From: a bacterium
Lineage (GTDB): Bacteria; Vulcanimicrobiota; Xenobia; Xenobiales; JADMJV01
Assembly (NCBI GenBank): GCA_030149525.1
Contig: JASBRJ010000247.1
Span: forward strand, 1 to 64,000
Direction: 5' to 3'
Length of the DNA stretch: 64,000 bases
Position numbers and translations under genes: made by a program. The notes beneath the pieces are model-generated. The model had not been told where the DNA came from. It did no database searches and worked only from the letters and a program-made list of their open reading frames with translations. This document shows positions 1-64,000 of this stretch, piece by piece. How positions within the stretch are numbered: position 1 is the stretch's first letter; each line of letters starts with the position of its first letter.

Positions 1-2
1 TG

Positions 3-539
3 ATGCACATGTTCGAGTTGCTCGACGTGGACGGCAACGGTGTGCTCGAATACGACGACTTTCGCATGGTGGTAGATACCATGGCCGAAGAGCGAGGTCT
101 GGAGAAGTCCAGCCGACGCTATATGGGCTTGGTGGCCGCCAACAAGCGACTTTGGAAAATGTTTTCCCGCCACCTCGATGTGGATTCAGACGGCTCCATC
201 TCTCTGGCAGAATGGCTCGCTTTTCACATCAAGGCTTTCCTCACTTCTCCCGAAGAAGAAGGCATTCATCCAGAATTCTCCTCTGCTCTCAACGCCACCG
301 CGAAGTTCTTTCTAGACCTACTGGACTCGGACGGTGACGGCGTCGTCACCGTCGACGACTACATTCTTTTCTGCAGTGCCTACAACGTGGGAGAAAATGA
401 AGCTCGAATCGGGTTCGAAATGTTTGATAGGGACGGCAACGGACAGCTCTCCCAAGAGGAAGTCATCCAAATGGTCAAAGAGTTTTATCTTTCCGACGAT
501 CCCGAAGCTCTCGGCAATCTATTCTTCGGAAGTCTCTGA
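3..539 (+). CDS. Calerythrin-like four-EF-hand calcium-binding protein (5' end may be cut)
   Basis: Soluble Ca2+ buffer or sensor with four canonical EF-hand loops at about residues 8-19, 59-70, 108-119 and 142-153. Loop positions 1, 3 and 5 are D/D/N, D/D/D, D/D/D and D/D/N. Position 12 is Asp in loops 1 and 3 and Glu in loops 2 and 4. The length and pairing match bacterial calerythrin and sarcoplasmic-type proteins of about 175-180 residues, but here the second hand also looks intact. The entering helix of the first hand is very short, so the real start may lie before base 1. There is no signal peptide, so a cytoplasmic location is inferred. The 3' end overlaps the convergent TAXI gene by 21 bp with no terminator between them. 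Confidence 0.85.
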   Translation: MHMFELLDVDGNGVLEYDDFRMVVDTMAEERGLEKSSRRYMGLVAANKRLWKMFSRHLDVDSDGSISLAEWLAFHIKAFLTSPEEEGIHPEFSSALNATAKFFLDLLDSDGDGVVTVDDYILFCSAYNVGENEARIGFEMFDRDGNGQLSQEEVIQMVKEFYLSDDPEALGNLFFGSL

Positions 540-1925
540 GTCGCCGCTCCCGGTGGGTATTTCCTTGCCCGGTTTGCGGTGAGAGCTTTTGTCGGCCTGG
601 ACCAGGGTCAGTTCAGGTTTGTGCCCGTGTTCGCTCCGGTGAATATGATCTCTCACTCTCTCCAGGTTGCTCCTCAAAGCGTAGATGTCCGCCCCGTAGG
701 CTGCGGGCATAGAAGCAAGCTTTCTCGCAGCGACTTCGATATCCGACAGTTCCGCCATGAGCTGTTCGTAAGAAACTAGTCCGATTTTAGCTTCCAGTCT
801 TTGAAGCATTCTGTAGTGCTTATAGATCTTTCGTTTCATGGTCCAGTTATAAACAGGGGGCAGAAGACGAATGATGGGTATCAAGAGCCCGACGAAAGGA
901 AGCAGCAGGATGGCCATTCTGTCCAGTGCCGAAGCGATATAGAACGGCAGATGGCGATATAGAAAGGAAAGTCCGCGCTCATAATACTGTTTAGCCTGGC
1001 TATGGATGGCGAAGGAGCAGAAAAGTGGGGAAGGAAAGTCGCCGATGTCACTCAGCATGGTCCCTTTCCCATGAATTTCTTTGGCGGCGGCCAGAATCAC
1101 CGGCGGGAGCGCCTTGTGAAATCCCTCTCGAACAACCAGGGTGGCCGCAGGTGCCAGGAGTTCGATATCCTGGTCGGGGATGTTTTCTTTGAGATCGACT
1201 ACGCCTGCAAATAGGGTGAGTCGAGATAAGAATTGATGGCGCCGCTCGATCGCTTTGGCCTGGGTGAATTGCACCAGTTGCACGTCGTCGCGAGCCAACA
1301 TTCTCTTGACCGCTCCAATGGTAGGAGCTCCGATGATAAAGACGGCATCGATCTCGTTTTTGTAGAGAGCCTCTTCGGCTTTTTCTCCGCCCAGGTCCAC
1401 GGCCTTGATCTCTTGCAGGGTCTGTGCATCTTCCAGGAGTTCTTGAGCGATGGCGCGTGTTCCGCTGCCCTCTGAGCCAATAGCGACCCGGAGACCGGCC
1501 AGTTGGTTCAGGGTTGTGATCTGGAGGTCTTTGCTCACAAATACCCACAGAGGTTCAAAGTAGACACTCCCCAGCGAGACCAGTTCGACCTTCTCTTCCG
1601 AGGGCCTGATACCGCCCTGAACAAAGGCGATGTCGGCTTTGCCCTCGGCGAGAAGTCGCAGGTTCTCGGTGGACCCGTGTGTTTCTAAAACCTCGATCCT
1701 GAGACCCTCCTTCTTCAGTTCCTCCTTATAGAGTTGAGCAAATTTGTTATAAGCTCCCCAAGAGGAGCCGGAAGCAAAGCGGAGGGTCTTTGGCGGTGGA
1801 GAACCCACGAACGACAACGCCATGAGAAATCCGATGAGTGTGACCAGAATGCCTGGACTCAGGACCACCCAGAATTCGCGATGAGGATTGCCCTCGGGTA
1901 TTTGTTTGGATTCCTGTTCGCTCAT
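519..1925 (-). CDS. TAXI-family solute-binding protein with C-terminal membrane anchor
   Basis: Periplasmic-binding-protein fold of the TRAP-associated (TAXI) type. An N-terminal membrane segment (about 20-40) is followed by the binding domain (about 48-305), with family features around the ASGSSWGAYN start, the ADIAFVQGG strand and the IGSEGSGTR loop. A second hydrophobic segment lies at about 336-356 and leads into a charged, probably cytoplasmic tail of about 110 residues. Classical TAXI proteins are secreted and work with a TRAP permease. This one is anchored at both ends and no TRAP permease is nearby, so a signalling or tethered-sensor role is possible (inference). The start is ATG, 2 bp after the stop of the TPR/PEGA gene, so the two genes form an operon. 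Confidence 0.8.
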   Translation of the reverse strand: MSEQESKQIPEGNPHREFWVVLSPGILVTLIGFLMALSFVGSPPPKTLRFASGSSWGAYNKFAQLYKEELKKEGLRIEVLETHGSTENLRLLAEGKADIAFVQGGIRPSEEKVELVSLGSVYFEPLWVFVSKDLQITTLNQLAGLRVAIGSEGSGTRAIAQELLEDAQTLQEIKAVDLGGEKAEEALYKNEIDAVFIIGAPTIGAVKRMLARDDVQLVQFTQAKAIERRHQFLSRLTLFAGVVDLKENIPDQDIELLAPAATLVVREGFHKALPPVILAAAKEIHGKGTMLSDIGDFPSPLFCSFAIHSQAKQYYERGLSFLYRHLPFYIASALDRMAILLLPFVGLLIPIIRLLPPVYNWTMKRKIYKHYRMLQRLEAKIGLVSYEQLMAELSDIEVAARKLASMPAAYGADIYALRSNLERVRDHIHRSEHGHKPELTLVQADKSSHRKPGKEIPTGSGDSETSEE

Positions 1926-1927
1926 GG

Positions 1928-3079
1928 CTAGGGTAAGAATTCACTGCGAGAGGGCACGGGTTTCACTTCGGTGCCGGTTCGGTTGCCCGAGCGCAATAAG
2001 AGCATGCCGCTCGCGGGAACGTCGAACCTTGTGACCAGAACAGGTTTGGGCTGATACACGACTCTGACCTCGTGTTGCCCGCTGGGGGGGAAGATCCCCA
2101 GGGGAGGCGAGCCGAGCAGAGTTCCGTCGAAATAAACCTTGGAACCGGGGTCGTCGGAAAGCATGATGACCGCTCCCTCGCCCCCGGCGTCCAGAGCTTC
2201 TTGAACGTCTCGTTTGGCGGCCTCCGGTGAGGCGCCGATTTGCGACGACATCAGGGCTCTTTCCAGCAAGACTTCCGGAACGGGTTCGGTTTTCTGCAGA
2301 AGTTCAAAGGCTTGAAGAGAGCGCCCGCGCATTCTTTCGAAGCGAGAGAGAGCGATGGCTACCCCCGGGGTCAGAACCGGTCGTTCGGAAATGGGGGTAA
2401 GCAGGACCGAGGCCTGTTCGGGATCGCCTGCCTCGATGAGATGGCGCGCTCCCCAGAGTCGAAAGACCTCCTCGTTGGCCATCTTAGTGATGGCTTCTTG
2501 GAAATAGCGGTTCTGAGCCATGGCATCGCCCTTGGCCCGAGCTTCCACGGCCTTCATGAAAATGGCCGTACCGGATTCCGGACGAGAACGAGCAACTCGA
2601 CTCCAAGAATCGAAAGCCGGTCCGGCGAAGCCATAGAGGTAGTGAAGCTTGCCAAGATAAAAGTCCAGGACGGCCAGCTGAGGATGACCGGGAAATCTCT
2701 TTTTGAGGGCGTCGATACGCTCCAGACCACTGCGATAGCTGCTCTCCAAAGCTCGCCGACCTCCCGCGAGAATGAGATTTCTTTTGGCAGAGTCGTCGGT
2801 GGGTGCTTTCTCCAGGGCCATCTCGAAAGTGGCGATGGCGTCGTCAAACTGACCGTTGAGGTAGTAGGCGAAACCGAGCCCGTTGTAAGGCTCGACCTTC
2901 TCCGGAAATTCCTGAATCAAGGCCTGGAACTGGGAGATGGCGTTCTGATAGTCGCGGTCGGCGAGCGCCTGGTCGGCTGCCTGCTTGGCCTCGGTATAAG
3001 ACTGTGCCCAACCTACCTGTATCAAGAGGATGGTGGCAAGAAGAATCTTATGTAGGGTGGGCCAATGTTTCACAGCCAC
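1928..3079 (-). CDS. Exported TPR protein with C-terminal PEGA domain
   Basis: Residues 1-26 form a signal peptide that ends near a W-A-Q-S site. Residues 28-100 hold clear tetratricopeptide repeats, with further helical repeats to about 290. A PEGA domain (about 303-350) shows the SDDPGSKVYFDG and LGSPPLGIF strands, a fold usually found in surface-layer or envelope proteins. The start is a GTG; another GTG two codons later is equally possible. It is the first gene of a pair with the TAXI binding protein. An envelope scaffolding role is inferred from the domains. No enzymatic motif is visible. Confidence 0.8.
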   Translation of the reverse strand: MAVKHWPTLHKILLATILLIQVGWAQSYTEAKQAADQALADRDYQNAISQFQALIQEFPEKVEPYNGLGFAYYLNGQFDDAIATFEMALEKAPTDDSAKRNLILAGGRRALESSYRSGLERIDALKKRFPGHPQLAVLDFYLGKLHYLYGFAGPAFDSWSRVARSRPESGTAIFMKAVEARAKGDAMAQNRYFQEAITKMANEEVFRLWGARHLIEAGDPEQASVLLTPISERPVLTPGVAIALSRFERMRGRSLQAFELLQKTEPVPEVLLERALMSSQIGASPEAAKRDVQEALDAGGEGAVIMLSDDPGSKVYFDGTLLGSPPLGIFPPSGQHEVRVVYQPKPVLVTRFDVPASGMLLLRSGNRTGTEVKPVPSRSEFLP

Positions 3080-3133
3080 CCATTTGACGATCAGAAGCGT
3101 TACCCTGGCGAACCGACCCAGACAGACAAAGAA

Positions 3134-3172
3134 AGAGCACTATCTTGGACTTGCGTCTTCTCGATAGTGCTC
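3134..3172 (-). terminator. Intrinsic terminator of hsp20
   Basis: 10-bp perfect inverted repeat GAGCACTATC / GATAGTGCTC (3135-3144 and 3163-3172) with an 18-nt loop. On the minus strand it is followed by TTTCTTTG. It lies 87 bp past the hsp20 stop. Confidence 0.75.
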
Positions 3173-3196
3173 GATCCGGGTTCTGAATTCAACCTT

Positions 3197-3221
3197 GGGG
3201 GAGGGAGGGGTTTGGGGGAGG
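3197..3221 (+). other. G-quadruplex-capable tract
   Basis: Four runs of three to five G (3197-3201, 3203-3205, 3207-3210, 3214-3218) separated by 1-3 nt on the plus strand. For the leftward hsp20 transcript the plus strand is the template. The tract lies between the hsp20 stop and its terminator. Confidence 0.5.
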
Positions 3222-3258
3222 TGAGTTCAGTTCCCTAAAAGCTTTGCGAACTTCAGGT

Positions 3259-3681
3259 TTATTCGATTGTAATAGTTTTCTTGCGCGCTTCGGGGGCTTT
3301 GGGGAAGACCACCTGAAGCACTCCGTCGGTGAAGCTTCCTTTGCTGTTTTCCATATCCAGTCGATGGGGAATTTTCAGACTTCTGGTCACTTTTCCGAAA
3401 GGGCTCTCCTGAAGCAAAGATTGGGCTCCCTCAGGGAGTTCCGGTTTCTCTACCTCGGCACTGACAGTCAGTATTTGGTCCTCGAACTCGACCGAGATGT
3501 TCTCCTTCTTTACACCGGGCAGAGCGGCACGGAGGGTGAGGGCGTCTTCGGTTTCAAAGATGTCCAGGGACAAAGTGAGTCCGCCGGATTTAGGAGGATA
3601 CCCGTTGGATTGGAAGGTGCGGTCCAGGAGATTGGAAAGTTCTCTCATATCGTTCATAGGTTGCCATCGCATCATTTTCAT
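3259..3681 (-). CDS. Hsp20-family small heat-shock protein
   Basis: ATP-independent holdase chaperone of 140 residues. A short N-terminal arm is followed by the alpha-crystallin domain, with the LSLDIFETED strand, the ALPGVKKENI motif typical of bacterial sHsps, and the A-x-x-x-x-G-V-L-type motif (here SFTDGVLQVVFPKA). The C-terminal tail ends in K-T-I-T-I-E, which contains the I-x-I type motif used for oligomerisation. ATG is chosen because GGAGG lies 7 nt upstream; the reading frame continues upstream without coding character. It is divergent from the histidine kinase and has its own terminator. No CIRCE operator was found upstream. Confidence 0.92.
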   Translation of the reverse strand: MKMMRWQPMNDMRELSNLLDRTFQSNGYPPKSGGLTLSLDIFETEDALTLRAALPGVKKENISVEFEDQILTVSAEVEKPELPEGAQSLLQESPFGKVTRSLKIPHRLDMENSKGSFTDGVLQVVFPKAPEARKKTITIE

Positions 3682-3943
3682 CTGTTTGCCTCCAAGCAAT
3701 TTCAATTTCTGATTGTAGAATACCGAACTCGCGTTAGAGCTGACTTTAAGGAAGATTAGAATTGCGTAAGAGCCTTCCCATTTGAGACTTGTTTGCGTAT
3801 AAAGGACCGAGAGAGGAACGAGACCTATCTTTTTTGGTAAAAAAAATAAAGACACCGAGCCGGTAGCAGAGTCTCTAGAAGTCGAGGTCGACCTCGGTGA
3901 CGGACCCGATGCCCTTAAGGTTCTGGAGAATCTTCTGGGAGAC

Positions 3944-5386
3944 GTGGTGGAGGCCGGTGGCGGTGGATCCGGAGTGCTGGTGACCAATTCCGACTCCGGG
4001 ATGAGAACTTCAACTTACGGTTTCGACGTAGAGCAAGAGGGTCTGCTTAAGCCTCTCATGGAGGAAGCGGTCAGAGAACTCACCGACGCGGGTCGTTTCG
4101 ACTCGGAAATGGTGCTCAAGATTCGTCAGCAGTCGGGTGCCGCGTCGGCCATGGGGATTCCCGTTCGGGCAGGCGGCAAGTCCGTGGGCATGTTTTGTCT
4201 GTTGCGCAACAGCAAGGAAGACACATTCCTCGACGATTCTTCCGGAATCTATCATCTCATCGCCGACAAGGTGGAAGTGACTATTCAGAACGCTCGACTC
4301 CTGAAGCGCCTGATCACGGAGCGCCGCTGGTTGGAGGCCGTGGTTCAGCACTCTTCCGACGGAGTGGTTATCCTGGACCGCGACGGTGTGGTGGTGGGTT
4401 ATAACGTGACTATGAGTAAGCTCACGGGCTGGAATATCGGCGAGGCCGTAGGCATGCCGTCCCACGAGGTGTTTCCGCTGAGCTTGGAGGCTCGTCCCGA
4501 GCACTCCACCTCCCTTATGAGAATGGGCCGCCGTTACTTCGGAGAGAGAACGGAGCCTTTGGAGGCCCATCTCACCAGTCGGAGCGGTCAGATTCTCGAA
4601 GTGGAGGTCACCGGCGCGCCTCTGTTCGATGAGGAGAACAAGCCCCTGGGTTGGGTGATGATGTTGCGAGATATTAGTCGTCGCAAAGAGATGGAGCGTT
4701 TGCAGAAGGTGTTTCTTTCTGCGGTCTCTCATGAACTCCACACCCCCATCGCTATCATTAAGGGGTTTGCCGGTCTTATGGCCGACCCCGATATCGAGAT
4801 GCCGCGACAGACTATCCGGGAAAAGGCTCAGATCATCATCGAGGAGAGCGACCGCCTGGAGAAGATGGTGAAACAGATGTTGGAGGCGACAAGGATTCAG
4901 GCCGGCGGTCTGAAGCTTCAGTTGGCCCTCGACGATGTGAGTAAGCTTGTTCGGAGAGCGGTAGAGAAGATTCAGCCGGTGGCCGAAGCGGCCGGTTGCA
5001 CGGTCTCGGTAAAGGTTGAACCTGAGACCTTCGTGGCTCTCGTCGACGGGGCTCGCGTGCAGCAGGTTGTCATTAATCTGCTTGAGAACGCCACAAAGTA
5101 TTCCAAGCAAGGCAATATCGAAGTGCTCGGAACCTTCGATGACCGAAGCCTCATTATCTCGGTGGGCGACGACGGTCCCGGAGTCCCGGCGGAGGACCGG
5201 GAAAGGCTGTTTGAACCGTTTGTTCGGGGAAAGACTTCCGCTCACGCCGGTGGATCGGGATTAGGTTTGTACATCGCTAAGGCGGTGATCGAGGCCCATA
5301 AGGGTGTGCTGTCGCTTGCCGAGAGCGATTCCGGGGGAGCAAAGTTTGTGATTCAGATACCAACCATACAGAAAGAGGATTGTTAA
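3944..5386 (+). CDS. GAF-PAS sensor histidine kinase (true start uncertain)
   Basis: Cytoplasmic two-component sensor. Numbered from the GTG at 3944: GAF domain to about 118; PAS domain about 130-248; HisKA with phospho-acceptor His263 in SAVSHELHTP; HATPase with N-box NLLENATKYS (Asn382), G1 DDGPG (409-413) and G2 GSGLGLY (437-443). There is no membrane segment. The first GAF helix is cut by this start. The frame stays open back to 3803, and that stretch reads like the missing N-terminus, but it contains no ATG, GTG or TTG. GTG 3947 has GGGAG 5 nt upstream and is an alternative. It sits 4 bp before its response regulator. Confidence 0.85.
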   Translation: MVEAGGGGSGVLVTNSDSGMRTSTYGFDVEQEGLLKPLMEEAVRELTDAGRFDSEMVLKIRQQSGAASAMGIPVRAGGKSVGMFCLLRNSKEDTFLDDSSGIYHLIADKVEVTIQNARLLKRLITERRWLEAVVQHSSDGVVILDRDGVVVGYNVTMSKLTGWNIGEAVGMPSHEVFPLSLEARPEHSTSLMRMGRRYFGERTEPLEAHLTSRSGQILEVEVTGAPLFDEENKPLGWVMMLRDISRRKEMERLQKVFLSAVSHELHTPIAIIKGFAGLMADPDIEMPRQTIREKAQIIIEESDRLEKMVKQMLEATRIQAGGLKLQLALDDVSKLVRRAVEKIQPVAEAAGCTVSVKVEPETFVALVDGARVQQVVINLLENATKYSKQGNIEVLGTFDDRSLIISVGDDGPGVPAEDRERLFEPFVRGKTSAHAGGSGLGLYIAKAVIEAHKGVLSLAESDSGGAKFVIQIPTIQKEDC

Positions 5387-5390
5387 TTAT

Positions 5391-6104
5391 ATGGCCAACG
5401 ATTTGAAGGACCGCCGCATTCTTGTGGTAGAGGACGAGCCTCACATGCTCGATCTCATTCGCATCACTCTGGAGGGGGCCGGTTTCATTGTGTCCGGTGC
5501 CCTGACCGGAAGTGAGGGTTTGGAGAGACTGCGAGAAGAGCTACCCGACCTGGTTGTTCTGGATCTCAATTTGCCCGACATTTCAGGCTTTGAAGTGTTG
5601 CGCCAGATTCGCCAGACGGTGGGAGTCCCGGTCATTATGGTAACGGTTCAAGCCAGCGACGATGATCGGATTCTTGGCTTGGAATTGGGGGCCGATGATT
5701 ATCTTGGGAAGCCGTTCAATCCCCGGGAGTTGGTGAGCCGCATTAAAGCGGTTCTCCGTCGCACGGAAACTCCGGCTCCGGTGAGCCGCGGTCTGGTGGA
5801 CATCGACGACCGGCTCCAGGTGGATCTCGATCGCAGAGAAGCTGTGGTCAACGGCGAGAGGGTTCATTTGCGGCCCACTGAGTTCAAACTGCTTCACCAG
5901 TTCATCAACCACCCGGGTCGTTTGCTGACTCACGAAACTCTTCTCTCTCGAGTTTGGGGCCCTGAGTACCGTGACGACACGCAGATTCTGCGACTTTACG
6001 TGACCTATCTCAGAAAGAAGCTGGAAGAAAATCCGTCTAAGCCTCGCTACATCTTCAACGAGCGTGGCCTGGGATATCGTTTCGTGGCCTATCGCGAGGC
6101 CTAG
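5391..6104 (+). CDS. OmpR/PhoB-family response regulator
   Basis: Receiver domain (about 8-120) with acidic pair E14/D15, phospho-acceptor D58 in VVLDLNLPD, T85 and K107 in LGKPFNP. It is followed by a winged-helix DNA-binding domain (about 137-235) with the typical PTEFKLL, VWGPEYRDDT and RGLGYRF segments. The partner is the histidine kinase that ends 4 bp upstream. The stop overlaps the convergent glutaminyl-cyclase-like gene by 4 bp. The target genes cannot be read from this window. Confidence 0.95.
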   Translation: MANDLKDRRILVVEDEPHMLDLIRITLEGAGFIVSGALTGSEGLERLREELPDLVVLDLNLPDISGFEVLRQIRQTVGVPVIMVTVQASDDDRILGLELGADDYLGKPFNPRELVSRIKAVLRRTETPAPVSRGLVDIDDRLQVDLDRREAVVNGERVHLRPTEFKLLHQFINHPGRLLTHETLLSRVWGPEYRDDTQILRLYVTYLRKKLEENPSKPRYIFNERGLGYRFVAYREA

Positions 6105-6961
6105 GAGCGCTGGGAGAAAAATTTCTCCTTCACCTTTTCGATGCGATAGATCCGTTTCCACAGCTTGCCGGTGACCCAAAGAGTATCGCTTTCGGGGTCG
6201 TAAGCTAGGCCGTTCAGCACATCCTCCTGGGTGTGCTGATTTTCTTTGACCAGGGATTTGAACCGCACCCAGCCCAGCACCTTACCTGTGTTCGGGTCGA
6301 TCCGGGCAACGACATCACTGACCCAGACGTTGGCCCACAGTTCGCCGTTCACCCATTCCAGTTCGTTGAGATTCTGGATGGGCCGGCCGTTGCCGTCGGT
6401 GACCGTGACTCTTCGTTTGGTCACGAAATTCTTGGGATCCAGGAAGCGAATTTCCGCCGAGCCGTCGCTGAAGGCGAACATTTTGGACTCGGGATCCAGG
6501 GTGAGGCCCCAGCCCTGGGTGCCGTACATGAGCTGCCCGGTGGGTTTGAGGTTTTCATCGTAGACCAAACAGACTCCGGCGACCCAGGTGAGTTGATAGA
6601 AACTGTTCTCGAAGTAAGCCAGGCCTTCCCCGAAGAACTCGGGCTCCAGGTCGGTTTGAGCCACCGTGGCTCCCGACTTAGGGTCGAGCTTTCGCACCTT
6701 GCTTTCTCCTTTACGCCCGGTGCTCTCGTAGAGAAAACCGTCGTGGAACAGGAGCCCTTGAGTGAACGAGCTCTCATCGTGGGGGAGGAAGCCCGCCGTC
6801 TCGGGGTTGAGGAACTCCGGAAGGTTGTCCGGCTGCCCCGGGACCTGAAGAATATGGAAGTCCTCAACCGGTTTTGATTCGGCGTTGGGACATCCGCATA
6901 GAACTAGACCGACCAGTATGGGAAGAACGGCCGAAATACGGCGCCTCAAGCTGTCTCTCAT
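6101..6961 (-). CDS. Glutaminyl-peptide cyclotransferase-like lipoprotein (plant-type QC propeller)
   Basis: 286 residues. The N-terminus is a lipoprotein signal with Cys24 as the probable lipidated residue (L-C-G-C). The rest is a five-bladed-propeller glutaminyl cyclase of the plant/bacterial type (Glu_cyclase_2): the SSFTQGLLF, EGLAYFEN, GWGLTLDPE, NELEWVNGELWANV and VLNGLAYDPE segments are characteristic. The family converts N-terminal Gln to pyroglutamate on exported proteins. The start is set at the ATG with GGAAGG 8 nt upstream; the longer frame would overlap RNase Y and lacks coding character. It is divergent from rny. Confidence 0.85.
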   Translation of the reverse strand: MRDSLRRRISAVLPILVGLVLCGCPNAESKPVEDFHILQVPGQPDNLPEFLNPETAGFLPHDESSFTQGLLFHDGFLYESTGRKGESKVRKLDPKSGATVAQTDLEPEFFGEGLAYFENSFYQLTWVAGVCLVYDENLKPTGQLMYGTQGWGLTLDPESKMFAFSDGSAEIRFLDPKNFVTKRRVTVTDGNGRPIQNLNELEWVNGELWANVWVSDVVARIDPNTGKVLGWVRFKSLVKENQHTQEDVLNGLAYDPESDTLWVTGKLWKRIYRIEKVKEKFFSQRS

Positions 6962-7047
6962 AGAGAGTGCCTTCCCCAAAGATGGATTCGCTCCCTGGGA
7001 GTAGAACCTAAGGCCAACAAGATTCATTAAGAGGGCTAAGCCATTAA

Positions 7048-7053
7048 TACGAT
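7048..7053 (+). promoter_or_regulatory. Candidate -10 element of rny (leaderless)
   Basis: TACGAT ends 7 nt before the GTG start of rny, and no Shine-Dalgarno sequence precedes that GTG. It fits the TAnnnT-N6/7-start pattern seen at several genes in this window. Confidence 0.45.
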
Positions 7054-7060
7054 ATTCACT

Positions 7061-8563
7061 GTGGTCAGTGTCTTCGCATTGATTGTCGGGTTTTTCGGGG
7101 GCCGACACATTGAGAAGCAGCGCCACGAGGCATTGGGTAAAGGGGCCGAGGAGCAACTCGAAAAAGCGCGATTAGAAGCCGACGCCGTAAGAGATAGGCG
7201 CCTCCTGGAGGCGGAACGAGAAGCCTCCGAGATTCGCAAGAAAGCGGAAGAACTGTCTGAGGAAAAAGACAAGTCTTTTCGGGCCAAGACCGAGGAGTTA
7301 GAGCGGGAGCGACGTGAGTTGCAAGCCCGTGAAGAACTCGTGCGCAAACGGGAAGAGCGGGCTGATGCTTTGCTTGAGAAGCGCGAGCAGGCGCTTGCCG
7401 AAGCCCAGGAGCAACTCACGAGCGCTGCCGGGCTGACTTCCGAGGAGGCGGCCGAGAAACTTATCTCTCGAGTAGAGAAAGAGAACGAGAGTCTTCTGGC
7501 CCGTAAGATTCGAGAAGGTGAGAAAGCCGCTCAAGAAGAGGCCGACAAGGTGGCCCGACGGATTATTTCCACCGCCATTCAGCGCTGGGCTGCCGAGCAG
7601 GTGTCTGAGACCACCGTTTCCATTGTGAATCTTACCTCCGATGAGATGAAAGGGCGAATCATCGGTCGAGAAGGCCGAAATATCCGCATCTTAGAGAGTC
7701 TCACAGGGGTCGAGTTCATTATCGACGACACGCCCGACGCGGTGGTTCTGAGCTGCTTTGATCCGATTCGCCGCGAAGTGGCTCGACTGGCTCTGGAAAA
7801 ACTCGTCTCCGACGGGCGTATCCACCCGGCCCGGATCGAGGAAATGGTAGACAAGGCTCGCTTGGAGATCCAGGAACGGATCGTGGAAGAAGGGGAGGAG
7901 GCCGTCCGCACGGTGGGACTCTCCGAACTGGACCCGGAACTGGTGAAATTTCTCGGCCGTCTGGCTTTTCGAAGTTCCTACGGACAGAACGTCCTGTCCC
8001 ACTCCATCGAGGTCTCTTTCCTGTCGGCCCAAATGGCAGCGGAAATCGGTGCCGATGTGGAGCTTGCCAAAAGGGCGGGTCTCTTGCACGATATCGGTAA
8101 GGTGGCCGTGGAATCGACCGACGGTCCTATCGCCGTGGGCCCTCACGCCCTGGTGGGAGGTCGTCTGTGTCGCAAATATGATGAGACGGAAGAGGTGGCT
8201 CACGCGGTGGAAGCTCACCACGAAGATGTGGAGCAACGAACGGTGGAGGCCATGCTGGTTCAAGCGGCCGACGCTATCAGCGCTGCCCGACCGGGCGCTC
8301 GCCGCACCCGCAAGCAGACCTACGTCAACCGTCTGGAGAATCTGGAAACGATCGCCGAGCGCTTCGAAGGGGTGGAAAAGTGTTATGCCATCGCGGCCGG
8401 TCGAGAAGTTCGGGTTTTCGTACGTCCCGAAGTGGTCGATGACAAAGGGGCAACCCTTCTGGCTCGCAAGGTGGCCACCCAGATCGAGGAAGAGGTCCGC
8501 TTTCCGGGCTCCATCAGGGTAACTGTTATTCGCGAGACTCGCTCCTTCGACGTCGCTCGATAG
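7061..8563 (+). CDS. rny: Ribonuclease Y
   Basis: Membrane-anchored endoribonuclease that starts mRNA decay. An N-terminal membrane segment (1-14) is followed by a long charged coiled coil (about 18-165), a KH RNA-binding domain with the GxxG loop IGREGRN (201-207), and an HD domain with the metal-binding dyad H343-D344 in GLLHDIGK. The 500-residue length is normal. The start is GTG. An ATT at 7043 lies behind a purine-rich GAGGG, but the leaderless -10 explains the GTG better. It is followed by an uncharacterised gene and a PHP phosphoesterase. Confidence 0.95.
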
Positions 8564-8604
8564 GCCGTTGTCGCCTACGCTATTCAAAATGATGAAGATC
8601 GTGC

Positions 8605-8610
8605 TAAACT
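8605..8610 (+). promoter_or_regulatory. Extended -10 placing the transcript start on the ATG at 8617
   Basis: TG-C-TAAACT followed by exactly six bases and ATG. There is no Shine-Dalgarno sequence. The predicted +1 is the A of the start codon. Confidence 0.5.
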
Positions 8611-8616
8611 GTCGCT

Positions 8617-9189
8617 ATGAGTCCGCGTAGCGCCGAAGCGTCTGACGGAGTGGCCTTTCTAACCTCTCTTCTCATCAGATTTCCAGAACTGGGCTCGGCC
8701 ACCTTAGGTCCGAGGCTGGGTGAGCTTCGTCTTGAGTTCTACCTGGATCAGGAGATCGACAACGCACGATTCACCGAATTCGTGGAGAAGTTTCGAATGT
8801 CTTGGGATCTCTTTTTTGATCTGGTCCGAGCCCAGACATCGGAGCGACGTATCACAAGAGTTGTGGACTATCCCACCGAGACGCAAGAGCACGACTCGGA
8901 TGTCGAAATTATCCGGATCACGCGAGATCTGGAAACCTTGAGTCTAGAAGAACTTACCATGATTGTGTCTCTCATTCGGGAGCGATTCATCGCCGCTATC
9001 ATCGAGGGGGAGCCGGTCCCGGCTGCCGAGGCGAAGTATCAAGAGCAGGTCTTGCTGCGCAGTCTCGATAAAGTCCAACAGGACCCATATTCCTGCGGGT
9101 CGCTCACCGGATTCAGGGATGAAATGCGCGTTTTGGTTTACGCCAACGACAGTCCCGAACAAACCGCAACCTACCCGGGGAAACGTTAG
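8617..9189 (+). CDS. Uncharacterised 190-residue cytoplasmic protein
   Basis: I do not recognise this protein. It is acidic, soluble and predicted mainly helical, without signal peptide or membrane segment. The central part (about 105-150) is Leu/Glu-rich, and the end is rich in Asp, Tyr and Pro. Its ATG lies six bases after a TAAACT -10 element, so it probably has its own leaderless transcript. It ends 8 bp before the PHP gene, which suggests that the two are co-transcribed. A regulatory role beside RNase Y or the phosphoesterase would be only a guess from position. Confidence 0.75.
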   Translation: MSPRSAEASDGVAFLTSLLIRFPELGSATLGPRLGELRLEFYLDQEIDNARFTEFVEKFRMSWDLFFDLVRAQTSERRITRVVDYPTETQEHDSDVEIIRITRDLETLSLEELTMIVSLIRERFIAAIIEGEPVPAAEAKYQEQVLLRSLDKVQQDPYSCGSLTGFRDEMRVLVYANDSPEQTATYPGKR

Positions 9190-9197
9190 GAAAATAG

Positions 9198-10028
9198 ATG
9201 CCGATTGAACTCCACTGTCATTCCACCGCGAGTGACGGAGACTGCACTCCTACCGAACTGGTGGAGAGGGCGCTGGCCATTGGAATAACCTCTCTTGCCA
9301 TCACCGATCATGATACGGTCGATGGGATTCCTGAGGCGGTGGAGGCCGCTCGCGAGTTAGATATGCGAGTCATTCCGGGGGTGGAACTCTCCTGTCACTA
9401 TGAAGGGAAAGAGGTCCACCTACTGGGCTATTTTTTCGAATACCGGGACGAAGATTTTCTCAATCTTTTGGAGAGAATGAAAGACGAACGGCGCCAACGG
9501 GTTCACAAGATTATTGAAAAATTGGGAGCAGTGGGTCTTGATTTGACCTACGAACAAGTTGAGGCTGAGGCTCCCGGCGATGCTTTGGGTCGCCCTCATG
9601 TAGCGAGAGCTATGGTGGCGGCGGGTCTTGTTCCAACCGTGGGTCTCGCCTTTGACCGCTACATTGGAAATTCCGGCCCAGCCTACGTCGGTCGCACGGT
9701 GCTCTCACTGGAAGACGGGATCGAGGCCGTTCGGAGAGCCGGTGGAGTGTCTGTGCTGGCACATCCCGGTATCTACGGTGATTGGGCGCGTATCGAGCGG
9801 ATTCTCCAGCTTCCGGTCAACGGTATCGAGGTATGGCACCCGGCCCACAAGAAGGCCGACCGCAAGCGGGCCAAGCGGCTCGGTGGGCGTTACAACAAAA
9901 TCCTCACCGGGGGGAGTGACTTTCATGGGCCCAGGGCCGAATACCACGAAATGGGATCTTCTCGAGTCACCGAGGGCGTTGTGACGAAGCTTCTTAACGC
10001 CACAGTGGGAGAGCGTGCTCTTGTCTGA
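9198..10028 (+). CDS. PHP-domain phosphoesterase (YciV / RNase AM-like)
   Basis: 276 residues with the full set of PHP metal ligands: HCHS near the N-terminus (H6, H8), TDHDT at about 36-40, PGVELSC at about 59-65, VLAHPG at about 189-194, and SDFHGP near the end. The layout matches the COG0613 branch (3',5'-nucleotide bisphosphate phosphatase or 5'-3' exoribonuclease RNase AM) rather than a polymerase PHP domain. It acts in the cytoplasm on a nucleotide or RNA substrate with a trinuclear metal site. Substrate assignment is by family. Its end overlaps the next small gene. Confidence 0.9.
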   Translation: MPIELHCHSTASDGDCTPTELVERALAIGITSLAITDHDTVDGIPEAVEAARELDMRVIPGVELSCHYEGKEVHLLGYFFEYRDEDFLNLLERMKDERRQRVHKIIEKLGAVGLDLTYEQVEAEAPGDALGRPHVARAMVAAGLVPTVGLAFDRYIGNSGPAYVGRTVLSLEDGIEAVRRAGGVSVLAHPGIYGDWARIERILQLPVNGIEVWHPAHKKADRKRAKRLGGRYNKILTGGSDFHGPRAEYHEMGSSRVTEGVVTKLLNATVGERALV

Positions 10029-10302
10029 GCCTCGCTTTCTGCAAAAGTGTCGAGAGTTTCGGACGGGTGGTCTCTCGTTTTTGGCTATGCAGTATCAAAA
10101 GGAGTGCGTCTCCTACACTTTCATGGACGAGACGGAGATCAAGATTTTGGAGCAACGAGTGGAAGAGAGTGCCGTCCGTTCTATAGCTCACATTTTTCCA
10201 CTGGCCGACTTTGCCGAGCGACAGATGTATAGGGAGTGTGGCATCAAGTCTATCGGAAACATCAATTTGGTTGACCCTAAAGAGAAAGCGAACAACGAAT
10301 GA
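10015..10302 (+). CDS. Small uncharacterised protein (95 residues)
   Basis: I do not recognise this family. It is a soluble, mixed-charge protein starting from GTG 10015 or TTG 10021, both overlapping the end of the PHP gene. It has four Cys, at about positions 12, 31, 75 and one near the start of the central helix region, but these are not arranged as a standard zinc site. Its stop overlaps the ATG of the TPR gene (ATGA), so it lies within a tightly coupled operon PHP-this-TPR-acetyltransferase. It is accepted as a gene on the basis of this spacing. Confidence 0.65.
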   Translation: MLLSEPRFLQKCREFRTGGLSFLAMQYQKECVSYTFMDETEIKILEQRVEESAVRSIAHIFPLADFAERQMYRECGIKSIGNINLVDPKEKANNE

Positions 10303-11366
10303 ACGGCAAAAAGTCGAGAGGTCTGCTGTTACTGCCGGCCTTTCTCAGCGCCTTATTTTTTATGATGACACCGGTTCAAGCTCAATCGGTGAACGCTCGA
10401 AACCTGATTAAACTTGCCCGCTCGGCAGCCGATCAGGGTGACTGGGAGTCGGCTAAGACTTACGCCGAACGGGCTATGAAAGAGGAGCCCGGCTATCTGG
10501 ACGCTCTCTACATGCGAGCTTTTGCCTATCGGGAGTTAGAGCAGTACGACAAGGCTGAAGCCGACTTCAAAGAAGTGATCCGGCAGGACGAAAAGTATCT
10601 TCCCACCTACGGGGCTCTTGCCGAAACCTACCTTAAGCAAAAGAAGTACGACAAAGCCGACGAAGTGTTTGTTCAATTAGGAAAGCAGCCGGATGGACAG
10701 ACCTGGGCCAGTTACTATCGCGGCGTCCTGGCTTACTTGAGGAGTGACCTGGACGCGGCCGAGAAGTTCTGGAGCGATGTTCTTGCCCGGGACACAAATT
10801 TTGCTCCTGCCCACCATAACCTGGGGGCACTCTATCTGGCCAAGGGCAACAACACCCGTGCTCTGGCGAGCTTCCGAGAAGCCCTGGATGAAAAACCTGA
10901 TAAACCGCTTTATCGATTTCATGTGGCCTGGGCCTTGGAGCGCACCGACCAGGTTCCCGCGGCCCAGCAGATGCTCCGGAAGATTATGGACGAAAACCCT
11001 GACGATCAGATGAACTGGTTGCTGGCTCGGGGCCTCGATAGAATCACTAAGAAACAGTACGACACCGCCGTTGAGGTCCTAAAAACCGTGGCTGAGCAGC
11101 ATCCCGACAACCTGGATGTGTGGATCCTTCTGGGCCGTGCCTATAGCGGTCTCAACAAGCCTGAACAGGCGCGAGAAGCGCTCACTAAAGCCAAAGAACT
11201 CGATCAGGCTTTTCAAGAGATTGACATTCTGTTGAGTAAGCTTCCCAAGCCGCCCGAGCCCGAGCCGGCGCCGTCCTCGGAAGCAAATCCACAGTCCGAA
11301 GTCGAGCCCGCGCAGACGCCGGCGCCGGCGATTAAGCCTGCCCAGGAGCCTGCGGGTCAGGAGTAG
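10299..11366 (+). CDS. Exported TPR-repeat protein with Pro/Glu-rich tail
   Basis: Signal peptide 1-28 (V-Q-A-Q cleavage region), then about eight tetratricopeptide repeats (about 32-310) with the usual A/G, Y and P positions, for example SAKTYAERAMKEEPGYLDAL. The last 45 residues are a disordered Pro/Glu/Ala-rich tail. It is probably a periplasmic scaffold for protein complexes. The ATG overlaps the preceding stop, and 2 bp separate it from the acetyltransferase gene. No catalytic motif is present. Confidence 0.85.
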   Translation: MNGKKSRGLLLLPAFLSALFFMMTPVQAQSVNARNLIKLARSAADQGDWESAKTYAERAMKEEPGYLDALYMRAFAYRELEQYDKAEADFKEVIRQDEKYLPTYGALAETYLKQKKYDKADEVFVQLGKQPDGQTWASYYRGVLAYLRSDLDAAEKFWSDVLARDTNFAPAHHNLGALYLAKGNNTRALASFREALDEKPDKPLYRFHVAWALERTDQVPAAQQMLRKIMDENPDDQMNWLLARGLDRITKKQYDTAVEVLKTVAEQHPDNLDVWILLGRAYSGLNKPEQAREALTKAKELDQAFQEIDILLSKLPKPPEPEPAPSSEANPQSEVEPAQTPAPAIKPAQEPAGQE

Positions 11367-11368
11367 GT

Positions 11369-12538
11369 TTGATGACCTATCAGATTCTGCAAGAGGAGCA
11401 TCGCCCCCAACTCAAGGCGCTTCTCGTCCAGGCTTTTTCTGTCCCCCAGGCGTTCGTAGACCCCTGGATCGATCGCTCCGGTCTGCCCGATTGGCGTGGC
11501 GTGACAGACGGAGAGAGGCTGCAGTCTTGCCTCGTCCTGGTTCCCGGCGGACAGTGGTATAACGGGCGGGTTGTTTCCATGCTCGGGTTGGCCGGTGTCG
11601 CCGTCTCTGCGGTGGACCGTTCTCGTGGGGCCGGGAAGCGATTGATGACAGGTTTTCTCGAAGAGGCGTTTGAGCAGGGAACGGCTCTGTCTATCCTCTA
11701 CGGATCCGCCACCGGCTTCTACCGCTCCGTGGGCTACGAGCGGGCAGGGAGCGTCTTTTCTGCGGAATTGAAAATTAGAGAAATACCCCGGATGACCTCA
11801 AGCGTTGAGATCAGGGAACTGGATTGGCAAAGAGACGCAGACGAGCTGAAGCGTTTTGTTCAAGACCACGCCAATCATCACGGGGCATTGGTGCGGGAAA
11901 CCTATCTTTGGAGCCGAGTGCGTCAGTTGCAAACTATAGACGCTTCAGGATTTGGACTTTATGGAGAAGGGGGGCTTGAGGGCTACTTCTACGTTGTGGA
12001 GAAGGCCGGAACGCTCGACGAGAGAGCGCTTCAGGTCACAGACTTTCTCTTCGCTACACCGAAGGCCGTGGATGGATTCTTGAGATATCTCTATTCCCAA
12101 CGCTCTCTTTGCTCTACCGCGACGCTTTTCACGGTGCCCAACTCCTCGGTTCTTCTCAGGCTCCCCGATCGTTGGAACTACAAGCTCAGTCTTCATGAGC
12201 ACTGGATGCTCCGTATCGTCCATCTCAAGAACGCCTTGGAGTCGAGAGGTTATCCCGTTGGGGTCTCCGGTCAGATGTCACTCTCTGTCTCCGACCCCGT
12301 GCTCTCCGAAAATAGCGGCAGTTGGCTTCTTGAGATAGACAACGGCAGGGCAACCTTACGGCCACACTCTCAAGGGAAAGTGGATATCTCCATAACCTCA
12401 CTGGCCGCACTCTATTCCGGTTTTCTCACCGCTGCCGAGCTTGTAAGAGGCGGATATCTCCGCGGTGCCGATGCTCAGGACTGCGACTTTCTGACCCGGG
12501 CTTTCGGTCCGGAGGCGAAGTTGACGGAGCTCTTTTAG
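11369..12538 (+). CDS. Eis-like GNAT acetyltransferase
   Basis: 389 residues with the three-part Eis layout: GNAT domain 1 (about 1-145) with the acetyl-CoA pyrophosphate loop around SRGAGKRL (85-92), GNAT domain 2 (about 146-290), and an SCP2-like C-terminal domain. In mycobacterial Eis a Tyr in the F-Y-x-x-x-G-Y region and the C-terminal carboxylate of a terminal Phe act in catalysis. Here FYRSVGY is at 117-123 and the protein also ends in Phe. The family acetylates amines of aminoglycosides, polyamines or Lys; the substrate here is unknown. It is the last gene of the PHP-TPR operon and is convergent with the propeller gene. Confidence 0.88.
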   Translation: MMTYQILQEEHRPQLKALLVQAFSVPQAFVDPWIDRSGLPDWRGVTDGERLQSCLVLVPGGQWYNGRVVSMLGLAGVAVSAVDRSRGAGKRLMTGFLEEAFEQGTALSILYGSATGFYRSVGYERAGSVFSAELKIREIPRMTSSVEIRELDWQRDADELKRFVQDHANHHGALVRETYLWSRVRQLQTIDASGFGLYGEGGLEGYFYVVEKAGTLDERALQVTDFLFATPKAVDGFLRYLYSQRSLCSTATLFTVPNSSVLLRLPDRWNYKLSLHEHWMLRIVHLKNALESRGYPVGVSGQMSLSVSDPVLSENSGSWLLEIDNGRATLRPHSQGKVDISITSLAALYSGFLTAAELVRGGYLRGADAQDCDFLTRAFGPEAKLTELF

Positions 12539-12542
12539 ACCA

Positions 12543-13529
12543 CTACTCGGGCTTGAGATTTTCGAAGGTCGTCTTGCGAATCTCGTGATCAAAGTTGATC
12601 TTCGGGTGCTTCCACATCCAGACTAGGGTGTTTCCGTCGTCGGAAAGAGACGGATAGGTGTTGGTGCCGTTGATGTCACGAGCCACGATCTTCTCTTCCT
12701 CGCCGCGGCGCCAGTGGAGTTCTGAAATCCATTCGCCGTCGGCGTTCTTCTCGGTTTCGGTCCATGCCATGGTGGTGCCGTCTTTGGACACGGTCGCCTG
12801 ACCGGCCATGAAACCCTCTCCCACCTTCAGCTTCTGTCCATTCTGGAGGTCCCAGCGCCAGACTTCGGCGTTGCTGCCGGAATTGCGTTGAGACCAGACC
12901 AGTACCGAACCATCCTCATTGGTGTCGAAGGAATTCTTTTGAACTCGTTCCGGGTTTTCTCCGGTTTCATAAACTACCGGCTTCTCACTGCCGTCGGATT
13001 CCCGCATCCAGATGGCGTTGGGGTCGCGTCCGGTCTCGGGAAGACGAAGATAGAAGACTCGTTCGCCGTCACCCGAGATTTGAGGCAATCCGGAGGAGTG
13101 CTCTGGTGGGGTAATCTGCTCTACGTCTTTGCCCTTCTCCCACAGATCCACATGTCTTACCCGGGGAGCTTCTCTGGGCCAATAGTCGGCGACGATCTTG
13201 TTGCCGTCTGAGGAGACGTCGAAATCCGTACTGTAGCCAGGGGTGTCGATAACGACAACCGGCTCTTCGTCTTCCGGCCCCAGGCGAGCGATGTCCCAGT
13301 CCCAATCGCGACCGCCGTGGCGCTCAAACACTACGACGCTTCCATCCTGGTTGAGTCGGGGATAATTCACCGCTAGGCGATCATCGGTGAGGAGTTTCGG
13401 CTCCTGGCCTTCGTGATGAATGCCGATCTCCGAGACACCGGGCTTAGGTAGATCTCTCCAGGCCACAACTTTGCCGTTTCCTGACACTGAAGGGTAGTAG
13501 ACCTGTCCTTTTTTGATAACGGTGTACAC
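12543..13529 (-). CDS. Cytoplasmic TolB-like beta-propeller protein
   Basis: 328 residues with at least six PD40/TolB-type blades, each carrying the S-x-D/N-G-x-x-V/L-V/A-W/F/Y pattern (for example SGNGKVVAW, NQDGSVVVF, SSDGNKIVA, SGDGERVFY, NEDGSVLVW, SDDGNTLVW). There is no signal peptide, unlike periplasmic TolB, so a cytoplasmic location is inferred. The start is GTG with AGGAG 7 nt upstream. It is probably a binding scaffold; no enzyme motif is seen. The high Trp content within the blades is notable. Confidence 0.8.
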   Translation of the reverse strand: MYTVIKKGQVYYPSVSGNGKVVAWRDLPKPGVSEIGIHHEGQEPKLLTDDRLAVNYPRLNQDGSVVVFERHGGRDWDWDIARLGPEDEEPVVVIDTPGYSTDFDVSSDGNKIVADYWPREAPRVRHVDLWEKGKDVEQITPPEHSSGLPQISGDGERVFYLRLPETGRDPNAIWMRESDGSEKPVVYETGENPERVQKNSFDTNEDGSVLVWSQRNSGSNAEVWRWDLQNGQKLKVGEGFMAGQATVSKDGTTMAWTETEKNADGEWISELHWRRGEEEKIVARDINGTNTYPSLSDDGNTLVWMWKHPKINFDHEIRKTTFENLKPE

Positions 13530-13658
13530 GATAGAACTCCTCTTCCTGGGCGTTGAGTGATAATTGGAAGATGAGCGGAGGACGACCTTAAGCTACCGCT
13601 TTAGGGTTTGCCATGCTGTAAACGGGATGTGAACTTTATCCGTAGCGGACGGTTTTGG

Positions 13659-14240
13659 CTACTCCGGGGTGCCGAATCGGTTCCTCAAAGCCTTCACGAA
13701 TTCCCCATGCACCTTTGGAGAGATGGGACGAAAAGGCGACCGATCGTATTTCCAGGCGGCATAGAAAACCCAGATTAAAAGAGCGATAGTAAACGACACG
13801 TTCTGCCAACCGTTGAGCTTCCATTGATCGGTCCATAGAAAGTTGCCGAATTCTCTCGTGAACGGCCCCCAGTAGTAGATAGGCCAGAGGTCTTCGATGG
13901 TGTCGGTGGGGCCTCTCGAGCCCACGAAGTCGCAAAGGCTGTGAATATGGGCCACCAGAAAGGCCCAGAGGAAGACTTTCTTTTTCTCTACAGCGCGCCA
14001 GGCCAGCACCCCCGCCAGAACAAGAATGCCGGGAAACCCGTGGAACAAAAAGTGATGGTAATCGGCGTAGAGTTGAGTCTCCGGGCCGCCCAAAGCTGGG
14101 CTGAGGAAATCGCATACCACTCCCAGACTGTCGAGGTCCGGTAAGATTCCCGCCAAGGCCACAAGCATCTTATCCCGGTCGTTCTCCAATACCGTGTCGG
14201 CTACGACCCAGGAAGCGAGAAAGTGAGTGATGGGACTCAT
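13659..14240 (-). CDS. DUF457/YdjM-type membrane-bound metal-dependent hydrolase-like protein
   Basis: 193 residues with the YdjM/DUF457 signature: N-terminal SPITHFLASW, LAGILPDLDSL (Pro-Asp metal motif), H-H in ADYHHFLFHG, and AHIHSLCDFVG. There are about three membrane segments, around 70-90, 90-107 and 145-165. The family is annotated as inner-membrane metal-dependent hydrolases, but the substrate is unknown. It lies 4 bp downstream of the DUF1963 gene on the same strand, so the two are probably co-transcribed. Confidence 0.8.
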   Translation of the reverse strand: MSPITHFLASWVVADTVLENDRDKMLVALAGILPDLDSLGVVCDFLSPALGGPETQLYADYHHFLFHGFPGILVLAGVLAWRAVEKKKVFLWAFLVAHIHSLCDFVGSRGPTDTIEDLWPIYYWGPFTREFGNFLWTDQWKLNGWQNVSFTIALLIWVFYAAWKYDRSPFRPISPKVHGEFVKALRNRFGTPE

Positions 14241-14244
14241 AGAA

Positions 14245-14799
14245 TCAAAAAGACCGCCATATCCAGTCTTTCTTTGTCCTCTCGTCGGTTCCTCGACCGA
14301 TGATAAAGCAACCCGTCTTCAGCCAGGTCGGTCCTTGGTCGATGCTAATCTGGAGCAATCCCGGCCATCCTCCCACCTTGATTCCCTCTCTGGGGGAGTC
14401 CTTGCTGTCAGTGAGAAGCGCGGGGGGCGCTAGAGGCGTTCCTACTTCGTCGCGCGTTGCCTGGAGGGGTTGGAGCCCGTGGAGAGAGCGATAGGTTCTC
14501 AGGCACCAGGTGGTTCCGTTGGGATTCTCTTGGGGAGGTCGCTGGGGGTGAATGAAGAGGGTGAGAAGCGCGACCTCCCTCATTTCTTTGGGACGGAAAG
14601 GGACATCGCTCAAGTCCAGTTGGAGAAACGGCAGGAGTGGAACGCTTTCATACTCCGGCAAACCTTCGCCGGGAGCTGCCAGGGTGACGTTGGAAAGCCA
14701 GGAGGTGGGAGATTCCGAAGAGCCTGATTGAGGCTCAAAGGAAAGCGCCGGTCTCTCATTCGTCTGCTCCAAGTCCCTCACTGAGCAAACGGTTCGCAC
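14245..14799 (-). CDS. YwqG-like DUF1963 family protein
   Basis: 184 residues. The segments PLLPFLQLDLSDVPF and KVGGWPGLLQ match the core of the DUF1963 (YwqG) fold, which usually shows a K-x-G-G-x-P motif and a F-x-x-Q-I-D/N strand. Function is unknown. The start is GTG with no convincing Shine-Dalgarno sequence, and a shorter form is possible. It is divergent from the binding-protein gene, with about 60 bp between them. The N-terminal 50 residues are low in recognisable structure. Confidence 0.65.
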   Translation of the reverse strand: MRTVCSVRDLEQTNERPALSFEPQSGSSESPTSWLSNVTLAAPGEGLPEYESVPLLPFLQLDLSDVPFRPKEMREVALLTLFIHPQRPPQENPNGTTWCLRTYRSLHGLQPLQATRDEVGTPLAPPALLTDSKDSPREGIKVGGWPGLLQISIDQGPTWLKTGCFIIGRGTDERTKKDWIWRSF

Positions 14800-14858
14800 G
14801 GTGGGGAAAAGACCCTGGTCGGGGAGGATATCGAGCCTGCGGCGTACGATTAGAGTCG

Positions 14859-16121
14859 GTGCGAAGAATATTTGTCATACTCTTTTTTCTCGCAGCTTGC
14901 GGATGTACTCCACCCAGGGCTGAAACCGACAAGGTGGAACTGACTTTCTGGACCATCAGTCTGTCACCCACCTACGATCAGTACATCCACCGTTTGATCC
15001 AGGATTACGAGAGTGAGAATCCGCATATAAAGCTGCACTGGGTCGATCTGCCCCAATCGGCCTCGCGTCAGAAGTTCATGGCAAGCATCGCCGCTGGTCG
15101 CCCGCCTGATCTGGTCAACACGAGCACCGAGTTTTGCAATACCCTGGCCCAAAATGGAGCCTTGACCGCACTCTCTGAAAAACTTAGCCAGGAGCAGATC
15201 GACCAATACTTTCCCAATATTTGGGAGGCGACGAAATTTGAGGGTGAAGTCTATGCCTTTCCCTGGTACGTCACCACTCAAGTCGTCATGTATAATAAGT
15301 CTATTCTCCAGCAAGCCGGTCTCGATCCGGAAAGCCCCCCTCAGACTCTTGAAGAGTTGGATCGACAGGCTCGACAAGTGACACAGAAGACCGATGCTGT
15401 TGGGCTCATGCCCGCCATTCGGATCTGGAATGATTGGTCGGTGGCGGGTTCGCCGTTCATCGATACGGACAAACTTCTACCGCTCTTCACTGCTCCGGAG
15501 TCGGTTGCGGTCTTAGACAGATATCGGCAACTGTATTCCGAGGGGGTCATGCCGCCGGAGACTCTCACCGAGGGATATCGAGGAGCACTCGATCGCTACA
15601 AGGCTGGAAGTCTAGCTTTTCTGGAGGCCGGACCGCAGTTTTTGTTGAGGATCAAGGCTGATGCTCCCAAGATCTACCAGACCACGGGCATCAGTCCCAT
15701 GCCCCGGAGTAAAACCGACACCGTTCCGGCAGCCACTATGAATTTTGTGGTGCCTCGCTCCAGTCGGCATCAAGAGGAGGCCGTCAAATTGGGTCTCTTC
15801 CTCACAAGTCCCCAGGCCCAGTTGGAGTTTTGCAAGTTGGTACCGATCCTACCCTCAACAATTGAAACGGCGGCCGACTCGTACTTCCAGGAGGTAGGAG
15901 AGAGAGACCCTCTGCAAGCGGAGGCCGTTCGGATCTCTTTACAGCAGCTGCCCAGGGCTCGTGATTTCAATGTGAACTTGCCTCGCCAGAAAGACCTGAT
16001 GCGATCCTTGAAGGATGCCGTGGAGAAATCGATCCGGGGAGAGCAGCCGACAGCTGAGGCGCTCGAAGAGGCGTCTAAAGATTGGGACAAAACTCTAGCC
16101 CCTTTTCGAGGTGGAAAATAA
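14859..16121 (+). CDS. Carbohydrate ABC transporter binding lipoprotein
   Basis: 420 residues. A short lipoprotein signal (about 1-16, A-A-C-G-C) is followed by a type I extracellular solute-binding protein: VELTFWT start strand, AAGRPPDLV, YAFPWYVTTQVVMYNK and LEAGPQFL segments, as in UgpB/MalE-like proteins for sugars or glycerol phosphates. The GTG start lies 8 nt after TACGAT and has no clear Shine-Dalgarno sequence. Its TAA shares one base with the ATG of the MazG-like gene. The two permeases it needs lie 1.9 kb downstream, after two unrelated genes. Confidence 0.9.
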   Translation: MRRIFVILFFLAACGCTPPRAETDKVELTFWTISLSPTYDQYIHRLIQDYESENPHIKLHWVDLPQSASRQKFMASIAAGRPPDLVNTSTEFCNTLAQNGALTALSEKLSQEQIDQYFPNIWEATKFEGEVYAFPWYVTTQVVMYNKSILQQAGLDPESPPQTLEELDRQARQVTQKTDAVGLMPAIRIWNDWSVAGSPFIDTDKLLPLFTAPESVAVLDRYRQLYSEGVMPPETLTEGYRGALDRYKAGSLAFLEAGPQFLLRIKADAPKIYQTTGISPMPRSKTDTVPAATMNFVVPRSSRHQEEAVKLGLFLTSPQAQLEFCKLVPILPSTIETAADSYFQEVGERDPLQAEAVRISLQQLPRARDFNVNLPRQKDLMRSLKDAVEKSIRGEQPTAEALEEASKDWDKTLAPFRGGK

Positions 16122-16480
16122 TGTCGGAACTCAAAGAGTTACAGGCTCGGGTGGTAGAGTTTCGTGAGCGCCGTGACTGGGCGCAGTTTCATCATCCTAA
16201 AGAACTGGCTTCCGCTCTGTCTATCGAAGTGGCTGAAATTATGGAGCTTTTCCGCTTCAAGACGGCTGAGGAGGTTCAGAGATTGATTCAAGAGCCTTCC
16301 TTGAAGAACGAGCTGGGAGCCGAGTTGGCAGACACTCTTTTTCTCTTGCTCCTGCTCGCCTTTGAGAGTGAGATCGACCTCCGAAGCGCCTTTGACAAGA
16401 AACTTCTTCTTCTAGAAGAGCGCTATCCGGTGGAGAAGGTTCGCGGGCGGAGTGACAAGTGGACAGAGTACTCAAGCTGA
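16121..16480 (+). CDS. MazG/dCTPase-like nucleotide pyrophosphohydrolase
   Basis: 119 residues of the all-alpha NTP pyrophosphatase fold. The Mg2+-binding motifs are visible: E-x-x-E in SIEVAEIMELF and E-x-x-D in AELADTLF. The spacing resembles the RS21-C6 (dCTPase) branch, with short H-H-P-K-E-L-A before the first motif. It hydrolyses non-canonical or excess (d)NTPs to (d)NMP and PPi in the cytoplasm. The ATG overlaps the stop of the sugar-binding protein (TAATG), which implies translational coupling to a transporter gene, an odd pairing. Confidence 0.88.
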   Translation: MSELKELQARVVEFRERRDWAQFHHPKELASALSIEVAEIMELFRFKTAEEVQRLIQEPSLKNELGAELADTLFLLLLLAFESEIDLRSAFDKKLLLLEERYPVEKVRGRSDKWTEYSS

Positions 16481-16594
16481 GACGGTTGAATTTTAAACTT
16501 CCTTAAAGTCGCTCATCAGAGAGGCTTAAGCCCGTGGTTACGACGATCTAAGGACGATTTTTCCAGGAAAGAGCCGTTGGCTTGTTCACAAAGG

Positions 16595-16622
16595 TTTACA
16601 GGATTGTTTCATTTGGTAACAT
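16595..16622 (+). promoter_or_regulatory. Candidate promoter of the peptidoglycan hydrolase gene
   Basis: TTTACA, a 16-bp spacer, then TAACAT preceded by TG (extended -10). It lies about 80 bp before the ATG, in the only sizeable gap of the ABC cluster. Confidence 0.4.
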
Positions 16623-16701
16623 TTACTCGCTGGAATTGCATACTTTTCCAATTCTGTTCAAGCTATTCTCAAGCCAAGATATCACTAGGAGAAAGCTTAC
16701 T

Positions 16702-17952
16702 ATGAGTGTTGGCAAAAGCGGGGGAAGCACCGGAGCATCAGCCGGAGCAAGCGCATCAGCATCGAGAAGTGGAGGCTCTAAAGGAGCTTCCACTTCGGCC
16801 AGTGGCAAAGGAGCCGCTACAGCCGGGAAGAGTGCCGAGGGATCGGCAAGTGTGGGTAAAGACACCACCGGCGCGGGAGCAACGAGCCAAAAAGACAACG
16901 TGAGCATCAGCAAGGAGGGCGCCGCCAAGGGAGCCGATGCGGATGCCAAAGCCGGCGTTAACTTCGATGCCTGGGGCGACGACGACGCCAAGGCGGCCCG
17001 TAAGGATGCCGATGCAGACCAGACCGCCGATAAGGCTGAGAAGAAAGGCGACGCCGATCTTGCCGCAGGCTTGGGCGACAAAACACTTCGCAGCGGAATG
17101 CACGACGAATCGGTTCGCTCCTTGCAGGCGGCTCTCAACGACAAGCTTGGCAAGGAGTTGAAGACCGATGGAAAGTTTGGGCCCAACACCAAGGAAGCTG
17201 TCAAAGAATTTCAGCGCCAGAACGGGCTTACGCCCGACGGAATAGTAGGTCCTAAGACCCGCGAAGCCTTGACGGGAATGAATCCCGACCAGGCGAAGAA
17301 AGACGAGGCCAAGGCCGAAGTCGACCTGCCCGAGAATGTCCCCACGCCCACCCCTCGTCCCGACCGTCCGGAGGACAAAAAGGCAGCCGTACCCGGTGAT
17401 CTCTCTTTCGGTCAGAAGTTGAGCACCGATCAAAAGCAGGCTATCGGTCGGATGGTGAGCGATCTCAAGGCCAAAGGCTTCGACGTGAAAGCCGACGACA
17501 TCGTGAATTTCATGGCCGTGGAGACGGCGGGAACTTTCAGCCCCTCCATTCGGTCGGGCGGTAAGAAGAATGGAGCGGTGGGTCTAGCCCAGTTCACCCA
17601 AATTGCGGTGGATGATATGAACCGGTTCCGCAAAGCGGGCGATAAGCTCACCAAGACCAAAATCGGCAATATGAGTTTCACCGAGCAGTCGAAAGTGGTG
17701 ACCGAATATTTGAGCACCGCCCTTGGTCGTAAAAACATGCAAGGTAAAAATATTTCGGCCTCAGACCTTTACGCTGCCGTTTTTTCACCGGCCGCCATCG
17801 GGAAGTCGGCCAACGCTACCATCTACAGCGGCGGCAGGAACTACCGGGCGAACCGTTCCCTCGATACCAATAAGGATGGACGTATTACCAAGGCCGAGCT
17901 GACGGCTCGTTTGAACGAATGGGTCGCTAGAGGCAACCAGCTTCGAGGTTAG
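16702..17952 (+). CDS. Peptidoglycan hydrolase: disordered N-terminus, PG-binding and lysozyme-like domains, EF-hand
   Basis: 416 residues from an ATG with AGGAG 10 nt upstream. Residues 1-125 are a Gly/Ala/Ser/Lys/Asp-rich disordered region. A PG_binding_1 domain (129-193) shows LRSGMHDESVRSLQAAL and TPDGIVGPKTREAL. A Pro-rich linker follows. A lysozyme/transglycosylase-like domain (about 235-380) has a probable catalytic Glu274 in AVETAG and the GAVGLAQFT motif (291-299). A single canonical EF-hand, D388-E399, lies at the end. No Sec or Tat signal is present, so export would need another route or cell lysis. It lies between the binding protein/MazG pair and the two permeases. Confidence 0.82.
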   Translation: MSVGKSGGSTGASAGASASASRSGGSKGASTSASGKGAATAGKSAEGSASVGKDTTGAGATSQKDNVSISKEGAAKGADADAKAGVNFDAWGDDDAKAARKDADADQTADKAEKKGDADLAAGLGDKTLRSGMHDESVRSLQAALNDKLGKELKTDGKFGPNTKEAVKEFQRQNGLTPDGIVGPKTREALTGMNPDQAKKDEAKAEVDLPENVPTPTPRPDRPEDKKAAVPGDLSFGQKLSTDQKQAIGRMVSDLKAKGFDVKADDIVNFMAVETAGTFSPSIRSGGKKNGAVGLAQFTQIAVDDMNRFRKAGDKLTKTKIGNMSFTEQSKVVTEYLSTALGRKNMQGKNISASDLYAAVFSPAAIGKSANATIYSGGRNYRANRSLDTNKDGRITKAELTARLNEWVARGNQLRG

Positions 17953-17974
17953 AAGGATTTTCAATTTTTTGAAG

Positions 17975-17980
17975 TAATCT
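17975..17980 (+). promoter_or_regulatory. Candidate -10 for a leaderless permease transcript
   Basis: TAATCT, exactly six bases (CAATTT), then the GTG start of the permease. No Shine-Dalgarno sequence is present. Confidence 0.4.
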
Positions 17981-17986
17981 CAATTT

Positions 17987-18880
17987 GTGAATCGTAGCCC
18001 TCTGACGGCCTGGTTATTCTTAGGACCGGCACTCCTGATTCTGGGAGTGTTTACGTTTTATCCCATTTTTTGTGGGATCGGGCTTGCTTTCACCGAGTTT
18101 TCTCTCCTCAGACATACTGCCGACGGCCATCTGGTGGCGCCCAAACTGGTCTGGTTCGATAACTTTCGTCGCCTTCTGGTCGACCCGTATTTCTGGAAGG
18201 CGTTAGGGAACTCTCTCACCTACTTGGTAGTGGTTCCCTTTATCCAACTAGCCGCGATTTTTCTCGCTGTTCTTGTGGATCAGCCTTTTCGAGGGCGGAA
18301 TTTTTTCCGCACGGCTTTTTATATTCCGGTCATCACATCGGTCGTTGTTATCGGTATCACCTGGCGCTGGGTCTTTCGGTCCGACGGTTTAGCCAATTTC
18401 CTCCTCGGGCTGGTGGGATTGGGCCCTATACCGTTTCTGACCGACCCCAGATTTGCGTTGTTTTCCATCATGTTCGTCACCCTTTGGCAGGGTCTGGGGT
18501 ACTACATGATTCTTTATCTTGCGGGCTTACAGACCATTAACCCGGAGTTAGAGGAGGCGGCTCGATTGGACGGAGCGGGACCTTGGGAAATCTTTTGGCA
18601 CATCACCATTCCCATGCTCAAACCCACGGTGGCCCTGTGCTCCATCATCAGCTGTATTTCGGCTCTGAAGGTGTTCGGGGAGATTTTCGTGATGACACCT
18701 CAAGGCGGTCCCAGTCAGAGCACTCTGACCATGGTCTACTACATCTACCTTAAAGCCTTTGAAGATTTTGATATGGGCTACTCCGCCGCCATCGCTCTGG
18801 TGCTGGCGGGCGTGGTGGGAATCATCAGCTGGATCAATGTGCGCTACTTCAAGGACGGTGGGCTCAATAGTTATGGATGA
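17987..18880 (+). CDS. Sugar ABC transporter permease (MalF/UgpA type)
   Basis: 297 residues, six membrane segments. The cytoplasmic EAA loop reads EEAARLDGAGPWEIFWHITIP, the coupling-helix sequence that contacts the ATPase. The N-terminus PLTAWLFLGPALLILGVF is typical of UgpA/MalF-like permeases. The GTG start lies six bases behind TAATCT. Its last 8 bp overlap the second permease gene. It works with the lipoprotein encoded at 14.9 kb. No ATPase gene is present in the window, so a shared MsmK/UgpC-type ATPase elsewhere is expected. Confidence 0.92.
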   Translation: MNRSPLTAWLFLGPALLILGVFTFYPIFCGIGLAFTEFSLLRHTADGHLVAPKLVWFDNFRRLLVDPYFWKALGNSLTYLVVVPFIQLAAIFLAVLVDQPFRGRNFFRTAFYIPVITSVVVIGITWRWVFRSDGLANFLLGLVGLGPIPFLTDPRFALFSIMFVTLWQGLGYYMILYLAGLQTINPELEEAARLDGAGPWEIFWHITIPMLKPTVALCSIISCISALKVFGEIFVMTPQGGPSQSTLTMVYYIYLKAFEDFDMGYSAAIALVLAGVVGIISWINVRYFKDGGLNSYG

Positions 18881-19715
18881 TTCTCATTCCAAGGGCCCGG
18901 ACTTCTACGCGGCGTTCCGCTGGGTGGTCCTCGTCGGGACCGCCTTTCTTTGCTTAGGGCCTTTTCTATTCATGCTCTCCACCTCGTTCGAAGGGGGAGA
19001 TGTTTTTAAGCTGGAGACTCCTCTGGACTTGCTCCCGAATCAATTCAGCGTCAGCGCTTATTTTGAGGTTTTCGAGAAGCTTCCGGAGCTGCCGAGTTTT
19101 TTTCTCAACACTGCTTTTCTTTGTGTCTTCGGAGTTTTGTTGGAAGTGGCGTTCGCCACCCTCGCTGCCTACCCGCTGGCGCGCATGGAGTTCAGGGGAA
19201 AAGGCTTAATTATGGGAGGACTCTTGGCCACGATGATGTTGCCCACTCAGGCCAATATTATCGTCAACTTTGTCACCATCCGACAACTGGGGCTTTACGA
19301 CACCCTCACCGCTGTTCTTCTGCCTTCAGCGGTGAGTGTTTTTGGCATCTTTCTTATGCGCCAGGCTTTTCTCGTGGTGCCCAAGGACCTAGAGGACGCT
19401 GCCAGGATGGACGGGGCAGGGGAGTGGTTCATCTTTCGGCAGATTATGGTGCCTCTCACCAAGCCATCTCTGGGGACTCTTGCTCTCTTTAGCTTTGTAG
19501 CGCATTGGAACAGCTTTATGTGGCCTCTGGTCATTCTTCAGGACCGAGCCAAGTATCCCCTCAGTGTCGGTCTGGCCTATATGGCCAACGCTTTTGATAG
19601 TAACTTTAAGTTGGTGGCGGCAGGGTCGGTGCTTGCCATGATTCCCATTCTCGCTCTCTTCTTGGTTCTTCAGAAGCAGTTCATCCGGGGCATCACCGCC
19701 GGGGCTGTGAAATAG
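18873..19715 (+). CDS. Sugar ABC transporter permease (MalG/UgpE type)
   Basis: 280 residues, six membrane segments, EAA loop with EDAARMDGAGEWFIFRQI at about 185. The start is the ATG that overlaps the previous permease by 8 bp, the usual arrangement for this pair. It forms a heterodimer with the first permease in the inner membrane. Its 3' end overlaps the convergent cyclophilin gene by 23 bp, with no terminator visible. Confidence 0.92.
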   Translation: MDDSHSKGPDFYAAFRWVVLVGTAFLCLGPFLFMLSTSFEGGDVFKLETPLDLLPNQFSVSAYFEVFEKLPELPSFFLNTAFLCVFGVLLEVAFATLAAYPLARMEFRGKGLIMGGLLATMMLPTQANIIVNFVTIRQLGLYDTLTAVLLPSAVSVFGIFLMRQAFLVVPKDLEDAARMDGAGEWFIFRQIMVPLTKPSLGTLALFSFVAHWNSFMWPLVILQDRAKYPLSVGLAYMANAFDSNFKLVAAGSVLAMIPILALFLVLQKQFIRGITAGAVK

Positions 19716-20520
19716 CCTGGTTAAGCGTGTGGGCGCTGATAATCATAGTTGGCTTCTCGGTTAAAGAGTCGAGATAGCTAGGGTCGCTCCAAAGCCTTTG
19801 TTGGTCGAGTCCGCCGCTGGAGTCGCCCACCGGCTGAAATTTTTCCACTGTTTCCATTCCCTCGATCAGACCGAACACCGTAAAGTTCAAACCTGGGTCG
19901 GCCAATCGATTGTTATTGACGTAATTGATAAAAACTTGAGTGGAGTTGGTGTTGGGACCGGCTTTGGCGAAAGCGATGGTCCCCGGGAGGTGCTGAAAGA
20001 GTGCAGGGTCGTCGTCGAAGGTTCTCTCTTTCCAAGTGGGCATGTTGGGATTGACACCAAACTGAGCTACGAATCCCGGGACGACGCGAGAGACGGCCGT
20101 GTTATTGTAGAAGCCTATGTCCACAAGTTCTAGAAATCTCTGAGCCGCGTTCGGGGCTGCTTGAGGATACACGCGGACGACAAAGTCACCGGCGGTGGTG
20201 ATGAATCTCACTCGGTGTTCCTCGGTGAGTTCAGGTGTTTCTTTTCCCTCCAGGGGAACCAGTTCGCTGGATACCGGTTCAGCTGTTGCTCTAGGAGAAG
20301 GGAGCAAGGGTTTTTGAGGCGTGGACGGGGTCGTCGGCGTCGGCGTCGGCGTGCCTCGGACGGGCGTTCGCTCGCCGGTGGGAGTGGACGAATGCTTGAC
20401 GGCAACTGAGAGAGTCACAGCCACCAGCACCACAACGATGATCAACTCCAACGACCGGTTCTGTTTCATTTTGAAGTTTTGTCTCGCAGGTATCCAGGCT
20501 TCCTTCCGGAGCTTTGACAA
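19693..20520 (-). CDS. Membrane-anchored cyclophilin-type peptidyl-prolyl isomerase
   Basis: 275 residues. A single membrane anchor (about 25-43) is followed by a Thr/Pro-rich linker of about 45 residues and a bacterial cyclophilin domain (about 102-270) with VSRVVPGFVAQFG, GTIAFAKAGPNTNSTQVFIN and FTVFGLIEGMETV. Several residues of the human active site are retained in bacterial form. It catalyses X-Pro isomerisation in folding outer-compartment proteins. TTG is chosen because GGGAG lies 5 nt upstream; an ATG 17 codons later has no ribosome-binding site. Confidence 0.9.
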   Translation of the reverse strand: MSKLRKEAWIPARQNFKMKQNRSLELIIVVVLVAVTLSVAVKHSSTPTGERTPVRGTPTPTPTTPSTPQKPLLPSPRATAEPVSSELVPLEGKETPELTEEHRVRFITTAGDFVVRVYPQAAPNAAQRFLELVDIGFYNNTAVSRVVPGFVAQFGVNPNMPTWKERTFDDDPALFQHLPGTIAFAKAGPNTNSTQVFINYVNNNRLADPGLNFTVFGLIEGMETVEKFQPVGDSSGGLDQQRLWSDPSYLDSLTEKPTMIISAHTLNQAISQPRR

Positions 20521-20578
20521 ATCATCTCCCTGGATTTCGGCAGTTTAGAGAGAGTTTCCCAGCCCGGTTTGTCGACAT

Positions 20579-21997
20579 TTAATCGGCAGGCAGCGTGGGG
20601 GCCTTATCCAGCTTGGAGAAGACCATCTCGTCCACACATCCACCTACCACAGCGTCACCCCAGACGTTAATTGCGGTTCGGCAGCGATCCAGGAACCAGT
20701 CGATGGAGAGAAGCAGGCCCACGCCTTCGGTGGGAAGACCCGCGGCGTTGAGAACAATCAGCATGGTTACCAGACCGGCTTCGGGGATTCCCGCTGCACC
20801 GATGGCAGCGAGAGTAGCCGTCACGAAGACCACGAGTTGTCCCCCGAAGTCCAGTTGAATGCCGTAGGCCTGAGCGATAAAGATAGCAGCCACCGACTCG
20901 TAGAGGGCCGTTCCGTTCATGTTAACCGTGGCACCCAGAGGGAGGACGAAGGCAGTCGCCTCAGGGGAAACGCCGGCCTCTTCACTGCACTCCATGGTGA
21001 GAGGCAAAGTGGCCGAAGAGGAGGCGGTGGAAAACGCTGTGGTGAGCGCTTTGAAGAGGGTGCGGAAGAAATGAATCGGGTTTCTTCGGGCCAGCAAGGC
21101 GTAGATGCCCGCCAGCAAGACAGCGTGGAACAGTAGGGCCAGGATGACGCAAAGGGAGTAGTTGCCCAGTTTGGCGATCTCCCCGAAGAAGGCGGTTCCC
21201 CCTCCCGCCTTACCCAAGCGGGCAGCGATGAGAGCGAAGATGCCGATGGGGGCCGTGTACATAATGAGATTGACCATGCTCATCATGGCTTCCGCCACTC
21301 CGTCAAAGAAGTCGAGGACGATTTGCCCCTTGGCCCCGAGGGTGGTAAGGACTCCACCAAACAAAAGACTGAAAAAGATCAGCGGTAGGATATCGGTGTG
21401 GGCCGCCGACTCGATAATGTTCTCGGCCACCATCATCCGAAGCACCTTAGCGATCACGCCGACCAGAGACTTTTCTCCCTCTTTCGTCGCCTCTTCAGCT
21501 TCTTTCTGAGAATGAACTTTGGCTACGACCTTGCGAACCGGTTGACCGTCTTCAGTGTAGTAGTGTTGCTCTTTGTCGAGAACGATGTAGGTCGACTCTT
21601 GCTGGATGATGAGCCGCTTAGGCGGTGCTTGACCGGCCCCCTCCACGGCAACTCCAACCCCCGGTTTGAGCAAGTTGACGAAGATGACTCCGATAAATAC
21701 GGCAAGCGCAGTTGTGGCAGCGTAAAGACCTACTGTTAACAGACCTGGTTTCCCGAGTTTGCGGACATCACCGAGACTGGCGATACCGGAGATCATGGAA
21801 CTCACGACCAGTGGCACAATGAGCATCTTGAGAGCGTTCAGGAAGAGTTCCCCCAGAAATTCAAGGCCCTCGGCTTGCTCCGGCATGAAGGCCCCGAAAA
21901 GGCCTCCCAGCAGCACCCCTGCAATGATGGCCGGCAGAAGCCACTTGGCTCCATGTCCGCTACTGGTATCTTCTAAGGGGGGGGTGCTGTCTGTCAT
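20579..21997 (-). CDS. Dicarboxylate/amino acid:cation symporter (DAACS, GltP/DctA-like)
   Basis: 472 residues with the elevator-fold landmarks: the serine-rich hairpin SSSATLP, the unwound helix motif NMNGTALYE (N-M-D-G-T in many homologues), and the GAAGIPEAG hairpin. It imports acidic amino acids or C4-dicarboxylates with Na+ or H+. A polar segment of about 60 residues after helix 3 (starting around PPKRLIIQQ) is longer than in E. coli GltP. A run of eight C in codons 5-7 could slip. Its promoter is not obvious. Confidence 0.92.
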   Translation of the reverse strand: MTDSTPPLEDTSSGHGAKWLLPAIIAGVLLGGLFGAFMPEQAEGLEFLGELFLNALKMLIVPLVVSSMISGIASLGDVRKLGKPGLLTVGLYAATTALAVFIGVIFVNLLKPGVGVAVEGAGQAPPKRLIIQQESTYIVLDKEQHYYTEDGQPVRKVVAKVHSQKEAEEATKEGEKSLVGVIAKVLRMMVAENIIESAAHTDILPLIFFSLLFGGVLTTLGAKGQIVLDFFDGVAEAMMSMVNLIMYTAPIGIFALIAARLGKAGGGTAFFGEIAKLGNYSLCVILALLFHAVLLAGIYALLARRNPIHFFRTLFKALTTAFSTASSSATLPLTMECSEEAGVSPEATAFVLPLGATVNMNGTALYESVAAIFIAQAYGIQLDFGGQLVVFVTATLAAIGAAGIPEAGLVTMLIVLNAAGLPTEGVGLLLSIDWFLDRCRTAINVWGDAVVGGCVDEMVFSKLDKAPTLPAD

Positions 21998-22052
21998 GGG
22001 CGCCGCTTTCTACGACTACGGGACGACGACCTTCGCTGAAGCGGTTACACGC

Positions 22053-22085
22053 AAAAGACGCCCCTTTTGAAGAGGAGCGTCTTTT
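22053..22085 (-). terminator. Intrinsic terminator after the TerB-like gene
   Basis: AAAAGACGC / GCGTCTTTT 9-bp inverted repeat with a 15-nt loop. It is followed by T-rich sequence on both strands, so it may also stop transcription from the other side. Confidence 0.65.
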
Positions 22086-22122
22086 CGGGTCTATGTGACT
22101 AACTCAGCAGCCGCCTATAGGA

Positions 22123-22482
22123 TTAGGCTGAAACGGGTGGCATCTCGACGCCCAAACCGCGGGCGACGGCTTGGAGTTCCTGTTTCTCAACATCTACCAC
22201 CCGGTCGTCGGCGCTGGCTAAAGCGGCCAAGTACTCCATAATTTTATGCTTGTCGTCGTCGGATAATAGGCCCTTCATGGTGGAGGCCAGTTGAACGGCC
22301 GACGGCAACTCGTCGATTCCGTCAAGAAGAGTTTCAAAAATGAGCGTGTTGAAACCGGGGAGCATCTCAGAACCCAGGTCGTTGGCAACTTTCTTTTCTC
22401 TTTCTTCGATGACACCGTCGGCGGCAACCAGTGAGGCGGCTAGTGCAGCGGCAACTGTAGGTAAATCGGCTTGTAAATCCAT
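22123..22482 (-). CDS. TerB-like (tellurite-resistance/DjlA N-terminal fold) protein
   Basis: 119 residues. Two copies of the acidic TerB motif are visible: VAADGVIEEREKK near residue 20 and LASADDRVVDVEKQEL near residue 95, as expected for the seven-helix TerB fold that binds divalent metal through acidic residues. It is cytoplasmic. The start is the ATG with GGAGG 9 nt upstream; the longer frame upstream has no coding character. The gene is monocistronic with its own terminator. A stress or membrane-associated role is inferred from the family only. Confidence 0.8.
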   Translation of the reverse strand: MDLQADLPTVAAALAASLVAADGVIEEREKKVANDLGSEMLPGFNTLIFETLLDGIDELPSAVQLASTMKGLLSDDDKHKIMEYLAALASADDRVVDVEKQELQAVARGLGVEMPPVSA

Positions 22483-22655
22483 CGTTTCATCCCTCCGGAC
22501 CAATAAATTCTGGCCTAAAGGTTGGCCGTTTTGAGCAGACTCACCTTGCGAACACATTTTCGTGGTTCCGCCCTTCACCTAGTTTTCGTAGCAGGAGAAA
22601 AATTTTCCTTTAGAGAACAAGGCTGTATCAAGATTTTCTTAAAGAGGGTAGGGTC

Positions 22656-23060
22656 GTGAAAAAGATTTCATTTAAAAGCTTCGTATTCATTTGTATTGTC
22701 GGCATTCTAGCGTTGACTGGTTGTAGCACGGATATGGCTCCAGAGAACGCGCAAGTCATCAAGATTGAAGTCAAGAAAGGGAATGGGAAAGCAAGCGGTA
22801 TGATCAAGGCTGCGTCGCCCGGAACAGCTGGAATTTCTTCCAAGCGTTTCGAATTCGATATCCCAGGGTCGGTTGAAGTGAAGGGCGGACCGTCGGAATA
22901 TACTATTCAATTCGACTCCTCCAGCAAAGAGATGCGTCAGAGTACGGAAGTCTCTCTGGACGGAAGAGTTCTTCAGAAGGGCAAGGACATGGTGTGGGAG
23001 GATGATAAAGGCCCCCGCATCACCTTCATGACCGAAGGCAAGAAGACCGACGAAAAATAA
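22656..23060 (+). CDS. Small predicted lipoprotein of unknown function
   Basis: 134 residues. It has a clear type II signal peptide with L-T-G-C at about 20-23, then a beta-rich, Lys/Glu-rich domain (about 35-125) without a recognised family. The GTG start has AAGAGGG upstream at normal spacing. It is divergent from the TerB-like gene and convergent with the hydrolase, 5 bp away. It is an envelope-anchored protein of unknown role. Confidence 0.75.
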   Translation: MKKISFKSFVFICIVGILALTGCSTDMAPENAQVIKIEVKKGNGKASGMIKAASPGTAGISSKRFEFDIPGSVEVKGGPSEYTIQFDSSSKEMRQSTEVSLDGRVLQKGKDMVWEDDKGPRITFMTEGKKTDEK

Positions 23061-23065
23061 CTTCC

Positions 23066-23908
23066 CTACAGCTCTAAAAATTGGCGAAGGCGAGTGAAAT
23101 ACTCGTCTTTTGCTATTTTACGGAGGTCGTTGTGGGTGGCGCCTTGTACCAGCCATAGCTTTGAATTGGGAATAGCCTTATGGAGTTGTTGGCTCATGCG
23201 AGAGGGGATGGTTTTGTCTTGAGTGCCGTGAAAAATGAAGGTGGGGCCCTGGTAGCCAACGAGACGGCTCAGGCTGTCGAAGGCGTTAATGGCCTCGGCG
23301 CCTCTCTCACCGTGAGAAAAGCGAGCCACCTCCTTTGCGGAGGTGAAAGTGGACTCGAGAATGAGGCCGTCGGCTGGACGTTGAGTTGCCACGTATGAAG
23401 CTACGCCGCCGCCTAAAGAGCGTCCATAGAGAACAATTTTATTATTCGGTGAGAGCTCTTTGACCTTATCAAAAGCGGCCAGGCCGTCCAGGTAGAGTCC
23501 CTCTTCCGAGGGGTCTCCCTGGCTGTCTCCAAATCCTCGGTAGTCGATGGCCAGGACTTCTGTCCCGAGTTTCCTAAAGGCCTGAAACTGGCCGGCGAGG
23601 GCGGTAAGGTTTCCTCCGTTACCATGGAAATAGAGCAGGGTTGTGCTCGCGGCTTCGTTAGGGAGATACCACGCTTTGAGAGTGAGGCCGTCGTCTGTTA
23701 GAATGTCGAGCGTTTCCACGCCCGAAGGTCGAGAGGCGTAGGCTTTTTTATTCGGGTAGTAGAGTACACGGCGTTCCAGGAGCGTGTCTGGGGCGACAGT
23801 GTTTGGAATTTGCGGTGTTGGAGTTGGGGTGGGCGCTTTCTTCGCTGCCTGATTGCAGCCTGTAAAAAGGACGACCGCGACGAGAGCTTGGAACCAGCGA
23901 GTTATCAT
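23066..23908 (-). CDS. Alpha/beta-hydrolase lipoprotein (BEM46-like)
   Basis: 280 residues. The lipoprotein signal ends at L-F-T-G-C (Cys18), then a Pro/Thr linker and an alpha/beta hydrolase. The oxyanion H-G motif is in LLYFHGNGGN, the nucleophile elbow is GRSLGG, an acid is likely in the GTQDKTIP loop, and the catalytic His is in GATHNDL. It is related to the bacterial BEM46/abhydrolase-13 group; the substrate is probably an ester or acyl compound. ATG is chosen over an upstream TTG because the signal peptide then has normal length; TAAAGT lies 7 nt before it. Confidence 0.88.
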   Translation of the reverse strand: MITRWFQALVAVVLFTGCNQAAKKAPTPTPTPQIPNTVAPDTLLERRVLYYPNKKAYASRPSGVETLDILTDDGLTLKAWYLPNEAASTTLLYFHGNGGNLTALAGQFQAFRKLGTEVLAIDYRGFGDSQGDPSEEGLYLDGLAAFDKVKELSPNNKIVLYGRSLGGGVASYVATQRPADGLILESTFTSAKEVARFSHGERGAEAINAFDSLSRLVGYQGPTFIFHGTQDKTIPSRMSQQLHKAIPNSKLWLVQGATHNDLRKIAKDEYFTRLRQFLEL

Positions 23909-23995
23909 ATTGTCCACTTTACTACAAAAACACAACGGATGGTCGGAGTGGACGCTCTCCTTCCATCCGTGCCCCGAGATGCCCGGGTTCCGCCG

Positions 23996-25072
23996 TTATT
24001 CGGATGAACCGGACTGGTACTTGTGCAAGGTAAACGCTCTTTTACCGGCCAGTACGTCCTCCAGGAAAGCGACCGGGAGTCCCTCCTTAAACTTTCCTTG
24101 AGGGAGTCCCATGGCTTTGGCCTTGTCACGGACCATGGTCATGGTGTCTTTGAAGGCGTTTGTATCCTCAAGGCTTATGCTCGGCATGCTCCGCGCGCTT
24201 TGCAAGCCTTGCTGAAAATTGACTCCGCCTGTTGTCTCCATTCCCATTTCCTTGAAGCCTTGGTTCAGTTGGCCCAGGGCCTGGTTGCGGGCGGTCTGCA
24301 TGTGCTTTGGATCGTTGAGGGCTTCCAGGCGTTTTTTGTTTCCGATTTTGGAGACCAGGGGAGCGTTGGGGAACAAAGCTTTTCGAAGGGGGCCACGGTT
24401 GTTCTTGGCTTCCTGGATTTTGGCACCGGCTATACTGTTGACGGTCTTGTTCTTCTCGGCCGTGAGAGCCGCGTCCATCTGGCCAATGATGTTTTGCCGA
24501 TCTTCAGGAGTCAGGATTCCGTCTTTGCCGGCCATCTTTTTTAATGCGGCCAGACCCTGCTCGGCCCGTTCACGCTCTTTCTTTTCGAAGTCGAATTTCT
24601 GCGTGGCTCCCTGAATCATCTTCGCTCCTTCACCGGAGAAGAGCTTGGAAACTCCGTCGCTCAGGTTGCCCAGTGAGAAGGCTCCTTTATCAGGCTGTTT
24701 TTCATCGGCCGGGTTTGGAGCGGGTTGGCTTTTCTCAGCCTTTTCGGTTCCCCCGAACATATTACTAAATAAGCTCTCCGCTTTTTGTTTTGCGGCTGAC
24801 TCTTCGGAGGGTTTGGATGCCCCGGCCGTTCCAGATCTTACTCCTTGGTCTGCTTGAGATACGGGCTTTGTGGTGGACTGACTTTGGCCACTTTGCCGGG
24901 TCTGACTGGATTGACTGGTCTGAGTGACACTCGAAGCTCTATGGGAGTTGCTTGTTTGCGTTTGCCGACGACTCGTTGATTGTTGTCGAGTGCGAGATGA
25001 TTGACTTCTCGAACTTGTTCGCCTTCCCCTAAAAAGTCGACTTCCTGCTCCACTTTGCCTCAATCTTCCCAT
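23996..25072 (-). CDS. Ser/Gln/Thr/Arg-rich disordered protein with helical C-terminal half
   Basis: 358 residues and no recognised family. Residues 1-100 are almost entirely Ser, Gln, Thr and Arg with many short repeats. A polar linker follows, then a predicted helical, mixed-charge domain from about 150 to the end. No signal peptide. The ATG has GGAG 8 nt upstream; a GTG two codons earlier is too close to the SD. Codon usage is similar to its neighbours. Its polar N-terminus resembles in style those of the nearby SecA-like, barrel and peptidoglycan-hydrolase proteins. Function unknown. Confidence 0.7.
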   Translation of the reverse strand: MGRLRQSGAGSRLFRGRRTSSRSQSSRTRQQSTSRRQTQTSNSHRASSVTQTSQSSQTRQSGQSQSTTKPVSQADQGVRSGTAGASKPSEESAAKQKAESLFSNMFGGTEKAEKSQPAPNPADEKQPDKGAFSLGNLSDGVSKLFSGEGAKMIQGATQKFDFEKKERERAEQGLAALKKMAGKDGILTPEDRQNIIGQMDAALTAEKNKTVNSIAGAKIQEAKNNRGPLRKALFPNAPLVSKIGNKKRLEALNDPKHMQTARNQALGQLNQGFKEMGMETTGGVNFQQGLQSARSMPSISLEDTNAFKDTMTMVRDKAKAMGLPQGKFKEGLPVAFLEDVLAGKRAFTLHKYQSGSSE

Positions 25073-25244
25073 ACACACTTCTCCGTTTCGATATCTTCTC
25101 GCCTATAGTGTGCGCCCGAAGGAAGCCGTTGGGAAGAGCCGTTTTGTTAAATGTAAAGGGAGGGAGGTTGAGATTTCGAGAACGAAAAAAACTGAAAATT
25201 TCATACTCAACACTCAGTTGAGTGCAAAAGTTCACAAGAAGGTA

Positions 25245-25535
25245 TCAGGCAGCAAGTCCTATCAAACCGGTATCGAAGAGTCGCTCGAATTTCACGCACA
25301 GCTCTTGCCCAACATGTCCACGAACGGCAACGGCCTCCACTGTATGGAACTCTTTCGCTCCGATCTGAAAAACGAGCTGGACCGCGGTACCCTCCTGAAG
25401 CTCGGGAAGTGAACCCACCAACCGGGCACCGTTCTGACTGATGTCCACCGTATCGGCTTTGAAAGTTCGGCTACCGGACTTCATAAGGAGCGGCTTGGCG
25501 AAGGAGTGTCTTTTTTGTTGTCTCAGGTCTCTCAT
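25245..25535 (-). CDS. PilZ-domain (c-di-GMP-binding) protein
   Basis: 96 residues, almost all PilZ. The R-x-x-x-R-like motif is RQQKRHS at residues 5-11 and the D-x-S-x-x-G motif is DISQNGA at about 31-37; both contact c-di-GMP. It is a single-domain adaptor, so the output partner is elsewhere. ATG 25535 is preferred over an ATG 33 bp upstream because TATTCT plus six bases ends exactly at it, which suggests a leaderless transcript. Confidence 0.85.
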   Translation of the reverse strand: MRDLRQQKRHSFAKPLLMKSGSRTFKADTVDISQNGARLVGSLPELQEGTAVQLVFQIGAKEFHTVEAVAVRGHVGQELCVKFERLFDTGLIGLAA

Positions 25536-25541
25536 ACACGG

Positions 25542-25547
25542 AGAATA
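25542..25547 (-). promoter_or_regulatory. Candidate -10 for leaderless PilZ transcript
   Basis: On the minus strand TATTCT, then CCGTGT, then ATG. Exact six-base spacing and no Shine-Dalgarno sequence. Confidence 0.45.
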
Positions 25548-25606
25548 AACTCTCCAGGTGTGCTGCATGTGAGCAAAATTGGAAAAATGTTAAAAGAATG
25601 TAAATG

Positions 25607-26563
25607 TTAGAACCGTAGCCTGGCCTTGCTTCCGATCCCCGGGTCAAAGGCTTCCCCGTTGGTGCTGCCGGAGATCTCGGGCCCCACAGTGACGGTCAGA
25701 GTTCCCTCGTGGCCGAATACGTTGAGTTTGAAATCTTTCTTAGGGCCGACGTAGAACTTGTATCCCGCATCGGTTTCACCCGTGTCCACGTTATAGTAGA
25801 CGGACTGATTGCCTTCGGCATAGATGGAAAAGTCTTGACCAAAGACCTCATAGTTTCCACCTTCAAGTTCTTGTCGCAAGCTGATCCCGGCTCGCAGACC
25901 TTCATTCTCTCCCACGAAACGGTGGCGTACACCAAGGTTCCCTCGAATCTTGGCTTCGAAGTCTTCTCCCACCGGGCCCCGATACTCACGAAAAACGCCG
26001 GCTTCCAGATCGACCTCAGCTTCTTTGTAAGTGGAAACCTCACCGCGCAAGCGGGCGCTCACACCTTGTCGCATGCTCCAACCGTCTTCCAGGTCCATAT
26101 CTTTTGAGAGGCTCGTCTCTAAAGCTTCTCCGCGAAAACGAAGAGCGGGTCCACTCTTCCATCTGGGCTTGAGATCGAGATCGAGGGGACGAAAGCGAAG
26201 AGTATAATCGCCAACCTTCTTTTCATAATCCTCGAAGTAGTTACTGGGATCTATTTTGTCTTTGAGGTCGCCGGCTTTTTCGCCGAGGTTTTCCAGACTG
26301 TCCACAAAGCTTGTGTCCGTCTCCTGAACGATGGCCTGCTCTGCTGCGGCCGCTTGAGTCGTTACCATGTAGGGAGTGGCAGCCAGGGCAAGGCCGGTAA
26401 AGGCTTTGAGGGTATTTCGGAACTTGTCGTCCTCTTCAGTGATTCTGGTCGCCGCCCGGTAGTCGGGAGAATCCGGGGTGGCCGCTTCAGAAATCGTCTG
26501 CTTGAGCCGGGGCGGACTTTGGCGAAGTCCGTGGAGCGAAGTATTCAGTGAGTTTGTGAGCAT
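25607..26563 (-). CDS. Probable outer-membrane beta-barrel protein with extended N-terminus
   Basis: 318 residues. A 50-residue polar segment precedes a hydrophobic stretch (about 53-70) and an A-A-A-A-E-Q cleavage region, like the extended signal peptides of some autotransporters. From about 110 the sequence alternates polar and hydrophobic residues in strands of about 10 residues (VGDYTLRFRPLDLDL, ALRFRGEALETS, GVSARLRGEVS and so on) and ends in R-L-R-F, an aromatic C-terminal residue typical of BAM substrates. About 12 strands are likely. The family is not recognised. TAGAGT plus six bases precedes the ATG. Confidence 0.65.
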   Translation of the reverse strand: MLTNSLNTSLHGLRQSPPRLKQTISEAATPDSPDYRAATRITEEDDKFRNTLKAFTGLALAATPYMVTTQAAAAEQAIVQETDTSFVDSLENLGEKAGDLKDKIDPSNYFEDYEKKVGDYTLRFRPLDLDLKPRWKSGPALRFRGEALETSLSKDMDLEDGWSMRQGVSARLRGEVSTYKEAEVDLEAGVFREYRGPVGEDFEAKIRGNLGVRHRFVGENEGLRAGISLRQELEGGNYEVFGQDFSIYAEGNQSVYYNVDTGETDAGYKFYVGPKKDFKLNVFGHEGTLTVTVGPEISGSTNGEAFDPGIGSKARLRF

Positions 26564-26569
26564 ACCGCC

Positions 26570-26575
26570 ACTCTA
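26570..26575 (-). promoter_or_regulatory. Candidate -10 for leaderless barrel-protein transcript
   Basis: TAGAGTGGCGGTATG on the minus strand: a TAnnnT hexamer, six bases, then the start codon. Confidence 0.45.
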
Positions 26576-26613
26576 GATGAGCGGTGTGAAAAAAACGTTA
26601 ATTTTGAGTATGC

Positions 26614-29600
26614 TTAAGCGTTAATGAGTGCGGCGGCCGGCAAAATCTGGGCTGCCACATTCGCCTGGTAGTTGGTGAGGCTTGCCTGGAACGTCTCCAT
26701 GGCGCGACGAGGGAAAACCAACTCGGGTTTTTCTTGAGCGTATCCAACCAGGTGGATACCGTCCTGCAACTCATCCATCATCTCTAGATGATCCACCCAG
26801 GCCAAATCCATCTGCCGAAGGACGTTGGCTCGAAGAGTATCTGGAACGATACGCTTCGCGCTGAGCATCTTCTCAATAGAGGGGTAGAATGCCGCCGCTA
26901 CATCCTCTGCGGCGATCTTCTGCTTGGCTTTCACCGACTCAGGCAGTTGCAGATTTTTCTGCAAAGCCTCTCTGTATTGAACCAGGGCGGTCTCCCGTTG
27001 CTCCTCAGGCACTCGCGAGGCAGACTGGGTGGCGAGTTCTTCGGCCAGAGAGGCCACGGCTGCTTCCAGTTCTTGAGGAGTGTAGCTCTTCTTCTGCTCA
27101 AGACGGTTGTTGAGGATGGAGCCCAGACCAAGCGCAGCGGTTTCGCTGGAATATTCCACAATATTGTTTTCACCGGTCAGCACGGAGTCACGCATGGCAT
27201 ACCAGGTCTCCCTCTGCTGCTTATGGGTGTCTCGATACTTCGAGGCGTTGTTGCGCTGCTCGATATGCATGTTCTCGATACTCTGTTGAGCGCTGTCGAG
27301 CACGTTGTTGACAACGCCGCTCTTCACGCCCTCCTGAGCGTTACCGAACATGTCAAGGAGAGGTTCCAGCTTTTCCCCACCGTAGATCCTGGGGATCTCG
27401 TCTTCTAGGGAGAGAAAGAATACGCTATCGCCTTCGGCCCCCTGACGACCGGACCGCCCGATAAGCTGGTCGTCGATTCTTCTTGAAGTTGCTCTCTCGG
27501 TGCCGATGACCAGGAGTCCTCCGGTACGGTAGTCGTTACCGTCGATATGAGTTCCCTCGGCCACCGCAGGTAATTCTTTGCCGTAACGCACAAGAACTTT
27601 TCCCGCCTCAGGTTTTGCATCCGGTTGGTCGGTGAGAGAGACGGGCACGATATCCTTGAGGAAGCGGGCTACCTTGTCTGCCTGAGACTTTTTGTCGAGA
27701 GAGAGAACGACAGCTTCACCACCGCTGGCTTTTTCGTAAGCCAACTCGGACATGGCATCGGTGTTGATCAGATCGGGTTTGATGTTGGCTCCGCGACCGG
27801 CCATATTGGTTGCCACTGTGATCATTCCGGATCGACCTGCCATCTCGATCATAACGTTTTCTTTCTCTTTGCCCTCACACACCATTGGAAGTGCTTCCAG
27901 GCCAAGGCCGTGATCGAGAAGTTTCTCTGCGGTAGAGCCGAGCTGCTTGGTTGTCGCAGACTCAAGAATGACCGGGTCACCTTCCTGCATGGCTTGCAGA
28001 GCTTTAGCAACGACCTCGTCTTCGTTTTCTTCGCCCACCTTGAATAAGAGAGGCTTATCCACTTTGAACTGCTCGGTGGAAAGATGAAGGAAGCCTTCGG
28101 GCGGGCCGCTCTGACCAGGTTTCTTCACACGGATCTGAATGGGAGCGTCAAGATGAGAGCCTGGCTTGTCGGTGATGGGAGCCTGGACTTCTCCGGCGCC
28201 CAACCAGGCTTGTACATGCTCTGCGTCGTGGGCGCTACCAACCTCAATAAGCATGGGCTTTCGCTGTTGAGAAACCGTATCGATGGCGGTGAAAGCAAGC
28301 TTCTTATAGTTGACTTTATCGTAGTTTACCAGCTTGGCCCTGTCTCCGGTGGTCAGGGTAATGGAACCACTTCGCCCCGCATTCTGGTCGTGGGAATCCT
28401 CTCCACCTTTGACCGTTTCCGCATTGAGAATTTGAATCTTGTCGTGGGGCCATCCGGCGTTGAGCAGGCGTGCGGCCACATCTCGATTGGAGTTGACGGA
28501 AATCGTTCCGATGAGCACCGGGCGTCCGCCGTTGGCGGATTTCATGGCTTCCTCGACCACCTTCTGGAACTTGGCTTCTTTGGTGGCGAAGACAACATCG
28601 GTGTGGTCTTTACGAATGACCGGCTTGTTGGTGGGTATCTGGACCACATCGAGACCGTAAGTCTCGATGAACTCTCCTTCGGAGGTCTTGGCGGTTCCGG
28701 TCATACCGGCTTTACGCTCGTAGAGGCCTACCAACTCCGGCATAGTGATTTTCGAAACTGTTCGGGTTTCGCTTCGAGGCGCCAGGCCTTCTTTCACTTC
28801 CAGCGCCTGATGCAGTCCCTGGCTGAAACGCTTCCCGTCGGAGACGCGCCCCTTGTTGGTGTCGACGATTTTGACCTCGCCGTCTTCCACCGTGTAGTCC
28901 TTGCCTCGCTCGAAGAGAGTCATAGCTTTCAGGGAGGCCATCAGATAGGGCAAACGATGATCGTTTTCCAGCTCGTAAAGGTTGTAGACCGGACCTTCCT
29001 GGGCAAGCTTCTCTCGAGCCTCGGTGGCTTTGGCAAGTTCTGCTTCGGCTTTTTTCGCCGACTCGGGATCATACTCTCCATTGCGTCCCACGGCGCGGGC
29101 CAGGAGGTTGGGCTTGACCTCTTCCATCTTATCGACTCTGAGACGAGCCTGGCTTTCTTTGCGAAGCGCTGCTCGCATGGTGTTGGCAAAGTTGATATCC
29201 TTGGCGGCCTGAGCCGCATCTTCACTCCCGGGCGGAGCTGCTTTGAGTTTTGCCTGAGCCTCGTAAAATACGATCTCATTTTCCACGAAGCGAAGCCCGT
29301 CTTCGGTGAGCCAGGTAGTACGCTTCTCTTCGTTAATCTTGAAGTCAGTGGAATCGTCGAGCTTTTTTACGATGTGTCCGAAGAGGCGATAGTCGGAAGA
29401 AGCCTCGCCCGCCTTGCCCGACATAATCATGGGAGTTCGCGCTTCATCGATCAGCACTTCGTCCACCTCATCGATGAGAGCGAAGAAATGGCCCCGCTGA
29501 ACTCGATCTTCGGGTCGATAAGCTTGTTGGTCTCTGAGGTAGTCGAAGCCCAGAGCCCGGTCGCTGACGTAAGTCACATCGCAATTATAGTTGGCGCGCT

Positions 29601-30519
29601 TTTCCGCCGGTTGTTGATCTTCGGTGACGCACCCTACCGTCATGCCGAGTCGCTCAAAGATCGGGCCCATCCACTCCGAGTCTCTTTTGGCCAAAGGCTC
29701 GTTGACAGTGACCAGATGTGCGCCTTTTCCGGCCAGGGCGTTCAGGTAAAGAGGAAGGACCGCCGTTAGAGTTTTACCCTCGCCGGTGCGCATCTCCGCG
29801 ATATGGCTGTCGTCCATAGCGAGGGCTCCCAGCACCTGGCAGTCGTAGGCTCGCATGCCGGTGGCCTGCCGAGCGGCCTCTCTGGCTACGGCGTAGGCTT
29901 CGGGTCGGAGTTTTTCAAGGCTCTCTCCCGCTTCGAGTCTTTGCTTGAACTCTGCTGTTTTGGCGGCAAACTGCTCCGGTGTCTGAAGCGCTCTAGCTTT
30001 TTCTTCCAGGCTGTTGATAGCGTTGAGCTCTTTTCGAAAAGGCGCGAGCTGATCTCCCAAAAATACCTGGGCTAGACCTCGTCCGATAGCCCCTGTAGCG
30101 CTTCGCGCTGCCTCGGCTAGTGTAAAGCCCTCTTTTTTCTCAGGAGCCGGGTCTTCAAAAATGGTGAGATTGCCGGTTGGCCCTTGGGTTGATGCACTCA
30201 ATTTGGGGCCGGACACCATCATTTCGGGTGTCAGAAGAAGCGGTCCGTTCGCACTCCCGGTGTCCACTCTCATCTCGGGGGTTAACAAAAGCGGGGAGTT
30301 GTCCGGAGCTTTTCGGTTAGCCGGTTGCGGTTGTTCGGCTTGGAATTTGGCCGACTCCCGGGGAGATGGCCCTTCCGCAGGGAGAGCGGTTGTTTGGAAA
30401 GAGTCCACCGCAGAGTTGTCCTGCACAACCTCCGGGCTCTTAACCGGCTTCCTTGGCGACAAGGCTCCGATCTGCTGCTTGGAGATCGGCCCTCCGCTAC
30501 CTGTGACCTGTGGCTTCAC
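26614..30519 (-). CDS. Giant divergent SecA-like translocation ATPase (1301 residues)
   Basis: Length is about 1.5 times normal SecA. Residues 1-130 are a disordered Pro/Ser-rich extension with two PLLLTPEM repeats (76-83, 93-100). The SecA motor follows: Walker A RTGEGKT (244-250); DEVDEVLIDEARTP (350-363) where SecA usually has DEVDSILIDEARTP; a PPXD-like region to about 600; GMTGTAKTSEGEF (605-617); TNMAGRG (904-910); GTERATSRRIDDQ (1006-1018); GRSGRQG (1021-1027). The helical scaffold around AWVDHLEMMDELQDGIHLVG is present and the C-terminal zinc/SecB-binding tail is absent, as in SecA2 proteins. Motor domain 2 contains a duplicated segment of about 180 residues (see findings). GTG start, leaderless promoter. 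Confidence 0.9.
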   Translation of the reverse strand: MKPQVTGSGGPISKQQIGALSPRKPVKSPEVVQDNSAVDSFQTTALPAEGPSPRESAKFQAEQPQPANRKAPDNSPLLLTPEMRVDTGSANGPLLLTPEMMVSGPKLSASTQGPTGNLTIFEDPAPEKKEGFTLAEAARSATGAIGRGLAQVFLGDQLAPFRKELNAINSLEEKARALQTPEQFAAKTAEFKQRLEAGESLEKLRPEAYAVAREAARQATGMRAYDCQVLGALAMDDSHIAEMRTGEGKTLTAVLPLYLNALAGKGAHLVTVNEPLAKRDSEWMGPIFERLGMTVGCVTEDQQPAEKRANYNCDVTYVSDRALGFDYLRDQQAYRPEDRVQRGHFFALIDEVDEVLIDEARTPMIMSGKAGEASSDYRLFGHIVKKLDDSTDFKINEEKRTTWLTEDGLRFVENEIVFYEAQAKLKAAPPGSEDAAQAAKDINFANTMRAALRKESQARLRVDKMEEVKPNLLARAVGRNGEYDPESAKKAEAELAKATEAREKLAQEGPVYNLYELENDHRLPYLMASLKAMTLFERGKDYTVEDGEVKIVDTNKGRVSDGKRFSQGLHQALEVKEGLAPRSETRTVSKITMPELVGLYERKAGMTGTAKTSEGEFIETYGLDVVQIPTNKPVIRKDHTDVVFATKEAKFQKVVEEAMKSANGGRPVLIGTISVNSNRDVAARLLNAGWPHDKIQILNAETVKGGEDSHDQNAGRSGSITLTTGDRAKLVNYDKVNYKKLAFTAIDTVSQQRKPMLIEVGSAHDAEHVQAWLGAGEVQAPITDKPGSHLDAPIQIRVKKPGQSGPPEGFLHLSTEQFKVDKPLLFKVGEENEDEVVAKALQAMQEGDPVILESATTKQLGSTAEKLLDHGLGLEALPMVCEGKEKENVMIEMAGRSGMITVATNMAGRGANIKPDLINTDAMSELAYEKASGGEAVVLSLDKKSQADKVARFLKDIVPVSLTDQPDAKPEAGKVLVRYGKELPAVAEGTHIDGNDYRTGGLLVIGTERATSRRIDDQLIGRSGRQGAEGDSVFFLSLEDEIPRIYGGEKLEPLLDMFGNAQEGVKSGVVNNVLDSAQQSIENMHIEQRNNASKYRDTHKQQRETWYAMRDSVLTGENNIVEYSSETAALGLGSILNNRLEQKKSYTPQELEAAVASLAEELATQSASRVPEEQRETALVQYREALQKNLQLPESVKAKQKIAAEDVAAAFYPSIEKMLSAKRIVPDTLRANVLRQMDLAWVDHLEMMDELQDGIHLVGYAQEKPELVFPRRAMETFQASLTNYQANVAAQILPAAALINA
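26622..26672 (-). other. 3' end of the SecA-like gene: no zinc-finger tail
   Basis: The last codons read NVAAQILPAAALINA. There is no C-x-C-x(8)-C-H/C tail, which is the SecB- and lipid-binding end of housekeeping SecA. This supports a specialised, SecA2-like role. Confidence 0.6.
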
Positions 30520-30525
30520 GGCCGA

Positions 30526-30531
30526 ATTATA
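30526..30531 (-). promoter_or_regulatory. Extended -10 of the SecA-like gene (leaderless)
   Basis: TG-T-TATAAT, six bases (TCGGCC), then GTG on the minus strand. It is a perfect -10 hexamer. No Shine-Dalgarno sequence is present and no other in-frame start lies upstream before a stop. Confidence 0.6.
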
Positions 30532-30606
30532 ACATGAATAGATAACTCATGGAGTGTTTGACGAAATGTTAACTTCGGGGTGGCCACCAGGTTCTGACAT
30601 GTCGAC

Positions 30607-32337
30607 ATGGAAAGCGCGCGTATGGAAAAAGCTTGCGTAAACCGGGCGGGGTATTCTAACGGCGGGCTCATCTGGTCGGTCACGACTCTGCTACTCGCCT
30701 TGTTGCTCTCTGTTCACTTTGCATCGGCTCAAGGTACAGGAGCCGCCGGCCCGGAGCCGGCGCCGACCGACGCCGTGAAGGTGAGCGGAAAAACTCTGGT
30801 CGTTGAGGGGACTGCCGAACTGAGACAGGGTCACGGGTCCGCTCGTTATGCCGCTCTACTGAGAGGCTACGGCAAGCTCTTAAGTTACGGGCTTCGCAAC
30901 GGAATGTTTCCAGGCGGATGGGGCTCGCAAGACAGCGGTTATCGCTTCTATCGAATCGACGCCGACCACCCCGCCTCCGATGTCCTTTCCTGGATCGCTC
31001 GCTCTAAAGTGACCGATGAGAAAAACCAAAAGGGCGAGAAGGTGCTCACTTTGGAGAGTCCTGCCGTAGGGACCCTCGCTTCGGCTCAGCCGTTCCTGAG
31101 ATCCATGACGACCCAGGACGTTGATTTGGACGGTCTCTCCGATGTCATTGCAGTCGGCTATGACGGCCGCGTATATGTCCTCCAAAGTCCGGGACAGAGC
31201 GAGAGCAAGGTCAAAGCACGCTCCGAGTCGTTCGCTCTGCTGGAATTGGTGACCGGTCCCGGGTACGAGCGAATCCGAGCCGTCCTTCCTCTGGGGCTTG
31301 AGAGTGTGGAAAGAGTCGGTGACGAGCAGCTTCGAGTCCTCATGAAGTTTGAGACCCTCGAGGTTGTCAACGGAGAGTTGCAGGGTCGATTGGAAGAGCA
31401 GCGAGAGTTGCTGATATCGATGTCCGATACTATGAAGCGGATTCGTTTCACCATTAACGAACCGACCGATTTTGCTCGTCTCCATCAGGAGTCGGTTGAA
31501 ATACGCGGGAGTGCGATTTCAGAAAAACTCCTGGAGGATGTTCATGTCAGATTAAACGGCAAGCTCGCCTGGGAAAGTCCCAGTGGGATCGGAATTCGGG
31601 CTTTGCAGTTTAACCTCGCACAGAAGCTCAGCTCAGGGTGGAACAGTATCCGTATCACGGCCAGAGATCAGGACGGCTTCTCGCAGATGAGGGAGATCTG
31701 GGTCGAGGGCAGCTCCGCCGAGACCGCCGCTGAAAAAGGGAAGAAGCGGGCTATTCTCTTCGCCCTGGATAACAAGTTTAAGCAAGAACGGATCCACCGG
31801 GCCCTGGTCGATGCAGGTTTTCATGAAGCCTGGATTACCATTGTGGAGGGCGACGACGCCACCGGCGAGGGGTTTCTGGCATCCCTGAGACAATCGCTCG
31901 GAGCGACGGAGCTTTTGTTCTATTGCGAGGCGACGAGTTTGCCAGGTGCCTTGGTGGAGGGAAAAGCCCTTCGTTTTGAGGACAGGGAAGTGAGCCCAAC
32001 GGATATTGCCCAGGCTATCCAGGCCGGCGGCTATGAAAAGACTCTGGGTCTGTTCCATACCGAGGTTTTACCCGCTCGGCGCAACCAGTTCACCGCTTTC
32101 GAGCTATGGCGTGATACGGCCGCGTTTCTAGACAGACTGGGCGATGCGGGGCGTCTCGTCATTGCCAACACCGAAGCTCCCAATGAAGGAACTCGCAGCA
32201 TGCGGCGCCGCTCACGAGAGCGGCTTCTGGAGGCTCTGGAGGCAAATTCCGGCTCCGATCTGGAGCGAGTGATTGACCGCAAGTCGCCCGAGCACACGCT
32301 CTTTCGGGGCTGGATGCACGGCGCGCCGATTTTCTAG
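30607..32337 (+). CDS. Exported protein with FG-GAP-like repeat, beta-sandwich and degenerate caspase-like domain
   Basis: 576 residues. Signal peptide about 15-42 (S-A-Q). A FlgT/LPP20-like alpha-beta segment lies at about 58-100. A Ca-binding FG-GAP/VCBS-like loop DVDLDGLSDVIAVG sits at about 171-184. A beta-sandwich of the kind that often precedes bacterial caspases (IRFTINEP to QMREIWVEG) covers about 280-372. From about 380 an alpha/beta domain (KKRAILFALDNKF, TELLFYCEATSLPG, EKTLGLFHTEVLP) has caspase-like order but Glu-Ala-Thr where G-H-G is expected and no Cys at the expected site. Fold assignment of the last domain is an inference. Confidence 0.65.
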   Translation: MESARMEKACVNRAGYSNGGLIWSVTTLLLALLLSVHFASAQGTGAAGPEPAPTDAVKVSGKTLVVEGTAELRQGHGSARYAALLRGYGKLLSYGLRNGMFPGGWGSQDSGYRFYRIDADHPASDVLSWIARSKVTDEKNQKGEKVLTLESPAVGTLASAQPFLRSMTTQDVDLDGLSDVIAVGYDGRVYVLQSPGQSESKVKARSESFALLELVTGPGYERIRAVLPLGLESVERVGDEQLRVLMKFETLEVVNGELQGRLEEQRELLISMSDTMKRIRFTINEPTDFARLHQESVEIRGSAISEKLLEDVHVRLNGKLAWESPSGIGIRALQFNLAQKLSSGWNSIRITARDQDGFSQMREIWVEGSSAETAAEKGKKRAILFALDNKFKQERIHRALVDAGFHEAWITIVEGDDATGEGFLASLRQSLGATELLFYCEATSLPGALVEGKALRFEDREVSPTDIAQAIQAGGYEKTLGLFHTEVLPARRNQFTAFELWRDTAAFLDRLGDAGRLVIANTEAPNEGTRSMRRRSRERLLEALEANSGSDLERVIDRKSPEHTLFRGWMHGAPIF

Positions 32338-33245
32338 GAGCGCTTCTTCTTGTTCGCGTTTCCCAGGATTTCTCTCTCGGCGGCGTCCATGGTGACGAAA
32401 ACGAGTTCCGCTCCTAAGACGAAAACACTGGCCTCGATGTAAAGCCATACCAGGAGCCCCACGATCCCCCAAATGGTACCATAGAACGGGTTTGCGGCTC
32501 CGAACTTGACGATGTAGGTGAGATAAACCCAGGAGGACAGCTTCCAGGCGGCTGAAGCGAATAGGGCACCCGGAATAGCCATCCCGACCGGGACTTGCTT
32601 GGAGGGCAGAATCATGTAGAGCATGAGAAAGATGAGGGCCACTGCACCAGGCACGATGAACCAGGAATGGATATGGCTGAAAACATAGGCGTCGGCTATG
32701 GTCCAGCCACTGTGAACGATATCCGGAAGGCTGGCTGTTTCCAGTCGATGATGAAGCCAGGCCAGAAAAGCCGACACGGCTCCGACTCCTAGAACCACGG
32801 CGGTACACAAAAGCACCAGCATCATGGCCAGCAGATTTCCCACCAGCCAGTTTCTGTTCTGAGGAATATCCCAGGCGCGGTGGAGAGCGAGTTCCATGGC
32901 GCGAAACAGTTGTCGCCCCGACCACAAAAGAATCAGAATACCGGCCAAACCGACTTTGGTCCCCGAGGCAAACAGTTCCCTCACGTTGGAGTCAAGAAAG
33001 GTCGTCATATCTTCGGGGACAAACATCGACGCCAGGCTAATGGCACCGCTGATGGCCTCCTCCGGCGTGTACATGTAGCTCAGGACGGCCACGGCAATGA
33101 GGACCAGGGGAAAAATAGAGAAAAAGGCATAGAAGGCGATGCCCGCAGCGATGAAAGGACCGTCGTCGTTGAGGAACTCCTTGATCACTCGGTAACTCGT
33201 CTTGAATGGGTGCTTGACCGCTCTGAAAAGAGTTTTTGTTGTCAC
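32334..33245 (-). CDS. YihY/BrkB-family (UPF0761) inner-membrane protein
   Basis: 303 residues, six membrane segments. The family landmark near the start is intact (AAGIAFYAFFSIFPLVLI), as are WSGRQLF and NPFYGTIWGIVGLLVWLYIEA. YihY proteins were once called RNase BN in error. They are thought to be membrane transporters or lipid-related proteins; phospholipid transport across the envelope has been proposed for E. coli YhdP/TamB/YdbH partners and is not shown here. Start GTG. Convergent with the caspase-like gene, with a 4-bp overlap. Confidence 0.9.
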   Translation of the reverse strand: MTTKTLFRAVKHPFKTSYRVIKEFLNDDGPFIAAGIAFYAFFSIFPLVLIAVAVLSYMYTPEEAISGAISLASMFVPEDMTTFLDSNVRELFASGTKVGLAGILILLWSGRQLFRAMELALHRAWDIPQNRNWLVGNLLAMMLVLLCTAVVLGVGAVSAFLAWLHHRLETASLPDIVHSGWTIADAYVFSHIHSWFIVPGAVALIFLMLYMILPSKQVPVGMAIPGALFASAAWKLSSWVYLTYIVKFGAANPFYGTIWGIVGLLVWLYIEASVFVLGAELVFVTMDAAEREILGNANKKKRS

Positions 33246-33342
33246 GGCTCTATGTCTTCGGGAAGTCTCAAGGCCACCCGTGACATGTTCGTGTGAGTTT
33301 CAGAGATCTCTGCCCCCGTGGACGAATTGAAAAAAATAAAAA

Positions 33343-33372
33343 TTGAAAAGGATTCTAGGGTTGCCGTATAGG
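33343..33372 (+). promoter_or_regulatory. Candidate promoter of the PBP4 gene
   Basis: TTGAAA, an 18-bp spacer, then TATAGG. The start codon is 11 bp after the -10, so the leader is very short. Confidence 0.4.
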
Positions 33373-33383
33373 ATTACCCTTCC

Positions 33384-34814
33384 ATGAATCGACTTTTCCG
33401 CTCAATCTATTGTCTAACGACCTTTCTCTTTTTGGTTTCTCCCGCGCTGGCGCAAGGGCAGCCGGCCGGAAAAGACTTCAACCTGGCGGCTTCCCGACTG
33501 GTAAGAGAGTTTGAGAGTCGATACGGGGGTACGGTCGGGGTGAGCACTCAGGTGCTCAAGAGCGGCAAGGTGCCGTTCACCTATAACGGAACCAAGCCCA
33601 TGGTGCCGGCCTCCAATATGAAGGTGGTCACAACGGCGGTCGCTCTGGATACTCTTGGGGAAGATTTTCGATTTGAAACAAGGCTATACGGCCCCAAGCA
33701 GCGGGATGGCAAGACTCTCAAAGGGGACCTTGTGCTCAAGGGAGCAGGCGACCCCAGCTTTTATCCTCCCTTCGTGGATAACTCCCTGGCTCCGTTCAAG
33801 TCGATGATCGATGCCCTCAAGAGAACTGGGGTTCGGGAGGTTGAGGGGGACCTCATCGTGGATGACTCGGATTTTGACCGCCAATTCATTCCCAAGTCCT
33901 ATCATGATCGCTATCTCTTAGACAGCTATGCTGCTCCTGTGGGTGGGCTGGGGCTCAATCGAAACGTTGTCACGGTGAGCGTTGGGCCGAACGGTATAAC
34001 GGCTGAGCCCAACACCGGTTCGCTCAAGTTGGTCAATGATGTGAAGATCGGTGGATACGACCAGATATGGGCCGAGCGTAAACGAGGGACGGACCAGATT
34101 GTTGTGCACGGTTTTGCACGGGCGGGGAATACGGTTCAAACAACTCTGACTGTGAACGACCCGGTTCGTTTTGCCGGAAGTACTTTCTTTCGTTTGATGG
34201 AGAGAAGCGGTATACGGTTCAGAGGTAAATGGAGAACGGTGGAGGAGGGGACGCCTGCTTCCCTTAGCGACAAAGTTCTACTGGCAAAACATCTCTCTCC
34301 CAAGTTGATCGAGCTCATACAGCAGACCAACAATGAGAGTGACAACGTTCTGGCTCAGCATATTTTCCGCCGATTGGGAGCTACTGTCGTGGGCTTCGGG
34401 AGCGCTAAGAACTCGGCTACGGTGGTGCGGTCTTTCCTGAAGAAGAATGAAATCTCCGATAGTGGATTTCTCATGGTAGACGGAAGCGGACTCTCCGAGC
34501 GGAATCGGATCGCGCCCTATCAATTGGTCTATATCCTGAAGGCCATGTGGAACAGCGACAAAGGTCAACTCTTCATCGACTCGCTGCCGGCTCCCGGCGA
34601 AGGAACCATGAGACGGCGACTCGGAGGGGCAGTGGTCCGGGCGAAAACCGGCACTCTCAACAACCACTCCGGTCTTACCGGCTACGTCGTGACAGCTTAC
34701 GGAGAAACCGTGGGGTTCTCCATTCTCGTCAACGATGTGAAATCGACCTGGCCCGCCGTGGAACTCCAGGATGATATCGTGGCCCTCTTGAGCCGTTGGG
34801 AGCAGAAACTCTAA
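33384..34814 (+). CDS. dacB: D-alanyl-D-alanine carboxypeptidase/endopeptidase (PBP4, S13 family)
   Basis: 476 residues. Signal peptide 1-23 (A-L-A-Q). All three penicillin-binding motifs are present: S77-x-x-K80 in PASNMKVV, SDN at 319-321, and KTG at 421-423. The extra domain between motifs 1 and 2 has the usual S13 layout (GDLVLKGAGDPSF, DLIVDDSDFD). It trims or cuts peptidoglycan cross-links in the periplasm. It has its own promoter with a very short leader. The heparinase-like gene converges on it. Confidence 0.95.
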   Translation: MNRLFRSIYCLTTFLFLVSPALAQGQPAGKDFNLAASRLVREFESRYGGTVGVSTQVLKSGKVPFTYNGTKPMVPASNMKVVTTAVALDTLGEDFRFETRLYGPKQRDGKTLKGDLVLKGAGDPSFYPPFVDNSLAPFKSMIDALKRTGVREVEGDLIVDDSDFDRQFIPKSYHDRYLLDSYAAPVGGLGLNRNVVTVSVGPNGITAEPNTGSLKLVNDVKIGGYDQIWAERKRGTDQIVVHGFARAGNTVQTTLTVNDPVRFAGSTFFRLMERSGIRFRGKWRTVEEGTPASLSDKVLLAKHLSPKLIELIQQTNNESDNVLAQHIFRRLGATVVGFGSAKNSATVVRSFLKKNEISDSGFLMVDGSGLSERNRIAPYQLVYILKAMWNSDKGQLFIDSLPAPGEGTMRRRLGGAVVRAKTGTLNNHSGLTGYVVTAYGETVGFSILVNDVKSTWPAVELQDDIVALLSRWEQKL

Positions 34815-34836
34815 AGAGAAGGACGCGCCGGTTCTC

Positions 34837-37029
34837 TTAAGGCTGGCGAAGTTTGAGGCGCTCTCGGGCCTCTTCGTACTGCCTGTCTAGGTCCTCGGTG
34901 CGGGGCACTTTGGTGTCGTTGGGATCCCAGACTATCCAAAGGTAGGTGGAGAAAGGGGCTTCAAGATGGGCAAAGTAGCGCAGGCTGTAGGTTGGAATCG
35001 CACGCGCGTTGCGGAAGCACCATCCTGAGATAGGTTCTTTCTGGCCCCGCTTGAGCGAATACCGAAATCTTCCCGGAAAAATGGGGACCAGACGCGCCTG
35101 CAGTTTTTTGCCTCGAATTAAGCAGCCCATATCGCCTCGCATCAGAACGTCGAGATGGGGAGAGAGCAGCAAACTGGTCTCATAGTCGATCTCGCCCTCT
35201 CCCTCCAGGGTGTCTCGAATGGCGAGGTGTTTGGATTCTGGCAGGAAGAGGACTTCTCTCCATAGGCGCCAGGGCTTTTCAGGCGTTACCCAGACCGGTC
35301 GATGGGCGGCCATGTAGCGGCCTGAGCCTGGTAGTTTTGTGTGAAACACGCTTGAGTCAACTCGCGAGGAGACGCGATCTAAACAGAGAGGTTCACGCTC
35401 CCGGCCGATGCGAGGAGCACAATGAGCTGCGATCCTGGCAAAGCTTGGTTGAACCAGATGAGTTTCTGCCGGACCTCCCGGTTCCACAAAGACGGACTCC
35501 CCGGCAAGGCAAAGAGAAAGGTGGAGGCTGTCGTCGTGAAGGGGGACGGAGGCGGGAGCGATAGAGGCGGTCTCCAGGAGAGAGGACTTAGGGTTCCCTC
35601 TCAACAGGCACCAGTTAGCCCGGCGGTCCCAGTCGTCTCTGGCAACCACCACTCCGGCCTCAGTGAAACAGCGATTGGTTGAGCTCCCACTGACCCCGAC
35701 TTCCATTCCCTGATAAAGACTTTGAGCTTGAGATCCCAACCACCACCAGAGTTCTTCCGGCATTTCTACTCCAGGACGAAAGTCGTCTCTTTGGCAGACC
35801 ACGGAACCCAGGGCTAGGAGGCGATGGCAGTGATGAGTTGCCCCCGCGTGTCGGCCCACGAAGGTGTACCCCCCGGTGGGTCCCAGATCCACAGCCAGTC
35901 GGTCCGGTGGAGTTAAGAGGGCGAGAGCTTCGCAGGCTGTTTCGGTGGCTTCTCGCAGGCCTCTTGGTGAGGGGAGGCCATTGAGACGGTGCAGGACCTC
36001 AGGTAGCAGCAGCCACTCCAGCATTTCACGCTGTTTGGCCGCTGAGCCGCTCAGGTGTAGCCCGTCTCGCCCCATCGTTTCCCAAGCTCTCTTGCTCAAC
36101 TGCTCAGCGGAAAGGTTGTACCACCGTTGCGCTGCTTTGAGCTCAGGGAGATACATAGCCAGACAGTTGAGAGCGGCAGCCGTGGCGAGCAGATCCTGAG
36201 GTGGAAGCGCGTCGTCGGGCTGCTCCAAGATGTCGGCCATCACCGCCCCGTGGGTAACCAGTCCGCGGAGAATTCGACCCATAACTTCGGCTTGCATCTG
36301 ATCCGACATCGAGAACAGATTGAAAGCCAGCATCCAGTTGATGGTTCGAGCAGATATGCTGCTCGGGTCTATCCAGTTGATACCGTAAAGGGCCGGGTTA
36401 CGCTCAAGCCAGTCCACAATCTGAACGATGAACTCCGCTACCAAAGACTCCCAGCCGGTGAGCCAGTAGGCGCGGCCCATGTCGACGAAGTGGCCGTGAC
36501 TATTGAAGGACCAGGTGGCTTCCACCGGCCCCATGGGCTCATCGCTCCCCTGTTCGTTCGGCCTTTTGAGGACGTCTCTAAGATCGGAATCCGCCCCGAA
36601 AATCCAAGAGCGCTCGCCAAAGTCGGTGAACCAATCGATAGCTCCCGGAAACGACTTCTCGATTCCCAGTTCAATGAAGGTGCGGTTCTTGGCCTCTTCA
36701 GCAAGGAGTAGCGTCTTTCTGATGGGGAGCGACTCCTGATCCAATTGGGCGATCAGTTTGTCTTTTTGTGAAGGGTGTAGAAAGAACTTCGGCCGGAGCC
36801 GGGCCCTCATGTGTTCGGCCAAACGCTCCTGAGCGTGGCGGAAACGACTCTTCCGCGCTTCCCGTTTAGCCTCTTCGAGTTCATTGCTGGCAGCTTTGAA
36901 CTGCGCCAGCAAATCCTCATCGCTAAGGGAGAGGGGTTCCCTCTCGGCACGGGCTTCCGCAACCCGTTTTTCAAGGTTCATCTCCCGCTGAAGGAGACCC
37001 CTCATTTTTTTCCCAAAACGACTGAGCAT
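34837..37029 (-). CDS. Heparinase II/III-like protein
   Basis: 730 residues. A charged coiled-coil N-terminus (about 15-80) is followed by the alpha-toroid of heparinase II/III proteins (about 95-400) with the signature NPALYGINWIDPSSISARTINW, then the beta-sandwich domain with AVDLGPTGGYTFVGRHAG and a DDSLHLSL strand. No signal peptide is seen, so it is probably cytoplasmic or membrane-associated, as in polysaccharide-biosynthesis loci. The family includes polysaccharide lyases, and some members act in capsule or exopolysaccharide clusters. It lies 15 bp downstream of the DegT aminotransferase gene. Confidence 0.82.
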   Translation of the reverse strand: MLSRFGKKMRGLLQREMNLEKRVAEARAEREPLSLSDEDLLAQFKAASNELEEAKREARKSRFRHAQERLAEHMRARLRPKFFLHPSQKDKLIAQLDQESLPIRKTLLLAEEAKNRTFIELGIEKSFPGAIDWFTDFGERSWIFGADSDLRDVLKRPNEQGSDEPMGPVEATWSFNSHGHFVDMGRAYWLTGWESLVAEFIVQIVDWLERNPALYGINWIDPSSISARTINWMLAFNLFSMSDQMQAEVMGRILRGLVTHGAVMADILEQPDDALPPQDLLATAAALNCLAMYLPELKAAQRWYNLSAEQLSKRAWETMGRDGLHLSGSAAKQREMLEWLLLPEVLHRLNGLPSPRGLREATETACEALALLTPPDRLAVDLGPTGGYTFVGRHAGATHHCHRLLALGSVVCQRDDFRPGVEMPEELWWWLGSQAQSLYQGMEVGVSGSSTNRCFTEAGVVVARDDWDRRANWCLLRGNPKSSLLETASIAPASVPLHDDSLHLSLCLAGESVFVEPGGPAETHLVQPSFARIAAHCAPRIGREREPLCLDRVSSRVDSSVFHTKLPGSGRYMAAHRPVWVTPEKPWRLWREVLFLPESKHLAIRDTLEGEGEIDYETSLLLSPHLDVLMRGDMGCLIRGKKLQARLVPIFPGRFRYSLKRGQKEPISGWCFRNARAIPTYSLRYFAHLEAPFSTYLWIVWDPNDTKVPRTEDLDRQYEEARERLKLRQP

Positions 37030-37044
37030 ATTTCCTTAAACTCT

Positions 37045-38160
37045 TTACGCAGTAACGGTGGCACTTTGGGCCAGGATAGATTTTACCTTGTTGGAAATCT
37101 CGTCCACCTGTTCGTTGGTCAATTCCGGGAACATGGGGAGCGAGAGAACCTCTTCCTGAGCTTTGCGAGTCACCGGGAAATCATCGTCGGCGTAACCCAG
37201 GTGTTTGAAGGCGCCCTGCTGGTGCAGTGAGACGGGATAGTAAATCATACTTCCCACACCTTGCTCTTCCAGTAGCTTCTTGAACTCGTCACGGTTGGGC
37301 ACTCGTGTCGTAAATTGATGGAAGACATGCTTGCAATCCTTTGCCTCACCCGGCACTTGGATGTGTCCGTTCAGGTTTTCGATGTAGCGAGCGGCCACTC
37401 GGCGGCGTTGCTCGTTCCACTTGGCTAGGTGCTTGAGCTTGACGCGAAGTGCAGCGGCTTGGACGGTGTCCAGTCGGCTGTTGGTACCAAGCATATCGTG
37501 GTAATACTTGACTTTTGAGCCGTGGCTCTTGAGAATGCGAATTTTCTCCAGGTCTTCAGGCTTCTTAGCCAGCACCATGCCGCCGTCTCCAATTCCACCA
37601 AGGTTCTTACTGGGGAAGAAGCTGAAGCAACCATAGTCTCCCATGGTGCCGACTTTTCGGCCTTTGTACTCAGCGCCTGTCGCTTGCGCACAGTCTTCAA
37701 TGACAACCAGGTTGTGCTCCTTGGCGATCTCCAGGATTTCATCCATGGGAGCGGGATGGCCGAAGAGGTGAACCACGACGATCGCTTTGGTGTTTTTGTT
37801 GATTCTCTTTCTGAGATCTTCTACATCGATGTTGAATAGACAGGGTTCGATGTCGCAAAAAGCGGGTTTGGCGCCTGCGAGAGCGATCGCTCCGGCGGAC
37901 GCGATAAAGGTGAAGGCAGGGGAGATGACTTCATCTTCAGGTCCGAGGTCGAGGGCGCGAACAGCCAGATGGAGCGCTTCTGTTCCCGAGCCGACTCCCA
38001 CAGCCCCGTCCACGCCATGCCACTCGGCAAATTCGGCTTCGAAATCTTTGACTTCAGGGCCGTTGATGTAGGCGGTGCTTCGGAGAGCGGAAAGAACGGC
38101 TGATTCCAGTTCTTCCTGAATCTCAGAGTATTGGGTGTCTAGTTGCAATATCGGTATCAT
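37045..38160 (-). CDS. DegT/DnrJ/EryC1-family sugar aminotransferase
   Basis: 371-residue PLP enzyme that makes amino-sugar nucleotides. Landmarks: VGVGSGTEALHLAVRAL (PLP phosphate loop), PAFTFIASAGAI, VHLFGHPAPMD, IEDCAQATGAEYKGRKVG, and the PLP lysine in FFPSKNLGGIGDGG. It closely resembles UDP-2-acetamido-2-deoxy-3-oxo-glucuronate aminotransferases (WbpE type) and other nucleotide-sugar aminotransferases. It is followed by the heparinase-like gene and preceded, 17 bp away, by an ABC exporter, which together suggest surface-glycan work. Confidence 0.92.
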   Translation of the reverse strand: MIPILQLDTQYSEIQEELESAVLSALRSTAYINGPEVKDFEAEFAEWHGVDGAVGVGSGTEALHLAVRALDLGPEDEVISPAFTFIASAGAIALAGAKPAFCDIEPCLFNIDVEDLRKRINKNTKAIVVVHLFGHPAPMDEILEIAKEHNLVVIEDCAQATGAEYKGRKVGTMGDYGCFSFFPSKNLGGIGDGGMVLAKKPEDLEKIRILKSHGSKVKYYHDMLGTNSRLDTVQAAALRVKLKHLAKWNEQRRRVAARYIENLNGHIQVPGEAKDCKHVFHQFTTRVPNRDEFKKLLEEQGVGSMIYYPVSLHQQGAFKHLGYADDDFPVTRKAQEEVLSLPMFPELTNEQVDEISNKVKSILAQSATVTA

Positions 38161-38177
38161 TTGAATTGTGTGCGCTG

Positions 38178-40046
38178 TTAAGCGCCCTTTCTCTCTTGTT
38201 CGAGAAGCCCTACGGGAGTACGAAGTTGAGCCTCGTAAAGCTTGGTGTATAGTCCGTTCTTGTCCAGCAATCTCTGGTGGGTACCTTCTTCCACGATTTT
38301 GCCGGAATCAAGCACGATTATTCGATCTGCGTGACGGATCGTATTGAGGCGGTGGGCGATGACCAGTGAAGTGCGACCTCGCATGATCCGCTCAATAGCC
38401 TCGGTTATCAAATTTTCAGATTCTGTGTCGATACCCGATGTGAACTCGTCGAGTATCAGGATTTTTGGATCTCTCAAGAGAGCTCTGGCGATGGCGATCC
38501 TTTGTCGTTGACCGCCGGAAAGTCGCACTCCGCGCTCGCCGATATCGGTGTCGTAGCCTCTGGGCATTTTGACGATGAATTCGTCTGCGTTGGCCACTCG
38601 GGCCGCTTCCTCGATCTCTTCGCGGGTGTAGTCGCTGCGGCCGCAGGCGATATTGTCGGCGATGGTGCCGGCGAAGAGAACCGACTCCTGAATGACCGTT
38701 CCCACCTGCGTTCTCAACGAACCGATGGTGACGTTTCGGAGGTCGTGGCCATCGATGCAGACGGTCCCGTGAGAGGGATCGTAAAAGCGTGGAACCAGGT
38801 TGACGAAGGTGGTTTTTCCGGCACCGTTTGTTCCCACGATGGCAACCACTTCCCCGGCCTCGGCCTTGAAGTCGATCCCCTTGAGAATCTCTTTTTCTTC
38901 GTCGTAGGAGAAGCGGACGTCTTTGAACTCAATGGTCCCTTTCACGGGCGGGAGTTCCACGGCGTCGGCTTTCTCGTTGACCAGGGGCTCTCGATCCATC
39001 AGGCTGAAGACTCGGCGTCCTGCCGCCGAAGATGCTTGAAAGCTCGAATAGAAGCTGGAGACGGCAGTGACCGGTTGAATGATCATTCCCATCAAGCCCC
39101 AGTAGATGATCATTCCGTCTAGCGAAGAGTTCCCGAGGATGACTTGGGAGGCACCAAAGTACACAATGGCGGCAATTCCGAGGACGGAGATCGCTTCCAC
39201 CACCGGGGTCTGAGTGGCACCCACCTGAGCCAACTTCATTTGGGTCCGGTAGTTCTCTTCATTGACTCGATTGAATCGCTCGATTTCAAACTTTTCGCGG
39301 TGGTAGGCCTTGACCACTTTTTGGCTGCTGGTGTTCTCGATGATGATAGCACTCAGATCGGCCACTCGGGATTGGAGCTTTTCCGTCTCCATACCCATCT
39401 TTTTTCCGAATTTTCCGACAGCAACTCCGATAACAGGAGCCAGAAGAAAGATGAGTAGGGTCAGTTTCCAGTCAAAGTACACCATATACAGAAGCGCTCC
39501 CACTACCACGACCGAATTCTTCAAAAAGTCGGCCAAGTTGGCATAAATCGCAGTGGCGGCGATAATATCGGAAGTGCAGCGACTCTGGATTTCCCCCAGT
39601 CGCATGGACTCGAAGAACTGCATGGAGAGGTCCTGCAAATGGGCGAATGCTCTGGCGCGAAGGTCTCTCACTGCCGACTGGGCGGCCATATCGGTGAGAT
39701 ACTTCTGACAGAACGAACTGACCCCACGGGCCACCAAGACTATCAGGTAAGTCCCGATTATAAGCTTGAGGCTCCAGATGGGGTTCTCCCGGTCGACCAG
39801 TGTGAAATCGAAATCGGGGATATATTTGGATAGAGGGTTGGTCGGGTTCAGGGCGCTCTGAGTTTGTTGGGCTACCGGCTTGTCAGGACCCAGCAGTTCG
39901 AAGAGCCAGCCGATAAACTTAGCCTGAGAAAGCCGCAATAACGCCACAACGACAGTGAAGAAGATCGCTACACCGGCAATCTTCCAATAGGGCAAAATAA
40001 ACCCAAAAATGCGACGTTGGGTCGCCAAGAGTTCCCTGAATGACAT
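38178..40046 (-). CDS. MsbA-like ABC exporter (fused membrane and ATPase domains)
   Basis: 622 residues. Six-helix membrane domain (about 20-340) with a large outer loop after helix 1, then the ATPase: Walker A GTNGAGKT (405-412), Q-loop in TVIQESVLFAG, signature LSGGQ (509-513) and Walker B ILILDEFTSGID, where most homologues have LDEATSALD. It works as a homodimer to flip lipids, lipid-linked glycans or drugs. The position between accB and the aminotransferase gene is compatible with lipid or glycolipid export. Confidence 0.92.
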   Translation of the reverse strand: MSFRELLATQRRIFGFILPYWKIAGVAIFFTVVVALLRLSQAKFIGWLFELLGPDKPVAQQTQSALNPTNPLSKYIPDFDFTLVDRENPIWSLKLIIGTYLIVLVARGVSSFCQKYLTDMAAQSAVRDLRARAFAHLQDLSMQFFESMRLGEIQSRCTSDIIAATAIYANLADFLKNSVVVVGALLYMVYFDWKLTLLIFLLAPVIGVAVGKFGKKMGMETEKLQSRVADLSAIIIENTSSQKVVKAYHREKFEIERFNRVNEENYRTQMKLAQVGATQTPVVEAISVLGIAAIVYFGASQVILGNSSLDGMIIYWGLMGMIIQPVTAVSSFYSSFQASSAAGRRVFSLMDREPLVNEKADAVELPPVKGTIEFKDVRFSYDEEKEILKGIDFKAEAGEVVAIVGTNGAGKTTFVNLVPRFYDPSHGTVCIDGHDLRNVTIGSLRTQVGTVIQESVLFAGTIADNIACGRSDYTREEIEEAARVANADEFIVKMPRGYDTDIGERGVRLSGGQRQRIAIARALLRDPKILILDEFTSGIDTESENLITEAIERIMRGRTSLVIAHRLNTIRHADRIIVLDSGKIVEEGTHQRLLDKNGLYTKLYEAQLRTPVGLLEQERKGA

Positions 40047-40058
40047 AAATTCGTTCGA

Positions 40059-40547
40059 CTAGTCGATAATGAAGAGGGGCTGACCCTCTTCTACGGCCTC
40101 GGCATTTTCTACCAAGATCTTGACGATTTTGCAAGGCCGCTCCGCCGTTATCTCATTCATGAGCTTCATGGCTTCAACGATACACAGTGTCTGACCGTTG
40201 CCAACCTGGTCACCCTCTTTTACGAACGCGTCCGCGTCGGGGCGAGGGGAGCGATAAAACACTCCAGCCAGAGGCGAATTGATCGTCTCGCCGGAGGTCG
40301 CAACTCCTCCGTTAGCAGACGGGGCGGGGGCGGCCTGTGGCGCTGCTGCCGGAGGCGCCACCTGATGGGCCGCCGAAAAGCCGGCCGCCGCTAGCAGGGA
40401 GGGGTCGAAGGTGGGCGCGCTTGTGGCAACGGGTGCCTCAAAGGTGATGCGGATCTTGACTTCCGGATCTTCGTATTCTATTTCTGCCAGGTCGTTTTCT
40501 CGTCCGATGCGCGCGAGTTCCTCAGCAGTGGTGATGGATTTATCCAA
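40059..40547 (-). CDS. accB: Biotin carboxyl carrier protein of acetyl-CoA carboxylase
   Basis: 162 residues. An N-terminal dimerisation region (1-40) is followed by an Ala/Pro linker (about 38-85) and a biotinyl domain (86-162) with K128 in [10 protein letters not shown] as the biotin site and a thumb-like [16 protein letters not shown] segment. It carries carboxybiotin between AccC and AccAD for malonyl-CoA synthesis. TTG start with AGAGG 7 nt upstream. accC, the usual neighbour, is not here; instead it lies between hisS and an ABC exporter. Confidence 0.95.
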
Positions 40548-40617
40548 AGCTCTACCTCTTGTCTTTGACTATGTGTTCATATGCCCCGATAAGGAGCAAA
40601 GGAAAACATGAAGGACG

Positions 40618-42453
40618 TTAACTCTCTTCCTTGCCGGGTAAGATGGACCAGTTCAGCCCACCGGTTGGTGCCGCAGCAGCAGGGGTGGCCGCAGTCGTTT
40701 TTCGCCGACTGGGCTTCGCCTTCTCCGACTTGGCCTTGGATGCTTCAGGTGCGGAACTTCCACCCAACCCGAAGACAGGAACGATAGCTTTGCCCAGGTC
40801 GCCATCCGCTTTGGCTGCAGGCTTCTCGGTTTTGCCGGCGTCACTGCTGCTTTTGCTGCGGCTAGTCCGCCGGCTCCTGGATTTGGAGGCTCTCGAGGAG
40901 GTGTCGTTCTCAGAATCGCTCTTCTCGGGCTTTGCCTCTTTTGTCTTGCGGCCGGTGTCGCGTTCCTTATCTCGGTCTCTATCCCGATCCCGATCTCGAT
41001 CTCTGTCCCTATCTCTGTCTTTGTCGTCTGAATTTCTGGATCTTCTGCCTTTGGAACGGGAACGTTTGGAGCGGGAATCGTCTTTTTCTTCCCTTTCCTC
41101 GCGGTTGCTCTTCTCGTCTTCTTTGTTGCTGCCGGTCTCTTCGCTTCGACGGCGTCCACGGCGCAGTTTTTTGCGCCCACTCTTAGAACCGTCACGCTCT
41201 TCATCTTTGCCGACCCCGGCTACGTGAAGCACGCGGTTTCGCAGTCGTGAGACGGGAACCCGCTCTTCGGAGTTGTCCTCAAGATCTTTCAACACGGCGT
41301 TGCCGCGAAAGGCGTTGCTCTCATCCAGAGTGACAATCCAAGAGTAATCTCCACTGCTGTCTTTACTGCGGCGCCCATTACCGAAGGAGTAGTCCAACTC
41401 GGCCGAGATCCCACGCTGACGTAAAGTGTAGAGCAGAGGAACGAGCAGCTTGGCCGATTCTGGACCCTCGGGGCGCAGGAGAAGATCGATCTTCTGGTTT
41501 TCACTCACCTCTTCGGGCTTGAGCAGCTCAAGAATGGCCTCCAAAGAGAAGGCGAAACCGACGGCAGGAGTAGCTTTGCCGCCCAATTTTTCGACCAGAT
41601 TGTCGTACCGTCCGCCGAAGCCGAGGCTTTTGCCCTGACATCGAATTTCAAAGACGGTACCGTTGTAGTACTCTGAATCTCTTACCACCCGTGGGTCGAG
41701 TTCTACCGGCAGTTCCATCTCTTGAAGATATTCTCTCAACTGGGCGAAGTGGGTTCTGGCGTCGTTGGTCAGCATGCCATAGATGGTTGGCGCCACTTGC
41801 GACAGTGATTTGCACTCTTTTTCTTCGCAGGACAGGACCCAGTCAGGGTTGGCTTTGTACTTTCGTTTACAGGTGGCGCAAAGTTGAGAATTGTGAGCCC
41901 CAAAGTAATCCTTGAGCTTCTGCAGATACTCTTCTCGACACTCTTTGCTTCCCAGGGAATTGAGACGAATGGTGAAGTCTTCCAAGCCCATCCCCTCGCA
42001 AAAAGCGGCTGCCAGTGCGATGACTTCAGCGTCCAGGGCTGGATTCTCGGAGCCGATAGCTTCAAAGCCGAATTGATGACTCTGACGAGAACGGGTGTCC
42101 CCTTCTTTGCCCAGCAAGAAAACCGGAGCTAAATAGAAGACTTTCAGCGGAAGCTTGGTGTTGTAGAGCTTGTTTTGCTGATAAGCACGGATGATCCCTG
42201 TGGTGGCGTCTGTTCTTAGAGCCAGTTTTTGACCGAATTTATCCTGGAATGTCCAAAGCTCTTTTTCGATCAGACCGGACATGACACCCATGCCGCGGGT
42301 GAAGAGTTCCGCCTGTTCGAACAGCGGAGTTCGAATCTCCTTGTAGCCGAACCTTTGCGCAAGATCGCGGGACGTTTCTTCCACAGAGTGCCACTGAGAC
42401 ACCTGGCCGGGTAGTACGTCAAAGGTCCCGCGGACAGCTTGATAGCGAGCCAT
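40618..42453 (-). CDS. hisS: Histidyl-tRNA synthetase with Arg/Asp- and Ser/Arg-rich C-terminal extension
   Basis: Residues 1 to about 425 are a complete class II HisRS: motif 1 region, ALRTDATTGIIRAY (motif 2), a four-Cys insertion (CATC ... CEEKEC), GGRYDNLVEKLGG and a C-terminal anticodon-binding domain ending near SRLRNRVL. About 185 extra residues follow: first Lys/Arg/Glu-rich, then about nine Asp-Arg dipeptides in a row, then Ser/Arg-rich and Ala/Lys/Pro-rich segments, ending GGLNWSILPGKEES. Such a tail is not a normal HisRS part. GAGG lies 7 nt before the ATG. A T-box-like leader precedes it. Confidence 0.93.
   Translation of the reverse strand: MARYQAVRGTFDVLPGQVSQWHSVEETSRDLAQRFGYKEIRTPLFEQAELFTRGMGVMSGLIEKELWTFQDKFGQKLALRTDATTGIIRAYQQNKLYNTKLPLKVFYLAPVFLLGKEGDTRSRQSHQFGFEAIGSENPALDAEVIALAAAFCEGMGLEDFTIRLNSLGSKECREEYLQKLKDYFGAHNSQLCATCKRKYKANPDWVLSCEEKECKSLSQVAPTIYGMLTNDARTHFAQLREYLQEMELPVELDPRVVRDSEYYNGTVFEIRCQGKSLGFGGRYDNLVEKLGGKATPAVGFAFSLEAILELLKPEEVSENQKIDLLLRPEGPESAKLLVPLLYTLRQRGISAELDYSFGNGRRSKDSSGDYSWIVTLDESNAFRGNAVLKDLEDNSEERVPVSRLRNRVLHVAGVGKDEERDGSKSGRKKLRRGRRRSEETGSNKEDEKSNREEREEKDDSRSKRSRSKGRRSRNSDDKDRDRDRDRDRDRDRDRDKERDTGRKTKEAKPEKSDSENDTSSRASKSRSRRTSRSKSSSDAGKTEKPAAKADGDLGKAIVPVFGLGGSSAPEASKAKSEKAKPSRRKTTAATPAAAAPTGGLNWSILPGKEES
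40966..41035 (-). repeat. Asp-Arg dipeptide repeat inside hisS
   Basis: Codes for about nine consecutive Asp-Arg pairs. The DNA uses mixed codons (GAT/GAC with CGA, CGG, AGA, AGG), so the repeat is kept at the protein level and is not a fresh DNA slippage product. Confidence 0.85.
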
Positions 42454-42480
42454 AACTTGACCTCAATTTTCAAAATTTCT

Positions 42481-42690
42481 GACGGGAGTCAGAGACTTTC
42501 GGACTGAAACCGATGTGGTCTTTCCGTGTTACCACCGCGTTTGGCTCTCGAGCTCACACTGCTTTGCTTTTGATGATTCAGCAGTGGAATTCTAATTCCC
42601 GAGGCGCAAGGCTCTTGACACACTCCGTCTTAACTTAAAAGTTCCCTAATGAGGACTTGAGTCCTCCAGGCTACAGGGAGTCTTCCTGAA
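42481..42690 (-). promoter_or_regulatory. hisS: T-box-like leader upstream of hisS
   Basis: On the minus strand, a 7-bp stem CACTGCT / AGCAGTG (stem III-like, 42560-42590) is followed by CGCGGTGGTAACACGGAAA and TTTCAGTCCG, close to the T-box core (A-GGG-UGGN-ACCGCG) and its TTCGTCC partner. Three of the 14 core bases differ. Upstream lies a strong hairpin GAGGAC-TCAA-GTCCTC. No specifier codon could be assigned with confidence. The UGGU bulge would pair with ACCA, while bacterial tRNA-His usually has C73. It may act on translation, because a hairpin TCTGAC-TCCC-GTCAGA lies just before the ribosome-binding site. Confidence 0.45.
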
Positions 42691-42699
42691 AAGGGCTCT

Positions 42700-44007
42700 T
42701 TATCCCACCCATTCCGCGATATCCGGAGGTGGCTCAACAGGGTCTGTCGACAGTGTAACCGCCTTCAAAACCGCCTCGGAGGCCTCCCGGGCGGAAGATT
42801 CGTCCTTGGCGTGGATCAGAGCAAGGACGTCGCCTTGCTCCACTCGGTCACCCACGCGATGTTGCAAGACCAGACCCACGGCCGGATCGATGGGGTCGGA
42901 TTTCCGAAGTCGACCGGCTCCAAGTTTCAATCCCGCTACGCCAAGTTCACGCGCTGCCAGACTCCTGAGGTATCCGGACTCGTTGGCTTTCACTTCTTTG
43001 ATGAAGGCTGCCTGAGGAAGCTTCTCGGGATGGCTCACAACCTCAGGCCGTCCGCCTTGCGCTCTGATAAGTTCTTCCAGTTTTTCGGCGGCTTGGCCAG
43101 AAGAAACGATTTCCTGAACCCTTTGGAGAGCTAGTGCGGGGGAATTTTCCAACTCAGCGAGCACTAGCAATTCCGCTGCCAATTGGAAGCTGACGCGGGC
43201 TAGGGCTGTATCGGTTTCGGTGCCGTTGAGCACTCGGCAGGCCTGAGCGAACTCCAGTGCGTTTCCGATAGCCGACCCCAGGGGTTGGTCCATAGAGGAA
43301 AGGGCGGCTTTGACTTTTCGTCCCAGGCCCTTCCCGATTTGCACCATGAGCCGGGCGAGTTCCCGGGCGCTCTCCTGGTCGGTCATGAACGCGCCGTCCC
43401 CGTATTTAACGTCCAGCAGAATAGCCTGTGCTCCGCAGGCCAGTTTCTTGCTCATCACGGAGGAGGCTATGAGGGGAACGGAGTCGATAGTCGCTGTCAC
43501 GTCCCGAAGGCTGTAGAGAACACCGTCGGCGGGAACGAGTTTGGCTGTCTGGCTGATGACGGCCACTCCGATGTCGTTCACCTGCTTGAGGAACTGTTCG
43601 GAACTCAGGTCCACTTTGAGTCCGGCGGCTTCCATTTTGTCGAGAGTGCCTCCGGTGTGTCCCAGGCCGCGTCCCGACATCTTGGCCACTTTCCCGCCGG
43701 CCGCCGCCACAATCGGTGCCAGGATGAGCGTGGTCGTGTCACCCACTCCACCGGTGGAATGCTTGTCCACAGGGATGCCTTCGATGGAGGAGAGGTCGAC
43801 CACTTCACCGGAATCGATCATGGCTTGTGTGAGCCAAACGGTTTCCTGTTGGCCGAGCCCCTGCAGCCGCACTGCCATAAGCCAGGCTGCCGCCTGGTGA
43901 AGCTCCACCTTCTCTTCGGCAATTCCTTTTATGAAGAATCGAATCTCTTCCTCACTGAGAGGCACCTGATCTCTTGTCTTGGTGATAACTTCGACTGGAG
44001 TGATCAT
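42700..44007 (-). CDS. Pyrimidine-nucleoside (thymidine) phosphorylase
   Basis: 435 residues. The family signature is intact: DKHSTGGVGDTTTL followed by PIVAAAGGKVAKMSGRGLGHTGGTLDK (phosphate and substrate sites), and a C-terminal domain with a biotin-like GDRVEQGDVLALIHA hammerhead. It splits thymidine, deoxyuridine or uridine with phosphate to free base and (deoxy)ribose-1-phosphate. Its ATG overlaps the stop of the purine phosphorylase gene, forming a nucleoside-salvage pair (deoA/pdp type; the exact substrate is not decided). Confidence 0.95.
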   Translation of the reverse strand: MITPVEVITKTRDQVPLSEEEIRFFIKGIAEEKVELHQAAAWLMAVRLQGLGQQETVWLTQAMIDSGEVVDLSSIEGIPVDKHSTGGVGDTTTLILAPIVAAAGGKVAKMSGRGLGHTGGTLDKMEAAGLKVDLSSEQFLKQVNDIGVAVISQTAKLVPADGVLYSLRDVTATIDSVPLIASSVMSKKLACGAQAILLDVKYGDGAFMTDQESARELARLMVQIGKGLGRKVKAALSSMDQPLGSAIGNALEFAQACRVLNGTETDTALARVSFQLAAELLVLAELENSPALALQRVQEIVSSGQAAEKLEELIRAQGGRPEVVSHPEKLPQAAFIKEVKANESGYLRSLAARELGVAGLKLGAGRLRKSDPIDPAVGLVLQHRVGDRVEQGDVLALIHAKDESSAREASEAVLKAVTLSTDPVEPPPDIAEWVG

Positions 44008-44825
44008 CTGGTGTGTTCCTCGATAAAGCCCATGATGACGCTCTGAAAGCGGGGACCCGCTTCATTGGCCGCAGCTAGGACCTCGTGATGAGTGTCCTGC
44101 GAGGGGCCTTGATGAAGAACGTTGGTGACGCAGGAAATTCCGAGAACTTCAAGTCCGGAGTGTCGAGCGACCAGGACTTCGGGTACGGTGGACATACCCA
44201 CAGCGTCGGCTCCGCTTCGCTCCAAGAATCTCACTTCTGCGGGAGTTTCGTAGGCGGGGCCGGTGAGGGCGCAGTATATACCCTCTTTGAGGGTGATGCC
44301 CTGTTCTCTGGCGACTTTGTGAGCCAGTTGCCGGTAGGCGTGGTTGTAGGCGCCTGCCATAGGGGGAAATCTGACCCCGAGACGGTCGTCATTAGGGCCG
44401 ATGAGAGGGTTGACGCCCATGAGATTGATGTGATCATTGATGAGCATCAGATCCCCCGGATTGAAGCGCGGGTGGATGCCTCCACATGAGTTGGTGACCA
44501 CCAGAGTGTGGGCTCCCATCGCCTTCATGACTCTCACCGGTAGGGTGGTTTGGCTGAGTGGGTAGCCCTCGTAAACATGGATGCGGCCCTGCATAACAGC
44601 CACTTTTTTCCCCTTGAGAGTTCCGATGACCAGGCGGCCCTTGTGTCCCTGGACGGTGCTCGACGGGAAGTGGGGTATCTCGCCAAAAGCCAGGGAAGTG
44701 GCGTCCTCAACTCGTTCCGCTAATTCTCCCAGGCCCGAGCCTAGAACTAATCCGAATTCAATTTCCTGGCCGGCTTTTTGGATGAGAAAGTCGGCCGCTT
44801 CCTTGACGTTTTCATAAAGTCCCAA
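44004..44825 (-). CDS. punA: Purine-nucleoside phosphorylase (trimeric, PunA type)
   Basis: 273 residues. Landmarks: GSGLGEL phosphate loop, GRIHVYEGYP, VVTNSCGGIHP, GDLMLINDHIN and CVTNVLHQ, and the AVGMSTVPE motif near the purine pocket. The enzyme splits inosine and guanosine to base and ribose-1-phosphate. TTG start with AGGAG 6 nt upstream. It overlaps the pyrimidine phosphorylase gene by 4 bp. Confidence 0.95.
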   Translation of the reverse strand: MGLYENVKEAADFLIQKAGQEIEFGLVLGSGLGELAERVEDATSLAFGEIPHFPSSTVQGHKGRLVIGTLKGKKVAVMQGRIHVYEGYPLSQTTLPVRVMKAMGAHTLVVTNSCGGIHPRFNPGDLMLINDHINLMGVNPLIGPNDDRLGVRFPPMAGAYNHAYRQLAHKVAREQGITLKEGIYCALTGPAYETPAEVRFLERSGADAVGMSTVPEVLVARHSGLEVLGISCVTNVLHQGPSQDTHHEVLAAANEAGPRFQSVIMGFIEEHTR

Positions 44826-44899
44826 TTCAAACTCCTAGAGACCGAGGGGCTGTCGCCTGGCCGCCTCGCATTCTCCTCCATTGATTCCTCGAGCCCGGA

Positions 44900-45373
44900 C
44901 TAATCGTCGTTTTCGCCGGATCGATAGGAGGGCAGAGTTTGCAACTCCTCGATAAAGCGAGATACGTCATCGAAGTCTTTGTAGACCGATGCGTAGCGCA
45001 CATAGGCAACTTCGTCGAGTTCGCGGAGACGGTCGAGGATTCGCTCGCCGATCTCTGAAACCGAGATTTCCGTACGATTCTTCTGGCGTAGAGAAGCCTC
45101 CAAGCTCGAGGTGAGACCTTCGATTTGGTCTCCGGTGAGGGGCCGCTTTTCGCAGGCACGAAAAAGGCCATGGAGGATCTTTTGACGATCGAATTTTTCT
45201 CTTCGACCGTCTTTCTTAACTACCATCAAAACGGTTTCTTCAAACCGTTCGTAGGTAGTGAATCTTTTTCCGCAATGAGCACACTCCCGACGACGACGAA
45301 CAGAGCGCTCTTCGTCCGTAAGTCGGGAGTCGAGTACTCTGTTGTCGGGGTGTGAACAGTAGGGGCAGCGCAA
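44900..45373 (-). CDS. nrdR: Transcriptional repressor NrdR
   Basis: 157 residues. The zinc ribbon C-P-Y-C ... C-A-H-C (3-34) is followed by an ATP-cone domain (about 46-136) with VVKKDGRREKFDRQKI and an R-Y-A-S-V-Y-K-D-F end. NrdR binds ATP or dATP and represses ribonucleotide reductase genes through NrdR boxes. TTG start, 12 bp after ftsA, so the two are probably co-transcribed. No ribonucleotide reductase gene is present in this window. Confidence 0.96.
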   Translation of the reverse strand: MRCPYCSHPDNRVLDSRLTDEERSVRRRRECAHCGKRFTTYERFEETVLMVVKKDGRREKFDRQKILHGLFRACEKRPLTGDQIEGLTSSLEASLRQKNRTEISVSEIGERILDRLRELDEVAYVRYASVYKDFDDVSRFIEELQTLPSYRSGENDD

Positions 45374-45385
45374 AGATTTGTGATC

Positions 45386-46642
45386 CTAAAAGACTTCCGC
45401 CAACCAGCGCCCTACACGACCCAGCAAGACTTTGACTTTGGAGGAGCCCTGGGGGACGTCGTTAGGCAACAAGCGCCGGGAGGCGCCGTGCAGAATCAAT
45501 CCGATGGCGGTTGAGTAAATCGGGGAAGCCAACTGATCGGGCAATTTCTCCGGGTAGCAAGGCGCAGCGACTCGACAGGGAAGATCCAGTTCTCGACAGG
45601 CGAGATTGGCAAGGCCCGGGAGTTGCGCACCCCCGCCCGTGAGCACAAGGGAGGTGACCACAAGTCCTTGCTTTTCCGCCTTTGCCAACTCTTTTCCGAC
45701 CCATTCCAAAATATCCAGGAGTCGGGCTTCAAGAACCTGGGCCATCTCGAATCGAGAGACTTCCACTTCCTCTTCTCCGGAGAGGCTGGTGGCTGGAACG
45801 GTTTCTAGATCCCTGTCCTTCTCGTCGGAGTCGAGATAGGCCGGGGCAACAATGCCTTTTTCGAGCTTCAGGCGTTCCGCCTGGTCTTGTGGAATTCTAA
45901 AGAATCGGGCCAGGTCTTGGGTCAGGAGATCCCCACCCATGGCACAGATGGCGGAGTGCCCAATCTCTTCGTCACAGAAGACAGACAGGTCGACGGTGCC
46001 CGCTCCTATGTCGATCATGGCAGTGCCCAATTTCCGCTCCTCGGCTGTCAAGACGGAGAGACCGCTCGCCATCGAGGAGGCGATGAGTCCGTCTTCTTCC
46101 ACTTCCAGAGTGGCTCGGCCGAGGCATCGTCCGAGGTTCTGAAGATAGGCTGAGGAGGCGGCCACAATGTGGGTGTCCACTTCAAGACGGAGACCGGAGA
46201 GGCCCACCGGGTTTCTGACTCCCTCATGCCCGTCCACGGTGAAGCCACGCGGCACCACGTGGATGATCTCGCGGTCGGAGGGGATGCCGACCAGTCGTGC
46301 CGAGTCCAGCACTCGACGAACGTCGTTGATCGAGATCTCGCCTTCCGGATTGGCTACGGCCCAGACTCCGTGGGAGGAGAGTGAGTGAACGTATTCCGAT
46401 GTGAGCGAGACCAGGACGTTATTGACCGAGAAGCCGGCCTCTCGTTCGGCGTCGTTGACCGCTGCCTCGATAGCTCTCACCGTGGCTTCGGGGTCTATGA
46501 GAGCCCCTCTCTTGAGACCGGAGCACGGGCTAAGACCGTGTCCAACGAAATCGATGTTGCCGTCCGAATCAACCTCGGCAATTAAGCAGGTTACTTTACT
46601 TGTGCCGATATCAACGCTTGTCAGGACTTCCGTACGTGCCAT
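45386..46642 (-). CDS. ftsA: Cell-division protein FtsA
   Basis: 418 residues, actin-like fold: VDIGTSKVTCLIAE (phosphate 1), MIDIGAGTVDLSVF (phosphate 2), LTGGGAQLPG (adenosine), and a SHS2/1C domain between about 85 and 165. The C-terminus (KVLLGRVGRWLAEVF) is an amphipathic helix of the kind that anchors FtsA to the membrane. FtsA tethers FtsZ and recruits divisome proteins. ftsZ and ftsQ, its common neighbours, are absent; nrdR follows instead. Confidence 0.94.
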   Translation of the reverse strand: MARTEVLTSVDIGTSKVTCLIAEVDSDGNIDFVGHGLSPCSGLKRGALIDPEATVRAIEAAVNDAEREAGFSVNNVLVSLTSEYVHSLSSHGVWAVANPEGEISINDVRRVLDSARLVGIPSDREIIHVVPRGFTVDGHEGVRNPVGLSGLRLEVDTHIVAASSAYLQNLGRCLGRATLEVEEDGLIASSMASGLSVLTAEERKLGTAMIDIGAGTVDLSVFCDEEIGHSAICAMGGDLLTQDLARFFRIPQDQAERLKLEKGIVAPAYLDSDEKDRDLETVPATSLSGEEEVEVSRFEMAQVLEARLLDILEWVGKELAKAEKQGLVVTSLVLTGGGAQLPGLANLACRELDLPCRVAAPCYPEKLPDQLASPIYSTAIGLILHGASRRLLPNDVPQGSSKVKVLLGRVGRWLAEVF

Positions 46643-46776
46643 GAATATGAATCACCCTAAAATTGAAGATTGCTCAAGTTTTCTGAGGGACGGATACTTC
46701 TTCCTGTTTCCTAGAGAAGAAAATTCTAGAACAGATTCAAGTTTGTCCGGATGTTCATATAGGGAGGGGATGGTGT

Positions 46777-47013
46777 TTACATCAGGCCTTCGGTGACCAC
46801 GAAAGCCCCGCTGGGATTGAATCGACGGGCGGGCTTGTCGGCTAGGAGAGAATCGAGTTTCTCCTCTGTGAGGTCCGGGTCGGCTAAGAGTTGTTCCTGG
46901 CTCTCGGCCTGTTGTCTTAAGAGTTTGGCGCAGCTTTCGGCCTCATCGGCCAAACGGTAAAGCTCGTCGACCTGCGCTTGAAAACGTTTTCGCTTTTCTT
47001 CAATGCTCCCCAT
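46777..47013 (-). CDS. Small coiled-coil protein of unknown function
   Basis: 78 residues. Residues 4-45 form a predicted coiled coil (Glu/Gln/Leu/Ala-rich heptads), then a short acidic helix, then NPSGAFVVTEG. I recognise no family. ATG with TACCAT 8 nt upstream may be leaderless. It lies 134 bp upstream of ftsA on the same strand and divergent from rplU. A division or ribosome-linked role would be only a guess. Confidence 0.6.
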   Translation of the reverse strand: MGSIEEKRKRFQAQVDELYRLADEAESCAKLLRQQAESQEQLLADPDLTEEKLDSLLADKPARRFNPSGAFVVTEGLM

Positions 47014-47068
47014 GATACCCTATGGTAAGGGCCCGAAGCGGGTTTCGTCAATTGTTCTTCCCATGCTG

Positions 47069-47098
47069 TTGACTTATTGCAGACCTGTATGCTAGATT
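47069..47098 (+). promoter_or_regulatory. rplU: Promoter of the rplU cluster
   Basis: TTGACT, an 18-bp spacer ending in TGC, then TAGATT, which gives an extended -10. About 70 bp of leader separate it from the rplU ATG, which has GGAGG upstream. Confidence 0.6.
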
Positions 47099-47175
47099 CG
47101 TCAGGCTATTCAGCGACTGGCAAGCATTCAGCTTGAGTCAGACTTTACAGGTAGCACAAACGATGGAGGATACCG

Positions 47176-47487
47176 ATGTACGCAGTAGTGGAAACCGGTG
47201 GAAAACAATACAAAGTTAAGAGTGGCGACACCTTACGAGTAGAAAAACTCGAAGGTGATATCGGTTCTGAGATTACCCTTGACAAGGTTCTTCTCGCAGG
47301 AGAAGGCGACAGTGTCAAGGCCGGTGCTCCGTATCTCGACGGTGCTAGCGTTAGCGCTAAAATCGTAGAGCAGCACCGCACCCGCAAAGTCATTGTATTC
47401 AAGTACAAGCGACGTAAAGGGTATCGCGTCAAGCGCGGTCATCGTCAGCACTACACCGCTCTTCGTATCGGTGAAATCAAAGCTTAA
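47176..47487 (+). CDS. rplU: Large ribosomal subunit protein bL21
   Basis: 103 residues, normal length. Landmarks: MYAVVETGGKQYKVKSGD at the start and FKYKRRKGYRVKRGHRQHYT near the end. It binds 23S rRNA. GGAGG precedes the ATG, and an extended -10 promoter lies at 47069-47098. A terminator-like hairpin follows the stop, before prp. Confidence 0.98.
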   Translation: MYAVVETGGKQYKVKSGDTLRVEKLEGDIGSEITLDKVLLAGEGDSVKAGAPYLDGASVSAKIVEQHRTRKVIVFKYKRRKGYRVKRGHRQHYTALRIGEIKA

Positions 47488-47509
47488 ACGCAATCTTTGA
47501 TGATTGGTG

Positions 47510-47547
47510 AACAGTCTGCCTCGTTTCGAGGGAGGCTGTTTGTTTTT
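47510..47547 (+). terminator. Terminator or attenuator between rplU and prp
   Basis: AACAG...CTGTT outer stem and CCTCG/CGAGG inner stem, followed by TGTTTTT. It lies 22 bp after rplU and 17 bp before prp, so it may lower transcription of prp and the genes beyond. Confidence 0.65.
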
Positions 47548-47564
47548 ACCAGCCTTTCAAAATC

Positions 47565-47885
47565 GTGATAAAGATAAGAGTCTTCAAGGATGCGGACGCC
47601 GTTGTCGAGATTCAGGTTTCGGGCCACGCCGGATTTGTGGGGCCTGAAGGTAGTGATATCGTCTGCTCGGCCGTTTCTTCATTGGTGGGGTATTTGGGTA
47701 TCCTGTTCACCGAAGTTTTGCCCGGTCAGGCCGCAGTCTCGGCCGATGACGGATTTTTTTCTCTGCAAACCGAACGAGTCGACAGAGACAGTCATGTTCA
47801 GGTTGTCCTGAACGGATGGGTTCGCGCGGTGACTCGTCTAGAGGAGAACTATAAAGGCTGGGTAAAGGTCGACTTGCGTCAATAG
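47565..47885 (+). CDS. prp: Ribosomal-processing cysteine protease Prp
   Basis: 106 residues. Catalytic pair visible: His in VSGHAGFVGPEGSDIVC (about residue 20) and Cys in the same segment (about residue 33), with the SDIVCSAVSSL motif. In Firmicutes and some other phyla Prp removes an N-terminal extension of L27, and prp lies between rplU and rpmA. Here rpmA does not follow; an 82-residue membrane protein does. GTG start with no clear Shine-Dalgarno sequence. Confidence 0.88.
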   Translation: MIKIRVFKDADAVVEIQVSGHAGFVGPEGSDIVCSAVSSLVGYLGILFTEVLPGQAAVSADDGFFSLQTERVDRDSHVQVVLNGWVRAVTRLEENYKGWVKVDLRQ

Positions 47886-47906
47886 CTAGATGTTGGAGAC
47901 AAAGCG

Positions 47907-48155
47907 ATGGATGAGGTAGATTTAGATTACATTGAGGCTGAGTTGGCTGAGGGGTCTCCCGACCCGGATGCGTTTTCTGCGGGTCGGCTTCTAGGAGTGG
48001 CTCTTGCCGGGGCCCTGGTCTCGCTCGGCGCCTACTACGTTTATCAATCTATGGACCCTGAGAAGAAGGCCCGATTGAAAAAGAAGGCCAGCGGGATGAT
48101 TCAAGAGCAAATTCACGCGCTCACCGAAATTCGGGAAGACGACGAAGATTATTGA
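47907..48155 (+). CDS. Small single-span membrane protein of unknown function
   Basis: 82 residues: acidic N-terminus (1-22), one membrane helix (about 26-48), then a basic amphipathic stretch (EKKARLKKK) and an acidic end. ATG with GGAG 8 nt upstream. It occupies the position where rpmA (L27) is normally found between prp and downstream genes. Its TGA overlaps the TTG start of lspA, so translation is coupled. I recognise no family. Confidence 0.7.
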   Translation: MDEVDLDYIEAELAEGSPDPDAFSAGRLLGVALAGALVSLGAYYVYQSMDPEKKARLKKKASGMIQEQIHALTEIREDDEDY

Positions 48156-48670
48156 GGACTCCCCGTTCAATATGGCTTCTGGCGCTTATCGTGTTTTTGC
48201 TCGATCAGCTCTCTAAGTCTATTGTTCTCGAGCATCTCAAGCCAAGGGGTTCTATCGAGATGCCCGGTGGCTTCTGGGCTCTTACCTACTCGGAGAATAC
48301 GGGCGGAGCTTTCAGTTTTTTGCGCGGGCATAACTGGGTTTTTATCGTCTTTGGAGTCATTATTCTGGGGGTGCTTATCAAGCTTGCCCAGGATGCGCCT
48401 AAGGTGCCCACCTCTCAAAATGCCGCTATGGCGCTTCTTATTGGTGGGGCGGTGGGCAATCTGCTCGATCGGGTGAGGCACTCTTTTGTGGTGGATTTTC
48501 TCGACTTCAAGGTTTGGCCGATTTTCAATATCGCGGATTCGGCGATCTGTATCGGGATAGGTTTTCTAGTGATTGCAAGCTTCCAGGCCGAGGACACGCC
48601 TCCTGAGAACAGTGCGACTTCGGTCGATCGCGCTACTGAAATGGAGCAAGAGCAACAGCCTACGGCTTAG
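48152..48670 (+). CDS. lspA: Lipoprotein signal peptidase (signal peptidase II)
   Basis: 172 residues, four membrane segments. Catalytic Asp pair: D in GNLLDRVRHSFVVDF and D in FNIADSAIC; N-T-G-G-A-F in YSENTGGAFSFL is conserved. It cleaves prolipoproteins before the lipidated Cys, consistent with several lipoproteins in this window. TTG start overlaps the previous stop. The last about 35 residues are a disordered Glu/Gln/Thr tail that is longer than usual. Confidence 0.95.
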   Translation: MRTPRSIWLLALIVFLLDQLSKSIVLEHLKPRGSIEMPGGFWALTYSENTGGAFSFLRGHNWVFIVFGVIILGVLIKLAQDAPKVPTSQNAAMALLIGGAVGNLLDRVRHSFVVDFLDFKVWPIFNIADSAICIGIGFLVIASFQAEDTPPENSATSVDRATEMEQEQQPTA

Positions 48671-48712
48671 TTGGTTCTAAGAAAGAATTTGACTCAGACA
48701 CTGACACGAAGA

Positions 48713-49261
48713 ATGTCCCTCAACGAGCTTCAGGAATACGCTAGGAACTACAATCGGGCTGTTTTCAGGTTTATGGCCTCCGGTAGGGCTGCGCCCACCG
48801 AAGCGCGTCTTGCTCGGTTTGAGGAATCTGTTGATTTTCGCTTTCCGGATGAGTTCCGCCAATTGACTTTGTCGCCGCTGGGCGGTTTCTGTCTGGAGGT
48901 TCCCGGAGAATTGTGGGATCGACCCGCTGAGCTCGTGGAGGGAGATTGGAAGAACCTCTACAGCCTCAAGTTGTTTGGCATCGGTATCGGCGTGCCCGAC
49001 TGGTTGAATTTGCGACTGGAGTTGGAGTCGCTTCCGCCGGAGGATACCGACATCGTGCCTTTCATGGCGCGCGGTTGCGAGCCGGAGCGTTTCTGTTTCG
49101 ATCTGGACTACCAGATCGTCGTATGGTCGCCCCGCACCGGCGAGCGTCGGGTTGTGAAGGAAGATTTCTATAGCCTCATTATGAAAGAGATTCATGGCCT
49201 GGAAGAGCGTTGGGAGCGCTATAAGGTTGAGGGTCGGCCTAAGAAGAGAAAAAAAAAGTAG
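48713..49261 (+). CDS. SMI1/KNR4 (SUKH) domain protein
   Basis: 182 residues from the ATG; the frame is open from a TTG at 48671 directly after lspA, which adds 14 residues. The SUKH fold is indicated by LARFEESVDFRFPDEFRQL and LSPLGGFCL near the start and by a later FCFDLDYQIVVWSP strand. Many bacterial SUKH proteins are immunity proteins for contact-dependent toxins, but free-standing housekeeping members exist. No toxin is adjacent. The C-terminus is very Lys/Arg-rich. Confidence 0.75.
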   Translation: MSLNELQEYARNYNRAVFRFMASGRAAPTEARLARFEESVDFRFPDEFRQLTLSPLGGFCLEVPGELWDRPAELVEGDWKNLYSLKLFGIGIGVPDWLNLRLELESLPPEDTDIVPFMARGCEPERFCFDLDYQIVVWSPRTGERRVVKEDFYSLIMKEIHGLEERWERYKVEGRPKKRKKK

Positions 49262-49286
49262 GGGTTCTCGAGTCCCTAGATGGAAC

Positions 49287-49320
49287 GCCCTGACCTGTTG
49301 TGTCGGGGCTTTTGTTTTTT
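49287..49320 (+). terminator. Intrinsic terminator of the rplU-lspA-SUKH cluster
   Basis: GCCCTGAC / GTCGGGGC 8-bp stem (one G-U pair), 7-nt loop, then TTTTGTTTTTT. Confidence 0.8.
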
Positions 49321-49361
49321 CTTGACGGGAGAACGGGGAGGGTGTTCGGCTCAGGCGGTTG

Positions 49362-49548
49362 TGACTCGCTTCGCTCGTAACGGTCGCAGGCTCCCTTTCG
49401 AGCCTGAATCACTTCGTGGTTGGTATCCTCGGCCTGAAGGCCTGCGGAACGCCTTCGGCTTGCGCTCCCTGATTCGAGCTAAACTGAAAGTTGTAGCCGT
49501 AGAAATAAAAAAAGGACCAGACTCGGTCCTTTGGTGGAGCTATGCGGG
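49362..49548 (-). repeat. Copy 2 of a 187-bp tandem duplication derived from the tRNA-Ala 3' flank
   Basis: Contains, on the minus strand: the last 17 nt of tRNA-Ala including CCA (49532-49548), a terminator hairpin (49511-49532) followed by T-rich sequence, a diverged 39-nt spacer, and a 109-bp element (49363-49471). It is offset exactly 187 bp from the functional copy. The 109-bp element differs at about four positions; the spacer shows no similarity but has the same length. Confidence 0.85.
49507..49532 (-). terminator. Duplicated terminator hairpin
   Basis: AAAGGACC / GGTCCTTT stem followed on the minus strand by T-rich sequence. Compared with the copy at 49689-49715 one base pair has changed from G-C to A-T on both arms. 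Confidence 0.7.
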
Positions 49549-49735
49549 GGACTCGCTTCGCTCGTAACGGTCGCAAGCTCCCTTTCGAACCTGAACCACT
49601 TCGTGGTTGGTGTCCTCGGCCTGAAGGCCTGCGGAACGCCTTCGGCTTGCGCTCCCTGGTGTTGGTGTGGTTGCCCATTCTTTTGCATAAAAAAAAGGGA
49701 CCGGATATGGTCCCTCTTTGGTGGAGCTATGCGGG
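49549..49735 (-). repeat. Copy 1 of the 187-bp tandem duplication, including the true tRNA-Ala 3' end
   Basis: The 3' end of tRNA-Ala (49719-49735), terminator (49689-49715), 39-nt spacer and 109-bp element (49550-49658). The element holds small palindromes such as AACCAC-TTC-GTGGTT and GGCCT-GA-AGGCC, suggesting folded RNA or a REP-like sequence. Confidence 0.85.
49689..49715 (-). terminator. Terminator of the tRNA-Ile/tRNA-Ala transcript
   Basis: AGGGACC / GGTCCCT with a 6-nt loop, then eight T on the minus strand, starting 4 nt after the tRNA-Ala CCA. Confidence 0.85.
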
Positions 49736-49794
49736 ATCGAACCGCAGACCTCATGCGTGCAAAGCATGCGCTCTCCCAGCTGAGCTATAGCCCC
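49719..49794 (-). tRNA. tRNA-Ala (anticodon TGC)
   Basis: 76 nt with encoded CCA. On the minus strand the 5' end GGGGCTATAGCTCAG, anticodon loop CTTTGCACG, T loop GGTTCGATCC and 3' end TAGCTCCACCA fold into a standard cloverleaf. It reads GCN Ala codons and is second after tRNA-Ile in the transcript. Confidence 0.96.
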
Positions 49795-49825
49795 AAGCTG
49801 CCTCGCGTTGACGAGGCTCTTGGTC

Positions 49826-49902
49826 TGGTGCGGTTACCAGGACTTGAACCTGGGACCTCATCCTTATCAGGGATGCGCTCTAACCGACTGAGCTATAACC
49901 GC
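49826..49902 (-). tRNA. tRNA-Ile (anticodon GAT)
   Basis: 77 nt with encoded CCA. Minus strand GCGGTTATAGCTCAGTCGG, anticodon loop CTGATAA, GGTTCAAGTCC and TAACCGCACCA. It is separated from tRNA-Ala by a 31-nt spacer that contains the hairpin GCCTCG-cgttga-CGAGGC. The Ile(GAT)-Ala(TGC) order is that of rRNA spacers, but no rRNA gene is in this window. Confidence 0.96.
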
Positions 49903-49999
49903 CCGTCAACGTTTTTGGATAGTAGCGTATGGCCCGTTGTCCTGTCAACCGATTCTGCAACCAAATTTAACTTCGTCTAAGCAAGGCTATGCAACGTCG

Positions 50000-51508
50000 A
50001 TGTTCGAACCGGCAGCTATGCTCGCAGACGATCCCAAAATTTGTAAAAATCACAGTGCTACTTTCAATGAATTTATTTTGCTGCCGCGGAAGACGGATCG
50101 CGCTCACGCTATCGACTCAGTCAGCTTGGACACACGAGTCACCAGCGACTTTCTCTTGAGTATCCCATTCATGAGTGCAGCCATGGAGTCGGTAACGGGC
50201 GACCAGTTGGCCATCGCGCTGGCACTCCACGGAGGGCTGGGTGTTGTTCCGGCTGGGCGAATCGGTGTGGACAGACAGGTTCGCATGATCGAAGAGGTCA
50301 AATCTTATCGTGACGGATTTCTTCCTCGGTTTACCTCGGTGACTCCCGAAACGAAAATTCGTGTAGTGGATCAGATGGAAGGGGAGGACGGCTACAGTTC
50401 CTTCCCTGTTCTTAACGACGACGGCGTACTGGTGGGACGCGTCTCTACCAGCGGATATCATCCCGACCACGATCTCGATCTGTGCGTGTCGGAGCGAATG
50501 CAGCCGTTGGAGAATTTGCTGACAATTCCGGTGGACCAACCGCGCGATGAGATCGTAGAAATGCTTTTCACCAGCGCCTACAATCGTGCCTATTTGGTTG
50601 ATGAGGCCGGTCGTCTGCACGCCATCGTGCTCCGGTCCGGTCTACGCCGAGAGCGTCGGTTTAAGGACGCCACCCGAGACGAGAAAGGTCGCCTCAAGGT
50701 CGGCGCTGCCATATCAACGCACGCCGAGGATCAGGAGCGTGCCAAGGCGTGTGTCGCTGCAGGGGCCGATCTGCTGGCGGTGGACGCTTCCGACGGTGTC
50801 TCCGAATACATGAAAGAGACCATCGAATATGTGAAGCGGCTTCAAGTCCCGGTGGTGGCCGGCAACGTGGTCGACCGAGCCGGTTTTGAATATTTGGCCG
50901 AGTGGGGAGCCGATGCGGTGAAGGTCGGAATCGGATCCGGGTCGATTTGCACCACCCGCCGGGTGAAGGCTATCGGTCGTGGTCAGGCAACCGCTGTTCG
51001 CGACGTTGCCCTGGCTCGAGATGATTGGGCTCGAAAAACCGGGAAATACATTCCTATTATCTCCGACGGAGGCTTGGCAGGAACCGGCGATATGTCGGTA
51101 GCTCTGTGTATGGGAGCCGACGTTTTGATGATGGGGAAATACTTTGCCGGTTTCCATGAGAGTCCGACCCTTCCCGTTAAGAAGACATTCCCAGTTATGG
51201 CCTCCGGTGGCAGCACACAGGTGCAGGTCACGGTCAAGCCTTACTGGGGAGAAGCCTCGGCCAAGGCGAAAAATGTCCGTCGGTACCAACAAAACGATCC
51301 CCGTACATTCGTGATTGAAGGTGAGGAGGGGTTTGTTGTCAACAAAGGCTCTCTTCACGACCTCCTTCCTCGCGACCTGAGGGCTATCAAGGGAACGCTC
51401 TCTTCCTGTGGTTGCTCCGATCTCGCCCAGTTCCGAAGCGAGGTCATGCTGGAGCGGCAGTCGGTGGGTTCTCAAGCCGAAGGTGGCACATCGGTGCTGA
51501 TGGGATAG
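50000..51508 (+). CDS. guaB: IMP dehydrogenase, kinetoplastid/Lachnospiraceae-type
   Basis: 502 residues. The TIM barrel is interrupted by a CBS-pair region (about 95-215). The active-site loop [11 protein letters not shown] carries the catalytic Cys; the usual sequence has Gly-Pro or Gly-Gly at the third and fourth positions. The flap reads [15 protein letters not shown], and the segment [19 protein letters not shown] and [17 protein letters not shown] match the branch known from kinetoplastids and some Clostridia. It oxidises IMP to XMP with NAD+ for GTP synthesis. No good ribosome-binding site was found; a later ATG (50018) is possible. Confidence 0.93.
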
Positions 51509-51572
51509 AGAATTTGCGCAACGTCTTTGCAACCGAATTGAACTTGGATAAGACAGAATTGAGGAATCGAAT

Positions 51573-52268
51573 ATGTCCATGGAACAGAATGAATTAAGAG
51601 CGTTGATGAGGCTTTTCTTTAAGCCTCACCCCTGGCACGGAGTCTCCCCCGGGGAAGGCTTTCCGGCTGAGTTGTCGGTGTTTATCGAGCAGGTTCCCAC
51701 CGACACGGTGAAATACGAGATAGACAAGGTGTCGGGCTATCTGAAGCTGGATAGGCCTCAAAAGTTTTCCTCTCAGTCTCCTTGCCTCTATGGCTTTGTC
51801 CCTCGTACATACTGTGGCAACAGAGTGGGAGCTTACTCGGCAGAGAAGACAGGGAATCCCCAGGTCAAAGGTGACGGAGACCCCATCGATATCTGCGTTC
51901 TTTCGGAGAGGTCCATCTCCCACGGAGACGTGCTGGTGAACTGTATTCCCATCGGAGGCATCCGAATGATCGACTCCAACGAAGCGGATGATAAAATCAT
52001 CGCAGTTATGAAAGATGATGCTGTTTACGGGCAAATCACCGACGTGACCGGTTTGCCTGAACAGTTGGTGGAGCGACTTTGCCATTACTTTCTTTCCTAC
52101 AAAGATCTTCCGAGTGCTACCAAGGCTCGTCGGGTGGAGATAGAGTCGGTCTACGGCCGCACGGAGGCCCTCAGGGTGCTCCAGTACTCCATGGACGACT
52201 ATACCGAACACTTTAACGATCCCGACAAACGTTTTCAGGACCTCATCACCCACCTGACCAATCGTTAG
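51573..52268 (+). CDS. ppa: Soluble inorganic pyrophosphatase, family I
   Basis: 231 residues, longer than the E. coli enzyme (176). Metal ligands: KYEIDK near residue 45, YGFVPRTYCG, the D-G-D-P-I-D-I-C-V-L core, and DDKIIAV. The protein cleaves PPi to drive biosynthetic reactions such as the nucleotide synthesis steps served by the upstream guaB. GAGG lies 8 nt before the ATG. The C-terminal part (about 180-231) is helical and typical of the longer chlamydial/Bacteroidetes-like forms. Confidence 0.93.
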   Translation: MSMEQNELRALMRLFFKPHPWHGVSPGEGFPAELSVFIEQVPTDTVKYEIDKVSGYLKLDRPQKFSSQSPCLYGFVPRTYCGNRVGAYSAEKTGNPQVKGDGDPIDICVLSERSISHGDVLVNCIPIGGIRMIDSNEADDKIIAVMKDDAVYGQITDVTGLPEQLVERLCHYFLSYKDLPSATKARRVEIESVYGRTEALRVLQYSMDDYTEHFNDPDKRFQDLITHLTNR

Positions 52269-52282
52269 GGACCTCCGTACAG

Positions 52283-52318
52283 AAAAAAAGAGCAGTCGCG
52301 CGCGACTGCTCTTTTTTT
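52283..52318. terminator. Perfect 36-bp palindromic bidirectional terminator
   Basis: Seven A, GAGCAGTCGCG, its exact complement, and seven T. It sits between convergent ppa and the peptide-ligase gene and serves both strands. Confidence 0.9.
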
Positions 52319-52342
52319 CTTCTGGTCGACCTATGATCGTCG

Positions 52343-54022
52343 CTAAACGATCCATTCGCTGGACTGGGCGGCCCAATCCAAGGTCTCCAAAGTGCGCTGG
52401 TACAGTTCTTCAGCTTCCTCAGGGGAGTCGCCCACACAGGTGACACCGATCTTTCCGAACTCCGAGAGCGCGCCAATCATGTGGAACACTACACCGGTGT
52501 TGGAGGAGCTGTTATAGTGGAGCCCCGTGTACGTGACTATGTCGATGAGATCTTGAGGAAGTAGGCCTTTGTATTTCTCGTCTTCCAGGTTGTCGGAGGC
52601 AAAATAGAATTTCGGGATCGCCGTCCCGCTCTGGAAGGTTCCCGTTTCCGGGTTGTAGCGACCGCCCGTAAGAAATTGCAGGGTGCGGAAAGGGTGGGTC
52701 GTGCCCCCTTTACGCAGGTTGATTTCCACCGCGAACATATCCCAGTCATCCCCGTTCGGGATGGCTAGAAAGTCAATGGAGAGTCGGCCGATCACACCCG
52801 TTTTGGCCAGCACTTCACCGATAGCGCTTCCCGCTTTGTGAAGAGCCGCCCGGTAAGTCGGCCGTGCGGGAAAAGAGCAGCCGATGAAGACTTGGCCGTC
52901 CGGTCCGCCTAGCTTTTGGTCGTGGGTGGAAATGAGTTGCGATTCGCCAAGGGGTGTAATGCGCAACTGGACCGAGGGAGATTCTTTGGGGTCTCCCTCC
53001 AGAAATTCCTCAACGATCCCCTCCATTTCCACGAATTTTGCGAGGAAGCCGTTCCAGTTCATTCCAGGAGCTTGATAGCGTGCGCGAAGTGGGATTTCTC
53101 TGGCTAGAATCTCCCGAGCCTGCTTCTCGTCGGTCACTCCATCCAGGCAATCCAGGGGCATGATGGCATTGCCCTCTCCGGAGAAGCCTTCGTTGATCTT
53201 GATGACCACCTTCTTGAGTCCCGGAATCTTCTTCCACAACTCCAGGGTGCAGTCAAAAATATCGTCGGCAGACTTAAGATCTTCAAAGCCTTCCGGCATG
53301 GGAACGCCGGCCTGGCGAAAAAGTTTGCGGGAGCCGCTCTTCGAGCCATGGTGAAGATGCTTGGGATCCGGTCCCAGGAGCGGGATACCCAGGGCAACGG
53401 AAAGCTGCTTCTCCGCTTGGGTAACGTTGAAGACAGTCAGGTGAGTGTTTTTTGAGTCTCCAATCGCTTTGCGGATTCTTCGCATGAGAGCCGGACGCTC
53501 AAGAATCTTTCGGGATAAACTCTTATTGGAAGAGTCGTGAGTGGCAAACATCTCAAGACGGCGTCGGGCGTGAGAGAAAGGAATCCCCGGAAGAAGTTGC
53601 AGGTAGTAGTCGACAATATGAGGGTGAATCGGCTCCGAGGTGACAAAAATGACCCTCGTTTTTGGGAGCGACAACAGAATGAGAAGAAAGAGAAGTCTCT
53701 CCTCGTAGTGGCGGACGCCCTTCAGTTTTTGGAGTTCCTCGGCATCTAGTGAGAGCGATGGGACCACCAGAACTGTCTGTTCGACATGGCCGTCGGCCAT
53801 GAGGTTCTGCCAGAGATGGGGTAGTTGGGCGTAGAGTTCGGCGAAACGCTCATCTTCTTCTTTGGAGCCGGCGGGCGGCAGAAAAAGATCGGCCCACCCG
53901 GGAACATCTTGAGGTTGGCGCCAGGCAAACCCGTTGGCTTTGACTTCTCCTCCCTCAGGGGCTACAGTTGCTACACTTGAATCGAGCCCGGTTACTCTAA
54001 TGTCCTTGTGACGTTCCACCAT
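52343..54022 (-). CDS. PGM1-type ATP-grasp peptide ligase
   Basis: 559 residues. The N-terminal pre-ATP-grasp region (about 80-215) has LVVPSLSLD, a YEERLLFLLILL helix, VTSEPIHPHIVDYYLQLLPG and the Arg/Lys-rich segment KSLSRKILERPALMRRI. The ATP-grasp core follows with GSKSGSRKLFRQAGVPMPEG and VVIKINEGFSGEGNA. Metal/substrate residues lie in FAVEINLRKGGTTHPF. This arrangement matches carboxylate-amine ligases related to pheganomycin PGM1, which couple peptides or amino acids. SD GGAGG is only 3 nt from the ATG. No peptide gene is adjacent, so its substrate is open. Confidence 0.88.
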   Translation of the reverse strand: MVERHKDIRVTGLDSSVATVAPEGGEVKANGFAWRQPQDVPGWADLFLPPAGSKEEDERFAELYAQLPHLWQNLMADGHVEQTVLVVPSLSLDAEELQKLKGVRHYEERLLFLLILLSLPKTRVIFVTSEPIHPHIVDYYLQLLPGIPFSHARRRLEMFATHDSSNKSLSRKILERPALMRRIRKAIGDSKNTHLTVFNVTQAEKQLSVALGIPLLGPDPKHLHHGSKSGSRKLFRQAGVPMPEGFEDLKSADDIFDCTLELWKKIPGLKKVVIKINEGFSGEGNAIMPLDCLDGVTDEKQAREILAREIPLRARYQAPGMNWNGFLAKFVEMEGIVEEFLEGDPKESPSVQLRITPLGESQLISTHDQKLGGPDGQVFIGCSFPARPTYRAALHKAGSAIGEVLAKTGVIGRLSIDFLAIPNGDDWDMFAVEINLRKGGTTHPFRTLQFLTGGRYNPETGTFQSGTAIPKFYFASDNLEDEKYKGLLPQDLIDIVTYTGLHYNSSSNTGVVFHMIGALSEFGKIGVTCVGDSPEEAEELYQRTLETLDWAAQSSEWIV

Positions 54023-54133
54023 TTACCTCCGTTGCCGTCCCGATAGATGATCGGAGAGTCGGCTGTTGCAAAGTGCAGGTTCACGGTGAGAGTGAGGGTA
54101 ACCTTCCGGTTGGCAGGACTGTTACAACCTTTC

Positions 54134-54159
54134 ACTAGGGCCTGGTGATAGGCCCTAGT
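54134..54159. other. Strong hairpin over the stop codon of the cyclase gene
   Basis: ACTAGGGCCT / AGGCCCTAGT, 10-bp perfect stem with a 6-nt loop. On the minus strand the stem includes the TAG stop of the cyclase gene and is followed by GAAAGG rather than T's, so it is not a canonical terminator. Confidence 0.6.
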
Positions 54160-55414
54160 CCTGATGTTGCGGGAGCTGCAAGTCTCCCAGGCCACCGATT
54201 TCGTAAATGCAAACGGGCTTGGAGTAGCCCTTCATGTTGACTCTGAGTTTCCCGTCGATGCGAGCCTCGTTGCCGAGTTGGTCGCAGGTCTCTTTGGAGG
54301 CGAGAATTTGGCCGCCGATGGTGAAAGCTTCAATGCGTGCCGTCAGATTGACAGGGCTGCCTACGACACTATACTTCATCCGCTTCTCCGAACCTATGTT
54401 GCCCACCACAACTTCTCCGGTATTGAGGCCGATACCGCAGTGGATAGGAACCAGGTCCTCCGATTGCAGGAGACGGTTGAGGCCGTCCATGGCCCGCTGC
54501 ATTTCAATGGCGCAACAGGCGGCACGCCTGGCGTGGTCTTCCATGGCTACCGGGGCTCCAAAGATGATGAGGAGGGCGTCGCCGATAATTTCATCGATGG
54601 TGCCTCCCCATTTGAGGGCTATTTCCACCATAAAATGGAGGTAGTGATTGAGGATGCGGACGACGTTCTCGGGGCCCAGTTTGTCGGACATAGGGGTAAA
54701 GCCGCGGAGATCCGACATCAAGATGGTGACCTCGCGTCTTTCCCCTCCTATATGAAGCTCCTCGGGCGAGGAAAGGACATGATCGGCTACGTCGTCGGTC
54801 ACGTAACGACCTAAGACTCTTCGTATAAAATCGTTCTTTCTGGAAAGCTCTTTTTCTCGGTCCAGGAGAAGGGCCTGGGTCTGGAGGGTGTTACGCAGCT
54901 CGAGTTCTGTTTCAGCGATACGGGCCAGATCGAGCATCATCTCTAGCTGAGCGTCCGTCACTTCCCCCCGGGGTTTGGCGTCCAGGGCACAGAGAGTGCC
55001 CACTGGTTGTCCATCTTTGACTCTGAGCGGAAAGCCCAGGTAAAAGCGAGTGCAAGGTGGCCCTTTGACATACGGTTTATCGGCCCACTGAGGGTCTTCG
55101 GCAGCGTTCAGGACCAGAACCGCTCCCGGTTGTTTGATGGTCGTGTCGCAAAAGGTGCCCTGACGTGGGAGTTCGGTAACGTTCTCAATTCCGCATTGAG
55201 CTTTGAACCACTGTCGCTTGTCGTCTAGGAGGGCGACATAGGCCACCGGCACGTCCAGGATGTGACAAACGATACGGCATAAGCGTTGGAATCTCTCCTC
55301 CGGGGGAGTATCCAGCAGCCCCAGGGATTTCAGGGCTTCCAATCTCTTCTCTTCGTCAAACACGACCACATTAGACACCGACATATTGCTGGCTTCTGGA
55401 TCCCTCGATTTCAC
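54155..55414 (-). CDS. GAF-domain class III adenylate/guanylate cyclase
   Basis: 419 residues from GTG 55414; an ATG 10 codons later (55384) with AGAAG upstream is a serious alternative. GAF domain about 20-170 (LLDTPPEERFQRLC start, FCDTTIKQPGAVLV). A short linker helix leads to the class III catalytic domain (about 225-405): LMSDLRGFTPMSD, GDALLIIFGAP, IGLNTGEVVVGNIGSEKR, MKYSVVGSPVNLTAR. Metal Asp residues are present (SDLRGF, GDA). It produces cAMP or cGMP in response to a GAF ligand. No cyclic-nucleotide receptor is nearby. Confidence 0.9.
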   Translation of the reverse strand: MKSRDPEASNMSVSNVVVFDEEKRLEALKSLGLLDTPPEERFQRLCRIVCHILDVPVAYVALLDDKRQWFKAQCGIENVTELPRQGTFCDTTIKQPGAVLVLNAAEDPQWADKPYVKGPPCTRFYLGFPLRVKDGQPVGTLCALDAKPRGEVTDAQLEMMLDLARIAETELELRNTLQTQALLLDREKELSRKNDFIRRVLGRYVTDDVADHVLSSPEELHIGGERREVTILMSDLRGFTPMSDKLGPENVVRILNHYLHFMVEIALKWGGTIDEIIGDALLIIFGAPVAMEDHARRAACCAIEMQRAMDGLNRLLQSEDLVPIHCGIGLNTGEVVVGNIGSEKRMKYSVVGSPVNLTARIEAFTIGGQILASKETCDQLGNEARIDGKLRVNMKGYSKPVCIYEIGGLGDLQLPQHQD

Positions 55415-55425
55415 CCTTCGGAAAT

Positions 55426-55456
55426 AAAAAGGCCCTACCCGTTCCCGGATAGGGCC
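55426..55456 (-). terminator. Terminator of the fadI-fadJ operon
   Basis: GGCCCTA / TAGGGCC stem (12-nt loop with a further short internal pairing), followed on the minus strand by TTTTTATTT. The T tract abuts the putative -10 of the cyclase gene. Confidence 0.8.
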
Positions 55457-55471
55457 GTTTCGCCGACCGAC

Positions 55472-57616
55472 TTAGAAGAAAGTCTTGTCCTTGGCTGCCA
55501 TGTCGCGGAGGATTTGGGCCGGTTCGAACCGTTCACCATGCTCTTTGGTCAGTCGCTCCAGGTTTTCTACCACCTGTTTCAGGCCGATAGAATCCATGTG
55601 ATGGAACGGGCCACCGTGGAACGGAGGGTAACCCAAGCCGAATACCGCACCCACATCTCCATCGCGGGGATTGCGCAGGATCTCTTCTTGCAGACAAAAG
55701 GCGCACTCGTTCAGGAAAGCGTAGAGGCAGCGCTCGGAGATGACTGCTCCCTTCATGTTGACCCTCTCGGGGTTGGGAAGTTCACGATAGACCGAGCGAT
55801 CCGGGGTACGTTGTTTGGAGCTGTAGCGATAGAAGCCCAGGCCGCTGGACTTGCCCTGGCGGCCGTCCAAGACGTTTTCCCATTTGGGCGGAGCCGTGAA
55901 GCGGCCGGGGAAGGCGTTCATCATGATACCCATGACCTTGGTCACCACTCCGATCCCCACTTCATCCATCAGCCGCATGGGTCCAACAGGAAAGCCGACA
56001 TATTCGAGGGCTTTGTCGATTTTTTCTATGGCGGCTCCATCGTAGAGGCATCTCACAGCTTCGTTGCAGAGGGCGGCAAGAATTCGGGAGGTGTAGAAGC
56101 CCGCTCCGTCGCGCACCACGATGGTGTGTTTTTTCATCTTTTTGGCCAGAGCAACGGTGGTGGCCGTCACCCAGTCGGCGGTGCCGTCATGGGTGATCAC
56201 TTCCACCAGTTGCATTTTTTCTACCGGACTGAAAAAGTGCATGCCGATGACCAATTCAGGGTTTTTCGCACCTTTTGCGATGTCGGCGATCGGGAGCGAA
56301 GAGGTGTTGCTGGCGAAGATGGTATTCTCGGAAAAGTTTTTCTCCACTTCTCCCAAAACTCGATGTTTGAGATCAATGTCTTCGAAAACCGCCTCCACCA
56401 CGATCTGGGATTTGGCAAAACCGGAATAGTCCGTAGTGGCGGTCACTCGGGAGAGACGGACGTCTCTTTCGAAGGGGCGGTAGTGCTTGCGCTTGACCTT
56501 GCGCTGGAGATACTTGTCCACGTATTTATACATCTTACCGAGAGTGTCTTCGGAGATATCCTTGACTCGGGTGTGGACGCCGACGTCGGAAAGAACGGTT
56601 GTGATTCCCGAACCCATAAGGCCACCACCAACCACAGCCGCGTGGGAGATCTTGACCGCTTCGGCGTCGGAGTCGATCCCGCTATCGGACTTCAGTTCCG
56701 TGGTGGTGTTGAAGAGATGTATCAGCGATTTGGAGACGGGGCTGACAGCGGCTTCTCCGAAGTATTTGGCTTCTTCTTCGAAGCCTGCAGCCTGGTCGGA
56801 ACGCAAGGCGGCACGAACAGCTTCCAAGGCGTACATCGGTGCCGGGTATTGCCCCTTGGTCTTCTCTTTGAGGTCGGCCTTGGCTTTGGTGTAGACGGCG
56901 CTTCGAACACCGATGGTCTCGGCCAGCTTTGTGGTCAGGTTTTTTTGACGACCATCCTTGCGCTTGACCGCGAGACCTTTTCCGGCAGCAAGTTCCGCTG
57001 CTGCCTCTCTGGCTCGGGAATGAAGGATTTGAACCGGAACCAATTCGTCTGCAAGTCCAAGCTTGTAAGCCTTTTTGGCCCGGGTCTTCTTGCCTGTAAG
57101 GATGAGATCCAGAGATTCGGGAAACCCGATGAGACGGGGGAGACGCTGCGTCCCTCCGGCCCCTGGGATCAGTCCGAGCTGAACTTCCGGGAGTGAGAGG
57201 ACAGTGGCGTCGTTGTCGCTGACCAATCGATAGTGACAGGCTAGAGCGAGCTCCAGTCCACCACCCATGCAAGCGCCGTCAACGGCGACCACAACCGGTT
57301 GTTTCAAGTCTTCCAGCTTTTGAAAGACTTGCTGGGCGTCACGGCTTCCCTGAGCCGCCTCTTCGGCGCTCGTGAGGGTGGCGAGAAATTTGATGTCGGC
57401 CCCAGCCACGAAGCTTCCGGGTTTTCCCGACTGAATCACCACCGCTTTGATTTTCGAACTGTTCTTGATTTCGTCGAAACGGCCGTCCAGTTCCTCGAAG
57501 ACTTCGGGGGAGAGGACGTTTAGCTTGCTGTCGGGTTGGTCGATGGTGAGAACGGCAATCCCATCTTCACCAACTTCCATCGCTGTGGCTCTCGTTTTGG
57601 TTTGTGTTTTACTCAT
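55472..57616 (-). CDS. fadJ: Fatty-acid oxidation complex alpha subunit (FadJ/FadB-like)
   Basis: 714 residues. An enoyl-CoA hydratase (crotonase) domain at about 10-190 has FVAGADIKFL and ALDGACMGGGLELALACHYR-type loops. L-3-hydroxyacyl-CoA dehydrogenase at about 320-700: VVGGGLMGSGI NAD loop, ASNTSSLPI, GMHFFSPVEKM, catalytic His in this last motif, and a second helical domain. It converts trans-2-enoyl-CoA to 3-ketoacyl-CoA. It starts 4 bp after fadI, so the two make the beta-oxidation trifunctional complex. Confidence 0.95.
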   Translation of the reverse strand: MSKTQTKTRATAMEVGEDGIAVLTIDQPDSKLNVLSPEVFEELDGRFDEIKNSSKIKAVVIQSGKPGSFVAGADIKFLATLTSAEEAAQGSRDAQQVFQKLEDLKQPVVVAVDGACMGGGLELALACHYRLVSDNDATVLSLPEVQLGLIPGAGGTQRLPRLIGFPESLDLILTGKKTRAKKAYKLGLADELVPVQILHSRAREAAAELAAGKGLAVKRKDGRQKNLTTKLAETIGVRSAVYTKAKADLKEKTKGQYPAPMYALEAVRAALRSDQAAGFEEEAKYFGEAAVSPVSKSLIHLFNTTTELKSDSGIDSDAEAVKISHAAVVGGGLMGSGITTVLSDVGVHTRVKDISEDTLGKMYKYVDKYLQRKVKRKHYRPFERDVRLSRVTATTDYSGFAKSQIVVEAVFEDIDLKHRVLGEVEKNFSENTIFASNTSSLPIADIAKGAKNPELVIGMHFFSPVEKMQLVEVITHDGTADWVTATTVALAKKMKKHTIVVRDGAGFYTSRILAALCNEAVRCLYDGAAIEKIDKALEYVGFPVGPMRLMDEVGIGVVTKVMGIMMNAFPGRFTAPPKWENVLDGRQGKSSGLGFYRYSSKQRTPDRSVYRELPNPERVNMKGAVISERCLYAFLNECAFCLQEEILRNPRDGDVGAVFGLGYPPFHGGPFHHMDSIGLKQVVENLERLTKEHGERFEPAQILRDMAAKDKTFF

Positions 57617-57620
57617 TGAA

Positions 57621-58952
57621 CTAAATCCTCTCCAGGAGTAGGGCGGTGCCCATTCCGCCGGCCGCGCAAAGGGCTAGCAGGGCACGGTCGACGCCGCGTC
57701 GTTGCAGCTCGCGAGACATTCCGATGACCATTCGGGCTCCGGTCGCTCCGAAAGGGTGGCCCAGGGCGATAGAGCCTCCGTTCACGTTCAGCTTCTCACG
57801 GTCGACTTTGCCGACGATTTCGTCCTGATCCAAGTAGTCTTTGGCGAAATCTTCGGACTCCAGGGCGTGAATCACCGACAGAACCTGAGCTGCGAAGGCT
57901 TCATGAATGTCGATCAGGTCGACGTCCTCAAGCTTAATCTCGGCGGAATCCAGGACCTGCGGAATGCACAGGGCCGGGCCCAGTAGCAATTGATCTTCCG
58001 GGTCGAGGGCGACGGTTGACCAATGAGTGACGGCGGCCAGCGGTTTGAGCCCCAATTCCTTGGCTTTGCTTTCCCTCATCAGAAGAACTACAGCGGCACC
58101 GTCGGTGAGTCCAGAAGAGTTGCCGGCTGAGAGCGTTCCATAGGTCTTGTCGAAGACCGGCTTCAATTCGCCCAGCTGCTCCTTGGTGGTGTCGGCTCGT
58201 ACGAATGAGTCTTCCGTCACGGGAGAATACTTGGGAGAGGGGTAAACGGTCATGACCTCTTCTTGGGTCTTGCCTTCTTCTCTGGCTTTGGCTGCGTTTT
58301 TGTGAGAGGCCAGGGCCAGTTCGTCCTGGGCGTCTCGAGAAATATTGTTTTTGCGAGCCATGATTTCGCAGTGCTGCCCCATCGTTTTGCCGGTGGAGTA
58401 TTCGGCAATGGAGGGTGGGGTGGGTATTAAGGATTCAATGTTCAGCCCGGAGAGAGCTTTCATGCGGGCCGGGAAACTTTTCGCTTTAGAAAGCGCCATC
58501 AACGAGTCGACGACGTTTTTGCTGTAGGGGACGGGCACGTTGGACATGGATTCCGCTCCACCGGCGATCACCACGTCATATTCTCCCTTCAGGATCCCTT
58601 CAGCGGCCGCAATAACGCTCTGGGCGCTTGAAGCGCAGGCTCGACCGAGTGTGTAGCCGGGAATCTTTCGCGGCAGGTCTGCGGAGAGGACGACCTCTCT
58701 GGCAAGATTGGGCGCGTGAGGCGAAGGAAGCACGGTTCCCATGATCACCTCGTCGATTTCTTCTGTGTCGATTCCGACACGCGCAACGAGTTCCGAGGTT
58801 GCTATTCTCGAGAGATCGACTGCGGTCAGCTCAGCGAAGCTCGTGTAGGCTTTCACGAACGGAGTTCTGACCCCGTCCACGACCACAACTCTATCCTCTG
58901 TTTTCTTTTTGCCCGTCGATTTACGAGACTTTTTGGATGTTGTTTTACTCAA
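57621..58952 (-). CDS. fadI: 3-ketoacyl-CoA thiolase (FadI type)
   Basis: 443 residues. The nucleophile is Cys106 in [10 protein letters not shown]; the other active-site motifs are [10 protein letters not shown], the H-E-A-F motif, [11 protein letters not shown] and CAAGGMG. Sequence order and length match E. coli FadI closely. The N-terminal 20 residues are Ser/Lys/Thr-rich. It thiolytically cleaves 3-ketoacyl-CoA to acetyl-CoA and shortened acyl-CoA. It is first gene of the fadIJ operon; acyl-CoA dehydrogenase is not in this window. Confidence 0.95.
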
Positions 58953-59030
58953 TGTGGGCGTCCCCTTTCCGGCTTGTTAACACGCTTCATCTACCGGGTT
59001 GGTGGGTACAAGAGATACCGATAAGGGGTA

Positions 59031-60050
59031 GTGAGCGGCATCCGCCAACAGGTTTTTTCCCAATCTAGGGAGGTGACAAACGTTCCCTTGGGCGAATTTA
59101 GAGGCGATCAAACGTGCGTTGGGGCCAATCTACCCATAAAATGGCAAAGAAAGGTCAGTTTTCGATTGCTTTTCGAACTTCTGTATGTCGACCCGTCCCG
59201 CTCCCGAGATTCTGAGCCGAGCGGGCCGCCCAAAAAGCTCAAACAGTTTCTGAGCTCACTGGATAATATCAAAGGGGTCTCCAAAGATGGAGACGATGTC
59301 GAATGTTTATATGTGAATGACTCCACCGGAGTCGAGGCGAGATTTGTAGCTTACGAGCCGGAATTTGGCGACGAAGTCGGCTTGGCCTTTGAAATGTCTC
59401 TGCCACGTCCCACGTTCTTTGCACTGGAAGCTCTCCCGGCGGCTCTCTCCATCGCCAGAGAAAAGAAGCTTTCGGTGGAAGTTCTTCGGGCCGACGGTTC
59501 CAAGTTCTATGAGAGGCCGAGCTTCGAGGACTTGCTTACGGAGTGGCGTGCGGCCAACTCGGAAGCGGTTTCCTCTAACGGCAGAGTCTTGCGAAAGGGC
59601 TCGGCCGAGAATCTCGAATCCATGTGGGAGTTCTCCATTGTGCGCCAAGACTTGGCTCGTCGATACGGACGCGGTCGGGTAGAGGTGCCGGAGCTCTATA
59701 CCGTCATGCATAAAAAGACTCAGACGGTGGGCCGGATGGTGGACTGGGACGGATTGCAAAAGGTGGCCCTGGGAGAGAGCGATTGGGTTCGCCTGGTCGA
59801 CCCGCCTAAGCCTTTGAAGAACGGCGCCATCTACGGCACGGAAGAGCTAACGCTTGCCTGTAAGCCTCTGGTGCGTACGGTGCCTCAACCGATTTTTCAC
59901 TATCTCTGCGACAAAGCCAAGGTTATGGACGAACTGATAGAGCGCATCGCCGGTTTGAAGTCCATGACCATGCGAAGCTTCGAGCCGGTGAGTCTCGACC
60001 AGTTGTACGACGAAGAAGGCGTTCTAAGCGAGTCAGTCGCCAAGTCGTAG
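59031..60050 (+). CDS. Uncharacterised protein (up to 339 residues), start uncertain
   Basis: I recognise no family. From about residue 42 onward it reads as a coherent, mainly alpha/beta soluble protein (VSFRLLFELLYVD, VEARFVAYEPEFG, LAFEMSLPRPTFFALEALPAAL, LACKPLVRTVPQPIFHYL). The first about 40 residues from GTG 59031 look non-coding. A nearby ATG at 59141 gives a plausible N-terminus in another frame and would join this frame only through a +1 shift around 59174. TTG 59166 is a further option. It is convergent with the GH57 gene, 8 bp away. Confidence 0.7.
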   Translation: MSGIRQQVFSQSREVTNVPLGEFRGDQTCVGANLPIKWQRKVSFRLLFELLYVDPSRSRDSEPSGPPKKLKQFLSSLDNIKGVSKDGDDVECLYVNDSTGVEARFVAYEPEFGDEVGLAFEMSLPRPTFFALEALPAALSIAREKKLSVEVLRADGSKFYERPSFEDLLTEWRAANSEAVSSNGRVLRKGSAENLESMWEFSIVRQDLARRYGRGRVEVPELYTVMHKKTQTVGRMVDWDGLQKVALGESDWVRLVDPPKPLKNGAIYGTEELTLACKPLVRTVPQPIFHYLCDKAKVMDELIERIAGLKSMTMRSFEPVSLDQLYDEEGVLSESVAKS

Positions 60051-60058
60051 TATTTCGA

Positions 60059-62926
60059 CTACAGGCTACCGAACCAGTTCGGGTCCAGGTTGGGAAGCAA
60101 GTTGTTTTCCAGTTCCAGGCTTCTCAGACGTGTGAGATCAATCTCCGCGCCCGCTCGCAGCCGACGATACTCCTCACAGAGGTCGTAAAAGCCTCTGAGG
60201 TTGCCGCAGAACTGTTCTTTCATTCGATCCACGAAATGGCCGTTGGAAATCACGAAAGGCAGATCTGAGGAGGTTGCGACCATCAGTTGGCGGGCTGCCT
60301 GGGCCAGGACTCGCCTCTCTAAGTCGGAGTGGATTCCCTCCCTCACAAGTTTGCCCAGCGTTTCGGCGGCCTCATGGCCGTGTCGATACATCCAGGCCGT
60401 GTCTCCGTACATCCACTTGACGAAAGTCCCCTCATGTCCCCAGCTGCTCACGTTGCAGTACATATCTTGCAGAGTTGAGTTTCCGGCTAGGTAGGACGAA
60501 GGGGTGGTCAACTCGGTACAGTTCTGATCGAAGTGGAGCTTCTTGAAGAGATAGTAGAGGAACTTGGGTCCTTCATACCAGTGATGGCCGAAGAGCTCGG
60601 CATCGTAAGGGGCTACGATGAGGGGTTTCTTCCACATGCTATGGCGAAGGTAGGAGAACCTCGCGTTGCGGCAGTCCATAAAGTGTCCGGCGTGACTGGC
60701 GGCTTTACCGTCCGCCCAGTCCGGGTTGTACGGCTGTTTGTGAAATCCGCTTTCCCGGTCTGTGATACGGTTGTATTTGAAAGGGCCGCCCCGAATATGA
60801 AACTCCAGGTAGTCCGGGTCGCCGGGGTATCCCTCGTCTCCCGACCAGACCTGTTTGCCTGTCTCGGGATCTCGGGGAAAGATGCACAAGCGTGAGTTTC
60901 TAGCGTAGACCGGGGCGTTGACGCCAAATTCTGCAGGGCTGTCTCCCCGTGTCACGCTGTGCTCCTCTCCGAAGGTGTATCGAAATCCAGCCTCTTCCAG
61001 GTACTTTTCAATTCCAGGAGTGTAGGCGCACTCGGGAAGCCAGACGCCCTCGGCCGGTCGACCAAAATGTTCGGCGTGAGACTGTGCTGCAGCCAGGCAG
61101 TGGCCGCGAATGGCTTGAGGTTCCGTTGTCCAGAGAGGCAACATGGGGTGTGTTCCCACGCAGGTGGAGAGCTCCAGGTGTCCCAGTTCTTGCAGGCGAG
61201 CAAAGCCTTTGACCAGATCGCCGTTGTATCCCAAGAAGAGTTCCCGGCAGCGCTGAAAACGGTTGAGGTGCATCAGGGCTGCTGCCGTGAAGTGGGGCTC
61301 CTCTCGACCGGTGCGCTCCACTTCCAGGGTGGCTTTCTTGATCAGCCTTTCCAGGAAGGCAAGGACATCGGCCGCGTGTCGCTGGCTTTTCATCATGGCC
61401 ACGAGCGGAGGTGAGATGTCCATGGAGATCTTAAAGTCGACACCCTCTGAAATAAGACGCTCAAAGACCTCCAACAGCGGTAGGTAGGTGTCGCAAACCG
61501 CTTCCGGATACCATTCTTGAGGGTAGCCGACGGGGCTCCAGGGGCTGCCGCTGCCGTCCCCAAAATTCACCGGGTCGGCTATGTAGGGGAGATGGGCATG
61601 AAGGTGGATCAGCAGATAGCCCCAGGAGTAGAACTGAGTGCCCGTCGGTCCGCGAAGCTCCCGCGCCGTAGGGTGGCTGTTGGGTTGGTTTTCTCTCTTG
61701 TGCTCGATCCTAACCCGACCGGGGAACTCACGGGCCAGTTGGCATCGGTTCGACCATTCCGTGAGGGGGAGTCGGTCGCCTTCAATACGAGCCACGAGCC
61801 GAGTGCAGTAAACATGGTCGGGTGCCAGATCGAGGTAGTAGTCTGAGGTGGAGGCGAGATCGACGGGTCGCGTCAATTCCGGAATGGGGAGAATATCTTC
61901 ACCTCGCAAGAAGGCTACTTGAAGAAAGCAGGAGACTCGGCCCTCAAGTTGCCCGTACTTCTGGGTCAGTTCTCTCCACACCGTATCTCCGACATGCCAG
62001 TAGCAGTAAGCTCTATTCTCGGCGATGGGAAGGAGCCGGCATTTGGACTTTAGATGGGGGAGGACGACAACACCCGAGGTGTAGGTGCCCTTTTTCTTCT
62101 TGTCTTTGGAGCTGAGTCTGACCTTATATTCCCCTGGTTCAAGGGGGCAGAAAAGCCAGTCTCCGAAGCCCGGCAAGGGGCCCTCTTTTTGAATCACCTT
62201 GTTGTCTCGGAGGAGTTCCAGGTAGAATTCGCTGTCGCCAAGATGAGACCATTCGGCTCTCACCTGGAGGGTGTCTGTTTCGATAATCTCTCGGGAGAGG
62301 TGGGCTCTCGGGGTGGGAGGGGAAACCGTAAAACTGTCTCGGGCGTAGACTTTGAGGGGCTTACGGGGGCAGGGCTTGGCCAGAAAAAGGCTCTTGAGGA
62401 GTTTCTTTTCACGGGGAGTCACGACGGCCAGTTCGATCTCTTCCACAAAGCCTTCGAAGGTTGAGTGGTCGCGAAATGGGACGGGTACCCAGTGGTTTCT
62501 GAGTTCTCCCTCTTCTCGCGTGAGCAATCGCAAGGCGACCTCGGCTTCCTGGTCCCATTGAATTCTGTGAATGCGTTCCACTTCTCTTCGAATGCGGTCC
62601 CAGTTGAAGCCGGTCCAACTGATCAGGTGGGAAGAGGGGGAATCGGAAATCCAGGAAACCGATGGGGTCGGAGTGAGCGGAGTCCGGATCTCAACCTCGG
62701 CTTTAAAGAAGCGACTCACTTCCACTTCGTAGCGGCCCTCGCTGAGATGAATCTCTTTCTGAGAGAGGTTCTCCACGGGGAACGAAGCCACCAATTTCTC
62801 GTTCTGAAAGAGTTGAAGTAGAACTTCCTCGTCCACAGGGTTGCAATCGGAGAAGGTGCCGAGGGGCCAGCGGCAGACCACTCGGTCGGATGCCGTTTCT
62901 ATATCGAGAATCGATTGTTTTGCCAT
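60059..62926 (-). CDS. DUF4912-GH57 (DUF1957) alpha-glucan enzyme
   Basis: 955 residues. The N-terminal 430 residues hold beta-rich domains, among them two DUF4912-like units (around 95-215 and 295-400, the second with AYCYWHVGDTVWREL). The C-terminal half is a GH57 domain of the branching-enzyme type: HLHAHLPYI, catalytic nucleophile Glu in GVWLPECAY (near 631) and proton donor Asp in VAPYDAELFGHHWYEG (near 773), then FVKWMYGDTAWMYRHGH. Members of this family branch or rearrange alpha-1,4-glucans (glycogen metabolism). No signal peptide. No other glycogen gene is nearby. Confidence 0.9.
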   Translation of the reverse strand: MAKQSILDIETASDRVVCRWPLGTFSDCNPVDEEVLLQLFQNEKLVASFPVENLSQKEIHLSEGRYEVEVSRFFKAEVEIRTPLTPTPSVSWISDSPSSHLISWTGFNWDRIRREVERIHRIQWDQEAEVALRLLTREEGELRNHWVPVPFRDHSTFEGFVEEIELAVVTPREKKLLKSLFLAKPCPRKPLKVYARDSFTVSPPTPRAHLSREIIETDTLQVRAEWSHLGDSEFYLELLRDNKVIQKEGPLPGFGDWLFCPLEPGEYKVRLSSKDKKKKGTYTSGVVVLPHLKSKCRLLPIAENRAYCYWHVGDTVWRELTQKYGQLEGRVSCFLQVAFLRGEDILPIPELTRPVDLASTSDYYLDLAPDHVYCTRLVARIEGDRLPLTEWSNRCQLAREFPGRVRIEHKRENQPNSHPTARELRGPTGTQFYSWGYLLIHLHAHLPYIADPVNFGDGSGSPWSPVGYPQEWYPEAVCDTYLPLLEVFERLISEGVDFKISMDISPPLVAMMKSQRHAADVLAFLERLIKKATLEVERTGREEPHFTAAALMHLNRFQRCRELFLGYNGDLVKGFARLQELGHLELSTCVGTHPMLPLWTTEPQAIRGHCLAAAQSHAEHFGRPAEGVWLPECAYTPGIEKYLEEAGFRYTFGEEHSVTRGDSPAEFGVNAPVYARNSRLCIFPRDPETGKQVWSGDEGYPGDPDYLEFHIRGGPFKYNRITDRESGFHKQPYNPDWADGKAASHAGHFMDCRNARFSYLRHSMWKKPLIVAPYDAELFGHHWYEGPKFLYYLFKKLHFDQNCTELTTPSSYLAGNSTLQDMYCNVSSWGHEGTFVKWMYGDTAWMYRHGHEAAETLGKLVREGIHSDLERRVLAQAARQLMVATSSDLPFVISNGHFVDRMKEQFCGNLRGFYDLCEEYRRLRAGAEIDLTRLRSLELENNLLPNLDPNWFGSL

Positions 62927-63003
62927 GGCTTGCGACTTCGGATAGGCTGGGGGAAATCCTCGACCGAGGCGGGGGATCGGCTTTGTGCCGGGAACTGATA
63001 AAT

Positions 63004-63180
63004 ATGGTCATTGCCAAGAAGATAATGGCGGTTCTGCTGGTGGCTGTGGTTGGTCTGGTCGGTTTCGGATTGCTTCCTAAGCCGCTAGCCGACCGTTTGA
63101 CCAAAGCTCTGATCGCGATCTTTCTGGTGGGGTTTGCCGTTCGAGTTGGAGCCTATCTCCTCGAAACCGGCGTCTTTTAG
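63004..63180 (+). CDS. Small two-helix membrane protein (58 residues)
   Basis: The protein is two membrane helices (about 6-24 and 35-53) joined by a short basic loop with KPLADRLTK. The ATG has GGGAA about 9 nt upstream; an ATG seven codons later is possible. The frame is open further upstream without coding character. No family recognised. Divergent from the GH57 gene and upstream of the SPOR gene. Confidence 0.6.
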   Translation: MVIAKKIMAVLLVAVVGLVGFGLLPKPLADRLTKALIAIFLVGFAVRVGAYLLETGVF

Positions 63181-63312
63181 TTCCGCGCTCCTCTCAAGAT
63201 ATTTGTCTCTTTTTCGCAGGAGGTCCCATATCTTTGAGAAATAATTGAAAAAAATTCCCGTCAGGTTTGGGGGGGGCACTCCAAGGGTACCTGGGTAGTG
63301 CAGGATAGCGAT

Positions 63313-63888
63313 ATGTTAAGAATGATCGATGGACCAAGAATGCCGCTTTACGCGCGATACACCGTTGCTACGGTGTTCGTGATCTGGTTTTCCCTTGCGG
63401 CCGGCAGTTGGCTGGGTCGCGCCATAATCTCTTCTGATGTGCTGGGTGAGAAAGATGACCAGGTGGAGTTTCGCAGTATGCCGGAGCCGAGGGCCCGTCC
63501 CTGGGTGAAAGTGGATCCTGAATTGGAGAAAGAGCTAGAAGCTCTTCGTAGCGCCGCCGGTCCCAGTCTCGCGGAGCGACTCGCTGGTGGCGAACAAAAG
63601 CAAGCAAAAGAGCCGACTGTTCTGGCCACTCCCGAAGTGGGCAAAGCGGTTGTAGGTGAAGGTCGCTTCCTACTTCAGTTCGGCGCTTTCTCCGACCCTG
63701 AGAACGCAGAACGGCTCAAGAAGCAGTTGAACGCTCAGGGCCAAGAGGCCCGGGTGGAGAAAGTGGAATCGACGGCAGGTACTCTCTATCGCGTCAAGGG
63801 GCCGAGTTTTGAATCGGCTGAAGAGGCAGAGCGGTTGGCCAGAAATCTGCGCACTCAAAGCTTTCAAGTCTTCGTGGTGGGAGAGTAA
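63313..63888 (+). CDS. SPOR-domain membrane protein
   Basis: 191 residues. One membrane helix (about 14-34), a charged linker, then a C-terminal SPOR domain (about 117-191: FLLQFGAFSDPENAERLKKQL, VKGPSFESAEEAERLARNL, FQVFVVGE). SPOR domains bind denuded glycan strands at division septa. The ATG is chosen because AGGA lies 7 nt upstream; a GTG five codons earlier is possible. An eight-G run lies 37 bp before the start. Confidence 0.88.
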   Translation: MLRMIDGPRMPLYARYTVATVFVIWFSLAAGSWLGRAIISSDVLGEKDDQVEFRSMPEPRARPWVKVDPELEKELEALRSAAGPSLAERLAGGEQKQAKEPTVLATPEVGKAVVGEGRFLLQFGAFSDPENAERLKKQLNAQGQEARVEKVESTAGTLYRVKGPSFESAEEAERLARNLRTQSFQVFVVGE

Positions 63889-63897
63889 GGTCAACCC

Positions 63898-64000
63898 TTG
63901 ACCCAAGCATCGGCCGCCTCGGCTACGTCCTCAAGTGCCCGCCCCATAAAGGTCCTGGTCGTCGACGACGATCCGGTCCTTTTGCGCATGGTGCAGACTT
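63898..64000 (+). CDS. Start of a receiver-domain (response-regulator) protein, cut by window end
   Basis: TTG start with AAGG 7 nt upstream, followed by a 16-residue Ser/Ala-rich lead and the first strand and acidic triad of a CheY-like receiver (IKVLVVDDDPVLLRMVQ). Only 34 codons are visible. It follows the SPOR gene by 9 bp and is probably co-transcribed. The output domain is unknown. Confidence 0.8.
   Translation, partial: MTQASAASATSSSARPIKVLVVDDDPVLLRMVQT

Follow-up and report, generated by a model that had tools for sequence, protein, structure and literature searches.

A tailed HisRS-like protein, probably a pseudoenzyme, derived from the ancestral hisS in a class of Eremiobacterota

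The gene analysed here encodes a protein with a core resembling histidyl-tRNA synthetase (HisRS) and a long arginine-rich tail. We read it as the ancestral hisS of its phylum, altered in place, whose product has probably given up charging to a HisRS of another branch. The probability of this class-wide pseudo-HisRS account as a whole is put at about 0.75. Its basis in computation is fivefold: loss of catalytic residues, presence of a second and intact HisRS, descent in place, purifying selection on the core, and a disordered tail. From these we infer loss of activity, RNA binding and a regulatory role.

Gene and HisRS-like core

The window, meaning the whole stretch of 64,000 nucleotides under analysis, carries the gene on its reverse strand as a single uninterrupted frame with no internal stops (Table 1). 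The protein scores 331.8 bits against TIGR00442 (hisS), above the curated cut-off of 286.75, and its residues up to about aa 405 also match the Pfam model tRNA-synt_His. Annotation pipelines would label the gene hisS, and the case stands as a warning for them. The Pfam scan did not reach the threshold for HGTP_anticodon in this protein. Past about aa 321, the predicted structure and a structure comparison indicate a fold like that of full-length HisRS. Prediction with 38 sequences in the alignment gave a mean pLDDT of 91.4 for the core, with HisRSs as the closest solved structures at a TM-score near 0.9; because the alignment includes canonical HisRSs, these values speak for compatibility between sequence and fold and are no proof of the fold. 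An earlier prediction from 8 sequences modelled the core poorly (mean pLDDT 57). The Rfam search of the window returned no T-box or other leader.

Table 1. Features of the pseudo-HisRS gene and its surroundings in the window
Feature	Position	Strand	Remarks
accB-like gene directly downstream	40059..40547	(-)	also lies after canonical hisS in other members of the phylum
Pseudo-HisRS ORF	40618..42453	(-)	611 aa plus stop
Disordered R/K/S/D/E-rich tail, about aa 406-611	40621..41238	(-)	composition; pLDDT; tails in all readable class relatives
LNWSI, aa 600-604	40642..40656	(-)	common to 6/6 genomes of family f1
KAIVPVF, aa 555-561	40771..40791	(-)	counterpart of KAFIPSL in other f1 members
Eight consecutive Asp-Arg pairs, aa 479-494	40972..41019	(-)	mixed codons
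HisRS-like core, about aa 1-405	41239..42453	(-)	TIGR00442 match aa 5-400; confident fold; nearest solved structures HisRSs
Degenerate motif 3, aa 297-306 (AVGFAFSLEA)	41536..41565	(-)	E. coli R311 -> A
Altered HisA motif, aa 256-263	41665..41688	(-)	VVRDSEYY vs.VRGLDYY
Degenerate motif 2, aa 111-124 (VFLLGKEGDTRSRQ)	42082..42123	(-)	E. coli R113 -> L, E115 -> G
GAGGT	42460..42464	(-)	ribosome-binding-like site ahead of ATG; upstream sequence

Degeneration of the catalytic site

The active site of the core departs from that of HisRS in motif 2, motif 3 and the HisA motif (Table 1). In E. coli numbering, E83 is also replaced by D, a change that would mean little by itself given that second HisRSs carry D as well. 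R113 and R259 are among the charged residues conserved in all HisRSs, and replacement of R113 by alanine abolishes activity, as cited in the same work (PMC8558854). None of the 13 tailed copies from the window's order has R113, E115 or R311. The same three residues are kept in the 15 second HisRS copies of that order and, together with R259, in every canonical relative with a complete site set (12/12).

The window protein retains R259, Q127, E131, the YY pair and GGRYD; its HisA motif nonetheless contains RDSEYY. R259 has been lost in family f4 and in part of f3. In the f4 copies, R113 and R311 remain, R259 is replaced by H, H or N, E270 by Q, and neighbouring residues have changed too. With the arginines of motifs 2 and 3 present, activity of the f4 copies stays conceivable. 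Families f1 and f2 and some members of f3 retain part of the histidine pocket, whose residues are lost in other members of f3. Moreover, a set of residues is fixed specifically in the pseudo-HisRSs (W67, W205, K76, G115/E117/S122, D259/E261 and others). Such fixed replacements suggest an altered yet constrained site, as opposed to one in decay.

It is very unlikely that the window gene product functions as a HisRS in its genome. The original prediction had identified it as one, and this identity is not borne out, with the catalytic arginines gone from the core and an intact HisRS encoded elsewhere in the genome.

A second, intact HisRS

The genome of the window encodes exactly two HisRS-like genes. 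The second lies on contig C294 and specifies a tailless protein of 439 aa with intact motif residues. Its GC content indicates that the contig fits the same genome (55.7% for C294 vs 55.0% for the window). The protein belongs to a different HisRS branch, here called the HisRS2 type, and among solved structures it is closest to 3net, 6nhi and human cytoplasmic HisRS. Charging of tRNA-His is presumably done by this enzyme.

The survey covered 58 Eremiobacterota genomes, namely 18 from the class of the window (probably Xenobia; four families, f1 to f4) and 40 from outside it. The class-level lineages described for the phylum are Eremiobacteria, Xenobia and Eudoremicrobiia (PMC9758169). Each of the 18 class genomes encodes a HisRS2-type enzyme whose motifs are intact, and 17 of these genomes hold the old gene alongside it. 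All 16 readable copies of the old gene combine a low-complexity tail with catalytic losses; the seventeenth is seen as a contig-edge fragment only, and the class genome with no match to the old gene is 72% complete. Outside the class, the HisRS2 type is restricted to two genomes of 40 (G026 and G030). Neither shows a separate canonical hisS, and matches to the window protein land in the HisRS2-type gene itself (G030 is 67% complete). The 38 relatives without HisRS2 carry an ordinary hisS, and the 13 copies that were read are intact and tailless. Among the 58 genomes, none was found to hold a canonical hisS alongside a HisRS2-type gene.

The HisRS2 of f4 is only about 37% identical to that of the window's order, with a long branch between them (L049 and L050 vs L034-L048). 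Going by this branch, HisRS may possibly have been replaced twice, separately, within the class.

Descent in place and selection

The window gene descends in place from the phylum's ancestral hisS. Canonical hisS lies just upstream of accB at six loci of the phylum outside the class (L171, L173-L176, L178), and the tailed gene occupies the same position in f1, f4 and part of f3. Since this linkage is found both in and outside the class, the original hisS is the tailed gene, and the untailed gene arrived later. The other flank of the tailed gene in the window's order consists of pdp, pnp and ftsA. The tree groups the tailed copies from the window's order into one fully supported clade on a long stem (0.86 changes per site). 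It also contains a moderately supported branch (68/90) that has every tailed copy on the same side. A scan of genome contigs with the window protein as single query found no relative. When the class alignment was used, the best four matches were class members (Eremiobacterota bin.189, CPR1, SZAS-1 and MAG_50); the remaining matches were of Bacillota type, and those read were ordinary tailless HisRSs.

The core is under strong purifying selection, and the gene is no relic. Across five close f1 pairs and one f3 pair, Nei-Gojobori estimates of dN/dS were 0.03-0.09 in the core and 0.07-0.32 in the tail; the second HisRS of the same genome pairs gave 0.03-0.11. These values are approximate, given the simplicity of the estimator and the high dS of several pairs.

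The arginine-rich disordered tail

The tail comprises 206 aa, with 16% R, 15% S, 13% K, 11% D and 9% E. Hydrophobic residues make up 7% of it compared with 34% of the core, and its net charge is +19 compared with -6. Predicted pLDDT stays below 50 across aa 416-611. In a comparison of 79 long ORFs, drawn from the window and from two further contigs of its genome, the 100-aa stretch richest in R, K, D, E and S lies in the tail. The original prediction of a low-complexity tail thus holds up in composition, in predicted disorder and in protein-level conservation across the class, and SKSRSRRTSRSKSSS and GGLNWSILPGKEES both occur in the tail exactly as given there. The Asp-Arg repeat that it described is also present as a long run, though the longest has eight pairs instead of the nine or so described. 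Shuffling the tail letters 20,000 times never produced an Asp-Arg run of more than 3 pairs. The mixed codon use attributed to the repeat was confirmed, with four codons for Arg and both for Asp.

The best available evidence that the tail may be translated is its class-wide conservation as a property, together with purifying selection in close pairs. Judged on composition, RNA binding or condensate formation by the tail appears plausible. No convincing tail homolog was found in the own genome apart from the hisS-like gene, and a search of five class genomes with the tail of a relative gave nothing convincing beyond that gene. Another low-complexity stretch occurs elsewhere in the window, in an ORF at 23996-25078 (-) whose first 100 or so residues are rich in Ser, Arg, Gln and Thr.

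Tails are present in 16/16 readable class copies and measure 213-607 residues, with one copy reaching its contig end after 98. In the 13 same-phylum relatives read outside the class, the protein stops 15-26 residues past the same point. The scenario in which relatives end at the anticodon domain describes the rest of the phylum, which is tailless, and fails inside the class, where tails are kept. Composition varies by family. Tails of f1 are built on Arg-Glu/Asp and poly-Arg, those of f2 are Arg-rich with tyrosine, and those of f4 combine Arg-Glu with a basic end. In f3, poly-Arg and Ser occur in part, and the small-genome members have Ser-rich, near-neutral tails with 9-12% Arg. Tyrosine plus arginine or serine is abundant in the tails of some relatives (L005 739-2934; L025 1489-3681), a make-up often associated with phase separation.

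A conserved end had been proposed for the last 15 residues, and this stands in part. LNWSI is shared by all six f1 genomes, as is KA[FI][IV]P upstream of it. In the other five f1 genomes, LNWSI lies about 30-40 residues before the end and is not terminal there, and neither motif was seen in the other three families of the class. A shared docking role for LNWSI in the own genome is unsupported, the corresponding DNA pattern giving three matches (one of them the window gene) against one in a reversed control.

Candidate function and alternative readings

The pseudo-HisRS account can be laid out as a sequence of putative steps. A HisRS of another branch would have taken over tRNA-His charging. 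After or during this takeover, the ancestral hisS would have lost the residues needed to make histidyl-adenylate, and its product would have gained a long low-complexity tail or already had one. The class II fold may still dimerise and recognise tRNA or, in part of the class, histidine. The Arg-rich tail may bind RNA and so keep the protein at tRNA, ribosomes or RNA-protein assemblies. The protein could then regulate or scaffold translation by binding RNA, with no catalytic role of its own. We hold this assignment as an RNA- or tRNA-binding regulator or scaffold only tentatively.

A more specific alternative, possible but doubtful, is a sensor resembling the HisRS-like domain of GCN2. Here, a GCN2-like device would have evolved independently in a bacterial class: the displaced ancestral HisRS would bind uncharged tRNA (or histidine) without catalysis and would signal to translation or RNA through its disordered Arg-rich tail or through a partner protein. 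HisRS-like domains have been reused for uncharged tRNA sensing in GCN2 (PMC4335047), and by analogy the window protein may likewise sense rather than charge. The strong constraint on the core and the partly kept histidine pocket of f1, f2 and part of f3 favor such a role. The window protein lacks an effector domain, however, including any kinase match in Pfam, and unlike GCN2 it is free-standing, bacterial and derived from the phylum's own hisS. Histidine sensing may be possible in the genome of the window, where Q127, E131, R259, the YY pair and GGRYD are kept. It is not the shared function, because pocket residues are lost in part of f3.

It is quite unlikely that the protein still works as a HisRS to which an RNA-binding tail has been added, with the second HisRS as a spare or specialist copy. 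The window protein and HisRS (TIGR00442) share fold, insertion domain, position of the anticodon domain and the ancestral locus adjoining accB, and HisRSs are its best sequence and structure matches; the TIGR00442 score and the retained residues of the window protein (R259, Q127, E131, YY pair, GGRYD) point the same way. On the other hand, the window protein differs in lacking E115 and the arginines of motifs 2 and 3, losses that run throughout the window's order, in its altered HisA motif and in its tail of about 200 residues. Every class genome, moreover, has a second HisRS with intact motifs, and G026 and G030 manage outside the class with a HisRS2-type enzyme alone.

The protein might instead act on the product of an adjacent metabolic gene, regulating or scaffolding the nucleoside phosphorylase or the biotin carrier AccB much as HisZ regulates HisG. 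The order of pnp, pdp and the gene is conserved in the window's order, and accB follows downstream in f1, f4 and part of f3. No adjacent pdp or pnp was found for the f4 copies, however, and the accB link is older than the loss of catalysis, so that the change is matched by neither neighbour. This reading is improbable.

The chance that the gene is a decaying relic kept by accident, with the tail as a by-product of drift, is very slim: catalytic residues are lost and tail composition differs between families, yet the core dN/dS is as low as that of intact HisRS, the frame is intact in every readable copy of all four families, and new residues are fixed in the old active site.

Identity as HisZ, the regulatory subunit of ATP phosphoribosyltransferase, here with a tail, is ruled out: HisZ is the known non-catalytic HisRS paralog (PMC9437257), and weak matches to HisZ models occur, but the protein reaches only 172.8 bits against TIGR00443 (cut-off 271.65), retains the anticodon-domain region, bears a tail, coexists with a long-form HisG that has HisG_C and needs no HisZ, and is kept in the class even though 14/18 genomes have no HisG match. 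Both proteins would nonetheless be alike in deriving from HisRS and in having no part in charging, as predicted for the window protein. The 14/18 class genomes (G000-G017) without a HisG match suggest histidine auxotrophy or an unrecognised first step. In G020, outside the class, a HisRS-like gene lies just before a HisG without HisG_C match (L055 / L068, G020:C294). This pair is the expected HisZ-HisG arrangement and would offer a useful contrast to the window gene.

Comparison with known systems and relevance

Synthetase-derived pseudoenzymes are already known, and a type like the pseudo-HisRS is undescribed in the literature searched. The search, with most subscription journals outside it, found nothing on HisRS pseudoenzymes or on Arg-rich tails of bacterial synthetases. 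A 2022 review of duplicated tRNA synthetases gives HisZ as the paralog function of HisRS (PMC9437257). The CAAD synthetases of cyanobacteria are comparable in that a tRNA synthetase has there, too, acquired an extra domain in a particular lineage, one able to alter the enzyme's cellular location (PMC4893482). CAAD, however, ties active enzymes to membranes, whereas the tail of the window protein is disordered, charged and attached to an inactive-looking core. With eukaryotic RS/RD-repeat proteins, the tail shares Asp-Arg and Arg-Ser low-complexity stretches, and the long stretch that marks membership among them is present in aa 406-611. No homology is claimed. Asp-Arg runs occur in some members of the family only, and other families of the class have poly-Arg, Arg-Glu or Ser/Tyr-rich tails.

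If the pseudo-HisRS account is true, the protein is neither HisZ nor a charging enzyme, and its history would be a new way of reusing a housekeeping enzyme in place once a replacement has freed it. The phylum would provide a natural comparison for this route, with 38 genomes without HisRS2, 17 that keep a tailed paralog in the form of the old gene, and two that have HisRS2 only. The system would also serve as a tractable example, in bacteria, of a tRNA synthetase fold that bears a charged and disordered tail.

Two further features of the window deserve mention. No rRNA match was found in the window, which carries at 49719-49902 (-) a tRNA-Ile(GAT) and tRNA-Ala(TGC) pair of the kind usual in rRNA spacers. 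At 26614-30519 (-), a SecA-like ORF starts with low-complexity sequence and, at 1301 aa, is longer than expected of SecA.
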